Virus record (IMG/VR): IMGVR_UViG_3300045146_000055
Coordinates: 1-39,041 of that record
Strand: one strand, 5' to 3'
From: a virus
DNA length: 39,041 nucleotides
Part shown: positions 1-39,041 of the stretch, one piece after another
How positions within the stretch are numbered: the first letter of the stretch is position 1
Layout: each line of letters opens with the position of its first letter
Translations under genes and position numbers: made by a program
Notes under the pieces: generated by a model
What the model saw: the letters and a program-made list of their open reading frames with translations, nothing else
Databases searched by the model: none
What the model was told of the DNA's origin: nothing

Positions 1-219
1 AGAGACCTTGCTGCGATGGACTTTCCTTCTCAAAAGGCTTTGGACAAGTATCTCAAGGAGCATCCTGATGCGGATCGCGGCAAGCATAAGGTCGTGAAGC
101 AGACTGATCGGGACTACGACTACACGCTTGAAAAGGATAACGACGTGTTCCAGCAGGATATGTCGGCTTCGAGAGTGGCGGCAGGGTTGCTTTCCTTGGC
201 TCGTGCTCTGATGGAGTAA
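1..219 (+). CDS. Orphan phage protein with YLKEHPDADR segment (5'-truncated)
   Basis: The frame is open from base 1 (R-D-L-A-A-M...), so the gene starts before the window and 72 codons are visible. The first residues look like the end of the recurrent N-terminal helix described in the findings. They run into D-F-x-x-Q-x-ALD-x-YLKEHPDADR-x-x-H-x-VV, which recurs nearly unchanged in the protein at 37166-37573. The C-terminus (SASRVAAGLLSLARALME) is again an amphipathic helix. The stop lies one base before the next ATG, so translation is probably coupled. Function unknown. Confidence 0.75.
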   Translation, partial: RDLAAMDFPSQKALDKYLKEHPDADRGKHKVVKQTDRDYDYTLEKDNDVFQQDMSASRVAAGLLSLARALME

Positions 220-220
220 C

Positions 221-2335
221 ATGGAACGCAGATGCACATCTGATGCTTGTCTCGCACACGCGGGCGCGAAGTCGGTCTCGTTGGACCTTCCGGTTGCGAC
301 CGTGCTGATGAATCCGCGCCAAGAGTGGGGCCGTTTGGCTTTTGGGGACGGACGGGTGCGAGTTGCGCGTGACATCAATGTGGACTGGAAATCGTATACC
401 CCGGATAACTATCTGTTTTCACACTGCACCATTGTCGCATCCGTTGCCACAGAAGACAATGGTTACTCTATTGTTCCGGCCTGCTCCGATTTGGTGAATA
501 ACAACGGCAATGCTTGGACCAATGAAGTATTGCTGGCGACGTTTAGAACCTTTGTTGGCGGAGAGAACTATCTTGAACACGTGCAGGTCCCGGAGCTGTC
601 GAAGGGCAAGATTCTGGATGCTGTGCTTCGTCCGTTGACCTATCAGGACAAGGAAGGTCGGACGGCGGACATCTACTACTGCTTTACAGGGGATGCCAAA
701 GTGTTGATGGGAGACGGGACAGAGAAGGACATTCAAGATGTTGTGGCTGGTGATCTTGTATTTTCTGGAGATGGTAATGTTCAGGAAGTTCTCGCCGTTT
801 CGAGAAAGTATGCTTCCGACATTGTCAGAATGAAGATTCGTGGTGATTTAGATGTTGTCGGATGCACTACTGGGCATCGTATTTGGGCGAAAGAGAATAT
901 CGAAGACGAATGGGAGATCGTAGAGGCGGGATCAGTGGGAAAGGATTGGTGGGTTTTTCAACCTAAGCCAATCTGTCGTGGCGATATTGAAATCAGTAAG
1001 GACATGGCGTGGTTGGTTGGATTTTACGCTGCTGAAGGTTCTATCGTCGAGAGGGCGGATAAGGATGGGATCAGGCATCCCAAGGTAACACAGTTCACCT
1101 GTCACCAAGACGAAGAGGCGGTCGTTCGACTGGCTATAGATATAGTCTTGAGTGAGATTGGACCATACAAGGTTCCATTTTTCACTCAGAGATACTCTGG
1201 TGAAAAGTTGATGAGGGGTATTAGAGGAAGTGTTGATAGTCGAAAGACTTCCGAGTTCGGAGTCAATATACGGGTCGGACACGAGACTCTTGCCGAGATC
1301 ATGGTCTCTCTTTGTGGCAGGGGATCGACAACCAAGAAGTTTCATCCAGACATTCTGACGGGATGGAATGATGAGGCGAAGTTGGGTTTTCTGGCGGGCT
1401 TGATCGATGGGGATGGATATGCAAGGAGAGATGTGGTTGGATTCAAGTCTTCCAGTAACGACATGGTGAGGGGTGTCGAGTTTTTGCTGGCATCTCTTGG
1501 CATGGCATATTCAACCACGGGAGACTGGCATAGTGGACCGTATAGCGGGTGTGCGGTCGTAGAACTCGATTGTCAGTCGAGTGATCGTCTTCGGACTTAT
1601 CTGCGAATCAAGAACACCTTTGATGTGTGGTCTGGTGAATTGGGGTTGAACAACAGAGCATCGATTGCGTGTGTGGGCGGGATCGCTCGCAGAGTTGCTT
1701 CTGTAGAGAAAGTTGCAGATACGGTTGAGGTTCCAGTTTACAACATCGAAGTTGCTTCGGATCACAGCTATATCGTTTCTGGAATCAAGGTGAAAAATTG
1801 CGACATCTTGGTTGCTACAAACCGGAAGTATAAGCGACTGGTGGGCAAGATCGCTTCGGGTGAACTCACAACGATGAGCATGGGTTGTTTGGCAGACTGG
1901 GTAACTTGCTCTCGCTGTGGGGTAGTGCTTGGTGACAATCAGCCGAACTGTCACCACTTGGACAACGAACTACTGGCTCATTTCAGGGACAAGAAGGGCG
2001 TCGAGCGGGTTGTGGCTGAGTTGTGTGGCCGTTCGATTATGAAGGGCGGCAAGCGAGTAGGCGACGGCAAGAGCGTGCGCTTCATAGAAGCGTCATGGGT
2101 TGAGAAACCGGCGTTCTATGGCGCGGTTTTGAATCACTACGTGAGCGAGATGCCGGTGGAAGCGGCAAGGATTCTTGAGTTCCCGACAGATCGGCTACAG
2201 CTTGCCGTGGAAGACATCTTCAAGCTGCGTGTGGCTGACAAGGCGGGAATGATGGTGTTGCGAGTGGCGCAGGCTGAAATCGCCCGTCGGATGGCTTTTG
2301 AGCGTGTGGGGAGAATCGCAAGGAGATTGATATGA
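221..2335 (+). CDS. Prohead (capsid maturation) protease-like protein with intein
   Basis: 704 codons, 331 aa after removal of the intein (separate entry). The extein looks like a phage prohead protease: a His-containing block EHVQVPELSKGKILDA near residue 125 and, after the intein, SGELTTMSMGC near residue 552, which resembles the catalytic His and Ser contexts of S78-type proteases (L-x-x-G-x-L-x-x-x-S-x-G). A Cys/His cluster (C-S-R-C...C-H-H, about 561-578) could bind zinc, followed by EASWVEKPAF. The C-terminal tail is a basic amphipathic helix (RVGRIARRLI). Its place ahead of core-like proteins and the capsid gene fits cleavage of scaffold and capsid precursors. The catalytic assignment is inference from motif spacing. 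Confidence 0.75.
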   Translation: MERRCTSDACLAHAGAKSVSLDLPVATVLMNPRQEWGRLAFGDGRVRVARDINVDWKSYTPDNYLFSHCTIVASVATEDNGYSIVPACSDLVNNNGNAWTNEVLLATFRTFVGGENYLEHVQVPELSKGKILDAVLRPLTYQDKEGRTADIYYCFTGDAKVLMGDGTEKDIQDVVAGDLVFSGDGNVQEVLAVSRKYASDIVRMKIRGDLDVVGCTTGHRIWAKENIEDEWEIVEAGSVGKDWWVFQPKPICRGDIEISKDMAWLVGFYAAEGSIVERADKDGIRHPKVTQFTCHQDEEAVVRLAIDIVLSEIGPYKVPFFTQRYSGEKLMRGIRGSVDSRKTSEFGVNIRVGHETLAEIMVSLCGRGSTTKKFHPDILTGWNDEAKLGFLAGLIDGDGYARRDVVGFKSSSNDMVRGVEFLLASLGMAYSTTGDWHSGPYSGCAVVELDCQSSDRLRTYLRIKNTFDVWSGELGLNNRASIACVGGIARRVASVEKVADTVEVPVYNIEVASDHSYIVSGIKVKNCDILVATNRKYKRLVGKIASGELTTMSMGCLADWVTCSRCGVVLGDNQPNCHHLDNELLAHFRDKKGVERVVAELCGRSIMKGGKRVGDGKSVRFIEASWVEKPAFYGAVLNHYVSEMPVEAARILEFPTDRLQLAVEDIFKLRVADKAGMMVLRVAQAEIARRMAFERVGRIARRLI
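680..1798 (+). mobile_element. LAGLIDADG intein in prohead protease gene
   Basis: 373-aa intein. It starts at Cys154 (CFTGDAKVLM, block A), has a TTGHR block B near residue 217, two dodecapeptide motifs of a LAGLIDADG endonuclease (LVGFYAAEGSI near 265 and LAGLIDGDGY near 391), and ends in YNIEVASDHSYIVSGIKVKN before extein Cys527 (blocks F and G). Splicing would join ...DIYY to CDILVATN.... The residue before the terminal Asn is Lys, where most inteins have His; such variants are known but can depend on compensating changes. The frame is intact, so both splicing and homing functions may be active. Confidence 0.93.
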
Positions 2336-2676
2336 ACGACAAAGCAGCAGCTCGTGAGTTGCTGGCAGCGGCAAAGGAAATGATGGGGGCCGGGAGCTTG
2401 TTTTCAGGCTATGCAAGAACGGCTATTGGTGCCCATGCCGAAATGTTGCAGGCTATTGAGCGGATCGAAAACCACATTCACTATCGGCTGTATGGTACAG
2501 GATACAGGGATGAGATTACAGGCGATCCGGTCCTGACACCTACGGAAACAGTTAAGGCGAAGATCATCATGCAGCACATTCAGCGGATAAAGAAGGTGAT
2601 CGATCAGGTGTATCCAGATATTCGAGAGTTGAGGGGTCACGCCGAATCACTGGACACGTTCATGCACTTTAGCTGA
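2332..2676 (+). CDS. Small helical orphan with N-terminal helix tag
   Basis: 114 aa. Overlaps the protease stop by ATGA, so it is translationally coupled. It begins MNDKAAARELLAAAKEMMGA, a clear example of the recurring terminal amphipathic helix. The rest is predicted mostly helical (AEMLQAIERIENHI..., VKAKIIMQHIQRIKKVIDQV). I recognise no family. Its position between protease and capsid genes makes a capsid-internal or assembly role plausible, by context only. Confidence 0.82.
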   Translation: MNDKAAARELLAAAKEMMGAGSLFSGYARTAIGAHAEMLQAIERIENHIHYRLYGTGYRDEITGDPVLTPTETVKAKIIMQHIQRIKKVIDQVYPDIRELRGHAESLDTFMHFS

Positions 2677-2684
2677 GAGCCAAC

Positions 2685-3989
2685 ATGATAACAGCAGCCA
2701 GACCAGCCATCGAGATTGTCAAAAAGCCCGGTGCGATCATGGAGCGTGAAACACGCTACCAGATGCTTTTCAACGGAAAGCCGTGGGGCGAGCTTTACTT
2801 CAATATGACCGGCTACGTGGCAGAGCATGGAATCCCAGTTCCTTCCAGTACGGCTCCCGGCGGCATATCTCACTTAGATGTTGGAGAAGTCAGTATCGGC
2901 AGGATGAAGAATGAAATCTCGCGGGCTAATAGGGAGTGGGCATCTCGCGTGGCGTCAAGAAAGACAGCAGACGTTGGAGACGGGGCAATTGATCTTTCCG
3001 AGTACGCGGTATGGGCGAGAAATCTTGCCTTCAACTATGTTCACGGCATCGGTGGAGACATTCTTCGCCAGATCAAGAACGCGGCGGAAGAACTGGCGCT
3101 GGACCGCTTCGGCGTTGACCGGCGTTGGCAGCACGCACAGGACATGGACCTTCGGACGAAGGAAGGAATGTACTTCCTTCTGACGGGCAGGCGTTATCCC
3201 GGATCAACGGGATATGTGTGGGCATCCCAGATTCGACAATCGTTGACGACTGCCGCTGCCGGGATGCCGCATGAGCAATTCATAGCCAAGGTGCGTCGGA
3301 TCATGCAGAAAATTGCCATGCGGTATGGCGGCGTGGCTCGTGGCCAGTACGCTTCTGGAAAAACGGCGGATGGGGTAGAGTGGTCGGCGACGATTTCACG
3401 ACATAACGCATCCAATGGTGAGACTTTTGGGCGTCTTGACCTGACTGGCCACAAAGATGGCACGAAGTTTTCTTACGGAGAATTCTGGGACTGGGACAAG
3501 TTGTTTGAGAAGGCGGGCATCCCAGTGGTGAATGCCGGAATCAGGGCTGCTTCTCGTCGTGTAAAGTACCCGGAAAACTTCTTCGTTCGTCCGGGGGTAT
3601 CCATGCGGGCGCGTCAATACGGATTGACGGAAGTGGAGAATAAAGACCTTACCGGTTTTGGTCTGGCTGCCAAAATGCAGGAATGGCAGGAATCCGAAGG
3701 TGGTGTTGATGCGTATGTGTATGACGACGCACTTTTCCGTATGAGAGTGGATGGAGTCAGAATGCCAGCGGGTATTCGTCGGTTAGCTTCACGCGAAGCC
3801 AGAATTGCCCGCATGGTGGTTGGCGCGAACAAGTACGAGCGCGGTGATCTGGTCATGTTCCACAAGGGCGGCAAGGACACCGAAGTTGAAGTCAGGGAAG
3901 TGATTTTCAACAAGGGCCACTACATGTATCTGGTCGAAGGCGAGCCGCAACCGGTCCCGGAAGTCGTGCTGAAGCGTGCTGCCCAGTGA
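2685..3989 (+). CDS. Orphan phage protein, 434 aa
   Basis: Follows the previous gene by 8 bases. No family recognised. The N-terminal 100 residues are mixed, the centre (about 110-230) is helix-rich, and residues near 365-380 carry an Arg-rich helix (GIRRLASREARIARMVVGANK) like the recurrent helix tag but internal. The last 45 residues (ERGDLVMFHKGGKDTEVEVREVIFNKGHYMYLV...) look like a small SH3/KOW-type beta barrel, a fold seen at the ends of several other orphans here. By operon position it could be a virion or assembly protein. Confidence 0.8.
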   Translation: MITAARPAIEIVKKPGAIMERETRYQMLFNGKPWGELYFNMTGYVAEHGIPVPSSTAPGGISHLDVGEVSIGRMKNEISRANREWASRVASRKTADVGDGAIDLSEYAVWARNLAFNYVHGIGGDILRQIKNAAEELALDRFGVDRRWQHAQDMDLRTKEGMYFLLTGRRYPGSTGYVWASQIRQSLTTAAAGMPHEQFIAKVRRIMQKIAMRYGGVARGQYASGKTADGVEWSATISRHNASNGETFGRLDLTGHKDGTKFSYGEFWDWDKLFEKAGIPVVNAGIRAASRRVKYPENFFVRPGVSMRARQYGLTEVENKDLTGFGLAAKMQEWQESEGGVDAYVYDDALFRMRVDGVRMPAGIRRLASREARIARMVVGANKYERGDLVMFHKGGKDTEVEVREVIFNKGHYMYLVEGEPQPVPEVVLKRAAQ

Positions 3990-4006
3990 CCGGTCGGAAG
4001 TGTAAG

Positions 4007-4032
4007 AATTTTTTGATATTCCTTCCTAAAGC
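4007..4032 (+). promoter_or_regulatory. Class B late-type promoter element (weak copy)
   Basis: TTTTTTGATATTC at 4009-4021, then four bases and CTAAAGC. It fits the seven-member class B family (TTCTTTKATATTC-N4-CATAGTA) but is the most diverged in the downstream block. It lies upstream of the 4080 gene with a short leader that includes the ribosome binding site GGAGGG. Confidence 0.5.
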
Positions 4033-4079
4033 GAGAGCATGGTGTTTTCAGCGATGGAAGGATTTGGAGGGAAACCAGT

Positions 4080-4379
4080 ATGAGCAGGGAGCGCATCACA
4101 AGTCGAGAAGCGGATTCTACGGGCATTCTTGCGGCCATTAGCGGGCTGGAGAAGTCCATCGAAGCCGCTGATGACACTGACTTGGTCAAGTGGGCTGACG
4201 AGTTGGCCAAGGAAGAAAAGCAGGTTGTCAACAAGAGCAGGCCCGCAGGCCCGGCGCAGTTGAAGGATAACGGCGATCAGAATGCCAAGGCCAACAAGAA
4301 CTGGCCCGTGTCCGAAGCGGACAAACTCAAGGTTGCCAAGAAGCTCGTGGCTTTGGCTAAGGACCTGCTGGCGGACTGA
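4080..4379 (+). CDS. Small orphan with C-terminal helix tag
   Basis: 99 aa, preceded by GGAGGG. Acidic and helical first half (GILAAISGLEKSIEAADDTDLVKWADELAKEE), then a charged linker, then EADKLKVAKKLVALAKDLLAD at the C-terminus: the recurring amphipathic helix, here terminal rather than initial. It has class B elements on both sides and sits in the capsid block. A core or internal head protein is possible; no family is recognised. Confidence 0.8.
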   Translation: MSRERITSREADSTGILAAISGLEKSIEAADDTDLVKWADELAKEEKQVVNKSRPAGPAQLKDNGDQNAKANKNWPVSEADKLKVAKKLVALAKDLLAD

Positions 4380-4386
4380 CGAAACT

Positions 4387-4417
4387 GTAACAATTCTTTT
4401 ATATTCGGATGTTAGGT
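4387..4417 (+). promoter_or_regulatory. Class B late-type promoter element
   Basis: GTAACAATTCTTTTATATTC at 4387-4406 is identical over 20 bases to the copy at 30056-30075. GTTAGGT follows after four bases. It drives the K/D-rich gene at 4475 with a leader of about 60 bases. Confidence 0.65.
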
Positions 4418-4474
4418 GAAAGCTGCACGCTGTCGGAACATTCGGATGTGAAGAGAAAGGTGGAGGGATTTCGC

Positions 4475-4960
4475 ATGACAGACATCGAGAAATTGACCGC
4501 AAGGGTCGCCGCTCTTGAGCAGCGTCTTGGCGCTGACGAGAAGGACGAGAAGAAGGACGACGACAAGAAGGAAGCCAGTGAGCGTGACACATTGATCGCC
4601 GAGATCGAGTCTGTAGAGCGCAAGCTGAGCGCCGCCGAAAAGGACGAAGAAAAGGACGAAGAGAAGGACGAAGAGAAGAAGGCGTCCTTGGTTGATCCGT
4701 CCGGCGTCGAAGAGCAGATCACCCAGAAGCGTTTTCAGGAAGTCGAGAAGTTGGAACACGGCACCGAGCTGACGACCGATGACTCGATGTTAGATGCCGC
4801 CCCGACCGAGTACGTGGCGCGTCTGAAGAATGCGTCGGCCCGACTGGACAGGGTCGCGGAATACTTGGAGAAAACGGGCAGAGAGCAGTTGGCGCTTCGG
4901 ATCGATCAGATCGCAGACGCCATCGACGCTCGCGTGGCCAAGATCACAGGAGGGAAGTGA
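4475..4960 (+). CDS. K/D/E-rich coiled-coil protein, probable prohead core or scaffold
   Basis: 161 aa from the ATG at 4475, chosen because GGAGGG sits 8-13 bases upstream; an in-frame ATG at 4409 falls beside the promoter element and has no such site. Starts with a coiled-coil segment (IEKLTARVAALEQRL), then highly charged D-E-K runs split by a second helix (IAEIESVERKLSAAEKD), and ends with a helical region (ARLDRVAEYLEKTGREQLALRIDQIADAI). Composition and location between protease and capsid genes resemble phage core/scaffold proteins. No sequence family is recognised. Confidence 0.78.
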   Translation: MTDIEKLTARVAALEQRLGADEKDEKKDDDKKEASERDTLIAEIESVERKLSAAEKDEEKDEEKDEEKKASLVDPSGVEEQITQKRFQEVEKLEHGTELTTDDSMLDAAPTEYVARLKNASARLDRVAEYLEKTGREQLALRIDQIADAIDARVAKITGGK

Positions 4961-4962
4961 AC

Positions 4963-6096
4963 ATGAGTCGAGTAAGGCTTACAGCACGTGGACGTTCGGC
5001 GGCAGATCAGCAACCCCCGTATCCGGGAAATGTCAATCAGCCAGATCGCAAGGACCCGGCATGGGACGAGTATCACACTTTCGAGCAGCAAGTGAATCAC
5101 GAGCTGCCCGATATGCGTCACCAGTGGCAGGACGACGAGCGCGATGACATTGGCTTTGGCGTTCCTGAAGCATGGGGTCGCTCGCCGACGGTTGCTTCCG
5201 TTCGCACCGCCGCTACGAAGGCCGTTCGTATCGCCGTTCTTCTGCTTGGCGATAAGGTCTCCGACGACGTGATCGAAGCACAGGCCCGCGACATGATGGT
5301 CATGTCGCCGCAGGCTATGGACCGCACGCTCCAGCGTTTCGCCGACACTCAGAAGCTCTACGCGGAAGACGCGGAGAAGGAAGATGACGACGAAGAGCCG
5401 GTCGCGAAGAAGTCCGCTGACGAGTCCGAGAAGAAGGACGACGAGAAGAAGGAAGAGCCTGTAGCGAAGAAGGGCGCGACGGAAGAGCAGTTCAAGCCCA
5501 AGGTCGAGAAGCCCGGCTCGGACGAGCAGCCCAAGGCGAAGTGCGGCGCGGATGACGAGAAGAAGGACGACGACAAGAAGGCCGCTGACGAGAAGGACGA
5601 GAAGAAGGACGACAAGAAGTCCTGCAACGCCGCTGACGAGAAGGACGAGAAGAAGGACGACAAGAAGGCCGCTGACGAGTCCAAGGACGAGAAGGACGAC
5701 AAGAAGGCCGCTGACGAGTCCAAGGACGAGAAGGACGAGAAGGACGACAAGAAGGCCGCTGACGAGTCGGACAAGAAGGACGACGAGAAGGCGGATGACA
5801 AGAAGGCTTCCACGGTAAGGAGAGGGTCCACCGAGCTTGACATCGAACTCAGCGCGTCGGCGGATGGCGAAGATGAACCCGATCCCGAAGCGGATGAACG
5901 GCTGGCTTCACTGCTCGAAGACCCGATGGCCGTCGCAGCAGAGAAGCTGGGGACTTCTGACCGCAAGGTTGAAGCGTCCCAGAAGGCCGGTATCAAGAAA
6001 CTCGGCGGGCAGCCGAGAGTCGCAAGCGCAGAAGGCGCTGCTGACATCAGTTCCATCTGGCAGTCGGCACCGGATGTGAGCGAAGCGTTCAAGTAA
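4963..6096 (+). CDS. K/D-repeat protein, probable prohead core or scaffold
   Basis: 377 aa from ATG 4963, 8 bases after GGAGGG; a GTG six bases earlier is the alternative. Residues 1-75 are ordinary; about 75-130 form a helical domain (ASVRTAATKAVRIAVLLLGDKVSDD..., then QARDMMVMSPQAMDRTLQRF). About 140-285 is almost only K, D, E, A and S in repeats such as KDEKKDDKKAADE. A normal acidic C-terminus follows. It lies directly upstream of the decoration-like and capsid genes, so an internal scaffold cleaved by the protease is likely by context. One Cys lies inside the repeats (KKSCNAADE). Confidence 0.8.
   Translation: MSRVRLTARGRSAADQQPPYPGNVNQPDRKDPAWDEYHTFEQQVNHELPDMRHQWQDDERDDIGFGVPEAWGRSPTVASVRTAATKAVRIAVLLLGDKVSDDVIEAQARDMMVMSPQAMDRTLQRFADTQKLYAEDAEKEDDDEEPVAKKSADESEKKDDEKKEEPVAKKGATEEQFKPKVEKPGSDEQPKAKCGADDEKKDDDKKAADEKDEKKDDKKSCNAADEKDEKKDDKKAADESKDEKDDKKAADESKDEKDEKDDKKAADESDKKDDEKADDKKASTVRRGSTELDIELSASADGEDEPDPEADERLASLLEDPMAVAAEKLGTSDRKVEASQKAGIKKLGGQPRVASAEGAADISSIWQSAPDVSEAFK
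5554..5790 (+). repeat. Low-complexity in-frame repeats coding for K/D-rich tract
   Basis: Imperfect tandem units built from GACGAGAAGGACGAGAAG and GACGACAAGAAGGCCGCT, all in frame, with units of about 33-60 bases repeated four to five times. Expansion and contraction by slippage is likely, so length may vary between isolates or be misassembled. Confidence 0.85.
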
Positions 6097-6125
6097 GCCG
6101 AAAACAAGGAGCGGAGGAATCTGAA

Positions 6126-6620
6126 ATGGCACTCACCATTCTGATTCGTGGACAGCTCAACTCGATACCGGTGCTGGCCGACGTTTGCTTCACCAAAGCG
6201 AACTACGGCGTAAACACCAACACGACGTTGAGTGTCAATACGCCACGGGGCGTGCTCGGTGGTTCGATTGCGGCGGTTTCCGCCGGATTGGACTATACGG
6301 TCGTCCCGATGACGACATCCTTGATGCCTGTTGGATTGTTCGTGAACGACGCGGCTGGCGCGGCGTTTGAGAATAGTCCGGCTGTGGCGTCTGGAAAGAT
6401 CGCCGTTATGAAGGCGATGGCCAGCGTAGAGGTCGATGTGTACGAGACCCGAAACGCTGCTGACAACGCGGACCTGACATACGTTGTTGGTAACTACCTG
6501 TATGGTTCGGCTCAGGGCTTCCTGACGAACGAGACGACAGCTTCGGCTATCGTTATCGGCGTTGTGACGAAGGTGCCGACGACCAGCAGCCCGACTCTTG
6601 GACTGGACATGCGCATCTAA
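6126..6620 (+). CDS. Putative capsid decoration protein
   Basis: 164 aa with a strong GGAGG-like site before the ATG. Beta-rich, Gly/Ala/Thr-rich sequence with few charges (GVLGGSIAAVSAGLDYTVVPMTTSLMPVGLF...). No signal peptide. Position immediately before the major capsid gene, size and composition fit a head decoration or stabilisation protein. That is inference from context; no diagnostic motif is present. Confidence 0.7.
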   Translation: MALTILIRGQLNSIPVLADVCFTKANYGVNTNTTLSVNTPRGVLGGSIAAVSAGLDYTVVPMTTSLMPVGLFVNDAAGAAFENSPAVASGKIAVMKAMASVEVDVYETRNAADNADLTYVVGNYLYGSAQGFLTNETTASAIVIGVVTKVPTTSSPTLGLDMRI

Positions 6621-6655
6621 CCCGTCAGGGTGATGCCTAATAGGAGGGACTAGCA

Positions 6656-7516
6656 ATGGCCGTTGACAACCAAACCAAGCAAGAGATCATCAGTCAGCAT
6701 ATTCGCACCGCCGCAGGGCGTCAGCGTTTGGCTGCAAGCATGATTCAGCCCTTGCGCCGTCGCAGGGACTACATGTCGGTAGGTCGTAAGGCGTTCTACG
6801 TGGAAGCACTCCCGGATGGCGCTCTGCCGATCTACGACAAGGACCCGAACATCACGGCTTACGTCGTGGGTGAAGAGGGTGAAAACATCGTGGCCGTCGC
6901 GAAGCCGAAGCGGGTACTGTTCCCGTTGTTCGAGATCGCGTCGAACCCCGAAATTCAACTGACCGAGATCAAGCAGCGTCGTTTCGACCTGATTGAGCGT
7001 TCGGTGGACTTGGGTAAGGCCGAGATTCAGGCGGAAGAAGATCGCAAGGTCTTCGCCGTCATGGATGCTCTGTCGGCTGACCCGACGAATCCGAACCCGG
7101 CGATCCCGGTCACGGGCAACCTGACCGCCAACGCATTGGCCGATGCCTTTGCAAACATCGAGCGCACCGACGTTCGCGTCGCGACTGTGTTCTTGAATGC
7201 GAAGGACTACGCCGACCTGCGTAAGTGGGATCGGGACACGCTCGACATCGAGACGCAGGCTATCCTGCTCAAGACCGGTCTGATGGCTACGCTCTGGGGA
7301 GCTAAGCTCATGGTCAGCCGTATCGTGCCGGAAGGCACCGTGTACGTCTGCGGTGAAGCCGAGTTCTTCGGTCGCGTTCCTGTCAGGACGGAACTGACGG
7401 TCATCTCTGCGGATGATCCGAAGAACCGTCTGATCGGTTTCTCGATCTTCGAGCAACTGGGCATTGGGGCGTACAACCCCTTCGCTCTGCAAGTGCTCCA
7501 GATCACCCGCGTCTAA
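6656..7516 (+). CDS. Major capsid protein, HK97 fold
   Basis: 286 aa. Helical N-arm (residues 1-45), then an E-loop-like region and a P/A-domain pattern: a long helix (IEIKQRRFDLIERSVDLGKAEIQ region), ANIERTDVRVATVFLNAKDYADLRKW, then LMVSRIVPEGTVYVCGEAEFFGRVPVRTEL and a final IGFSIFEQLGIGAYNP, typical of HK97-fold capsid proteins. Good ribosome binding site (AGGAGGG). Followed at once by the strongest terminator of the window, as expected for a highly expressed late gene. Confidence 0.85.
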   Translation: MAVDNQTKQEIISQHIRTAAGRQRLAASMIQPLRRRRDYMSVGRKAFYVEALPDGALPIYDKDPNITAYVVGEEGENIVAVAKPKRVLFPLFEIASNPEIQLTEIKQRRFDLIERSVDLGKAEIQAEEDRKVFAVMDALSADPTNPNPAIPVTGNLTANALADAFANIERTDVRVATVFLNAKDYADLRKWDRDTLDIETQAILLKTGLMATLWGAKLMVSRIVPEGTVYVCGEAEFFGRVPVRTELTVISADDPKNRLIGFSIFEQLGIGAYNPFALQVLQITRV

Positions 7517-7547
7517 CCACGCGGAGCGGTAACGCGCTGGAAACAAA

Positions 7548-7587
7548 GAAGACCCTGCGGGGGCAACCCCGTGGGGTCTTTCTTTTT
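7548..7587 (+). terminator. Rho-independent terminator after capsid gene
   Basis: AGACCC-TG-CGGGG stem with a GCAA tetraloop, closing with CCCCG-TG-GGGTCT (two central wobble pairs), followed by TTCTTTTT. Ends the capsid transcription unit. Confidence 0.93.
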
Positions 7588-7617
7588 GTAAATGACCATA
7601 TTTCAAGCACTTACGAT

Positions 7618-7649
7618 GTCTCCATATCCGAAGGCTTTTCCTGTAATGT
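7618..7649 (+). promoter_or_regulatory. Class A promoter (CCATAT-N16-TAATGT)
   Basis: CCATAT at 7622-7627 and TAATGT at 7644-7649 with exactly 16 bases between, just after a terminator and 48 bases before the ATG at 7697. Four other copies with the same spacing occur at 15643, 18739, 24480 and 26134. Confidence 0.75.
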
Positions 7650-7696
7650 CTGTGCGGAAGGGGAAGTGAGTCGGAAACAAAGTAAAGGAGACAGAC

Positions 7697-8320
7697 ATGA
7701 AAGGCGTGAATCTGGGGAAGATTTCGGCGAACGGCGACGTGGCGAAGAAGGGTGACTATCCTGTGCTGCCCGATCCGAGCGGCGACGTGGCGAAGCTGGT
7801 CGATGACTACATCGATCTCAACGCCAAGAAGAAGGCTGCCGAAGGCGGTCTGAAGATCGTGAAGGGCGAGCTGGGTTCCGAAGCGGAAGGTCTGGTCCCG
7901 CTGGCCCGGAAGTTCTATCTGGACGTGGCGCACGGAAAGTCGGATGTTCCTTCGTCGGTCGAAGTCTGCGGCTCCAAGGAAGGTGTGTCTGTGCTGGTGG
8001 TCATGCAGAATCGGTACAAGGGTGCCGACGAAGTGGCCGTCGGCAAGGTGATCGGCAAGGCCAATCTGGACCGGTACTTCCACCAGCATTTCGAGATCAA
8101 GGTGGACGGGGACAAGGTTCCCGAAGCCGTCTCCCAGAAGTTGATCGACGAGATGGTCGCGCTGTTCGCGAAGCATGGCTGTGCCGATGCGCTGTCGGCG
8201 AAGAGTCAGGTGGTGCCGAAGCCGGAGTTCCACGAAGCGCGGCACTCGGTCCTGTCGGTGGACCAGAACGCGAAAGTGGACGAACTCTGTCCGCTGGTGG
8301 TTGCGGTCAAGGAACGGTAA
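7697..8320 (+). CDS. Orphan phage protein, 207 aa
   Basis: Own promoter (class A) and terminator, ribosome binding site AAAGGAGA. Mixed alpha/beta protein: N-terminal flexible region, a helix with many Lys/Ala (DDYIDLNAKKKAAEGGLKIVKGEL), a strand-rich part (GVSVLVVMQNRYKGAD), then helix and a C-terminal region with FHEARHSVLSVDQN. A monocistronic unit between two terminators suggests it is made in quantity. I recognise no family. Confidence 0.8.
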   Translation: MKGVNLGKISANGDVAKKGDYPVLPDPSGDVAKLVDDYIDLNAKKKAAEGGLKIVKGELGSEAEGLVPLARKFYLDVAHGKSDVPSSVEVCGSKEGVSVLVVMQNRYKGADEVAVGKVIGKANLDRYFHQHFEIKVDGDKVPEAVSQKLIDEMVALFAKHGCADALSAKSQVVPKPEFHEARHSVLSVDQNAKVDELCPLVVAVKER

Positions 8321-8331
8321 GGTGGTGGATA

Positions 8332-8378
8332 GCGGCTCGCCCGGAAACACAAAACGGAAGGGCGGGCCGCGTCCTTTT
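8332..8378 (+). terminator. Terminator-like hairpin
   Basis: GCGGCTCGCCC (8332-8342) pairs with GGGCGGGCCGC (8360-8370) with one G-T wobble, then TCCTTTT. It ends the monocistronic unit; the next gene starts 11 bases later, so partial read-through or attenuation is likely. Confidence 0.75.
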
Positions 8379-8388
8379 GGATGGGTCG

Positions 8389-8946
8389 ATGATTGAGATA
8401 CCCACATATCCTGCAAGACCGGTGAACGGTGGAAGGTTGGAGCTTGCCCCGGTCAAGCGTGGGGTCTGGTTGTCCGAAGGCAAGTGGAATGGATGGCGGG
8501 CAGTCGTCCACACTCCCACCGGTCGGATGTGGAATCGCCACGGCAAGCCGTTGTCCATCGCAAGGGAGTTCGACAAGGCATTAGCGACGCTGAAGTGCGG
8601 CGTCGAGTGGCTGGACGTGGAAGCCTTAGAGCGTCGGCACAACATCGGGCGGGGGACGTTGATCGTGCTTGACGCGATTGTCCCCGGTGTGCCCTATGAA
8701 GAGCGGAAGGCTCTGACGCTGACGTATTTCCCGGCAGCCGAGTTGAACCCGGTGAAAATCGAGTGTGACCGGGTCTATGTTTCTCCTTTTGTCGCTTGGG
8801 ACCCGGCGATATTATACGAGAGCCTGAAGAAGTATGCAGGGTTCTTTGAAGGCATCGTGATGAAGCGTTCAGGGTCTCCTTACCCATTCCAACTCCGATC
8901 TGACGAGAAGGAGACCGTGGACTGGGTGAAGCATAGATTCGTTTAG
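8389..8946 (+). CDS. Minimal ATP-dependent ligase-like nucleotidyltransferase
   Basis: 185 aa from ATG 8389; a TTG at 8377 is in frame but lies within the terminator tail. Motifs of the covalent nucleotidyltransferase superfamily appear in order: GKWNGWR near residue 31 (motif I, K-x-D-G-x-R, with Asn for Asp and Lys as adenylylation site), WNRHGK (motif Ia-like), LIVLDAIV near 103 (motif III-like, lacking the usual Glu), EGIVMKR near 153 (motif IV) and DWVKHRF near 178 (motif V). It lacks the OB domain of full ligases. It could seal or adenylylate nucleic acid, or be a degenerate form. Confidence 0.7.
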   Translation: MIEIPTYPARPVNGGRLELAPVKRGVWLSEGKWNGWRAVVHTPTGRMWNRHGKPLSIAREFDKALATLKCGVEWLDVEALERRHNIGRGTLIVLDAIVPGVPYEERKALTLTYFPAAELNPVKIECDRVYVSPFVAWDPAILYESLKKYAGFFEGIVMKRSGSPYPFQLRSDEKETVDWVKHRFV

Positions 8947-8956
8947 CCCGCCTTTT

Positions 8957-8983
8957 CTTTTCTTTGATATTCGGCTCATAGTA
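8957..8983 (+). promoter_or_regulatory. Class B late-type promoter element
   Basis: TTCTTTGATATTC at 8960-8972, four bases, CATAGTA at 8977-8983. The ribosome binding site AGGGAG follows directly and the ATG is at 8994, so transcription must begin near CATAG; the block is therefore more likely a start-site element than a -10 box. Confidence 0.7.
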
Positions 8984-8993
8984 GGGAGCCGCA

Positions 8994-10046
8994 ATGCGTC
9001 GCGAAGCACTTGGAGTCTTGTCTGTAGCAAAGGACCTTTTGGCCGGTAGTAGACCGATCCGGGCTGGTCTTTTTGAGCCGCCGCCGAAGATGGTCTCTGA
9101 CATCTCGGCATGGGTGCTTGCCACGGCAGCTTATCGGGCCAATGTCCGCCAGAAGAGCTTGCTTCGTGACTATGAAGCGGTGGATTGGTCTAAGGTTGAT
9201 TTTGACGACTATAAGACAGCGCCAGATGCGGTTCGCTTGGACGACTGGGAAGACATGAAGGAGATCGGAGCGGATGGGGTCATCAAGCGGATCAGGGAGA
9301 AGATTGCGTATTACAACGCGCTGGTCGCTGCTTCTCCGAAGCCGGTGAAGCTGGTGCTGAAAAAAGACGAGAAGGCATTCAAGATCGATTTGACAGGATG
9401 GAAGTACCTATCCAGAGTGCGCAGCGCCGATCCGAATGCGGTGAAGGAAGCTAACCGGATTTACCCGTCGGTCAAAGTGACTATCGTGATGACCGATGAT
9501 GATGTTGACGCGGCAGCGGCGTGGTATATTGTCCAACGGAGAATGGAGATCGTTATTAGTCCGATTCTGGGGCTTGACGACTACACGGAAAGAAGTCTCC
9601 GGGCAAGTATCGAGCATGAGCTTGGACATTTCGCTCAGGACTATCTGGCAAGGGTTACGGGAGCTTCTAAAGTTGGATACCCGCCTGAAGGAGCAAGGAC
9701 ACCGGACATCGAACAGCGTTTGCTGAAAGTCCCGACAAAGCGGTTTCCTACTCAGCGTGAAACGGAAACGATCAAAAAGCTCCACGAGCTTGGGATCACT
9801 CAAGAGAGCTTCCATGACCTTGATGATGTGGAGTTCTACACAGTGCTCCGAAGCACGATAGAAGACATCCGGGAAAACCTTGTGTCTTTTGACGAGAGCA
9901 AGCGGCGGGATGTTTTACACTCGATGATGGGAACTGGAACCTTGCTCCGGGGAGCGTATCCGCCGAAGTTCATCGTGCTTTTGAAGAAATACGCCCCGTT
10001 GAAATGGCGTAAGGCCGTGATAGAGATTACAAAGGCTCTGACGTGA
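8994..10046 (+). CDS. Zinc metalloprotease-like protein (HELGH)
   Basis: 350 aa. Begins MRREALGVLSVAKDLLAGSR, the recurring N-terminal helix. The key motif is IEHELGHFAQDY near residues 205-216, a HExxH zinc site in a helix, with downstream acidic helices (DVEFYTVLRSTIEDIRENL) that could give the third ligand. The preceding strand MEIVISPIL fits the edge strand of gluzincin-type folds. Own class B promoter; its stop overlaps the GTG of the next gene, which has two further HExxH sites. Substrate unknown. Confidence 0.75.
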   Translation: MRREALGVLSVAKDLLAGSRPIRAGLFEPPPKMVSDISAWVLATAAYRANVRQKSLLRDYEAVDWSKVDFDDYKTAPDAVRLDDWEDMKEIGADGVIKRIREKIAYYNALVAASPKPVKLVLKKDEKAFKIDLTGWKYLSRVRSADPNAVKEANRIYPSVKVTIVMTDDDVDAAAAWYIVQRRMEIVISPILGLDDYTERSLRASIEHELGHFAQDYLARVTGASKVGYPPEGARTPDIEQRLLKVPTKRFPTQRETETIKKLHELGITQESFHDLDDVEFYTVLRSTIEDIRENLVSFDESKRRDVLHSMMGTGTLLRGAYPPKFIVLLKKYAPLKWRKAVIEITKALT

Positions 10047-13000
10047 CACACTACAAGGTCAAACCATTCAAGTTGCGGAACGACCCAAAGGTCCAGTGGG
10101 CGGATTACTACGAAGACGGGATGTTCTTCGTGGAACGCTTCATTATGGTCCCTGTCGGCCAAATCCGCTTCAACAAGTGGAATCAGGGTCGGTATGACTT
10201 CTACATGGATGCGTTCAAGAATGGTCGTCCGGCTGACCCCGTCCGTCTAGCGAGACCGTGGCAGGGTGGGGACCACTATGAAGTCTCCGATGGAAATCAC
10301 CGGGTAGCGGCGTCGATTGATATGGGGTACACGCATGTACCGGCTATCGTGTCGGTCAAGGTGGAAGGACAGTTTCCCAAGGGCACACCGCCGAAAGACC
10401 TGTACGAAGAAGTGCATGGTCGGGAGTTGTTGATGCTGATTGAGTTTTTCCGGGCGCACAGACCGAGCGGGTCCAAGCTGTACTTTGAATGGGGCGGGGT
10501 AGAGCCAGCAGGGTATTGGATGAAGGCGTCCGACGAAAGCGAGAGCACTTTCGATCCATACGAACAGAAGTTGACTGTTGGGATCAGTGGTCAGGACAGG
10601 ATGGCGGAGATGCCGTGGCGTGAAGGCCGGTTTTCCTATCGCGGGAATCTGGATGGGCTAAAGAGAGCCTTCTTGGGATTCATGGGAAGAACTGTAGTTG
10701 CGGGAGAAGGTGGTTTGGCTCTCAGGATTGCCACACGTCCAATACGGATCGATAGAAATGAATTGGAAACGTGCGCGGACAGGATCGTCCGGGAGTTCCA
10801 AAGGGGGTATTGGGTCCATCACGATCAAGAGCCTATTGGTGGGGCTTTTGCTTATGTGGACAGTGTGATGGTCGAAGATGTTGATGGTCAACGTCTGGAT
10901 GTTCAGGTTCAGGTAACGTCTGCCAGAACTTCGGGGATAGATACCGTGATCGGGGGCGGTTCCGGGAGAACACAAAAGACCAAGAGACCGGCAGTGTTGC
11001 TCGTTCTGAATGGGAACTATTCTCCATCTGTCTTTACCACTTCTGGCTCCAGATTCCGGGCCAGAAGAGACATTGTCAAGGTGTTATCACATGAGCTGAC
11101 TCACCAGATGGATGTCCACACGAAATCCGTCATGCCGACCTATAATCGGGTCCTTACGGAAGAAGAGATCGATGTCCAGCGGTATTACAACAGCCCAGCA
11201 GAGCTACATGCGTACATGCGCGAAGTGTTTGAAGACATCCGGGGCTACCTGTCGCCATTCCTGAAGCACCTGAGTATCAATGAAGCGATCAGCCGGGCTA
11301 TTAAGTACAGCGAGACGTGGAGAGAAAGAATCGCTCCCCACATGACGGAGCAGAACCGGCATCTCATCTTGAAGGGCGTGTATCAGGCAGTGCAGGATTA
11401 TCTTAGTCAGCCGGAAGCCTTGGCCGCTTCAGAGCGGTGTGATCGGATTGCATCAAGGATCGCCGTGGTGGAAGGGGTCGCAAGGGAGTATGTGGCCTAC
11501 AAGCAGGGGGTCGCAAGGGAGTATGTGGCCTACAAGCAGTCGTTGGACACGGAGCGTATCCAGAAGTTTCGCCGGGACTTCTTGACCTTGATGAGCAACG
11601 AGAGCCGGGTTGGAGACTATCGCACGGCAATAGCGTGGCGTGACGCCATAGCAAGGTGGAACCGGGACTTCGATGACTACCTTTACAAGTACCTGCTGCA
11701 TGACTTCAAAAATCTTGTCTACAACAAGAAGGTGCCGGAGCGTGATGGGAAGTATTGGGACAAGCTCATCCGGGACATCACGTGGCCATTCGTGATCGAG
11801 TTCTCTGTTCCGATCAGCAGTGCTGACGACTACTATTCCGAAGAGTCCCGATTTGCTCAGTTTCAAGACAAGCTATCCAAGTGGAGTGTGCGGGTACGTC
11901 GAAAGGCTCAAACCACATGGAGAGTGTTGCAGAACTTCTCTGACTGGTATGCTAGAGATGTCGAGTCTGGCACGGTTCCAGTGGTTGACGTTCCGGCCCC
12001 GGAGAAGATCGAAATGGAAGGGTTCGCCGTTACGCTTCTAGGTCACGACAGCGTCAAAGACATTGAGCGGTACGTCAGGGATTTCCGGGCGGGTTTGCGG
12101 GCGTACAAGGCGCGGGCCAACAAGGTTTACCCGTGGCTGATCCACAATCAGTTGCCGATTCTAATGGACTTCAAAGGCGAAATCGGGACGGGCGGAGAAT
12201 ATAAGGGCAACTATATCTGGTTCAATGGCTATTCTGCCAGCTTCGATAGTGTGGTTCACATCATGGCTCACGAGATGAGCCATCATCGCTATAAGACCTT
12301 TGGAAGCGGAGAGCGGGATTTCTGGTCGAGAATGATTCGGGGAGATTTGGGGAAACTGGATTTGCGGCAGGTGGTTTCCCAGTTCCCGGATGAGACATGG
12401 ATATTCGACAGCAAGGCGATCAAGGCAAAGGACCCTTTGTTGTACTACCAACTGGACGGGCTAAGATACGAGAGGGATGTTTCCGGTGATGTGAATCGGA
12501 TTTCAACAGTCGGGGACATCAAGGCATACTTGGAAAAGGGCGGCAATCCGGTGGTGACAATCCATCGCCATCCGATTAGTGGGTATGCTTCCAAGAATGA
12601 AGAAGAAGCCTTCTGCGAAGCCCTGAGTAGGTTGGTTGCCTTTGGACCTAACAGCGTGCCGGATGTGGTTCTGGACTGGCTGCGGATCATTATGCCGTCG
12701 TCTCGCACGGCAGCGATGACGCTCAAGCTGTCTCCCAAGGGAACGGGGGACATCAATGGAGCTTGGAAAGAACTTCTGTCGAAGATGCACCATCTTGATG
12801 GTTCGTTTTTCGCGATGAGTTTCACGGAAGGAGTGGTCACTCTGGAAATCAAGACGTGGGAAGGGGCGATCCATCTTGCGTTTATTGGCGTCCCAGAGCA
12901 GTATCGTGGAAAAGGGCTGGCAAGCAAAGCTCTCCGGGTCGTTACCAGAATTGCGGATAAGTATGGCGTCAAGACGAACTTGGATGTTTCTCCGCAGGGC

Positions 13001-13123
13001 AAGGGTGGTCTCACTAAGAAGCAGTTGTTCGACTGGTATTCCCGCCACGGCTTCAGGCGGCTTCCCTATGCTATGCAGCAGAAACTACTATCGGATTCGA
13101 TGGAACGCGATCCAGTGAAGTAA
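10043..13123 (+). CDS. Fusion: ParB-like, two HExxH protease-like domains, GNAT
   Basis: 1026 aa, GTG start overlapping the upstream stop. Domains in order: a ParB/Srx-like module with SDGNHRVAASIDMGYTHVPAIV near residues 81-103; a metalloprotease-like domain with VLSHELTHQMD near 345-356; a helical linker with an 11-residue duplication (GVAREYVAYKQ twice); a second HExxH domain with IMAHEMSHHRY near 740; and a C-terminal GNAT acetyltransferase fold (FIGVPEQYRGKGLASKAL near 945-962, the acetyl-CoA loop). Residues near 465 (SERCDRIASRIAVV) resemble the helix tag. A large multi-enzyme fusion of this kind could be packaged with the virion; that is inference. Confidence 0.8.
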   Translation: MTHYKVKPFKLRNDPKVQWADYYEDGMFFVERFIMVPVGQIRFNKWNQGRYDFYMDAFKNGRPADPVRLARPWQGGDHYEVSDGNHRVAASIDMGYTHVPAIVSVKVEGQFPKGTPPKDLYEEVHGRELLMLIEFFRAHRPSGSKLYFEWGGVEPAGYWMKASDESESTFDPYEQKLTVGISGQDRMAEMPWREGRFSYRGNLDGLKRAFLGFMGRTVVAGEGGLALRIATRPIRIDRNELETCADRIVREFQRGYWVHHDQEPIGGAFAYVDSVMVEDVDGQRLDVQVQVTSARTSGIDTVIGGGSGRTQKTKRPAVLLVLNGNYSPSVFTTSGSRFRARRDIVKVLSHELTHQMDVHTKSVMPTYNRVLTEEEIDVQRYYNSPAELHAYMREVFEDIRGYLSPFLKHLSINEAISRAIKYSETWRERIAPHMTEQNRHLILKGVYQAVQDYLSQPEALAASERCDRIASRIAVVEGVAREYVAYKQGVAREYVAYKQSLDTERIQKFRRDFLTLMSNESRVGDYRTAIAWRDAIARWNRDFDDYLYKYLLHDFKNLVYNKKVPERDGKYWDKLIRDITWPFVIEFSVPISSADDYYSEESRFAQFQDKLSKWSVRVRRKAQTTWRVLQNFSDWYARDVESGTVPVVDVPAPEKIEMEGFAVTLLGHDSVKDIERYVRDFRAGLRAYKARANKVYPWLIHNQLPILMDFKGEIGTGGEYKGNYIWFNGYSASFDSVVHIMAHEMSHHRYKTFGSGERDFWSRMIRGDLGKLDLRQVVSQFPDETWIFDSKAIKAKDPLLYYQLDGLRYERDVSGDVNRISTVGDIKAYLEKGGNPVVTIHRHPISGYASKNEEEAFCEALSRLVAFGPNSVPDVVLDWLRIIMPSSRTAAMTLKLSPKGTGDINGAWKELLSKMHHLDGSFFAMSFTEGVVTLEIKTWEGAIHLAFIGVPEQYRGKGLASKALRVVTRIADKYGVKTNLDVSPQGKGGLTKKQLFDWYSRHGFRRLPYAMQQKLLSDSMERDPVK
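11474..11539 (+). repeat. 33-bp perfect tandem duplication
   Basis: Two identical 33-base copies (11474-11506 and 11507-11539) duplicate the 11 codons GVAREYVAYKQ in frame. Identity of the copies means the event is recent. Confidence 0.95.
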
Positions 13124-13147
13124 AGAACTTCACGCGGGGAGTATAAT
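13115..13147 (+). promoter_or_regulatory. Class C element: inverted repeat plus GAGTATAAT
   Basis: GTGAAGT (13115-13121) and ACTTCAC (13127-13133) form an inverted repeat, followed after six bases by GAGTATAAT with -10 like TATAAT at 13142-13147. No good -35. The inverted repeat covers the stop of the preceding gene, so it could act as operator, terminator or both. Same arrangement at 23243 and 27100. Confidence 0.55.
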
Positions 13148-13165
13148 GAGTATGAAAGGAGAAGT

Positions 13166-13420
13166 ATGAGCAAAGCGTATTTTGTCGCCGAACAGTATGA
13201 ACCACCCTTGCTTCCACCCGGTCGGAAATGGATTGTCTTGCGTCTGTCTATGGGGATTCTTGGAAAAGATCGCTGTGAGAAAGGAATCCCGGCCAGTATG
13301 AAGAAGGTCGTCGTTCCGCCCTTCCTGATGGTTGCCACGGATCGGCAAGCGGCCAAGGACGAGATCATGGCCAAGCTGGATGCGATGTTTGACGCATGGG
13401 AAGCGAGCCAGCCATGTTGA
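13166..13420 (+). CDS. Small orphan, 84 aa
   Basis: Starts after AAAGGAGAAGT, 19 bases downstream of the class C -10 element. Basic N-terminal two thirds with beta character (GRKWIVLRLSMGILG, VVVPPFLMVATDRQAAKDEIM) and a helical tail. The next gene starts inside its last codons. No family recognised. Confidence 0.75.
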   Translation: MSKAYFVAEQYEPPLLPPGRKWIVLRLSMGILGKDRCEKGIPASMKKVVVPPFLMVATDRQAAKDEIMAKLDAMFDAWEASQPC

Positions 13421-14226
13421 TCGTCATAGCAGTCTGGGATACGTTGGAAAACCAGCGCACGTGGATGACTCGTGAAACGCTCATTTCACTGATGAACCGG
13501 GTTGACTGGCGACGGCATCGGCTCATCATCTCCGATAATGGTTCGTGTCAGGCCACACAGGATCAATACGCGGAGTTCGCCAAGTCGTTTCCCTTTCGTG
13601 TGATCCAGAATGGTGAGAATATCGGAACAGCGCGAGCCGTGAATCGTGGGTGGAGCTACCGTAGTCCCGGCGAGCATGTTGTGAAGATGGACAACGACGT
13701 AGTGATTCATCAGAGCGGATGGGCAGATCAGATCGAAGAAGTGTTTCAGCGAGACCCGGTTATTGGCATTTGCGGTCTCAAACGAAAAGACCTGATCGAG
13801 TGCCCAGATCATCCCGAACCCGGTTGGCGGTCGCGGCTCAGGATGCTTCCACATAAGCCCGGAGAGCGTTGGATCATTGTTGAAGAGTGCGGGCATATCA
13901 TGGGGACTTGTCAGGCGTATAGCAGCGCCTTAATAGACAAGATCGGCTATCTCTATCAGGGTGACTGGAAATATGGATTCGATGACTCTCTTGCGGGCGT
14001 GCGGGCGAATGTGGCCGGGTTCAGGCTAGTGTTCCTACCGCATATCGAGATAGACCACATCGATCCCGGTGGAAACGATTACACATCTCAAAAACAGAAG
14101 GACGCAGGAGTTGTAATGGGGAAGTGTGTTGAGTTGATGCGCGAGTATCGCTCCGGTCAACGATCTCCATACCATGATGGCGGGGAAGATGCGAAGTGGT
14201 CTCAACAACACCCGGAGAAAACATGA
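13414..14226 (+). CDS. GT2-type glycosyltransferase
   Basis: 270 aa from ATG 13414, overlapping the previous stop. GT-A fold signs: N-terminal LIVIAVWD strand, RLIISDNGS near residue 40, NIGTARAVNRGW near 72 and the metal-binding KMDNDVV (DxD-like) near 92, followed by a GTCQAYSSALIDKIG acceptor-side segment and HIEIDHID. No membrane segment, so a cytosolic enzyme on a soluble or DNA-borne acceptor is likely. It starts a run with a methyltransferase and a second GT2 enzyme, all overlapping, suggesting one modification pathway. Confidence 0.82.
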   Translation: MLIVIAVWDTLENQRTWMTRETLISLMNRVDWRRHRLIISDNGSCQATQDQYAEFAKSFPFRVIQNGENIGTARAVNRGWSYRSPGEHVVKMDNDVVIHQSGWADQIEEVFQRDPVIGICGLKRKDLIECPDHPEPGWRSRLRMLPHKPGERWIIVEECGHIMGTCQAYSSALIDKIGYLYQGDWKYGFDDSLAGVRANVAGFRLVFLPHIEIDHIDPGGNDYTSQKQKDAGVVMGKCVELMREYRSGQRSPYHDGGEDAKWSQQHPEKT

Positions 14227-14729
14227 AGTTGGACATCGGAAGCGGGGCACATTACAAGACACCGCTGGACGAGTGGACCCATCTCGATTTGAGTAGGGGG
14301 GATCATACCGAGATCGTGGCTGACTTCGGTAGTATCCCATTGGCAGATGGTTCGGTGGAGCAGATACATATCGGAGACGTGATCGAGCACGTTCCGGGAT
14401 GGCGGCACGATGAAGTGCTCAGGGAATGGAATCGCGTGCTTCAGATAGGCGGCATCGTCACGGGTTCGACTCCTAATATAGATCGTATCATGCGGGCGTA
14501 TGCAAGGGGTGAGCCGGGTATGACTCTTCGTGACGCGATGCTTGGTCTGTATGGTTGGGCAGATCATCCGCAGCAGCAGCACTACTATACGTTCACAAAA
14601 GACACCTTGAAGGAGTTGATGGCAAAGCATGGTTTTGACATCAATGATTTCAGCGGCAGTCCCGGAGCGCCTGCCGAGCCTTGGTGGTTGGTGTTTGCCG
14701 GAAGAAAGGTTCGCGATGACCGAGCTTAG
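14223..14729 (+). CDS. Class I SAM methyltransferase (type 11-like)
   Basis: 168 aa from ATG 14223 (ATGA overlap). LDIGSGAHYK at residues 3-12 is the SAM-binding glycine motif, HLDLS the acidic motif II region, DFGSIPLADGSVEQIHIGDVIEHV the post-II and motif IV area typical of Methyltransf_11/predicted SAM enzymes, with LREWNRVLQIGGIVTGSTPN as the following helix-strand. Lies between two glycosyltransferases, so it may modify the same product. Confidence 0.82.
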   Translation: MKLDIGSGAHYKTPLDEWTHLDLSRGDHTEIVADFGSIPLADGSVEQIHIGDVIEHVPGWRHDEVLREWNRVLQIGGIVTGSTPNIDRIMRAYARGEPGMTLRDAMLGLYGWADHPQQQHYYTFTKDTLKELMAKHGFDINDFSGSPGAPAEPWWLVFAGRKVRDDRA

Positions 14730-15633
14730 TTTGTGTCTGGCTGTTTGGAATACGTCTCATCTTCTCAAGCGCAGCATTGAGACTTACATCGCTCAAGACC
14801 TAGACCCGTCACGGTGGGAGTTGATTGTTATCGATGACAATTCTCTCGACGATGTTCGGGGAGCCATTGCTGGGGCGGATAAGCATATCAACATCCGTTA
14901 CGTTCGGCTGGAACACGGCGACGGGATGCGGGGGAATACGGTCTCGTTCAACACGGCGTTTGGAATGGCGAAAGGCCATGTCTTAGCGGAGACGACACCG
15001 GAGACAATGTTGCCGCGTGATCTGTTGCGACGTTTGCTGGAGCCGCACCAGTCCAATCCACGATGCTTCGTGGCGATGAAGACGTACAACCTGACGGTCG
15101 ACGGCCAGATTTCCATTGATACGGTTGATTGGAGATCGGATTTGATGAACATGCGATCTTTGCCGGAATGGGGTTCGACATGGACGCAGAACAACGTCAA
15201 GACGGTTCATTTTGGGACTCACCAAACATGCAGCATCCGAAGGGAAGTGTGGTTTGAGATCACAAAAGGACGTGGCTTTCCTTTGTTCGGAGACTATGGA
15301 AGCGATGATCCTTGGTATGCCGGAACTAGAAGTAGTTGCGGCGTTCAAGACATCACCCTTCCGAATGATTGCATGGGGGTTCATCAGTGGCATCCGTCGT
15401 TCCAGTATTGGATGGCCAAAGGACATGCGCCGAAGCTGAATAAGTGGGCGCACAGCATGTCGAATTACCTGAACGATACGTCCGGGAATGTTCCAGATGG
15501 CGGAACCTGTATGATCTGGGATGGGGGGTCACACGATCAAATGTCCCAAGCCGATAAGGATTCTTTCAGGCCAATGGATGCTCAAATGGTCGCTGTTGGC
15601 GTAAGTCCTAACATGTTGATTACCAAGTCGTAA
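14716..15633 (+). CDS. GT2-type glycosyltransferase
   Basis: 305 aa from ATG 14716 (GAAAGG upstream; overlaps the methyltransferase end by 14 bases). SLCLAVWNTSHLLKRSIETYIAQ and WELIVIDDNSLDD (GT-A nucleotide binding, residues 1-45), then a long variable part with ETTPETMLPRDLL in the place of the DxD region, and GTHQTCSIRREVWFEI, FGDYGSDDPWYA. The metal-binding acidic pair is less clear than in the first GT2, so activity is less certain. Confidence 0.8.
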   Translation: MTELSLCLAVWNTSHLLKRSIETYIAQDLDPSRWELIVIDDNSLDDVRGAIAGADKHINIRYVRLEHGDGMRGNTVSFNTAFGMAKGHVLAETTPETMLPRDLLRRLLEPHQSNPRCFVAMKTYNLTVDGQISIDTVDWRSDLMNMRSLPEWGSTWTQNNVKTVHFGTHQTCSIRREVWFEITKGRGFPLFGDYGSDDPWYAGTRSSCGVQDITLPNDCMGVHQWHPSFQYWMAKGHAPKLNKWAHSMSNYLNDTSGNVPDGGTCMIWDGGSHDQMSQADKDSFRPMDAQMVAVGVSPNMLITKS

Positions 15634-15640
15634 TGCTTTT

Positions 15641-15670
15641 CTCCATATCCTGAACGCTTTCCAGTAATGT
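15641..15670 (+). promoter_or_regulatory. Class A promoter (CCATAT-N16-TAATGT)
   Basis: CCATAT 15643-15648 and TAATGT 15665-15670, spacing 16. The leader to the ATG at 15699 is about 22 bases and includes GAAAGGAGA. Confidence 0.75.
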
Positions 15671-15698
15671 ACTTCTGGAGAGCGAAAGGAGACCGAAA

Positions 15699-16277
15699 AT
15701 GAGCATCACGATGATGGTCGGGAAGGAAAAGGCAGGACTTCCGGGGGTCAAAGAGATCAGCTATCCCGGATGCAAAGAACCGCTGTACATGGAGACGACG
15801 CACGTCGGTCTGGTCCTTCGTACCGGAGAAGTCAATGGGTACGATGACAGCGATTTCTACGCGGTCGTATGGAATCCCGTCAGGAAGTGCCCGGAGCGTA
15901 TCGAGTACGCCACGACTCGTGCGTGGACCTATCCCAATCACGCGGAAGCGGACGCGACCCCGGAAGTTCGTGCGGCTTACGAAGAGTGGTGCCGGATTGA
16001 GAAGGAGAAGGCGGCGGCTGCCAAGGCCGAGCTTGACGCTAAGACTCCGGCTAAGGGTAAGCTGGTCAAGGTTGTGGCTGGCCGCAAGGTCGCCATCGGA
16101 ACGGTCGGGCGTATCTTCTGGGTCGGCAAGCCTGAGAAGTACAGCCCTTCCCGGTGGGCGAAGACCAGCACCAAGATCGGTATCGCTCTGGATGATGCCA
16201 AGGATGATCGCGGTCGCTACGTGAACGTGGCGTGGACTTACATCGACAACGTGGAAGCAGTTCCCGAAGTTGCCTGA
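15699..16277 (+). CDS. Orphan with C-terminal SH3/KOW-like barrel
   Basis: 192 aa. N-terminal beta-rich domain (THVGLVLRTGEVNGYDDSDFYAVVW), a helical Ala/Lys linker (EWCRIEKEKAAAAKAELDAK, about 105-125), then a basic barrel-like region (GKLVKVVAGRKVAIGTVGRIFWVGK...KIGIALDD...YVNVAWTYIDNVE) resembling KOW or SH3 folds that bind nucleic acid or protein. Own class A promoter. Function not known. Confidence 0.78.
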   Translation: MSITMMVGKEKAGLPGVKEISYPGCKEPLYMETTHVGLVLRTGEVNGYDDSDFYAVVWNPVRKCPERIEYATTRAWTYPNHAEADATPEVRAAYEEWCRIEKEKAAAAKAELDAKTPAKGKLVKVVAGRKVAIGTVGRIFWVGKPEKYSPSRWAKTSTKIGIALDDAKDDRGRYVNVAWTYIDNVEAVPEVA

Positions 16278-16288
16278 AAGGATTGGCC

Positions 16289-16687
16289 ATGAGCAATGTG
16301 AAAGAGATTCGGATTCAGGGTTATTTGGACACGCTGGGGTTGATGACGGCTCCGAGTTTGGGCCGTTCTCCGCTGACGGATTTTGCCGTGGAAGAGCTGG
16401 TTAAGGGGCACAACATTCCGGTAGAGAAGGTCCCGGAAGCTGTCGAAGCCGCGCACCGCGTGAATGCCTTTCTTGCGGCCAGCACGTTTCCCCATTTCGG
16501 TTTGAAGATTCGTTTTCTTTATCCTTACCGAACGGAGAAAAACGGATACAACGGCCAGATCAGCTATTACGGCTATGACATTGAAGGACGGGAAGCCGTT
16601 TCTTTTGAGTGGTTCGACGCATTGGTAGCGGCCTTGCAGGTCTTCGGGCGGGTCAATATGCGGGCTTGTAGGGACATCGAAGCGTGA
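16289..16687 (+). CDS. Small orphan, 132 aa
   Basis: ATG 16289 is preferred, with GAAAGGATT upstream; an earlier in-frame ATG lies inside the preceding gene. Mixed alpha/beta, with FLAASTFPHFGLKIRFLYPYRTEKNGYNGQISYYGYDIEG in the centre. Overlaps the next GTG by four bases (GTGA). No family recognised. Confidence 0.78.
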   Translation: MSNVKEIRIQGYLDTLGLMTAPSLGRSPLTDFAVEELVKGHNIPVEKVPEAVEAAHRVNAFLAASTFPHFGLKIRFLYPYRTEKNGYNGQISYYGYDIEGREAVSFEWFDALVAALQVFGRVNMRACRDIEA

Positions 16688-17340
16688 AGACCTTATTGAC
16701 GGTGGATTGGGATGCCTTCGTCCCTGAGAAGACCGAATGGGATTTGGGACATTGGGAGTCCTTGTTATACTTAAAGTTCCTGTGGATGTCCCGGATGTGG
16801 CTGTACGATCAAATCAAGACCAGTGGAAAAGAGAAGGACTTCTGGAAGAAGGTCCCGCCGGGAAGTGGCGTGACGTGGGTTTCCGATTCTCATTTGTTTG
16901 CCTTCCATCTTTCGCATGGAGTAAATCGGATCGTGCTAGTTGACGGCCATCACGATTGTTGGCCCCCGTCAAGCAGCAAGAAGCTCATTGAGTGCCACAA
17001 TTGGCTGAGAGCATGGCTTCAATCCGGGAAGAAAAGAATGGTAACATGGGTTCGTCCAGATTGGTCTGCCGGTGTCATGGAAGTTCCAGATGATCTGAAA
17101 GACCGGTTTGAGATCGTGGGTTTAGACGACAAGCTGGAGCTAGGAGATGTTTGGAATGTCCATGTGTGTCGGAGTGGATGCTGGACTCCGCCTTGGCTGG
17201 ATAAGGCGTTTATTGATTTTGTAGGATGCCGTGGTTATCCTGTCGCTCGACTTCAGAGCGGAGACTGGGACCCAATGAAGCCAAGGTGGAACGCCAAGGC
17301 GGAACGACAAGCGTTGTTGTTCCGGGACAAGATCAAATGA
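16684..17340 (+). CDS. Orphan with arginase/UPF0489-like features
   Basis: 218 aa, GTG start coupled to the upstream stop. MKTLLTVDWDAFVPEK at the start, and IVLVDGHHDCWPP near residue 90, recall the metal-binding Asp/His clusters of arginase-deacetylase-fold proteins such as the UPF0489 group. This is a weak resemblance and could be chance. It precedes two radical SAM genes by 7 bases and probably acts with them. Cys residues near 160-165 (VCRSGCWTPPW) might bind metal. Confidence 0.7.
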   Translation: MKTLLTVDWDAFVPEKTEWDLGHWESLLYLKFLWMSRMWLYDQIKTSGKEKDFWKKVPPGSGVTWVSDSHLFAFHLSHGVNRIVLVDGHHDCWPPSSSKKLIECHNWLRAWLQSGKKRMVTWVRPDWSAGVMEVPDDLKDRFEIVGLDDKLELGDVWNVHVCRSGCWTPPWLDKAFIDFVGCRGYPVARLQSGDWDPMKPRWNAKAERQALLFRDKIK

Positions 17341-17347
17341 GGGAATT

Positions 17348-18043
17348 GTGTACTTCGACATGCAATTGACCATCGTGGTCACAAACGCTTGCGACCGGAG
17401 ATGTGAGTTGTGTGTGGCTCAATGGCTGCGACGGGACGAACCCCGTTACATGATGACGCTGGATCAGATCGCTGATTTTGTCGTGTGTACCAAGCAGTCG
17501 GATTATCGGTTCCGTTACGTTACCGTGACAGGCGGAGAGCCGACGTTGTGGCCGTATTTGCAAGATGCCGCCACTATGCTGGGACTGGCTCGGATTGCCG
17601 ACTGTCTGTTGTTATACTCGAACGGACACAACCCCAAAGCGTTTACCCCCGAACTGATGAAGTTGTTTTCGGCGGCGAAGCTGTCGGGATACCCGGACGA
17701 GCACTATGCCGAAATCTTGGCGCGGTATCCAGACAAGGTATCGATCTATCCGATCCCAGAACATGTTGTTCCGCCTACGGAGCCGGTTGCGAATTCATTA
17801 CCGGCGCAGTGTTTGTGTTTTGGACCGGCATATTATGACGGCAGGGTGTATCCATGTCTGGGCGGATTTCTGGACGATCATCGGATGGGTCGTAGAACGC
17901 CGGGCAAACCGATCTGTCGGGGATACATGGATGATTTCGATCCGGGCAAAGTTGTCATGCAGGAGACTTGTCGGTACTGTGTGACCAACCTGCCGGTGTG
18001 GACGGCATCGCCAAAGAAACCAGTGACCAACAACAGGAGATGA
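17348..18043 (+). CDS. Radical SAM enzyme, copy 1
   Basis: 231 aa, GTG start after GAGGGAATT. CDRRCELC at residues 15-22 is the CxxxCxxC 4Fe-4S site; VTVTGGEPTLWP near 58-69 is the SAM-binding GGE motif; LLLYSNGH near 87 follows. C-terminal cysteines (CLCFGPAYYDGRVYPCLGG near 155-173, CRYCV near 214) suggest a SPASM or twitch-like auxiliary cluster. It is shorter than most SPASM enzymes. The next gene is a full-length paralogue, so the two may work as a pair. Substrate unknown. Confidence 0.88.
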   Translation: MYFDMQLTIVVTNACDRRCELCVAQWLRRDEPRYMMTLDQIADFVVCTKQSDYRFRYVTVTGGEPTLWPYLQDAATMLGLARIADCLLLYSNGHNPKAFTPELMKLFSAAKLSGYPDEHYAEILARYPDKVSIYPIPEHVVPPTEPVANSLPAQCLCFGPAYYDGRVYPCLGGFLDDHRMGRRTPGKPICRGYMDDFDPGKVVMQETCRYCVTNLPVWTASPKKPVTNNRR

Positions 18044-18044
18044 C

Positions 18045-18755
18045 ATGTACTTTCCGTTCAATATGAACGTCATTGTGACGGGAGAATGCAATCGCAGGTG
18101 CGAGCATTGCTGTATCCATGTGATTCGAGAGCAGAACAGCGGGCACATGATGACGATGGACCATGTGGAAAAACTAATCAGGGCCACTTTGGACTCACAC
18201 TACCGATTCAAGACTTTGCTGGTGACTGGCGGAGAACCGGTATTGTGGCCTTTATTGACGGACGCATCGAAGCTGCTGAGAGAATCGAATCTTGCCGACA
18301 AGATGATGCTGTTCTCCAACGGCGACATCGTACCGGCCTTTACTCCGAAGCTCATGGACCTGTATGACATCGTAGCGTTGTCTGTGTATCCTGACTCGGA
18401 TCACCGGATATTGTCCCAGAAGTATCCGGGAAAGATTCAGTATTGCATGGCGCTAGAGCATTTCCCGTTGCCGACCGAAGCCGTGCCGGGGTGTCTTCCA
18501 GCTCAGTGCAACTGTTTTGGACCAGTGGTCTATAACGGACTTGTCTGGGAATGTTTTGCCTATCTGGTTGCCATGCGGCTGGGGAAAACACACACAGGGC
18601 GAGAGATTTCCGTCGGGTATATGGATGGATTCGATCCCCAACGTATCATTCGTAACGAGTTGTGCCAATGGTGTCTGACGAATCAAAAGGCGATCATCGG
18701 TTTGCCACGGTGTCAGCCGGTAAACCTGCGGAAAAGGTCCATATCAAAGTCGTGA
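18045..18755 (+). CDS. Radical SAM enzyme, copy 2 (paralogue)
   Basis: 236 aa, starting one base after the stop of copy 1 and with the same architecture: CNRRCEHC at 15-22, LLVTGGEPVLWPLL near 58-71, FSNGD, then CNCFGPVVYNGLVWECFAY and CQWCLTN near the end. Both copies start MYF and keep the spacing between all motifs, so they arose by tandem duplication, but they have diverged strongly. They might act on different substrates or as a heterodimer. A class A promoter for the next gene overlaps the 3' end. Confidence 0.88.
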   Translation: MYFPFNMNVIVTGECNRRCEHCCIHVIREQNSGHMMTMDHVEKLIRATLDSHYRFKTLLVTGGEPVLWPLLTDASKLLRESNLADKMMLFSNGDIVPAFTPKLMDLYDIVALSVYPDSDHRILSQKYPGKIQYCMALEHFPLPTEAVPGCLPAQCNCFGPVVYNGLVWECFAYLVAMRLGKTHTGREISVGYMDGFDPQRIIRNELCQWCLTNQKAIIGLPRCQPVNLRKRSISKS

Positions 18756-18766
18756 TCTTGTAATGC
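18739..18766 (+). promoter_or_regulatory. Class A promoter inside radical SAM 3' end
   Basis: CCATAT 18739-18744 and TAATGC 18761-18766, again 16 bases apart. The -10 overlaps an ATG at 18763, which argues that translation of the next gene starts instead at ATG 18787 after AAGGGGGAGAT. Confidence 0.65.
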
Positions 18767-18786
18767 AGAAGAAAGAAGGGGGAGAT

Positions 18787-19410
18787 ATGAGAGTAGCGGC
18801 ATTGGCAGAGCTGATTCGGTCTGGAAAGAAGCCGGTGGTTAGGCTGACGGACCCACCGTGGGAAGACTCATGGGGCGAGAAGGGTATGATCGCCGAAGTG
18901 GTTTCCGTCCGGGATTCTGACGTGGATGAAGGTCTGGTCGAGTTCGTGTTCGATTACAACCGCTTTCGTGCCGATAATCTTCTGCTCCAGTCCCACCAGT
19001 ATTTCATCTACAAGGATGGGGCGGAGAAAGGCATGGGAACAGCTTTTGAAGCCGGGATGATGGACGAGAAAGACATCAAGGAAGAGTACGTCGCCGATCT
19101 CAAGGACAACATCAACGTGGAGTTGGTCGCAGAGACCGGGCTGTTGGCAGAGTATGTTTCGTCCGGTTCGGTGATTCCCTATGCGGAGTGGCTGGAGCAC
19201 AGAGTGAATGCGCTGCTGAACGAAAAGGAAGCATTGCAGCGGGAAAAGGACAAGCTCTTGCGGGAGATTCACGGATCGCCCAAGCCCCGGAGACAGGATA
19301 CGTGGCTGGAACAGATCAGGGTCTTGATTCCACTGGCGAATCGGGAAGGGTGTTGCGACGCGGCAGACTATCTCAAACAGTTGGTAGAAGCGGGAGTAAG
19401 AAGGTCGTGA
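18787..19410 (+). CDS. Orphan phage protein, 207 aa
   Basis: Start set at ATG 18787 because GGGGGAG lies 3-9 bases upstream and the in-frame ATG at 18763 falls in the promoter. N-terminal MRVAALAELIRSGKKPVVRL, then a beta-rich domain (GMIAEVVSVRDSDVDEGLVEFVFDYN), and a coiled-coil near 135-165 (HRVNALLNEKEALQREKDKLLREI). The C-terminal part (DTWLEQIRVLIPLANREGCCDAADYL) looks helical. No family recognised. Confidence 0.78.
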   Translation: MRVAALAELIRSGKKPVVRLTDPPWEDSWGEKGMIAEVVSVRDSDVDEGLVEFVFDYNRFRADNLLLQSHQYFIYKDGAEKGMGTAFEAGMMDEKDIKEEYVADLKDNINVELVAETGLLAEYVSSGSVIPYAEWLEHRVNALLNEKEALQREKDKLLREIHGSPKPRRQDTWLEQIRVLIPLANREGCCDAADYLKQLVEAGVRRS

Positions 19411-19598
19411 AGAAGCCAGTGAAATGCGGATGTGATTTCGTGCGTGGCCCGGATTGGAACCCAGTCGTTCGGACACGATTAGGGGCAGCCGCGATGGGTA
19501 TGCGCACGATGCCGGAAGACCTGCGCCGACTGGGGTTTGGCGTGTCGGTCTGCGACTGTGGTGATTACTTCCGAATCAGCTATGGGAGAAAATGCTGA
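19407..19598 (+). CDS. Small Cys-rich protein, 63 aa
   Basis: GTG 19407 overlaps the upstream stop (GTGA). Two close Cys pairs, KCGC near the N-terminus and CDCGDY near residue 50, could hold zinc. Ends with ISYGRKC and a TGA that overlaps the next ATG. The start is set by overlap and by the Cys spacing, not by a strong ribosome binding site. Confidence 0.65.
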   Translation: MKKPVKCGCDFVRGPDWNPVVRTRLGAAAMGMRTMPEDLRRLGFGVSVCDCGDYFRISYGRKC

Positions 19599-20003
19599 TG
19601 AATCACCCAGCAGATGTGGCCAAAGCTGCCGAAGCGGAACTTCGCAAACTGTTTCCGGGAAGTGATTTTTCCGAAGAAGACGGCTTTAGCGACATCATCA
19701 ATGCGGATGGCACAGTCAGCCCGCACAACTTCAAGCCGGTTTGGGAGTACAAGTACGTCCGCTTTGCTGACGGCGAAGTGCGGTTCTGTGATGCCTGTAG
19801 TACGTCTCATTCTCATGGGAGACCCGCTGGGTGGTCAGGTTGTGCCCCCGGTATCGGCTGGCAAGATCAAAGTCCGGTATGGCAAATGGGCGATCACCGA
19901 AGGCGGAAGTACGACGGCCAAGCTCCAGCGGCGAGAGAGCGATGAGAAGTACATCACCAAGGCGCTGGGTCCGAAGTTCACCTACGACATCGAAGTCTTG
20001 TAA
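19598..20003 (+). pseudogene. Orphan gene with apparent +1 frame change
   Basis: ATG 19598 (or 19592) opens a natural-looking protein through DFSEEDGFSDIINADGTVSPHN and KYVRFADGEVRFCDACSTSH, to about 19810. After this the same frame turns into Gly/Pro/Arg-rich sequence ending at 19945, while the +1 frame becomes natural (ILMGDPLGGQVVPP, KIKVRYGKWAITEGGSTTA, KYITKALGPKFTYDIEVL) to a stop at 20003. Explanations: a one-base indel (mutation or sequence error), programmed +1 frameshifting, or two genes with the second starting at ATG 19815. I favour an indel or two genes; no clear slippery site is visible. Confidence 0.6.
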
Positions 20004-20012
20004 TGGATTGGT

Positions 20013-20261
20013 ATGAAAGTGCGAAAGCTCAAGGCGGGGTCTAAGATCGAAGTCGGCGACTTCATCCTTCACGACTCATGGATGGGAAAGAAGTGGTATA
20101 AGATCGTCCGGGTCACTGAGAAGTTTGCTGTCGTCGCGTGGAATGACGTTGGACGGGGACGGTTCCCAAGGGTGGTTCCTGAGATCGGCCTGAAGCCCTG
20201 TGGGGAGCGGAATGTCTGGGCTAGAGTGGAGTATTCGGCTTGGCGTCCGCTGGAGCCATGA
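20013..20261 (+). CDS. Small basic beta-rich protein, 82 aa
   Basis: Starts nine bases after the previous stop. Beta-strand pattern with KOW/SH3 flavour: KLKAGSKIEVGDFILHDSWMG, WYKIVRVTEKFAVVAWNDVG. Basic overall. It ends in an ATGA overlap with the next small gene. Could be a nucleic-acid-binding accessory, but nothing specific supports that. Confidence 0.72.
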   Translation: MKVRKLKAGSKIEVGDFILHDSWMGKKWYKIVRVTEKFAVVAWNDVGRGRFPRVVPEIGLKPCGERNVWARVEYSAWRPLEP

Positions 20262-20461
20262 AGATTCCCGTAACATACGTGATCGTGCCGGAGACCCGGA
20301 TGCGGGTGATTCGGGTGGATTTCCACCCTTCCAATAAGCGCAAGCTCGTACAGGACGTGCGGCACAAGAAGGTGGTTGGTCGGGAAATCTATCCCGGCCA
20401 GATAAACCGGCGGGTCCTGTGGAGCAAGGCCAGAGTTCAACGGCATTTTGTCCGGGTGTAG
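20258..20461 (+). CDS. Small basic orphan, 67 aa
   Basis: ATG 20258 in an ATGA overlap. Very basic (KRKLVQDVRHKKVVGREIYPGQINRRVLWSKARVQRHFVRV in two parts), with an N-terminal strand pair IPVTYVIVPETRMRVIRVDF. A nucleic-acid-contacting role would fit the charge only. Last gene before a class B promoter. Confidence 0.7.
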   Translation: MKIPVTYVIVPETRMRVIRVDFHPSNKRKLVQDVRHKKVVGREIYPGQINRRVLWSKARVQRHFVRV

Positions 20462-20465
20462 TCTT

Positions 20466-20494
20466 CACAATTCTTTGATATTCCATCCATAGTA
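20466..20494 (+). promoter_or_regulatory. Class B late-type promoter element
   Basis: TTCTTTGATATTC 20471-20483, four bases, CATAGTA 20488-20494, preceded by CACAA. The closest copy to the consensus. Gene start 24 bases downstream. Confidence 0.72.
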
Positions 20495-20517
20495 GGAAGG
20501 TTATCGGAGAATCTGTG

Positions 20518-21261
20518 ATGGACGATTATCGGGTGCGGTGTGTCGCCGAAGCGGTAGCCGTCGCTGCCTATCCTAGACTGAAGCTGGAGCGGACGATTTC
20601 CACGTCTCCGCAGGTGATTCAGGTCTGGACAGTTGATGGCGAGCATATTCGGACATACATGGACGAAGAGTTCACCAACTTCGGCCAGCATTACCGTTTC
20701 CCATTCATCCCAGAGTTCGAGTTCTGGATTGACAAAGAAGGCTCGTGTGATGAGCTGGGTTATTTCGTCGAACATCTAAAGGTTGAATGGGGATTGATGC
20801 GGGATGGCAAGAGTTACAGCGAAGCCATCATAGAAGCAGATAGGGTTGAGCGAGACTTGCGGCGAAAGGATGGCGACATCAAGCGGCTGATCGATCCCGT
20901 GCGCAGAGTGGTGGACCCCAAGCTCGTCAGAAAGAAGCTGCTAAAGACGCTGGAAAACGGGGTAAAGGTCTGGCTGGTCAACGGGTGTCTTGTTCGTAGC
21001 GTTTTCAACATTGACTTCACACACGGCGGACACGAGTACGTTTACGAGTTCGTTCCACCAATGGATGTGTGGATCGATGATGACCTGAGCTGGGAAGAGC
21101 GCGGGTTGGTGATCCTGCATGAGCTTCACGAGCGAAACCAGATGGAGAAAGGGATGCCGTATTCCAAAGCACACGCCGAGTCGAGCGCCTTGGAGCTTCA
21201 TTGTCGGCATTCCCCGGATGAGTTGCATGATGCACTTTCAGTAGAAGGGTGGTCAGCATGA
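20518..21261 (+). CDS. Two-copy repeat-domain protein with HELHE motif
   Basis: 247 aa from ATG 20518 (GTG at 20515 also possible; GGAG upstream). Two related halves: VWTVDGEHIRTYMDEEFTNFGQHY...FWIDKEGS...KSYSEAIIEADRVE (about 36-120) and VWLVNGCLVRSVFNIDFTHGGHEY...VWIDDDLS...MPYSKAHAESSALE (about 150-235). The second half has ILHELHERNQM, a HExxH-like helix with Glu in place of the last His, followed by AH..S..LE; the first half has VEHLKVEWGLM there and lacks the acidic/His set. Probably a predicted metal-binding peptidase-like phage domain duplicated, with one copy degenerate. Confidence 0.72.
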   Translation: MDDYRVRCVAEAVAVAAYPRLKLERTISTSPQVIQVWTVDGEHIRTYMDEEFTNFGQHYRFPFIPEFEFWIDKEGSCDELGYFVEHLKVEWGLMRDGKSYSEAIIEADRVERDLRRKDGDIKRLIDPVRRVVDPKLVRKKLLKTLENGVKVWLVNGCLVRSVFNIDFTHGGHEYVYEFVPPMDVWIDDDLSWEERGLVILHELHERNQMEKGMPYSKAHAESSALELHCRHSPDELHDALSVEGWSA

Positions 21262-21742
21262 ATGACAGGATAGCGTCGCAAGAGCTTGTTGGCGTGGCGA
21301 GAAGCCTAGTGGCAGACAGTAAAGAGATCGTTGAGAAAGGAATTGCGGCAGCCATCAGTGCTCTCAACTATCTGCCGGTGACGTATGCTTTTCCCGATCC
21401 CGAAGATGGTCGTATTGCCAAGGCGAAGATGGTCGTATTGCCAAGGCGAAGGTGCAGGAAGCTGTGGACATATTGGATGCTGTGTTGTCCAGCCTTCCGA
21501 CTCCTGTAATTTACAACGTCTATGGGCTTGGCAGTGGTGTTTTATCGTTCGACGATGCGTCTAAGCTCGTTGCCGCGATGAGATCAAAGGGGATTCGTCA
21601 AACTGGTGTTGATCGGTCGGGAGCCATTCGTCGAGAGCTTCAGGGTCAACCTACTTTCGATAAGCTGGCTGGGCCGATGTATGATGGTCCCAAGAAGGTG
21701 CGTTACGAAACTTGGGAGCTGAACGAGCGTCTTTCTGTGTAG
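21258..21742 (+). pseudogene. Orphan with N-terminal helix tag, disrupted by 23-bp duplication
   Basis: ATG 21258 overlaps the upstream stop. The protein begins MNDRIASQELVGVARSLVAD (helix tag). At 21401-21446 a 23-bp tandem duplication shifts the frame, so the gene as read stops at 21509. Removing one 23-bp unit joins PDPEDGRIAKAK to VQEAVDILDAVLSSLPTPVIYN and restores one frame to the stop at 21742 (153 aa). The distal part looks like a normal protein (GLGSGVLSFDDASKLVAAM). The lesion may be real, phase-variable, or an assembly artefact. Confidence 0.8.
21401..21446 (+). repeat. 23-bp perfect tandem duplication (frame-breaking)
   Basis: Copies at 21401-21423 and 21424-21446 are identical. 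Twenty-three is not a multiple of three, hence the frame change in the 21258 gene. Confidence 0.95.
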
Positions 21743-21750
21743 GAGCCGTG

Positions 21751-22569
21751 ATGCCGGATCAAGACACAGCATCGAAAATAATCCCTGTTCCCGGCATGGA
21801 CCGCTCCAAGCTGTTCCGAGTTGCACGGGAGATGCTTGGCATGGCCCGCGAGATGATCGGGGCCGTGGTAAAGGAGAAGTGGGAGCCGCCAGAAGGAAAA
21901 CGAAAGTCGTGGCGGAAAAAGCTCCCGGACGGAACGTATGAGTATCGAGATACGCCGCCGGAAGACCAGCAGCCCAAGAAACCAGATGAGCAGGGCAAAA
22001 AGGTGCAGTACAAGATGCACCTTCGTCTGGATAAGCCGAAGCTGAAGGAAACCCTTTCTCACGGTCACTTTTCCATCATCTCTGCTGGGCGCAACCCGAA
22101 TGATCCGCATGAAGCCGCCATGTCTCCCGATGCCGAGTTCTTTCATCATAGACATGAGAATTTGCGCGGGGAGTTGGAGAGACGCGGGCTGCGATATACC
22201 GAAGTGGTCGGGCATTATGGCGGCAAGGAGTCGAGCTTTTTGGTGTTCCATGATGACACTGAGCTAACGCCAAAAACTCAGAAGTCGGTCATCGTTCATC
22301 ACCGGGACAAGGACGAGTCCGACCGTAACCGCAAGGTCATCGAAGAGATTGGTCACAAGTTCAATCAGGACAGCGTGCTCCACGGGGCAGAAGGACGGAA
22401 CGAGATTGTCTTCACAACAGGCAAGAAAGTCGGCAAAACCTGTGGTGGAAAGGGCTGGAAGGAAGTGCCGGACGCCAAGGACTTCTACACCGATATTAAG
22501 CTCGAAGGGAAGCAGCACACGAAGTTCAATCTGGACATCCATGAGTGTTTCGAGAAGGGGCTACTATGA
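21751..22569 (+). CDS. DUF3293-like protein with helix tag
   Basis: 272 aa from ATG 21751 (AGGAG upstream). Residues about 14-30 are the recurrent helix (MDRSKLFRVAREMLGMAREM). About 45-80 is a linker typical of phage proteins (SWRKKLPDGTYEYRDTPPEDQ). The C-terminal domain from about 95 has HGHFSIISAGRNPNDPHEA, a series of N/R/E helices (ENLRGELERRGLRYTEVVGHYGGKESSFLV) and IGHKFNQDSVLHG, which I believe matches the DUF3293 family of unknown function. Overlaps the next gene by ATGA. Confidence 0.75.
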   Translation: MPDQDTASKIIPVPGMDRSKLFRVAREMLGMAREMIGAVVKEKWEPPEGKRKSWRKKLPDGTYEYRDTPPEDQQPKKPDEQGKKVQYKMHLRLDKPKLKETLSHGHFSIISAGRNPNDPHEAAMSPDAEFFHHRHENLRGELERRGLRYTEVVGHYGGKESSFLVFHDDTELTPKTQKSVIVHHRDKDESDRNRKVIEEIGHKFNQDSVLHGAEGRNEIVFTTGKKVGKTCGGKGWKEVPDAKDFYTDIKLEGKQHTKFNLDIHECFEKGLL

Positions 22570-22895
22570 ACAAGATGAAGGCAGCACGCGATCTATTGGA
22601 TGTTGCAAGGAGCTTGGCGGCGGCTCCTGAAGAGAAGGCAACTGCGTTCCAGCGTGACGGGGACGGTTTCGTGACGGTATCGTTCCGGGTGAAGGGAGAT
22701 GCCCTGCATTCTTTCTTGAAACTCCTGAAGCAGTGCGAGTATATGGGCAGCGTGGGACATACCTTCAAGATCGTGATCGATCCCGAAGGCGGGAAAGACC
22801 GGAAGCGGGAAGTCGGGTTCGACGGTGACGGAGCTGACCGGGTGAAAGACATCTTGGTCAATGGCGATCTGTTGCCGGAAAAATTCGAGTGGTAG
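22566..22895 (+). CDS. Small orphan with N-terminal helix tag, 109 aa
   Basis: ATG 22566 in ATGA overlap. Begins MNKMKAARDLLDVARSLAAA (helix tag), then a compact alpha/beta domain: FVTVSFRVKGDALHSFLKLLKQCEYMGSVGHTFKIVIDPEGG and a final helix (ADRVKDILVNG). The fold pattern (strand, helix, strand) resembles small phage domains that also appear at 34648 and 36927. Function unknown. Confidence 0.8.
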   Translation: MNKMKAARDLLDVARSLAAAPEEKATAFQRDGDGFVTVSFRVKGDALHSFLKLLKQCEYMGSVGHTFKIVIDPEGGKDRKREVGFDGDGADRVKDILVNGDLLPEKFEW

Positions 22896-22905
22896 GAGAT
22901 ACATC

Positions 22906-23241
22906 ATGCGGATCAGAAATATGTTGTCTGTCCTAGCTGACTCGGTATCGGGTAGCAAAGTGTATTGGATGAAGGGTAGGGATGGCCATCTGTCTGTTTG
23001 TGCCAGCGTATCTGGTAAAACAGAGCAGGCTGAAGGGGAAGGGTCCAAACATCTTGCCGCCAGAGCAGAACGACTGGTTGTATCTGGGGCAAGGAAAGCG
23101 CGTCTTGCGTCGATAGAGACTGGCGTTTTGATGGGTGGGGATGGGAACGGAAGGATTGTGGCTACTGCTATTGCCGACATCCCGCCAATGCCGGGCATTG
23201 AGTCTCGGTTGGTGGGTGCCGGAATAGCACAGCTCCGATAG
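22906..23241 (+). CDS. Small orphan, 111 aa
   Basis: ATG 22906 after TAGGAGAT. Starts MRIRNMLSVLADSVSGSK, a variant of the helix-tag theme. Alternating Gly/Ala-rich sequence with VLMGGDGNGRIVATAIADIPPMPG at the end. Last gene before the RNA island. No family recognised. Confidence 0.74.
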   Translation: MRIRNMLSVLADSVSGSKVYWMKGRDGHLSVCASVSGKTEQAEGEGSKHLAARAERLVVSGARKARLASIETGVLMGGDGNGRIVATAIADIPPMPGIESRLVGAGIAQLR

Positions 23242-23242
23242 G

Positions 23243-23284
23243 CTGAAATTTTTCTGGAAAACATTTCAGTCACAGGAGTATAGT
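23243..23284 (+). promoter_or_regulatory. Class C element/promoter upstream of RNA 1
   Basis: Inverted repeat CTGAAAT (23243-23249) / ATTTCAG (23263-23269), then GGAGTATAGT with TATAGT at 23279-23284. A weak -35 (TGGAAA) lies 18 bases upstream of TATAGT, inside the repeat loop. It marks the start of the RNA island. Confidence 0.6.
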
Positions 23285-23553
23285 ATCTTTGTTGCGTGAA
23301 GCACGCTTCAGAGAAGGGATACTTCAGCTAACGGTTCTAAGGTAGCTCAGGTCCAAGCCATCCGAATGGATGCTATGTTCGGAATGGACGACACAGCGAG
23401 TAGCGACAGAGTGGCATCTGTCTGAGAACGGGGAGACCCGGCGCTACGTTTCAGCGGCCATAGCCAGCGCAAGCTGGTTTGGTGCGGAAAGCCATTCAAG
23501 AAAGGCCCTTTTCGATTATCGGTGCCAACGCACTTTCATCTAGGGATGGGAAT
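23285..23553 (+). ncRNA. Structured RNA 1 / leader with 23S-like segment
   Basis: 269 bases without a convincing gene, dense in hairpins: GCGTG-AAG-CACGC (23294-23306), CATCC-GAAT-GGATG (23359-23372), CCAGC-GCAA-GCTGG (23464-23477, GNRA loop). Bases 23329-23346 match 17 of 18 bases of the conserved 23S rRNA segment around E. coli 1926-1943 (TAACGG-T-CCTAAGGTAGC with one change). A weaker likeness to the 2053-2068 segment (ACGG-x-x-AGACCC) follows at about 23427-23438, in the same order as in rRNA. Could be an independent RNA or a long leader of the 23554 gene. Confidence 0.65.
23298..23325 (+). repeat. GAAG...CTTCAG...GGGATACTTC motif, copy 1
   Basis: First and shortest of three copies of an RNA-like motif; the other two (27157-27189 and 27374-27406) share GGC-x-C-x-CTTCAG, then GGGTTACTTC. 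Here GAAG is followed directly by CACGCTTCAG and GGGATACTTC. Confidence 0.55.
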
Positions 23554-24075
23554 ATGAGTCAAACAAGACAGCAGCGGAAGCAGCAGCAAAAGCGCGTCAA
23601 TCGCCAGAAGAAGATCAGAAAGCTCCACAACATCCAGCGCAACTTGGCCGAGCAAAGATTTCGTCTGGATGTCGAGCTGAATGGAGAGTGGCGGATTGGG
23701 GTCAAGCATTGGCGTCACATCAGCTTGATCGAGAAGCACCGTGACGAAACGGAGCGGCTGCGCAGGGCTGGTCAGGAGATTGTTGCCGGTCGGGTGGTGG
23801 ACCTGATGACCGGAAAGATTATCTTGAAGATCGAAGCATCGAAGCCGAAGGGCGCGGCTCCTGATAAGATCGCGGATGGCGTTCGGGCGGCGGATTTCAG
23901 CGCGAACATCGGAGAAGGCGAAGGTCAGCAAGTTGGAAGCAAGGGACCTGAGCCGGTAAACTCGGAAGAACAGCAGAGCCAAGGACCTGCCGGGATCGTG
24001 GAGTCGGAGCAGAAGCCGGAAGGTCCGAAGGGGCCAGTGCAAAAGTTCTTCCGTATTCTGGGTGGTCGTCGGTAA
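23554..24075 (+). CDS. Basic orphan inside RNA island, possible RNA-binding protein
   Basis: 173 aa from ATG 23554 (AGGGATGGG upstream); an in-frame start at 23479 would cover the RNA 1 hairpins and is less likely. The first 35 residues are strongly basic and Gln-rich (TRQQRKQQQKRVNRQKKIR), then a helical region (HRDETERLRRAGQEIVAGRVVDL) and a disordered Pro/Gly/Glu tail ending FFRILGGRR. It is the only sizeable gene between the structured RNAs, so RNA binding is a reasonable guess from charge and location; no domain is recognised. Confidence 0.72.
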   Translation: MSQTRQQRKQQQKRVNRQKKIRKLHNIQRNLAEQRFRLDVELNGEWRIGVKHWRHISLIEKHRDETERLRRAGQEIVAGRVVDLMTGKIILKIEASKPKGAAPDKIADGVRAADFSANIGEGEGQQVGSKGPEPVNSEEQQSQGPAGIVESEQKPEGPKGPVQKFFRILGGRR

Positions 24076-24477
24076 TGTGGTTTTGACCGGGCGATGTGAA
24101 AAGCAAGCCGAGTCATTCCCTTAGCGGGGAAGAAGACAGGGGAAGCGTAGCGTCGGAGAGTGGGTTAGCGCCCATCCCGGTTGTTCTTTGAAATGAAAAG
24201 TCTGTAAAGTAGCTCGTCCATCCGACTGACGACGTGTCGGACAGCGGGTGAAAATCAGGAACGGAAAGAAAGCCGTTCACGGTAGGCCGGAGTGGTAACA
24301 CGCTTCGGCGGACATCCTGCCGTCAATAGTAGGATGCTGCTGCTCCCGTCCGAAAGGATCAGGAGAGACACGGGGCTGACATCGGGTAACACCTAGATGG
24401 CACAGGCTCGTAGGCCAAGACGGAATACCGAAAGGTATGCCTGCCCGATGAAAGAAAGGACAGACCGACAGACTTTT
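24076..24477 (+). ncRNA. Structured RNA 2 with boxA
   Basis: About 400 bases with no convincing gene. A boxA (24182-24193) splits it. Hairpins after it include TCCGAC...GTCGGA (about 24220-24240), GAACGG-AAAGAAAG-CCGTTC (about 24260-24279) and ATACC-GAAA-GGTAT (GNRA loop, about 24425-24438). No good promoter is visible, so it may be co-transcribed with the 23554 gene. A short likeness to 23S (GGGTAACAC, near 24384) is too short to count alone. Confidence 0.6.
24182..24193 (+). promoter_or_regulatory. boxA-type antitermination motif 1
   Basis: TGTTCTTTGAAA, the form found in bacterial rRNA leaders and spacers, where NusB/S10 load to make transcription termination-resistant. Confidence 0.7.
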
Positions 24478-24507
24478 CTCCATATCGCCGGAGACATCTG
24501 GTAATGT
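24478..24507 (+). promoter_or_regulatory. Class A promoter for RNA 3
   Basis: CCATAT 24480-24485 and TAATGT 24502-24507, 16 bases apart, preceded by TTTTCT as at 15638. The boxA at 24513 would sit within the first few transcribed bases, as in rRNA leaders. Confidence 0.78.
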
Positions 24508-24932
24508 GGGTGTGTTCTTTGACAGAATAGGCAGGGGAATGTTGGCTTAGAAGCAGCCAGATAGAAATATCAGTTTTCTCTTGCTGGCGTGATTGCCATA
24601 GAATACAAGGGGGAACTCATCTAAGGAGTGAATCGCTGAGCATTGCTCCGTGAGTGTCATGGGGAAACCTGACTACTCGGAGTAACGCAATAGGGATTGG
24701 GCAGGCCGGACGGAACCGGATGTCTGGACATACGTTGGGTGAAAACCCAACTAGCACCCTTCTCGCAAGGAAGGAGAGGACGCCAGAGTGTACTGCCCTA
24801 TTGTGCGGCAAAGGAGGTTGCGGCTCCCGTGTGGGTGAATAGTCTTTCGTGTGGTAGAAGCATAACCCGCAAGGCCATACTCAATCGCATGGTGGATTCT
24901 TTGGCGTAATAGCACACCTTTGCTTGTTCTGT
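24508..24932 (+). ncRNA. Structured RNA 3 with L11-binding-hairpin-like 23S segment
   Basis: Starts at a class A promoter with boxA TGTTCTTTGACA at 24513-24524. Bases 24539-24559 match exactly, over 21 bases, helix 43 of the 23S GTPase-associated centre (E. coli about 1060-1080; TTGGCTTAGAAGCAGCC core). The upstream context GACAG...CAGG also agrees. Near the 3' end, 24903-24918 (GGCGTAATAGCACACC) resembles helix 44, which follows helix 43 directly in rRNA; here about 340 bases separate them. An internal GTTGGGT-GAAA-ACCCAAC hairpin (24734-24751) lies between. No gene is seen. Probable function: RNA that presents this ribosomal site; see findings. Confidence 0.7.
24513..24524 (+). promoter_or_regulatory. 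boxA-type antitermination motif 2
   Basis: TGTTCTTTGACA directly after the class A promoter. Confidence 0.75.
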
Positions 24933-24944
24933 TGTTCTTTGACA
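24933..24944 (+). promoter_or_regulatory. boxA-type antitermination motif 3
   Basis: TGTTCTTTGACA followed by TTTTGAC; same 12 bases as motifs 2 and 4. It separates RNA 3 from RNA 4 within one likely transcript, as boxA does in 16S-23S spacers. Confidence 0.75.
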
Positions 24945-25498
24945 TTTTGACTGGCAGCGGTACGGCACTAGGAACGTACTTGCGCATTAAAGTCCCAGTG
25001 CGCGACAATAGCCACGGTAGGGTTAGAAGCCCGATGTGGTCGCCGTTGAAAACAACGGCAGCGTGAGTCTGAGACCGTAAAGACGGTGAGTTCAACGCGA
25101 ACCTGACGAGCTTCGTCTGCCTTTCCAGACTACGGTCATATACATGCCCCCGCAAAGGAGCTAACGGGGTCCCGTAAAGGACGCCGGGACGATGGCCGCA
25201 AGTGGGAAGGAGAAACAGACGAGTGGCGGGGAGAGTGGCGACAAGGCATTCCTTCAGGCTGGGCGCATTAAAAATTCCGTGGGCACGGATATATGCCTTG
25301 GGCAAAAATTGTTTCTGCTGTTTGATCCCGAAACGTAGAAGCAGTCAGTAGTGGCGAGCGAACACTGTGGAGAATCGGGGTAGGCAAGTGTGTCGGTGAG
25401 AATCCGGCCTGCCAGTTTTCGTCCAGATGATGTGACTTGCGGCGCACAAGGGTCCTGTGGTAGAGTGTTCTGGACCATTGCACCGTAAACTTTTTGAT
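24945..25498 (+). ncRNA. Structured RNA 4 with 23S domain I-like module
   Basis: About 550 bases rich in hairpins: GCCGTTG-AAAA-CAACGGC (25042-25059), ACCGT-AAAG-ACGGT (about 25074-25087), GACGA-GCT-TCGTC (about 25106-25119), CCGTG-GG-CACGG (about 25278-25290), TGCC-TTG-GGCA (about 25294-25304). Bases 25346-25363 match 17 of 18 bases of the 23S domain I segment CAGTAGCGGCGAGCGAAC, and are closed by CAGT/ACTG where E. coli has CCCC/GGGG. It leads directly into the initiator tRNA. Size, ornateness and the tRNA recall the phage-associated GOLLD and ROOL RNAs, but I cannot confirm membership. Confidence 0.65.
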
Positions 25499-25575
25499 CG
25501 CGGGAGGGAAGGCCGTGGTGGTCTCGTGGGGTTCATAACCCTATAAGTCGGGTTCGAGTCCCGGTCCCGCTACCA
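25499..25575 (+). tRNA. Initiator tRNA-fMet (CAU)
   Basis: 77 bases with encoded CCA. Acceptor CGCGGGA/TCCCGCT leaves C1xU72 unpaired, the hallmark of bacterial initiators (usually C1xA72). Anticodon stem-loop TGGGG-TTCATAA-CCCTA gives CAU and three consecutive G:C pairs (29-31 with 39-41), the other initiator determinant. T-arm TCGGG-TTCGAGT-CCCGG is regular. The D-arm is one base longer than in E. coli. It lies inside a run of structured RNA rather than in a tRNA cluster. Confidence 0.92.
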
Positions 25576-26125
25576 ATTTGAAGATGCGTTCGCCTGTCGC
25601 ACGGGCCTGTGATGGGTCGTCAAACAAGGCATGTCGAGCGTGAGACATGTCATCAGTGAATGGGGAAGGCGCATCTCGCAGAAGACGTGGAGCAGGAAAT
25701 CGATTACCGGCAAACCTGCTCTTCGTAATGCGGCAAGGCGGTTCTAAGCCCGCCTGTGGGCAAGCGTACTGTTGGGCCGGAAGGCAGGCATGTCGTCGGA
25801 ACTCAGCAGATGGTAGAATAGGCCGCTAATAGCTCACGAAGGTTCGGTCAACGCCACGACGAAGGCGCTAGTCATAAGGTTGGCGGTAGCCGGGCTGCTT
25901 GGATGGTGGAGTCGGCGGTGGAAACATCGCCCCCAAAAGAACCGCTTGCGGGAACCCTGAGCCGCAGTGATCTGTGGCTGGCTCTGAAGGGCTGCGGGAA
26001 TGAACCTACCGCTACTACGCGCAGCGAAAGCTGCTAGGGACTTGTCGGCCCAAATGAACCAACCGGCAAGGGTCGGGTTTGCTGGTCTGGCTGTGAAATC
26101 TTCGCCCGGATGGAGCCAGACCAGC
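25576..26125 (+). ncRNA. Structured RNA 5 downstream of initiator tRNA
   Basis: 550 bases with no gene. A first domain is closed by AGATGCG (25582-25588) and CGCATCT (25670-25676) with an inner CATGTC/GACATG stem. The 3' end is a perfect 12-bp stem GCTGGTCTGGCT (26081-26092) / AGCCAGACCAGC (26114-26125), which may end the transcript just before the next promoter. Bases 25825-25837 (GCTAATAGCTCAC) again resemble the 23S helix 44 loop. It may be the second half of one large RNA split by the tRNA. Confidence 0.6.
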
Positions 26126-26131
26126 AACAAT

Positions 26132-26161
26132 TTCCATATTGATGACAGACTGTGGTAATGT
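26132..26161 (+). promoter_or_regulatory. Class A promoter for tmRNA
   Basis: CCATAT 26134-26139 and TAATGT 26156-26161, spacing 16. A leader of about 90 bases follows, with hairpin TGAACGGA/TCCGTTCA (26169-26176, 26194-26201) and boxA 4. Confidence 0.75.
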
Positions 26162-26244
26162 GGTCGCATGAACGGATAGATGGGCATCGGTATTCCGTTC
26201 ATTGAAGCGGGTTGCCTAGCCGCCGAAAGGTAGGAGCGATGTCT

Positions 26245-26256
26245 TGTTCTTTGACA
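26245..26256 (+). promoter_or_regulatory. boxA-type antitermination motif 4
   Basis: TGTTCTTTGACA ending one base before the mature tmRNA 5' end. Confidence 0.72.
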
Positions 26257-26340
26257 TGGGCGCGATACGGTTTCGACGGGTGAAGTTGAAATCGAGCGAC
26301 ACGCCGAGTAATGTCTGGTTGGACTCGTTAATCTATCCCA

Positions 26341-26436
26341 GACGACAACACAAACGCCAAGAGAACTCTTGGTAAGGTGATTCGCGGTGTCTTCGGTGCT
26401 GCTGATGAAGCGGTGCCGATGCTCGCGGCTGCGTAA
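26341..26436 (+). other. tmRNA tag-peptide reading frame
   Basis: DDNTNAKRTLGKVIRG then VFGAADEAVPMLAAA and TAA. The two other frames close after about 11-13 codons. The D-D-N start resembles A-N-D-N type tags and the hydrophobic A-A-A end fits protease recognition. At about 31 residues it is roughly three times the usual length; long tags are known from some phage tmRNAs. Confidence 0.7.
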
Positions 26437-26650
26437 GCAGCCCACCGTCACGGTGTAAGACTACGTGAACCGCCGTGGCTCAAAGCACGTGGTTGACAGC
26501 TTGGAAAGACAGCGATACCGGAGCTGGTCATTCCGGGGAAGGATGGACCAAAGTTGCCGGTTGACAACCGGATAGACCAAGCCCGTGGTCGAGAATATCG
26601 GGCGAAGCGTGTGTATGTTCGGCGTAGACTCATTCGGACGGGAGTTCAAT

Positions 26651-27072
26651 CCAAAGGTTGCCTTGCTTGGCGACAAGCAAGGAAAAGAGTGCTCAAACGG
26701 TGAACGCTAAATCCGTAAGGATATGCCAACGCCGTCGAGTGGGCTGGAAACAGCGAAGCTCGCTAGAGACTTATAGGCACCTTCAACCAAAGCTGGTTAT
26801 GGTGTACTAGGATGGAAGAATCTTTCTCGAATCTGAGTTTGGCTTCGCGCATGGCGGCGGTGTATTTCCCGTTCCGTGGAGTAACCTTGTGGTAAACATG
26901 GGCGAGAAGGAACGCCGAGTCAGGAAGATCGTTCCTTCGCCATCGATGATGCCGGTCAGATAACCGAGATCGAATTTTTTCATAAATGCACTCCTTCTGG
27001 ATGTAGGTTATACCTACAGCATGTCCAGAAGAAGGAATAGTCCAGACCATTACGAAAGTAAAGGATAATCTG
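26651..27072 (+). mobile_element. Group I intron in tmRNA T-loop
   Basis: 422 bases. P1: exon CAAT pairs with intron GGTTG to give a U-G wobble at the 5' splice site (after T26650). P2: CCTTGCTT (26661-26668) / AAGCAAGG (26675-26682). P4-like AAACGG...CCGT near 26695-26733. The R-like element GCTAGAGACTTATAGG (about 26762-26776) and S-like AAGGAATAGTCC (about 27032-27043) can form P7 (GACT/AGTC). A 3' hairpin TGTAGGT-TAT-ACCTACA precedes. The last intron base G27072 fits the conserved terminal G. Tag and acceptor are restored after splicing. Confidence 0.88.
26807..26983 (-). pseudogene. LAGLIDADG homing endonuclease remnant, antisense in intron
   Basis: 58 codons on the minus strand with AAGGAG seven bases before the ATG. 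Begins MKKFDLGYLTGIIDGEGTI, a full first dodecapeptide motif (LTGIIDGEG), continues FLTRRSFSPMF, then becomes Pro/Ser-rich and stops. Real enzymes of this family need about 120-300 residues. It is therefore a decayed or deleted endonuclease, with the intron now probably immobile on its own. Antisense placement relative to the host RNA is unusual. Confidence 0.75.
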
Positions 27073-27099
27073 TCTCCCCGCGTCCACCAATTTCAAGGT

Positions 27100-27141
27100 C
27101 ACGAAAAATAGTTGCAAACAATTTCGTGGCGTGAGTATAGT
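27100..27141 (+). promoter_or_regulatory. Class C element/promoter after tmRNA
   Basis: Inverted repeat CACGAAA (27100-27106) / TTTCGTG (27122-27128), then GAGTATAGT with TATAGT 27136-27141 and TTGCAA 18 bases upstream of it. It likely drives the short RNA or message ahead of the second tRNA. Confidence 0.65.
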
Positions 27142-27156
27142 GTAGTGAAAGTGAAC

Positions 27157-27189
27157 GAAGTCAGGCTCACTTCAGTTCTGGGTTACTTC
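27157..27189 (+). repeat. GAAG...CTTCAG...GGGTTACTTC motif, copy 2
   Basis: Lies about 15 bases after the class C promoter. Agrees with copy 3 at roughly 27 of 33 positions; GAAGT/ACTTC can pair as a hairpin with either downstream CTTC. Confidence 0.6.
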
Positions 27190-27241
27190 ATAAAGCAACC
27201 AGAAGTCTCCGGCGGCGACAAGGATCGCCGTTAGTAGGAGA

Positions 27242-27355
27242 ATGACGGCCTGCAAAGACAGGATGGAGTTCAGGGAAGACTGGATGGCAGCATGGGAAGA
27301 CATGCAAATGGCAGCTCGGAAAGACGGCTTTCCCGGAGCGCATATCGGAGCTTGA
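27242..27355 (+). CDS. Small protein, 37 aa (tentative)
   Basis: ATG 27242 is preceded by TAGTAGGAGA, a good ribosome binding site. The peptide has an acidic/aromatic repeat-like helix (EFREDWMAAWEDMQMAARKD) and ends GAHIGA. It follows motif copy 2 and a short hairpin-rich leader. Could instead be part of a structured RNA; only the ribosome binding site and amphipathic pattern support coding. Confidence 0.5.
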   Translation: MTACKDRMEFREDWMAAWEDMQMAARKDGFPGAHIGA

Positions 27356-27373
27356 TGTAGTTCTGTGAGTGTT

Positions 27374-27406
27374 GAAGTATGGCACGCTTCAGTTTGGGGT
27401 TACTTC
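27374..27406 (+). repeat. GAAG...CTTCAG...GGGTTACTTC motif, copy 3
   Basis: GAAGTATGGCACGCTTCAG then TTTGGGGTTACTTC. Ends about 50 bases before the second tRNA and may be part of its primary transcript. Confidence 0.6.
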
Positions 27407-27454
27407 TGCCTTTCATAGAAATACCCCAGACGGTCATCGGTGTCGGCTTTTGAT

Positions 27455-27531
27455 TGCGGGGTGGAGCAGCCCGGTAGCTCGGCTGGCTCATAACCAGCAG
27501 GTCGTTGGTTCAAATCCAACTCCCGCAACCA
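27455..27531 (+). tRNA. tRNA-Met (CAU), initiator-like with altered anticodon stem
   Basis: 77 bases with encoded CCA. Acceptor TGCGGGG/TCCCGCA gives a weak U1-A72 pair. The D-arm GGAGCAGCCCGGTAGCTC is almost that of E. coli initiator tRNA, including purine 11 - pyrimidine 24 (A11-U24). The anticodon arm GCTGG-CTCATAA-CCAGC gives CAU but has U29-A41, so only two G:C pairs, not the initiator three. T-arm TTGGTTCAAATCCAA. It may be a diverged initiator, an elongator Met, or an Ile-AUA tRNA if C34 is modified to lysidine. Confidence 0.85.
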
Positions 27532-27537
27532 CAGAAG

Positions 27538-27566
27538 GCCGGACGCCGAAAGGTGCCCGGCTTTTT
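27538..27566 (+). terminator. Terminator after second tRNA
   Basis: GCCGG-A-CGCC, GAAA loop, GGTG-C-CCGGC, then TTTTT. Ends the RNA island. Confidence 0.88.
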
Positions 27567-27585
27567 GTTTTGAGAAAGGAGTCGT

Positions 27586-28233
27586 ATGAAGCCAGTTTTG
27601 AAGCCGAACATTATGGTCTCACAGGACGAAGTAGACTTGGTAATCGGAGAGCTTGACCGGGTACTCAGGCTGGGCCTGCCGGGAGACGTGGTAGAGTTCG
27701 GGTGTAATGTGGGGAATACGTCGGTGTTCTTACAGGATGCGTTGCAGCGGAATGGAAGCCAGAAAAAGCTGGTGTGCATTGACTCGTTTCAGGGGTTCCC
27801 GGAGACGGAGTCGATTGACGAAGACTGCTTCAAGAAGGGTGGTCTGGCAGTACAGCAGGCAGAGCTGCTGGGTCATTTCGACGAGTTTCAGCTTCCGCAT
27901 CCCGTGGTCGTACAGTCGTGGATCGAAGAGCTTCGAGCGAAGGATTTGCCGGATGAGATTTGCTTCGCGTTTGTAGACTGTGACATCTACAAACCGGCAA
28001 AGTGGGCATTCGGATTGGCGTGGATCAGGATGCCGGTAGGCGGGTCGGTTGTGTTTCACGACATCTGGGCGAAGGGAATCCAGCGGGCGATCTGGGAAGG
28101 TCGTCAAGGGATGTCGCGGGAAGAGATTGCATGTTGTCACAGGTCGTACATTGTCAGGAAGGTGGATTCGGTGCCCGTGGTGGGCAAAATTGGCGGCGAT
28201 AATGCCGCACTTCAGGAAGGGGTGAGACAGTGA
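27586..28233 (+). CDS. TylF/MycF-like O-methyltransferase family protein
   Basis: 215 aa with AAAGGAG before the ATG. VVEFGCNVGNTSVFLQ near residues 36-51 is the SAM site, VCIDSFQGFPETESIDED near 66-83 and FVDCDIYKPAKWAFGLAW near 128-145 with GGSVVFHDIW are typical of the macrocin-O-methyltransferase (TylF) family. Family members methylate sugar hydroxyls in macrolides; here the substrate is unknown and could be a glycan from the GT2 enzymes or an RNA ribose. Overlaps the Ro60 gene by four bases, so the two are co-translated. Confidence 0.85.
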   Translation: MKPVLKPNIMVSQDEVDLVIGELDRVLRLGLPGDVVEFGCNVGNTSVFLQDALQRNGSQKKLVCIDSFQGFPETESIDEDCFKKGGLAVQQAELLGHFDEFQLPHPVVVQSWIEELRAKDLPDEICFAFVDCDIYKPAKWAFGLAWIRMPVGGSVVFHDIWAKGIQRAIWEGRQGMSREEIACCHRSYIVRKVDSVPVVGKIGGDNAALQEGVRQ

Positions 28234-29987
28234 GTACGTTCAAGACGGTAGCACGGCAGAAGTCGGCGGCTGCATTGCAGCCGAGTCATGCTCCGAACGC
28301 ATCGGTCAACCGGGCGGGCGGAGTGGCATTCGAGATTAGCGATCCATCACTGAAGCTCCTGACCATGACAGGCGGGGCTTTCTTTGCGGAGCCGAAGTTC
28401 TACAACGGCGACCAGTGTGTGCCGAAGCGTGGAACGGGCGGCAAGTTTGAAAAGCTGGCCGAGCGTCTGGAGATCGTGGGTGACAAGCTGAAGGGCGTTG
28501 TGTCTTGCGATGAGCTGGACGAGACGGCTCGCGAAGTTGTGGCGACGGCTCTGGATGTGGCACGGGGCAATAACCCGGAAGACATTCTGGCGATTGCTAA
28601 TTGGCTGCGTAACGAGATGAACATCCGGCTGACGCCGCAGGTGTTGCTGGTGCTCGCTTCGCGGATGGACAACACGAAGTCTCTGGTGCGCAAGTACGCT
28701 CCGTGCATCGTGAAGCGCCCGGACGAAGTGAAGAGCTGCCTGTTGATTCACCGGTTCTTCTTTGGGTTGAAGGACCTAAAGAACGGTCTGGCCAACGGTC
28801 TAGCCGACGCGCTGGGGAAGTTCGGGGAGCGGGGACTGATGAAGTACGACGATCCGGGATTCCCGACGTGGAAGGATGTGCTGTGCTGGCTGCCGCGTAA
28901 GGCGGGCTGGCCGCTGAAGGCGGAAGTGGCGCAGTATTTCATCACCGGGAAGATTGGTGATCCGGCGAAGGTTCCGGTCATCGCGGCCCGCAAGGAGCTG
29001 GTGAAGTGCAAGGCGTTTGACGCCGAAGCTCGCAAGCTGGCCCGTGCGTCAATGGTGAACTGGGAAGTTCTGCTTTCGCAGTTTGGCAACGACAAGCAGG
29101 CGGTCTGGGAGTTCTTGGTTCAGGAAGACTTGCTGGGTTACATGGCTATGCTGCGTAACCTTCGCAACATTCTGGAAGCCAAGGCTGGCCGGACGGTCAT
29201 TCAGAAGGTGTCGGACAAGCTGTCCAACCACGATGAAGTCGTGAAGTCGAAGCAGCTCCCGTTCCGGTTCCTGTCGGCGCTGAAGGCGCTGGAGGGGATG
29301 CAGGGCGAGTTCGATCAGGCCGACGTGTCTGAGCTGATGGCGGCTGTGGAGCTGGCTTCCAACGAAGCCTGTGCCAACATCCCGGTTCTGCCGGGGACAA
29401 CAGTCATCTTCGCGGATGTGTCGCAGTCGATGCGCCGTAACAGGGTGTCGGACAAGTCAGAAGTCAACTGCGCGGATGCGGCAACGGTGCTGTGTGGTAT
29501 CGTGGCCAAGGTCGCTGAGCGCCCGTATGTCGTGGCGTTCGGTTCGGATGTGGCTCCGGTGTTGTTCTCGAAGAACGACACGGTGCTGCGGATCGCCAAG
29601 CGGACGCTGGATGCGGACACTAAGGGGTGCTCAACCAACGGGCACAAGTGCGTGGAGTGGCTGATCCAGAAGAAGCTGGTGCCGGATCGTGTGGTCTTCC
29701 TGTCTGACATGCAGATGTGGAATGACAACGATTCCAACGACGATCAGATTTGTCTTTCCGACGTGTGGGACAAGTACCTGAAGTCGGCGGCTGGCGCGAA
29801 GAATACGTGGGCGCACTGCGTCCATGTCAACGGCTACGGCGACAACGTCGTCGAAGGGGACCGGATAAACATGGTTGCCGGGTTCTCGGAGAAGGTCGTG
29901 ACGATGATGCTTCAGACGGAAGGCGTCATTGGCGGAAAGGCTCTGCCGACAGTGGAGCAGGTCCGTGAGAAGTGGACCGTGAAGTAA
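28230..29987 (+). CDS. Ro60/TROVE-domain RNA-binding protein
   Basis: 585 aa, GTG start coupled to the methyltransferase. N-terminal TROVE domain of HEAT-like helices (about 20-385; e.g. IANWLRNEMNIRLTPQVLLVLAS, KDVLCWLPRKAG) and a C-terminal von Willebrand A domain (about 388-570) with MIDAS motifs FADVSQSM near 394, a Thr/Ser region CSTNGHK, and FLSDMQMW near 490. This is the full layout of vertebrate Ro60 and bacterial Rsr. The ring binds misfolded RNA 3' ends through its hole and Y RNAs on its outside; in bacteria it works with nucleases on rRNA and other RNA. It directly follows the RNA island. Confidence 0.92.
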   Translation: MSTFKTVARQKSAAALQPSHAPNASVNRAGGVAFEISDPSLKLLTMTGGAFFAEPKFYNGDQCVPKRGTGGKFEKLAERLEIVGDKLKGVVSCDELDETAREVVATALDVARGNNPEDILAIANWLRNEMNIRLTPQVLLVLASRMDNTKSLVRKYAPCIVKRPDEVKSCLLIHRFFFGLKDLKNGLANGLADALGKFGERGLMKYDDPGFPTWKDVLCWLPRKAGWPLKAEVAQYFITGKIGDPAKVPVIAARKELVKCKAFDAEARKLARASMVNWEVLLSQFGNDKQAVWEFLVQEDLLGYMAMLRNLRNILEAKAGRTVIQKVSDKLSNHDEVVKSKQLPFRFLSALKALEGMQGEFDQADVSELMAAVELASNEACANIPVLPGTTVIFADVSQSMRRNRVSDKSEVNCADAATVLCGIVAKVAERPYVVAFGSDVAPVLFSKNDTVLRIAKRTLDADTKGCSTNGHKCVEWLIQKKLVPDRVVFLSDMQMWNDNDSNDDQICLSDVWDKYLKSAAGAKNTWAHCVHVNGYGDNVVEGDRINMVAGFSEKVVTMMLQTEGVIGGKALPTVEQVREKWTVK

Positions 29988-30016
29988 GGTCAGAAAAGAC
30001 ACAAAGTAGGTCGGGG

Positions 30017-30049
30017 AAAGGCTGGTTCCGAAAGGGGCCAGCCTTTTTC
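30017..30049 (+). terminator. Rho-independent terminator after Ro60 gene
   Basis: AAAGGCTGG / CCAGCCTTT stem with a 12-base loop, followed by TTCTTT. Confidence 0.9.
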
Positions 30050-30055
30050 TTTGTC

Positions 30056-30086
30056 GTAACAATTCTTTTATATTCTGACCATTAGT
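30056..30086 (+). promoter_or_regulatory. Class B late-type promoter element
   Basis: GTAACAATTCTTTTATATTC (30056-30075), four bases, CATTAGT 30080-30086. Its first 20 bases equal the copy at 4387. Drives the 30134 gene. Confidence 0.7.
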
Positions 30087-30133
30087 GATGGGTCATACAG
30101 GCTTTCACAGGCTTCAGACCAGAAGGAGTCGTT

Positions 30134-30373
30134 ATGGCATACAGGAAAAATCCAACGGATAAGAGCCAAAGCGAGATGGAAGCTGCGGCGAATGGTGAAG
30201 CGGGCATTACCGTTCAGGTTGATGGCGGTCAGAAGGTTGTTACCAAGGCAGTCGGGTCCGCGCCATATCGGACACAGCATGATTCTGCCGAAGGCGGACA
30301 GAGAGCCAATGCCGGTGTCGTGATTCCATGCAGCGATCAGCCGAACACGTTCCCAACACCCGGAAAGGCGTAA
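30134..30373 (+). CDS. Small polar orphan, 79 aa
   Basis: Preceded by AGAAGGAG. Polar, Gly/Asn/Gln-rich, probably disordered (KNPTDKSQSEMEAAANGEAG, HDSAEGGQRANAGVVIP). First gene after a class B promoter, so probably late and perhaps virion-associated. No family recognised. Confidence 0.74.
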   Translation: MAYRKNPTDKSQSEMEAAANGEAGITVQVDGGQKVVTKAVGSAPYRTQHDSAEGGQRANAGVVIPCSDQPNTFPTPGKA

Positions 30374-30376
30374 CAC

Positions 30377-30610
30377 GTGAATGACAAGCTGGTAGCAAAT
30401 GAGCTTGTTTCTGTGGCTAGGGATTTAGCGGCGATGGATGCCGATGTAGCGGCAGACCCGGATCGGGTGGAAGAGCTGGCTGCTAAGTTCCTTTCCCGGC
30501 TGGGTCCGGTAAAGTCAAGACAGCTTCGGACGTATGGGATTGAGCTGAAACCAAGTGATACGGTCGAATCCCTTGCGAAAGCATGGGCGACTGTGTTGTT
30601 GGCGATGTAG
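30377..30610 (+). CDS. Small orphan with N-terminal helix tag, 77 aa
   Basis: GTG 30377 with GGAAAGG upstream. Begins MNDKLVANELVSVARDLAAM, among the clearest examples of the helix tag, and its M-N-D-K start equals that of the 2332 protein. The rest (ADVAADPDRVEELAAKFLSRLGPV..., ESLAKAWATVLLAM) is helical. No enzyme motif. Confidence 0.8.
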   Translation: MNDKLVANELVSVARDLAAMDADVAADPDRVEELAAKFLSRLGPVKSRQLRTYGIELKPSDTVESLAKAWATVLLAM

Positions 30611-30612
30611 GT

Positions 30613-30700
30613 TGGCCTGCGCCCAGAAAGGCCGGTACAGACAGCGAGTCTGGACTGTACTGGGGTTACTCCGTGAGTGACCCCGAAGGGCAGAAAACGG
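30613..30700 (+). ncRNA. Structured leader before 30709 gene
   Basis: Three successive hairpins: GGCC...GGCC (about 30614-30633), CAGAC-AGCGA-GTCTG (about 30638-30652) and GGGGTTACT/AGTGACCCC (about 30662-30684). No U-run, so more likely a regulatory leader than a terminator. Confidence 0.45.
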
Positions 30701-30708
30701 AGACAGTT

Positions 30709-31128
30709 ATGACAGCAACAGCATCGGTAAGTTGGTGGCAGTATTCGGCGTGGGTGAAGAACATTGCTCGCAACTCTCGCATTACTGGTCCGATTACAAC
30801 GCTGGCCATCGCAGAGTTGGCGGTGATTCGGACGTTTCTCAAGGTAATCTGGAACCCCACAACCCAGACCGGCACCCGAAGCTGGTTGGACCCGAAGTTT
30901 AGGGCCTTGGCGGTTACGGGAGAGTACACAGGGGACATCGACACAGAGCCTTCTTGGATTCTCATCAAGATGCTCAACATTGTCGGAAGAGACCTGAAGA
31001 AAACTCCGCCAACAGATGCGGAAGTGACGGCGATCAATACGTTGATGGCGGGTGTGTATCCTTGCAGACGATATGGAACGGGCGAGCTGTACGGTGGTAC
31101 GCCCGGATCGACCGTGTCGATTCCGTAA
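30709..31128 (+). CDS. Orphan phage protein, 139 aa
   Basis: ATG 30709 after ACGGAGACAG; a GTG at 30673 is in frame but lies in the leader hairpin. Trp- and Thr-rich start (MTATASVSWWQYSAWVKNIARN), a helix (ITTLAIAELAVIRTFLKVIW), then a polar C-terminus (LYGGTPGSTVSIP). Might be a small virion protein. No family recognised. Confidence 0.74.
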   Translation: MTATASVSWWQYSAWVKNIARNSRITGPITTLAIAELAVIRTFLKVIWNPTTQTGTRSWLDPKFRALAVTGEYTGDIDTEPSWILIKMLNIVGRDLKKTPPTDAEVTAINTLMAGVYPCRRYGTGELYGGTPGSTVSIP

Positions 31129-31137
31129 GGGAAGCTG

Positions 31138-31305
31138 ATGCGTGTTGCCTTGGATGACCAGCGGGAAGTGAATAATCTGCCCAAGCTACCCGATGAGCAA
31201 GGGCAAACCAGATCGCTTGTCATGGACGAAGCCAAGGCAGCACGTGAGCTTGTTGCCGTAGCGAAGATGTTGGTTGAAACACGCCCCATGCGCGGGCGCA
31301 AGTGA
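31138..31305 (+). CDS. Small protein with C-terminal-half helix tag, 55 aa
   Basis: ATG 31138 with AAGGGAAG upstream. Polar N-terminal half (RVALDDQREVNNLPKLPDEQG), then MDEAKAARELVAVAKMLVE, the clearest helix tag in the window, and a basic end RPMRGRK. The tag occupies most of the protein, so the helix itself may be the functional part. Confidence 0.72.
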   Translation: MRVALDDQREVNNLPKLPDEQGQTRSLVMDEAKAARELVAVAKMLVETRPMRGRK

Positions 31306-31385
31306 AATGATTTCCGGCGTAGGCCGGGAAACAGGACCGGGTGTCCGGGACTGGAAGTATTAACGCAGTATGAACGGAGGTATGT

Positions 31386-32348
31386 ATGGGTACGCAGAAC
31401 GAGAAGTGGGTTCTAACGGTCAAGGAAATGCACCTTGGCCACTGCAAGGAAACCTTCCGAGCAGGCGCAGTCATCGAGCTGGACGAAGCAAACGGACGGC
31501 TCATCATCGATGGTCGCAGGTTTCAAGATACTCGCGATCTTGATGTCTTGAAGCGGCAAGCCGCCGCCAATCCGAGAAACCCGTGGATTATTCCGTATTC
31601 GCCCGAAGCTCGTGAGCGGATAATCGCGAGATACCGTCCGGTTGGGTCTCGAAAAGTGGCTGGACCCAACAGCAGGATTCAAGACATCGAGCAGGATTCC
31701 GACCTGAATGAAGAAGAGCCTACGGCTGGCGGGATGCCGGTGGTCCAGTCGGACGAAGACAGCCATCAGGTGATCGACATCAGCGATACCAAGGTTTCGC
31801 GAGTAAACGCGCAAGCCAAGGAAGCGGCCCGGCAAAAGAAGGGCGGGGCGATGGAAGTCATCCGTGGTGATGAGACTGTTGAAGAGCGGCTGGCCAACCT
31901 GAAGGGCAAAACAGATATGTCGTCCATCGCGGAACGGGCACGTTTGAAGGCGAGCGGTGCGGTAAAGATGGACGTGGTCCGGGATGACAGTTTGGGAGCC
32001 GGTTTCGGCGGGAAGAATCATCCTTCCCTGAATGCCGGTCAGCCATTGCCGTCGCGAGAAGAAGCCGAAGCGAGAACGGCGGATGCTCAGGCGATAGCGG
32101 AAGCTCGCAAGAAGGAAGCCGAAATTCGTCGGCAGAAAGACGACGAAGCACCGGAAGCGGCTCCAGCCCCAGCACCGGAAGCACTGGAAGCGGCTCCAGT
32201 GCCGGAAGAGTCTGGCGACATGGCGACACTCAGGGCTGAAAATGCTGAGCTGAAGGAGCGCATGGAGAAACTGGAGAAGATGCTGATTGCCCAGCAGGGT
32301 GCTCCGGCTCCACGGCGTGCCCGGAAGACCGAAGAAGCGAAGGCGTGA
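31386..32348 (+). CDS. Orphan with disordered centre and coiled-coil C-terminus, 320 aa
   Basis: ATG after ACGGAGG. Residues 1-55 are a small beta-rich domain (KWVLTVKEMHLGHCKETFRAG, VIELDEANGRLIIDGRRF). The middle (about 90-240) is acidic and polar with few hydrophobics. About 240-280 has Pro/Ala-rich repeats (EAAPAPAPEALEAAPVPEE), then a coiled coil (MATLRAENAELKERMEKLEKML). The layout suits a virion linker or tail-associated protein; no family recognised. Confidence 0.76.
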   Translation: MGTQNEKWVLTVKEMHLGHCKETFRAGAVIELDEANGRLIIDGRRFQDTRDLDVLKRQAAANPRNPWIIPYSPEARERIIARYRPVGSRKVAGPNSRIQDIEQDSDLNEEEPTAGGMPVVQSDEDSHQVIDISDTKVSRVNAQAKEAARQKKGGAMEVIRGDETVEERLANLKGKTDMSSIAERARLKASGAVKMDVVRDDSLGAGFGGKNHPSLNAGQPLPSREEAEARTADAQAIAEARKKEAEIRRQKDDEAPEAAPAPAPEALEAAPVPEESGDMATLRAENAELKERMEKLEKMLIAQQGAPAPRRARKTEEAKA

Positions 32349-32349
32349 T

Positions 32350-32652
32350 ATGCAGTTTCCATATCAGTGCCAGAAGTGCGAGAAGCGGTTCGACGCGGAC
32401 TACCCGATTGGCAAAGCGCCACGGGTAGTTCCGTGTCCTTCGTGTGGCGGCGATGGCAAGCGTATCTACGAAGGCATGAACGTGACTGTCAAGACCGACG
32501 GAGCGTTCCACCGCACCAGTAATTTCGGCGAGCAGATGAAGCATCGCAATGAAAAGGCTGGCCAGCGGATGCGGGGTAAGAAGCCGGGCATGAGACTGGC
32601 GGCTTACGATTACGGACACGGAGACATTCGCGAAGTCAAACGACCGCGATGA
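32350..32652 (+). CDS. Zinc-ribbon protein, FmdB-like, 100 aa
   Basis: ATG 32350 directly behind the previous stop. YQCQKCEKRFDADYPI...VPCPSCGGDGKRIY gives a CxxC...CPxCG zinc ribbon as in FmdB-type regulatory or structural proteins. The C-terminal half is basic (EKAGQRMRGKKPGMRL). Probably a small nucleic-acid- or protein-binding virion or regulatory factor. Confidence 0.8.
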   Translation: MQFPYQCQKCEKRFDADYPIGKAPRVVPCPSCGGDGKRIYEGMNVTVKTDGAFHRTSNFGEQMKHRNEKAGQRMRGKKPGMRLAAYDYGHGDIREVKRPR

Positions 32653-32670
32653 CGCAAGAAAGGGCAAAGT

Positions 32671-32922
32671 ATGGCTGAGACAAAGCTCTATAGGACATCG
32701 GACATCTACTTTGCCGCGTTTCTTTGCTCCATCGATTTCCCGTTGAAGACAACAGAGCAGGCCGGAACCCCGGATGGCGGCAGGAAGGTGGTGTTTGTTT
32801 TTGCACTGCCGGAAGCTGACATTCCACGGGTGAAAGCTCTCTACTTCGGGGGGACAGGGACCGTCAAGGCGCGGGTTTTCGTGGACCATCTGAGAAGTTT
32901 AAAGTCCATGTGCTTCACCTGA
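32671..32922 (+). CDS. DUF5659-like small phage protein, 83 aa
   Basis: LYRTSDIYFAAFLCSIDFPL near the start, KVVFVFALPEAD in the middle and FVDHLRSLKSM at the end match the pattern I know as DUF5659: a T-S-D-x-Y-x-A-A-F-L start, a central FVF strand, a C-terminal RSLK helix. Common in phages and mobile elements, function unknown. Confidence 0.72.
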   Translation: MAETKLYRTSDIYFAAFLCSIDFPLKTTEQAGTPDGGRKVVFVFALPEADIPRVKALYFGGTGTVKARVFVDHLRSLKSMCFT

Positions 32923-32936
32923 TTATGTGCTTTATG

Positions 32937-32966
32937 TAAGTATTCTTTGATATTCTACCCATTGGT
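32937..32966 (+). promoter_or_regulatory. Class B late-type promoter element
   Basis: GTAAGTATTCTTTGATATTC with TTCTTTGATATTC at 32943-32955, four bases, CATTGGT 32960-32966. It serves the HNH endonuclease gene alone. Confidence 0.65.
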
Positions 32967-32980
32967 GAAAGGGGTGGAGT

Positions 32981-33628
32981 ATGCAAAAGAAGTGCTCAAA
33001 GTGCGATCAGGTGAAGGACATTGGTTGTTTTGGTAAGGATAGTAGCGCCAAGGATGGCAAGTTCTATTGGTGTAAGGAATGCGTCAAAAAGCATTCCAAG
33101 ACATACTACAAGTCGCATCGAGAACAGTGCCAAGTCGCCAGTCTTCAAATCTACCATCGCAACGCTCAGGATGATGAGTTTCGTGATCGCCGGAATGCCC
33201 GTCAGCGGGTCTATTCCAAGGACTACATAAGGCGTCCCAGAACTCGTCGTCTGGCAAGGAAGTGGACTCAGAAGTACCTGTCAAGGATCGAGACTCGTAT
33301 TTCCCGCCGGTTGTCGTTTCAGGTGTGGTACTCTCTCCGGCTGGTGTTGGACCAGTCTCAGAAGAAGAACGGTCGGCACTGGCAGGATTTGGTGGGTTGG
33401 TCTGTCGAACAGTTGATGACGCATCTAGCATCGAAATTCCAGCCCGGCATGACGTGGCAGAACTACGGCGGGGATGTGGGCTGGCAGATCGACCATGTGG
33501 TGCCAAAGAGCTGGTTCAAGATTCAGGCGATAGGCGATGAAGCGTTTCAAAGGTGCTGGGCCTTGGACAACCTGCAACCGCGATGGTTGAAGGACAACGC
33601 ATCCAAGGGTGCTCGATTCTCAGGTTGA
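32981..33628 (+). CDS. HNH homing endonuclease-like protein
   Basis: 215 aa. N-terminal zinc finger-like CSKC (5-8) and CKEC (31-34), a basic helical middle, and a C-terminal HNH domain: GWQIDHVVPKSWF near 166-178, ALDNLQPRWLKDNASKG near 194-210, typical of phage free-standing HNH enzymes that bring their own copy into related genomes. Own class B promoter and a following class B promoter fit insertion as an independent unit. Confidence 0.85.
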   Translation: MQKKCSKCDQVKDIGCFGKDSSAKDGKFYWCKECVKKHSKTYYKSHREQCQVASLQIYHRNAQDDEFRDRRNARQRVYSKDYIRRPRTRRLARKWTQKYLSRIETRISRRLSFQVWYSLRLVLDQSQKKNGRHWQDLVGWSVEQLMTHLASKFQPGMTWQNYGGDVGWQIDHVVPKSWFKIQAIGDEAFQRCWALDNLQPRWLKDNASKGARFSG

Positions 33629-33642
33629 AACGGAGTGTGCGG

Positions 33643-33667
33643 ATTCTTTTATACCCGGCGCTATAGT
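33643..33667 (+). promoter_or_regulatory. Class B late-type promoter element (variant)
   Basis: TTCTTTTATACCC 33644-33656, four bases, CTATAGT 33661-33667. Less AT-rich in the first block than the others. Confidence 0.6.
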
Positions 33668-33682
33668 AGAAAGGTGTCGGGA

Positions 33683-34081
33683 ATGGATGTGAAAGACAGA
33701 ACAGCGCGAATGGCCGCTCGTGTGGCCTTTTTTGTGTTGGCGGAAAGGCAGCCCGACGATGATCTCTTCGGTGCTGCCTTTGCTATTGTCAGGGAAAAAG
33801 CTCGGTCCTTCAAGGAGCAGCATGAAGAAGCCGCTCTGGAATCCTTGAAGAAATCTTTGATAAACGATCTAAAGGGTAGAGACTACGAGATCGTTTCGGT
33901 CGAGATGGTGCTGGGAAAGTATCGCGGGTCTCGGTTTGTGACATCGGCACGGGTGAAGGTCATAGCAAAGGACAAGAAGGATGCTTCATCTTTAGTGAAG
34001 CATCTCCAGCGGTATCACCCCAAGTATCACTTGCGGGCGTTTGACGCGGAAACGGGAGTAGCGGAGTACAATATCCGATGA
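33683..34081 (+). CDS. Orphan phage protein, 132 aa
   Basis: ATG 33683 with AGAAAGGTG upstream. Starts MDVKDRTARMAARVAFFVLAER, a helix-tag-like N-terminus. Then a helix-strand fold (EIVSVEMVLGKYRGSRFVTSARVKVIAKDKKDASSLVKHLQRYHPKYHLR, in two pieces) that resembles the small alpha/beta domain of neighbouring orphans at 34648 and 36927. ATGA overlap with the next gene. Confidence 0.76.
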   Translation: MDVKDRTARMAARVAFFVLAERQPDDDLFGAAFAIVREKARSFKEQHEEAALESLKKSLINDLKGRDYEIVSVEMVLGKYRGSRFVTSARVKVIAKDKKDASSLVKHLQRYHPKYHLRAFDAETGVAEYNIR

Positions 34082-34611
34082 ACAGGGATAAGGACCTACA
34101 GGATTTCAAGACTCTGCTTCGGCGTTTGGAGACAGAAGGAAGGAAGTTTGAAGACGGGGATGAGCTGACGCAGATGCTTTCGCCGGAGAAGTTCCCATTC
34201 AAGACCCGGCAGATCGTGAAGGAGATCGTCTTCATTGTGGAAGACCATCCTGAATTCGTGGATATGATTCCGGCGAAGTTGATGGATTTCTTTTCGGGCT
34301 ACAAGATGAAGCGAGAAGCCAGAATCGCCGCCAAGGTTGCGATGGAGATCACTAAGGGTCTCGATGGCTTGAAGTATTCATGGCAGGCTGATTTCCCGGA
34401 AGTGACGCCGTGCTGCCGTTGCGGGTGTGAATCTCGGATTGCGTTTGTGGCCCACGAAGGATTGACGCCGGGAGACAACAATCAGTTCCCATTGTACGCG
34501 ATGCGAGACAATGGCGGGCCGGGCGATCTGTGGCCACATGACCGGGTAGCTGTGGCGGTGTATTTCTGCCGTGGATGTCTGGAGACAACAGCTCTGTATA
34601 ATCAAGCGTAG
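34078..34611 (+). CDS. Orphan with C-terminal zinc-ribbon Cys, 177 aa
   Basis: Coupled by ATGA. Helical N-terminal two thirds (DLQDFKTLLRRLETEGRKF, KMKREARIAAKVAMEI), then CCRCGCESR near 118 and FCRGCLETT near 168, two Cys pairs that could bind zinc. No enzyme motif. Its last codons were copied by the 29-base duplication that follows. Confidence 0.76.
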   Translation: MNRDKDLQDFKTLLRRLETEGRKFEDGDELTQMLSPEKFPFKTRQIVKEIVFIVEDHPEFVDMIPAKLMDFFSGYKMKREARIAAKVAMEITKGLDGLKYSWQADFPEVTPCCRCGCESRIAFVAHEGLTPGDNNQFPLYAMRDNGGPGDLWPHDRVAVAVYFCRGCLETTALYNQA

Positions 34612-34658
34612 GTGACATGAGAGAAGCTAATCAAGCGTAGGTGAACCATGAGAGAAGC
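34599..34658 (+). repeat. 29-base tandem duplication across a gene junction
   Basis: TAATCAAGCGTAGGTGACATG... (34599-34627) recurs from 34628 with a two-base insertion (GTGAACCATG). The first copy holds the end of the 34078 gene and a false start MREANQA-stop; the second holds the true start of the 34648 gene. Confidence 0.92.
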
Positions 34659-34971
34659 GATTATTGCGGAACGAATTGTGGAATCCTTTGGCACAGCCGT
34701 CATGGAAATGACCTTCCTGAAGATCAAGATTCCGTCGGGTCACATCTTCCATCAAACGGATTTCGATGTGGTGGACTTTGAAGACGAAGTCCGGGCGACC
34801 TGTCGGCGCTATGGCGGAAAACTGGTGTCGGGATTCATTCATCAGGGTAGCTGGGAGATTATTTTGCAGTTCCCGGATGACGTGGACAAAACCAGAGTGG
34901 TTTCCGAAATCCGCCGGTTGCCGGAGTGGAAGCTGCCCTTACAGTATGGCGCGACGATAGACTGGGAGTAA
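34648..34971 (+). CDS. Small orphan, 107 aa
   Basis: Start fixed by TAGGTGAACC and by the duplication. Begins MREAIIAERIVESFGTAVMEM, a helix-tag-like start. Then alpha/beta: VVDFEDEVRATCRRYGGKLVSGFIHQGSWEIILQFPDDVDKTRVVSEI, a helix-turn-strand like a ferredoxin-type fold. Function unknown. Confidence 0.78.
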   Translation: MREAIIAERIVESFGTAVMEMTFLKIKIPSGHIFHQTDFDVVDFEDEVRATCRRYGGKLVSGFIHQGSWEIILQFPDDVDKTRVVSEIRRLPEWKLPLQYGATIDWE

Positions 34972-34975
34972 GACA

Positions 34976-35608
34976 ATGAGACGTTTTGCCAAGATTGTGG
35001 ATCGTGTTGTGGTTGGGAGTTCACATGTAGCTTACAATCCATTCCCGATGGACCGTGGGTTTTATGTGCCGAAAGATGTTCCCGTGGAGCAGGTCACTCC
35101 CGAAGGCACCGATCTGGACATCCGAATCTACGAGAAAAACGGACAGCTCTTTGGAGTGGCGTTCGCGGGGAGAGCCAATAAGCCGTTATGGAACTATCGA
35201 TTCCGGGACCGGGCACAGTTGGATCGGGAAATTGCCGAAGCGGTCGAGTCTCGCAAGAGCCACATGGATTACAGGAAGCAGCGCCAGCAGGAACGCCAAC
35301 AGTTCAAGCATAGTTTCCAAGTGGGCGACATTCTGTATTCGTCTTGGGGCTACGATCAAACGAACATTGACTTCTATCAGGTGACGGCTGTTGGAGATAG
35401 GAGCATCAAGATTCGCGAGATTGGACAGAAGACGGCGCGGCAAGAGACCGGAGCGGATTATGTGGTTGCTGTTCCAAACAGTTTTCAGGGAGCCGAAATG
35501 GTAAAGATGGTGCGTCCGGGTGATTCAGTTCGCATAAGTTCGTATGCGAGCGCATACAAGTGGGACGGTAAGCCAAAGTACCAGACGGCATTCGGGTATG
35601 GACACTAG
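34976..35608 (+). CDS. Orphan with beta-barrel C-terminus, 210 aa
   Basis: GGGAG upstream. MRRFAKIVDRVVVGSS start (helix tag variant). About 95-115 is a Gln/Arg helix (YRKQRQQERQQFKHSF), then VGDILYSSWGYDQTNIDFYQVTAVGDRSIKIREIG near 117-150, a phage domain I recognise by pattern from many virion-unrelated proteins but without a named function. The C-terminus has DSVRISSYASAYKWDG. Confidence 0.78.
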   Translation: MRRFAKIVDRVVVGSSHVAYNPFPMDRGFYVPKDVPVEQVTPEGTDLDIRIYEKNGQLFGVAFAGRANKPLWNYRFRDRAQLDREIAEAVESRKSHMDYRKQRQQERQQFKHSFQVGDILYSSWGYDQTNIDFYQVTAVGDRSIKIREIGQKTARQETGADYVVAVPNSFQGAEMVKMVRPGDSVRISSYASAYKWDGKPKYQTAFGYGH

Positions 35609-35617
35609 GAGACAGAG

Positions 35618-36514
35618 ATGAACCCCATTGTGACATCGAACGTAGTGGCGAATCCGGCCTTTGTGACCATCAATATCTACTTCGATGACATCGAAGAGCT
35701 GGAGCAGTCTGAGTATCACAAGCTCTTACGGGATGCCAAGGAGATTATAGACGATCTGGTTAAGAAGGGCTACCGGCTTCTGGATAATGCCGGGCTTTAC
35801 GGTTTGTGGCAAGCAACGCGAGTGATGGACAAGTCGCGAATGGTGACGGCGGGGTATGTTTTTCAGAAAAGGCTGACCGGATCACAACTGTCGAAGGTAG
35901 ACCGCCTGATGGGTGGTATAAGCTCAGAGCTTGCAAGGCGGGTGTCTGTCTTGAAACGAAGCATTACGTCATCGAAAGGAGAAAGCGGTATGGACAGAAC
36001 GGCAAAGATTGCGGAACGGATTGCTGCCGACCGGCTGATGATGGCGGCAACAAAGAATCTCTCGGAGCTGACGGCCATTGCGCCGGAGTGGTATAAGAAG
36101 CGTGCTGAGTTCATGGAAGAGCAGGAAGCGGCTCAGCAGGAGTTCAATCGGAAGTGGGCCGAAGCGCACGCCGACCTTGAAAAAGGAACCACGGAGTTGC
36201 TGGCTGAGATCAAGAGTGAGCTGGTGAAATACTTCAAGCAGTCGGGGAAGGATGTTCGCCATGCGGACAGTACCGGCGGTCTGGTAGAAGTGTTCTTGGG
36301 GAGCAAGGATGGCGTGAAGCGGACCCAGAGCAAGGTGTCTGTCCACATCTCGCTGACATTTGAGAACGATGTCACAACCACGTGGATGCTGCGAAATGAA
36401 CAACTGGATGATCGTCAGGGGTTGTTGTCTCCGACTGGAACCATTTCAAAGCTGATGGCCGAAGTTCGCCGGGCTGATAAGGCCGGGTTCTGGGACGAAG
36501 GGGAGATCGAATGA
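35618..36514 (+). CDS. Fused orphan, 298 aa, with internal start signal
   Basis: ATG 35618 after TAGGAGA. First half (1-120): TINIYFDDIEELEQSEYHKLLRDAKEI, then a strand-helix. At 35990 an internal ATG has AAAGGAGAAAGCGGT before it and starts MDRTAKIAERIAADRLMMAATKN, the typical tag helix of separate genes. The second half has a coiled coil (EEQEAAQQEFNRKWAEAHADLEKG). This looks like two ancestral genes joined by loss of a stop; both the fusion and the second protein alone may be made. Confidence 0.72.
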   Translation: MNPIVTSNVVANPAFVTINIYFDDIEELEQSEYHKLLRDAKEIIDDLVKKGYRLLDNAGLYGLWQATRVMDKSRMVTAGYVFQKRLTGSQLSKVDRLMGGISSELARRVSVLKRSITSSKGESGMDRTAKIAERIAADRLMMAATKNLSELTAIAPEWYKKRAEFMEEQEAAQQEFNRKWAEAHADLEKGTTELLAEIKSELVKYFKQSGKDVRHADSTGGLVEVFLGSKDGVKRTQSKVSVHISLTFENDVTTTWMLRNEQLDDRQGLLSPTGTISKLMAEVRRADKAGFWDEGEIE

Positions 36515-36918
36515 GCAGACTTGCCCAAGAGCTGTTGCGTGTCGCCAAAGAGTTGATAGCGGAAGATGATCGGAAGCTGACGCCGATAGACGGGATGAAC
36601 CGTCGTCAGGCGTGTCGGTTTGTGAACGCTATTCTGGCGCGGCATACAAAGGGCCTTTTCCGGGATGATTCATGGCAGCCCGTACAGGCGATCTGGAAGG
36701 AATTATCCGCAGAGGGGATAACGTGGCAGTTGGAGAATGCGGAGTACCAGCATGATGCTCAGGGTCGGACCACGTCAAAGGTGTGGAAGTTTAAGGTGCT
36801 TTATCGGAATGACCGTGGCGTTTCGCCGACAATCCTGTACGGGGTGATAACGGCATCGGGAGCGGGGTCGGTGAGTGACCCACTGGAGAAATACGATCTT
36901 GTAGCGTATGTAAGTTAG
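36511..36918 (+). CDS. Small orphan with N-terminal helix tag, 135 aa
   Basis: ATGA overlap. Begins MSRLAQELLRVAKELIAEDDRK, a strong tag. Then MNRRQACRFVNAILARHTKGLF and a beta-rich half (WQLENAEYQHDAQGRTTSKVWKFKVLYRNDRG...VITASGAGSVSDP). No family recognised. Confidence 0.78.
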   Translation: MSRLAQELLRVAKELIAEDDRKLTPIDGMNRRQACRFVNAILARHTKGLFRDDSWQPVQAIWKELSAEGITWQLENAEYQHDAQGRTTSKVWKFKVLYRNDRGVSPTILYGVITASGAGSVSDPLEKYDLVAYVS

Positions 36919-36926
36919 GAGACGAC

Positions 36927-37166
36927 ATGAATAGATTGATGCTTGCGAAAGAACTGGTTGGAATGGCCAAGGAGTTGACTGCGCAACAGAAGCAGTTCAA
37001 CACGCAGATGAATGTGGGCCGGGCTAAGTATGTGGTCAACCACCATGACGGAGAAAAGACGCATCCTGATGGAAGTCCATTCTTCGACATTGCGATTTTC
37101 AGCGACAAGAGATCGTTCGAGCGATTCGTGGCACAGTTGAAGAAGGATGGATACAAAGAGTCCTGA
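36927..37166 (+). CDS. Small orphan with N-terminal helix tag, 79 aa
   Basis: TAGGAGACG before ATG. Begins MNRLMLAKELVGMAKELTAQ (tag), then QFNTQMNVGRAKYVVNHHDG and FFDIAIFSDKRSFERFVAQLKKDGY, a strand-helix pattern like that of the 22566 and 34648 proteins. Stop overlaps the next ATG. Confidence 0.78.
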   Translation: MNRLMLAKELVGMAKELTAQQKQFNTQMNVGRAKYVVNHHDGEKTHPDGSPFFDIAIFSDKRSFERFVAQLKKDGYKES

Positions 37167-37573
37167 TGAACTTGGCGAGCCGGATACTTGCTGTTGCCGG
37201 AGAGCTGGTGGGGATGGATTTCGCCACTCAGGAAGCTCTGGATAGTTATCTGAAAGAGCATCCTGATGCGGATCGTTCCAATCACCGGGTGGTGGAAAAG
37301 AAGCAAGGGCAACACGAGAAGGCCACGGGCGGGACTGGATTGGAAAGAGAGCTGTTCGAGAAGAACACAAAGCCGTTGCGAAAGAAGCTGTCTTTTGGAG
37401 ATCGTATCGTTTTCTTGCACGGGGGCCATGTGAAGTGGGGCGTGCTGCATGATGTGGTCGGGAATCCGTCGAGCGGCGATCTGGTTGTGATCGATCCTGA
37501 CGGAAAGAAGTATCAAGTGTCGCGAGAGCACGCTCGGCATACGTTGAAGTTTCGGGGAGCGCCAGAGCGTTAG
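37166..37573 (+). CDS. Orphan with YLKEHPDADR segment and SH3-like end, 135 aa
   Basis: Begins MNLASRILAVAGELVGMDFA, tag plus the start of D-F-x-x-Q-x-ALD-x-YLKEHPDADR-x-x-H-x-VV, which is shared with the truncated protein at 1-219. The C-terminal half is a small barrel: SFGDRIVFLHGGHVKWGVLHDVVGNPSSGDLVVIDPDGKKYQV. Two proteins with the same segment at both window ends suggest a module shuffled between genes. Confidence 0.8.
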   Translation: MNLASRILAVAGELVGMDFATQEALDSYLKEHPDADRSNHRVVEKKQGQHEKATGGTGLERELFEKNTKPLRKKLSFGDRIVFLHGGHVKWGVLHDVVGNPSSGDLVVIDPDGKKYQVSREHARHTLKFRGAPER

Positions 37574-37582
37574 GAGAAGAAC

Positions 37583-38380
37583 ATGTCGGTGTTTCCGGGT
37601 ACATTCATTCCAACAGGGGTTGGAAGCAGCGCGAAGTTCAGCCACTTGGTTGATGATCTTCTGACGCCAAGACTGCTTGGATTCCGGCAGATTCATATTG
37701 CCGATGAGCCATGCGAGCTAAAGCCTGATCGGTTGACATGGTATGTCACATTCGGCAACTGGCTTCAGGGGGAAACCATCGTCATTCGGAAGAATGGCAT
37801 TCCACAGGTGATCGGTGTTGGGGTGACAACGGTAGACTATACCTATGGAACTTTTCAAGCCGGTGCGCCGGACATTGGTTCCGACGGCCTGCCACGGGAT
37901 GTGTTGGAAGCGTCGTACATTTTTGACTACTTTCCACAGGCAGTGCTGGAAGGTCTCATCACGTCGGCGGTTTCGATCATCAACATGACAGCACAGGGAC
38001 CGCCAACGTCTTACACAGTGGATTCGGCTCCGACGGCATGGGAAGGCGTCATTGTGGACTTGGCGTTCGCGATGTGCATGGAGAAACTACTGCTCGACTA
38101 TGATTTGTGGCGTTACCGTCTTGTGTTCGCCATTGGCCCGAACGAAATTGAAGGTGGTGGTGGTGACATTGCCGGTCAGCTTACGACGCTCAAGCAGAAT
38201 GCGGAACAACGGGCGGAGAAGGCAATAGACAACCCGAAGTTCAAGACGGGCAACTATCTGTCGGTTCCCACGACGTATTACTACAGCGCCATCCGTGGGT
38301 TTGGAGCTTCTTCCGGGGCACACGGAGTACCGTTTATTACAGGGCGGTTGCGGGGGTGGAAAAGTAATCGGTATATGTGA
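37583..38380 (+). CDS. Putative virion structural protein, 265 aa
   Basis: TAGGAGAAG before ATG. No known motif, but the make-up fits a head-tail connector or neck protein: polar-beta N-terminus (GRKWIV-like strands, QIHIADEPCELKPDRLTWYVTFGNW), a helix FDYFPQAVLEGLITSAVSIINM near 115-135, then GVIVDLAFAMCMEKLLLDYDLWRYRL and LTTLKQNAEQRAEKAIDNP. No tag helix. The assignment is by composition and neighbourhood only. Confidence 0.72.
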   Translation: MSVFPGTFIPTGVGSSAKFSHLVDDLLTPRLLGFRQIHIADEPCELKPDRLTWYVTFGNWLQGETIVIRKNGIPQVIGVGVTTVDYTYGTFQAGAPDIGSDGLPRDVLEASYIFDYFPQAVLEGLITSAVSIINMTAQGPPTSYTVDSAPTAWEGVIVDLAFAMCMEKLLLDYDLWRYRLVFAIGPNEIEGGGGDIAGQLTTLKQNAEQRAEKAIDNPKFKTGNYLSVPTTYYYSAIRGFGASSGAHGVPFITGRLRGWKSNRYM

Positions 38381-38529
38381 TGAAGAAGATCAGAGAGTGG
38401 TTGTTGGCGTTGAGCGCGTGGATCAATGCTCCACCAGATGAGAACGATTCCTTTGGAGTACATCTGCGGGAGACATGGCAGACGCTTCGTGATTTGTTTT
38501 GTGGCGGTGGTGGACCCAAGATGGCGTAG
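38380..38529 (+). CDS. Small orphan, 49 aa
   Basis: ATG 38380 overlaps the previous stop (TGATG). MKKIREWLLALSAWINAPP, amphipathic with two Trp, then ENDSFGVHLRETWQTLRDLFCGGGGPKMA. Ribosome binding site weak; coupling explains translation. Unknown. Confidence 0.66.
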   Translation: MKKIREWLLALSAWINAPPDENDSFGVHLRETWQTLRDLFCGGGGPKMA

Positions 38530-38536
38530 GTGAAAT

Positions 38537-38914
38537 ATGGCAAACGAAATCAGGTACAGTTTTTCAGTCAGTTTGACGAATGGAACGCTCGCGGATGCCT
38601 ATAATCTCGGCAGTGCGACAGCGGATCAAGCATCGGCGCGTTTGGTTCGCAATGTACAGACGTTGCTGTCGGCGTCGGCTCAGGGAGATGTGATCGAACT
38701 GGGTGGAGTAACCACGCCGGGCATGAGTGTGTTTGCCAATCTCGACACGGCGAACTATTGCGAGATCGGGATTCAGGTTGGTGGTACGTTCTACCCGTTT
38801 ATGAAACTGAAGGCGGGGCAGCAAAGTGGACCGGTTTGGATGGGGACGACAGCTCCCTATGGCCGGGCAAATACCGGCAACGTGAAGTTGTTCTACATCA
38901 TTTACGAGACCTAG
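38537..38914 (+). CDS. Putative virion protein, 125 aa
   Basis: TAGGTGAAAT before ATG. Beta-rich and neutral: EIRYSFSVSLTNGTLADAYNLGSATADQ, NVQTLLSASAQGDVIELGGVTTPGMSVFANLDTANYCEIGIQVGG, LKAGQQSGPVWMGTTAPYGR. It looks like a small capsid- or tail-associated beta-sandwich protein. No named family. Confidence 0.74.
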   Translation: MANEIRYSFSVSLTNGTLADAYNLGSATADQASARLVRNVQTLLSASAQGDVIELGGVTTPGMSVFANLDTANYCEIGIQVGGTFYPFMKLKAGQQSGPVWMGTTAPYGRANTGNVKLFYIIYET

Positions 38915-38915
38915 C

Positions 38916-39041
38916 ATGGACATTGGCAAAGAGATTCAAGAGATCGGCAATCTTCTGGTGTCGGCGGCATTGATGCAGGAAATCCGCACACAGGTCGCTC
39001 ACGTGATGCGGGAAGGGTTTGTGGTGACGGATGGGTGCCAT
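38916..39041 (+). CDS. Orphan, 3'-truncated by window end
   Basis: ATG 38916 one base after the previous TAG. 42 codons visible: MDIGKEIQEIGNLLVSAALMQEI, a tag-like amphipathic start, then RTQVAHVMREGFVVTDGCH. Continues beyond the window. Confidence 0.68.
   Translation, partial: MDIGKEIQEIGNLLVSAALMQEIRTQVAHVMREGFVVTDGCH

Follow-up and report, generated by a model that had tools for sequence, protein, structure and literature searches.

A stand-alone phage RNA built on the GTPase-associated centre of 23S rRNA is a candidate for capturing host ribosomal protein uL11

Why would a virus carry an exact piece of ribosomal RNA among its own RNA genes? The question is raised by a window of 39,041 nucleotides, the whole stretch of viral DNA analysed here (IMG/VR record IMGVR_UViG_3300045146_000055), in which a preliminary description made from the sequence alone had pointed to a 21-base identity with helix 43 of E. 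coli 23S rRNA. A BLASTN comparison with the E. coli genes rrlB, rrsB and rrfB confirmed this identity: window positions 24539–24559 (ATGTTGGCTTAGAAGCAGCCA) equal 23S 1057–1077 at 21 of 21 positions (E=2.9e-4), with the second-best rRNA match of the window at E=0.52. The helix 44-like segment reported near the 3' end of the same RNA was likewise recovered, since 24904–24917 match 23S 1091–1104 with a single difference, A for U at 1101. However, the agreement that had been claimed for the flanks (GACAG...CAGG) did not hold up, as these bases form a variable closing stem, P1, and are not homologous to 23S because the sequence of P1 differs between relatives while its pairing stays. Two further window pieces, 23329–23346 against 23S 1917–1934 and 25346–25363 against 240–257 (E about 0.5), were taken as chance because they have no match within 4 substitutions in the relatives L037–L041. 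At the window element, Rfam 15 gave no match even at E<=10, LSU models included.

The full window element (about 24530–24924) is the 58-nt GTPase-associated centre (GAC; 23S 1051–1108, helices 42–44) split by two insertions. A structured phage RNA with the L11-binding GAC had been proposed before, and this part stood; the element proved larger than had been noticed there. All its parts lie on the plus strand. Directly before the RNA is a leader element with a putative function, TGTTCTTTGACA (24513–24524), a repeated 12-mer conserved in L037 and L038. The entire RNA (24530–24924), whose mature ends are not fixed, is delimited by P1 and supported by its fold energy and by conservation of the insert in L037 and L038. 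Pairing and covariation define P1, which takes the position of helix 42 from 23S 1055 outward and joins 24530–24537 to 24917–24924. Its 5' strand is followed by A1056 at 24538, placed by covariation across relatives in a triple A1056·(C1082–G1086), which is the expected combination, and then by the 5' strand and tip of helix 43 (24539–24559). Alignment to 23S puts insertion A, a GATA-GAAA-TATC hairpin plus a 12-bp stem, between 1077 and 1078 (24560–24616). 23S 1078–1090 resumes at 24617–24629 with recognizable landmarks, namely the 3' strand of helix 43, the CUAAG loop 1082–1086 and GAGU 1087–1090. Insertion B, between 1090 and 1091 (24630–24899), is closed by GAATC/GATTC in a helix that covaries. 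By comparison with 23S, the stretch from 24900 to 24917 comprises UUUG and 23S 1091–1104, that is, helix 44 with a GUAAUA loop and the phage-specific A1101, and it runs into the 3' strand of P1. The 400 nt at 24527–24926 fold at -149.1 kcal/mol versus -128.9 for shuffled sequence (z=-4.3). The unconstrained fold of the window RNA has a slightly different helix 43/44 region, at -148.6 kcal/mol versus -135.3 with the GAC helices enforced, a value that leaves out tertiary energy. In the same-lineage relatives L037 and L038, the core and the inserted domain are retained and P1 is altered on both sides.

Searches of other viral sequences showed that the window is one case among many. The GAC RNA occurs in at least about 120 distinct IMG/VR sequences and about 13 kinds of isolated phage, never with the rest of 23S. 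The helix 43 20-mer ATGTTGGCTTAGAAGCAGCC is present exactly in 32 IMG/VR contigs, only one of which (L028) is a real 23S gene, so the earlier claim that the match lies far above chance is borne out. In nearly all the others, the sole 23S similarity at E<1e-5 by BLASTN covers about 1055–1088, and at the same threshold no continuous large-subunit rRNA was found around the GAC in carrier contigs. Except where a locus stops short of it, nearly all 20-mer loci also have a second signature downstream, UUURGCGUARYAGCACAC or something close to it, and this family signature differs from 23S (GCGUAAUAGCUCAC). A search with the 3' signature gave at least 119 IMG/VR stretches plus 8 contigs in GTDB genomes; among the listed signature sites, a strand of helix 43, matched with no more than 4 substitutions over 18 positions, lies 55–655 nt upstream in 127 of 137. 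Isolated carriers include Aeromonas phage 4_4572, Pseudomonas phages pf16, Milchi, Astolliot and UNO-G1W1, Xanthomonas phages XacN1 and XbC2, Serratia phage BF, Cronobacter phage GAP32, Pectobacterium phage CBB and several Erwinia phages, in which the RNA is mostly left without annotation and in a few is labelled 'hypothetical protein'. At 17 carrier loci Rfam found tRNAs only; under permissive Rfam thresholds the short member L087 gave a sub-threshold LSU match of 31.4 bits. Neither Rfam 15 nor the open-access literature that we searched describes a functional rRNA domain copied as a free-standing phage RNA, in line with the undescribed status supposed at the outset.

Related phages and covariation in the stem were where the preliminary description had looked for a decision; the stem is kept in related phages, and covariation is strong. 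In a non-redundant set of 50 cores (A1), standard pairs filled 93.6% of pair cells versus 67.9% after shuffling, double-sided changes numbered 327 versus 103, and the covariation score was 0.642 versus 0.150 for shuffled and 0.08–0.18 for slid versions. All nine pairs of P1 and all four of the insert-closing helix covary across the 50 relatives, and helices 43 and 44 are paired in 99–100% of cells in A1. In 23S, position 1056 presumably touches the 1082–1086 pair as a base triple. In the phage RNAs, 1056 covaries with 1082–1086 (p=7e-11, or 2.4e-8 when each insert family and type is counted once). Of 55 sequences with G1056, 52 have U-A or A-U at the 1082–1086 pair, and of 38 with A1056, 26 have C-G; five more sequences have other combinations. 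The ribosomal U1082–A1086 is a Watson–Crick pair that closes the loop of the GTPase centre (PMC6689051). The search patterns partly fixed columns 1059–1076 and the 3' signature and left P1, the insert helix, 1056–1058 and 1080–1086 free; the covariation is based on these free parts. Loci picked by helix 43 alone and not cut by the locus end nearly all have the 3' signature too. R1, a covariance model built from phage copies only, finds the GAC of E. coli 23S (43.9 bits, E=5e-9) and that of Paenibacillus 23S (51.1 bits, E=6e-11); the two insertions of the window copy reduce its match to R1 to two weak pieces, of 14.6 and 14.0 bits. The structure of the phage GAC RNA is under selection.

What might such an RNA do? 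The preliminary description had suggested titration of L11 or of translation factors, or a decoy for attack on host rRNA. In vitro, L11 is bound by the 58-nt GAC in isolation. The explanation that we find best, with confidence a little above even, is that this phage RNA stands alone and acts in trans, and that its GAC core (23S 1051–1108) would bind host uL11; many large bacterial viruses probably use the RNA for capturing this host translation protein during infection. Sequestration of uL11 would need an RNA abundance comparable to that of free L11, and the insertion at 1090/1091 might hinder L11.

The architecture is shared across the family. Numbered as in 23S, P1 replaces helix 42 (1055–1104 outwards) and is followed by helix 43, the 1082–1086 loop and 1087–1090, which read GAGT in 99 of 99 standard members, and then by a self-closed variable insert, UUUR, the helix 44 tip (1091–1100) and A1101 C1102 A1103 C1104. 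The insertion point is exactly between 1090 and 1091, and the phage-specific A1101 allows U1090 to pair across the new junction. About a dozen members have the second insertion at 1077/1078, among them, besides the window, L007, L011, L015, L051, L068, L100, L115, L121, L135 and L137. That all copies share A1101 and the insertion between 1090 and 1091 points to a single old origin. Inserts range from 23 nt to over 600 nt, and one similarity cluster holds 24 of 98. It is conceivable that the GAC is a structural scaffold, clamping L11 (or an L11-like protein of the phage) so as to stabilize or tether an RNA whose real work is left to the variable insert; the inserted domain is indeed large and conserved within the window lineage, and the cluster of similar inserts fits this idea as well. 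However, the insert shrinks to 23 nt in L095, and inserts share no structure family-wide (mean z -0.93), so that a uniformly structured insert domain, weakly supported at best, was rejected and only the core is universal. We therefore consider the clamp role unlikely. At their 3' end, the inserts of L003, L004, L017, L057, L109, L112, L159, L160 and others have the recurring motif CACCCC-G[GT]AA[AC]-[CT]GGTAAGG[CA] or variants of it, which looks like a GNRA-type hairpin. In L030 (about 521–1210), the insert holds an antisense frame of 134 aa with HNH-endonuclease-like motifs (CASC...FHH...CANCHR), which suggests that mobile elements may invade GAC RNA inserts.

The differences from ribosomal GACs help to decide what the core is read by. 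The ribosomal GAC is the docking region of EF-G, EF-Tu, IF2, RF3 and RelA, and the phage RNA could be a decoy or sponge for these factors rather than for uL11, presenting the factor-binding face. The helix 43/44 tips are retained, with A1095 in 99 of 99 standard copies, as such a decoy would have it. A1067 is a main contact base for factors and thiostrepton, and A1095 is another such base. In a small baseline of real 23S, comprising 12 distinct sequences from two phyla in the main, 1056, 1067, 1068, 1070, 1082, 1086 and 1101 are invariant, whereas the phage copies have A1067 in only 81 of 99 (G in 14; G, C or T in 18), G1068 in 78 and A1070 in 82, and vary 1056, 1082 and 1086 with compensation. 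Position 1101 is A in 98 of 99 phage members and U in all 12 real sequences. Moreover, the affinity of translation factors for a bare GAC is weak when the other parts of the 50S subunit are missing. Because the fold and the triple are kept and the factor-contact tip around A1067 is relaxed, the evidence leans to a partner that would read the fold, uL11, rather than to the GTPases, and a decoy for translational GTPases or RelA appears quite unlikely.

We further examined the genomic context. Among the listed sites (counted without L096), tRNAs lie within 1.5 kb at 75 of 121, with 342 on the same strand and 0 on the opposite strand. Sigma-70 promoters of the RNA's own are not enriched upstream (36 versus 34 expected), which makes it likely that the RNA is transcribed together with the tRNA array. 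In the window, the leader 12-mer TGTTCTTTGAHA stands at 24182, 24513, 24933 and 26245, directly before four RNA units including the GAC RNA and tmRNA; four exact and two one-mismatch copies compare with 0.54 expected, and 0 of 100 shuffles reach 6. L037 and L038 have the same leader before their GAC RNA and tmRNA, and it is probably a phage-specific promoter or processing signal. No uL11 was found in 50 carrier contigs, with 14 of 14 control genomes positive. The bL12 stalk docks beside the GAC, and bL12 (PF00542) is over the cut-off in 6 of the 50 (L121, L013, L098, L129, L077 and L104). There is no constant neighbouring protein family; none occurs at more than 9 examined loci, the commonest being HNH endonucleases (9 loci).

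Several other features were observed around the RNA. RNA genes crowd together over 3.5 kb of the window (24076–27580), with a tmRNA at 26266–26653 (58.3 bits in Rfam 15, not detected by ARAGORN), a Twister-P5 ribozyme at threshold at 25677–25753 (Rfam 15), tRNA-Met at 25499–25575 and 27455–27531, and further structured units, for example 24194–24480, closed by AAAAGTCTGT/ACAGACTTTT. Just downstream of this cluster, 28230–29987 encodes a Ro60-like protein with TROVE and vWA domains; TROVE proteins occur in 7 of 50 GAC-RNA phage contigs, and L095 has a sub-threshold match to a Y RNA-like RNA (YrlA) within its tRNA array (13506–13623). A 704-aa frame at 221–2335 of the window has Hint/LAGLIDADG intein-type domains and similarity to an anaerobic ribonucleotide reductase family.

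We also considered whether the RNA could be a decoy substrate or antagonist of a host factor that attacks helix 43/44, either a defence toxin or an enzyme modifying rRNA, a role to which we give little credence. To our knowledge, no defence toxin has its target within 23S 1051–1108, and the retained base triple and fold go beyond a mere cleavage sequence. What speaks for it is the position of the GAC RNA in same-strand tRNA arrays, analogous to phage tRNAs, which are proposed to evade tRNA-targeting defences (PMC10264068). Finally, a chance match or a functionless fragment of captured or contaminating rRNA can be dismissed: viral collections do contain contaminating rRNA, and two loci that are genuine 23S genes, L028 and L162, were set apart, but the other members recur with a derived A1101, the 1090/1091 insertion and UUURG that are shared and absent from real 23S, lie on a fixed strand of the tRNA arrays, and covary in P1 and the base triple, which refutes this reading.

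Returning to uL11 as the probable partner, we propose that the RNA would be transcribed with the tRNAs and then processed out, and that the processed RNA would take a GAC-like fold and bind host uL11, perhaps along with the L10/L12 stalk. Holding uL11 would favour L11-poor ribosomes. RelA activation requires L11, and on such ribosomes activation of RelA, and with it the stringent response, would be damped and factor-dependent steps altered during phage takeover of translation. The grafted domain may stabilize or localize the RNA, or add a second function.

Among known systems, the closest is the 23S GAC itself (helices 42–44; part of RF02541), which resembles the phage RNA in helix 43/44 sequence, in the 1082–1086 loop and in the base triple, has helix 42 where the phage RNA has P1, and is matched by R1. 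In contrast, the phage RNA is stand-alone, is closed by an unrelated stem that covaries, has A in place of U at 1101, and bears insertions at 1090/1091 and 1077/1078. OLE RNA, also non-coding, is proposed to hold a ribosomal protein via a ribosome-like pocket, with RpsU/bS21 hypothesized as the sequestered protein (PMC12286853), and this proposal is a precedent of the same general kind. It differs in RNA, protein and genomes and is not known as built on a copied rRNA domain. GOLLD and ROOL, too, are large and structured, occur in phages and prophages and often lie close to tRNA islands; the passages of PMC12286853 consulted on them mention no GAC core. The OLE, GOLLD and ROOL models of Rfam had no match in the window or at 17 carrier loci. 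Ribosomal protein leaders, such as the L1-binding leader of the L11–L1 operon, are mRNA mimics of an rRNA protein-binding site (PMC10931766). They are cis-acting and precede ribosomal protein genes, whereas the GAC RNA lies in tRNA arrays with no consistent neighbour gene and is not upstream of such a gene. The stable RNAs C and D of T4 were rejected as members, as T4 70908–71171 has no GAC signature and the only match, of 10.4 bits, lies elsewhere in the stretch.

Taken as a whole, we hold it an even call that the GAC RNA is a widespread, previously undescribed class of phage RNA which presents a functional GAC in trans to capture host uL11, disabling the stringent response or reprogramming translation through uL11, and carries a diversifying second domain in helix 44. 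For the sequenced jumbo phages GAP32, CBB and BF, this would also put a name to an RNA that lacks annotation. If uL11 binding is true, the RNA would supply a natural GAC variant for ribosome biochemistry and would constitute a new viral route to translation or the stringent response by RNA alone.

Follow-up and report, generated by a model that had tools for sequence, protein, structure and literature searches.

The closest described systems are the group I introns of bacterial tmRNA genes. A survey of such genes reports 883 unique intron-form tmRNAs from 21 phyla, in which the introns occupy four subsites and are mostly found at position 7 (PMC11915505). According to the same survey, LAGLIDADG genes are present in 23 of the first 844 tmRNA introns, and 19 of these 23 are located in the P7.1 region (PMC11915505). 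The tmRNA intron of C. botulinum has been shown to self-splice in vitro (PMC2729099). A preliminary description of the locus presented here had stated that T-loop group I introns are known in some bacteria; the insert described below belongs to the family of these bacterial tmRNA introns and shares their position.

The window, i.e. the whole stretch of 39,041 bases that was analysed, carries a phage tmRNA gene at 26258-27089 (+), which is interrupted by an insert of 422 nt at 26651-27072. The ends of the gene (GGGCGCG at 26258 and ACCA at 27089) were recognized by inspection of the sequence. The insertion follows nucleotide 6 of the T-loop, which is broken as TTCAAT/T and is restored by excision, as at position 7. 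The 5' exon (26258-26650, +) comprises the 5' strand of the acceptor, a D-like part, the tag frame and the 5' half of the T-arm, and ends with GACGGGAGTTCAAT at 26650. The 3' exon, TCTCCCCGCGTCCACCA, occupies positions 27073-27089 (+). The joined halves form an acceptor stem GGGCGCG/CGCGTCC, a complete T-arm GGGAG-TTCAATT-CTCCC and an encoded CCA, and the insert boundaries given in the preliminary description are exact. Rfam model RF00023 recognizes the 5' exon as tmRNA with 58.3 bits and is unable to place the 3' end. ARAGORN finds no tmRNA in the 39,041-base window or in the unspliced gene. After removal of 26651-27072 it reports a complete tmRNA of 410 nt with a tRNA-like domain, a resume site and a tag frame, AKRTLGKVIRGVFGAADEAVPMLAAA, that ends in a stop. 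This agrees with the earlier proposal that excision would create the TTCAATT loop and a working tmRNA. Because ARAGORN also accepts junctions displaced by 1-2 nt, the exact junction was taken from the U·G rule of P1, the terminal G and homology.

The insert has the anatomy of a group I intron. The internal guide GUUG (26657-26660) pairs with the exon nucleotides CAAU (26647-26650) to form P1, with a U·G pair between exon position -1 and the guide (U26650·G26657) at the splice site, plus C1-G6. The guide tracks the exon: TTCAAT exons (the window and the viral contig L015) are accompanied by GUUG, and most TTCGAT exons by GUCG. P2 is a hairpin with a GCGA loop (26661-26682), whose six inner pairs form in 24-25 of 25 introns and show as many as five pair types. 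The two strands of P3, GAGUGC (26687-26692) and GCACUC (26988-26993), pair with compensatory changes in every sequence that has letters on both sides, the outer P3 pairs of seven Bacillota sequences falling in gaps of the MAFFT alignment. A different P3, GUGCU/GGCAC directly after P7, was considered and dropped, as the relatives show GAGUGC/GCACUC covarying. P4 (26697-26702/26730-26735) surrounds P5 (26706-26726). P6 (CGAG/CUCG) with P6a and its GAAA cap (26736-26762) is paired in 24-25 of 25 introns and also displays compensatory changes. The 5' strand of P7, G(A)GACU with a bulged A (26766-26771), pairs with AGUCC (27039-27043) in 25 of 25. P7 and the 3' strand of P3 are held apart by a P7.1/P7.2 region, which the preliminary description did not contain; the P7.1 hairpin (26778-26804) is visible in the sequence and in the MFE fold. 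The P8 hairpin CUUCUGG...CCAGAAG (26994-27031) and J8/7, AAGGAAU (27032-27038), were assigned from sequence and alignment. P9 is the hairpin UUAC-GAAA-GUAA (27050-27061), and the covarying pairs of P9.0 (AGA, 27044-27046, with UCU, 27069-27071) are followed by the terminal G (27072), which is found in 29 of 29 introns among those listed. P5 bears a CUAA/UAUG receptor of the 11-nt type, which we take to form the textbook tetraloop-receptor contact with the cognate GAAA of L9. A convincing P10 was looked for in the intron and none was found.

Over 25 introns, compensatory changes occur in P2, P3, P4, P6, P9 and P9.0 and P7 is unbroken throughout, as judged by our own count of pairs on the MAFFT alignment, made without a shuffle control. 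The original description of P1 with its U·G wobble, of P2, of P7 and of the terminal G is borne out by the sequence.

The identity of the insert was also examined with a covariance model, R1, which represents the 5' 132 positions of 23 tmRNA introns from bacteria and other viral contigs, the window being excluded. R1 scores the insert with 113.8 bits (E-value 7.4e-31) over positions 26649-26777; one long-range pairing of its RNAalifold structure, GGUC/GACU, is probably false, and the score comes chiefly from other positions. The R1 match, the helices and the covariation reveal the core of a group I intron (P3-P8 with P4-P6 and P7), and the extent of the intron, 26651-27072 (+), is given by R1, by end-to-end alignment with tmRNA introns and by the empty sites of its relatives. 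The E-value and the core helices support, at the level of sequence, the initial reading of the insert as a group I intron that interrupts the T-loop of a phage tmRNA. R1 has no second match on either strand of the 39-kb window and no match in contigs L003-L009. The region 25801-26260 had been considered as a second group I core and was dropped, as R1 finds a single intron in the window. The Infernal search for a group I intron suggested in the preliminary description was negative: Rfam model RF00028 does not match the insert even at E 10. This failure is uninformative, because RF00028 also misses the SPO1-type DNA polymerase intron L011, a control searched up to E 1; it does detect the introns L012 and L013. 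ARAGORN and the Rfam group I model thus both miss the split tmRNA gene, which documents a blind spot.

R1 detects the phage group I introns L011, L012 (both SPO1-type DNA polymerase) and L013 (RNAP2 region) as well, with E-values of 9e-8 to 1e-10. These share with the window intron the P4-P5 block, through which L011 was located, the 11-nt-type receptor and the kind of core, but they are situated within or next to protein genes rather than in tmRNA and score 35-45 bits, compared with 114 for the window intron.

A degenerate antisense gene for a LAGLIDADG homing endonuclease (26800-26983, -), overlooked in the preliminary description, is located between P7 and the 3' strand of P3, within the P7.1/P7.2 region. 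Tblastn places its N-terminus, its C-terminal part and its last residues in three frames, and the middle is lost. Intact antisense LAGLIDADG genes occupy the same place in L016, L022, L042, L062 and L071, where they match LAGLIDADG_3 with E-values down to 3e-5. When a profile of these five genes was compared with the six frames of the window, just two frames matched, both within the intron (E 2.4e-7 and 0.0058). The window copy therefore descends from the intact antisense endonuclease family of the related introns; it has no intact frame, and the motif GIIDGEG is nonetheless present. As the pieces lie in three frames and the middle is gone, the intron formerly bore a mobile gene that has since been lost.

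Relatives of the intron were sought with a scan pattern that combines the tmRNA T-arm and the P4-P5 block, run over viral contigs and bacterial genomes. The scan recovered about 20 tmRNA genes of bacteria, together with several viral contigs, in which the T-loop is interrupted at this same position and the T-arm can be restored; the pattern skews the sample towards P4-P5 blocks resembling that of the window. The bacterial matches come from Gammaproteobacteria, including Thiotrichaceae and Contendobacter, and from Bacillota, Bdellovibrionota and Flavobacteriaceae. Alignment, R1 and a tree establish that the window intron is homologous to the bacterial position-7 members. They resemble it in their site (TTCRAT/T), core, U·G pair at position -1 and terminal G and, in 19 of the 23 published cases with a gene, in the LAGLIDADG gene of the P7.1 region. 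The window intron differs in being located in a phage tmRNA, in its endonuclease gene, which is broken and, as a possible further difference, antisense, and in its length of 422 nt, the founding set averaging 293 nt.

The introns of Thiotrichaceae and Contendobacter (L037, L042, L045, L046, L062 and L071) are nearest in sequence, those of Thiotrichaceae being the closest with up to 75% identity. Unlike the window, all six are on bacterial genome contigs, and L042, L062 and L071 retain an intact antisense endonuclease in the loop where the window copy is broken. In the intron tree, the window intron is likewise nearest to the Thiotrichaceae introns, without support; it has no supported sister, its fork is open and its branch is long (0.45), on account of which it may have drifted. 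Transfer in either direction would agree with this placement. The viral introns of L015 (37-279, -), L016 (899-1570)/L021, L018/L022 (L022: 798-1471, -) and L019 (820-1065, -) have the same site and core as the window intron but are not the closest to it in the tree. L016 and L022 carry their intact antisense LAGLIDADG genes in P7.2. The Flavobacteriaceae introns (L025:119-775 and L068:676-1333) differ in P4 and continue for a long stretch beyond P9, and a Flavobacteriaceae-like T-loop intron with a reading frame after P9 is found on the viral contig L014 (3533-4201). The Flavobacteriaceae introns are possibly a second tmRNA intron lineage at the same T-loop position.

DNA similarity searches of named phages gave no match to the whole gene, and with the intron core the matches to other phage introns were confined to short blocks. 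Named phage genomes searched with four intron sources, including L046, L016 and L051, gave no tmRNA intron, and plasmids gave no match. No report of phage tmRNA introns was found in the literature searched, which was mostly non-subscription; the 79 phage tmRNAs of PMC11915505 may include some. A phage copy next to an rRNA-mimic array had been regarded as unusual. A phage copy is less so, since this intron family is also present in the tmRNA genes of other viral contigs, and because there are several of them the insert is best read, from its sequence, as a phage member of the known position-7 family and not as a new kind, its novelty residing chiefly in its phage location.

The tmRNA gene lies within a gene-poor region of about 4 kb (23240-27450), which also holds two tRNA-Met, a Twister-P5 ribozyme and unassigned RNAs. 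A boxA-like element, TTGTTCTTTGACA (26244-26256, +), ends one base before the tmRNA. This sequence occurs four times in the window, where 0.87 occurrences are expected, and all four are within the RNA array (24181-24193, 24512-24524, 24932-24944 and 26244-26256). A similar sequence, TGTTCTTTGATA, is found directly 5' of the tmRNA in L004, L005 and L009. As TTGTTCTTTGACA resembles the boxA of rRNA leaders, the array may use host rRNA antitermination. The stretches 23329-23346 and 25344-25363, in RNAs of the array, have one mismatch each to TAACGGTCCTAAGGTAGC and GTCAGTAGCGGCGAGCGAAC, which we take to be conserved 23S rRNA motifs, and have no Rfam LSU match; they are probably what had earlier been called an rRNA-mimic array. 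The putative self-cleaving Twister-P5 ribozyme (25677-25753) scores 38.0 bits, barely above the cut-off, and another is found at L005:4182-4270. Near the array, a gene for a TylF-like methyltransferase (27586-28233) is followed by a gene for a Ro60-like protein (28230-29987; TROVE E 5e-21, vWA_Ro60). It is possible that the Ro60-like protein binds RNAs of the array.

Related contigs were retrieved through this Ro60-like gene with its TROVE domain, which lies 3' of the tmRNA. L004, L005, L006 and L009 have a tmRNA of the same layout that is uninterrupted, the genes of L005 and L009 being identical to each other, and these four contigs thus provide the empty site. L007 and L008 showed no tmRNA. 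L002 is not an independent replicate, because it represents the same virus (100% identity over 4,361 bases). In L003, this end of the tmRNA gene (6850-7455) is occupied by a different insertion of some 560 bases, which bears an antisense HNH_3 gene (E 1.4e-8). It is bordered on both sides by a direct repeat of 25 bases comprising the T-arm and acceptor end, and the encoded CCA is missing from the first copy.

Given the observed anatomy, homology, covariation, empty sites and endonuclease remains, it is very probable that the insert is a position-7 group I intron that would splice, that arrived by transfer, and whose endonuclease has since decayed. The insert of L003 demonstrates that a related phage can hold a mobile element of another kind at this end of the gene. 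It is extremely improbable that the window insert is likewise a non-intron element, integrated in the T-arm and not removed from the RNA. In L003 the 5' border retains, through the repeat, an entire T-arm and acceptor end, whereas the window lacks any such repeat, its 5' half breaks off within the loop and a full group I core is present. It is also quite unlikely that the intron is a dead relic, with a recognizable core that no longer splices, and the tmRNA either a pseudogene or not produced. The broken endonuclease gene and the long branch would fit such a relic, but every core helix, the bulge of P7, the terminal G and the contact of L9 with P5 are intact and the guide matches the exon. The tmRNA exons, the tag frame and its stop are intact too, and introns of this type usually keep splicing after losing their endonuclease.

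The contig itself might be bacterial, in which case the intron would be just another bacterial tmRNA intron. The similarity to Thiotrichaceae introns points in this direction, and the 70.8-kb L002 record yielded no large terminase. However, one ORF of the window matches a head maturation protease family, the gene neighborhood is common to other viral contigs, among which the L005 record has a large terminase (E 3.9e-28), and the L016, L018, L019 and L021 records, which hold introns of the same family, carry large terminases too. A bacterial origin of the contig is therefore very unlikely.

For the position-7 intron, we infer the following course of splicing, homing and tmRNA activity. The precursor tmRNA would fold the P3-P9 core, and a guanosine bound in P7 would attack after U26650, at the U·G pair of P1. 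The freed 5' exon would then attack after G27072, and the exons would be joined, restoring the TTCAATT loop so that the tmRNA could be processed and charged. The intron itself would have entered an intron-less phage tmRNA by horizontal transfer, the DNA step probably being carried out by the antisense LAGLIDADG endonuclease of the P7.2 loop, cutting intron-less tmRNA genes. The endonuclease gene would have decayed later by deletion of its middle and shifts of frame, leaving an intron that probably splices and would be unable to home on its own.

The phage tmRNA, judging by its split gene, would need splicing before it could take part in ribosome rescue. We suggest tentatively that large tmRNA-bearing phages, several unrelated lineages of which would hold position-7 introns, might be the carriers that move these introns between bacterial groups. 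The tmRNA introns have a patchy distribution over 21 bacterial phyla, for which the phage copies, some with an intact endonuclease, offer a possible carrier. If this is true, an intact phage LAGLIDADG endonuclease would cut the intron-less tmRNA genes of the host or of rival phages during infection.
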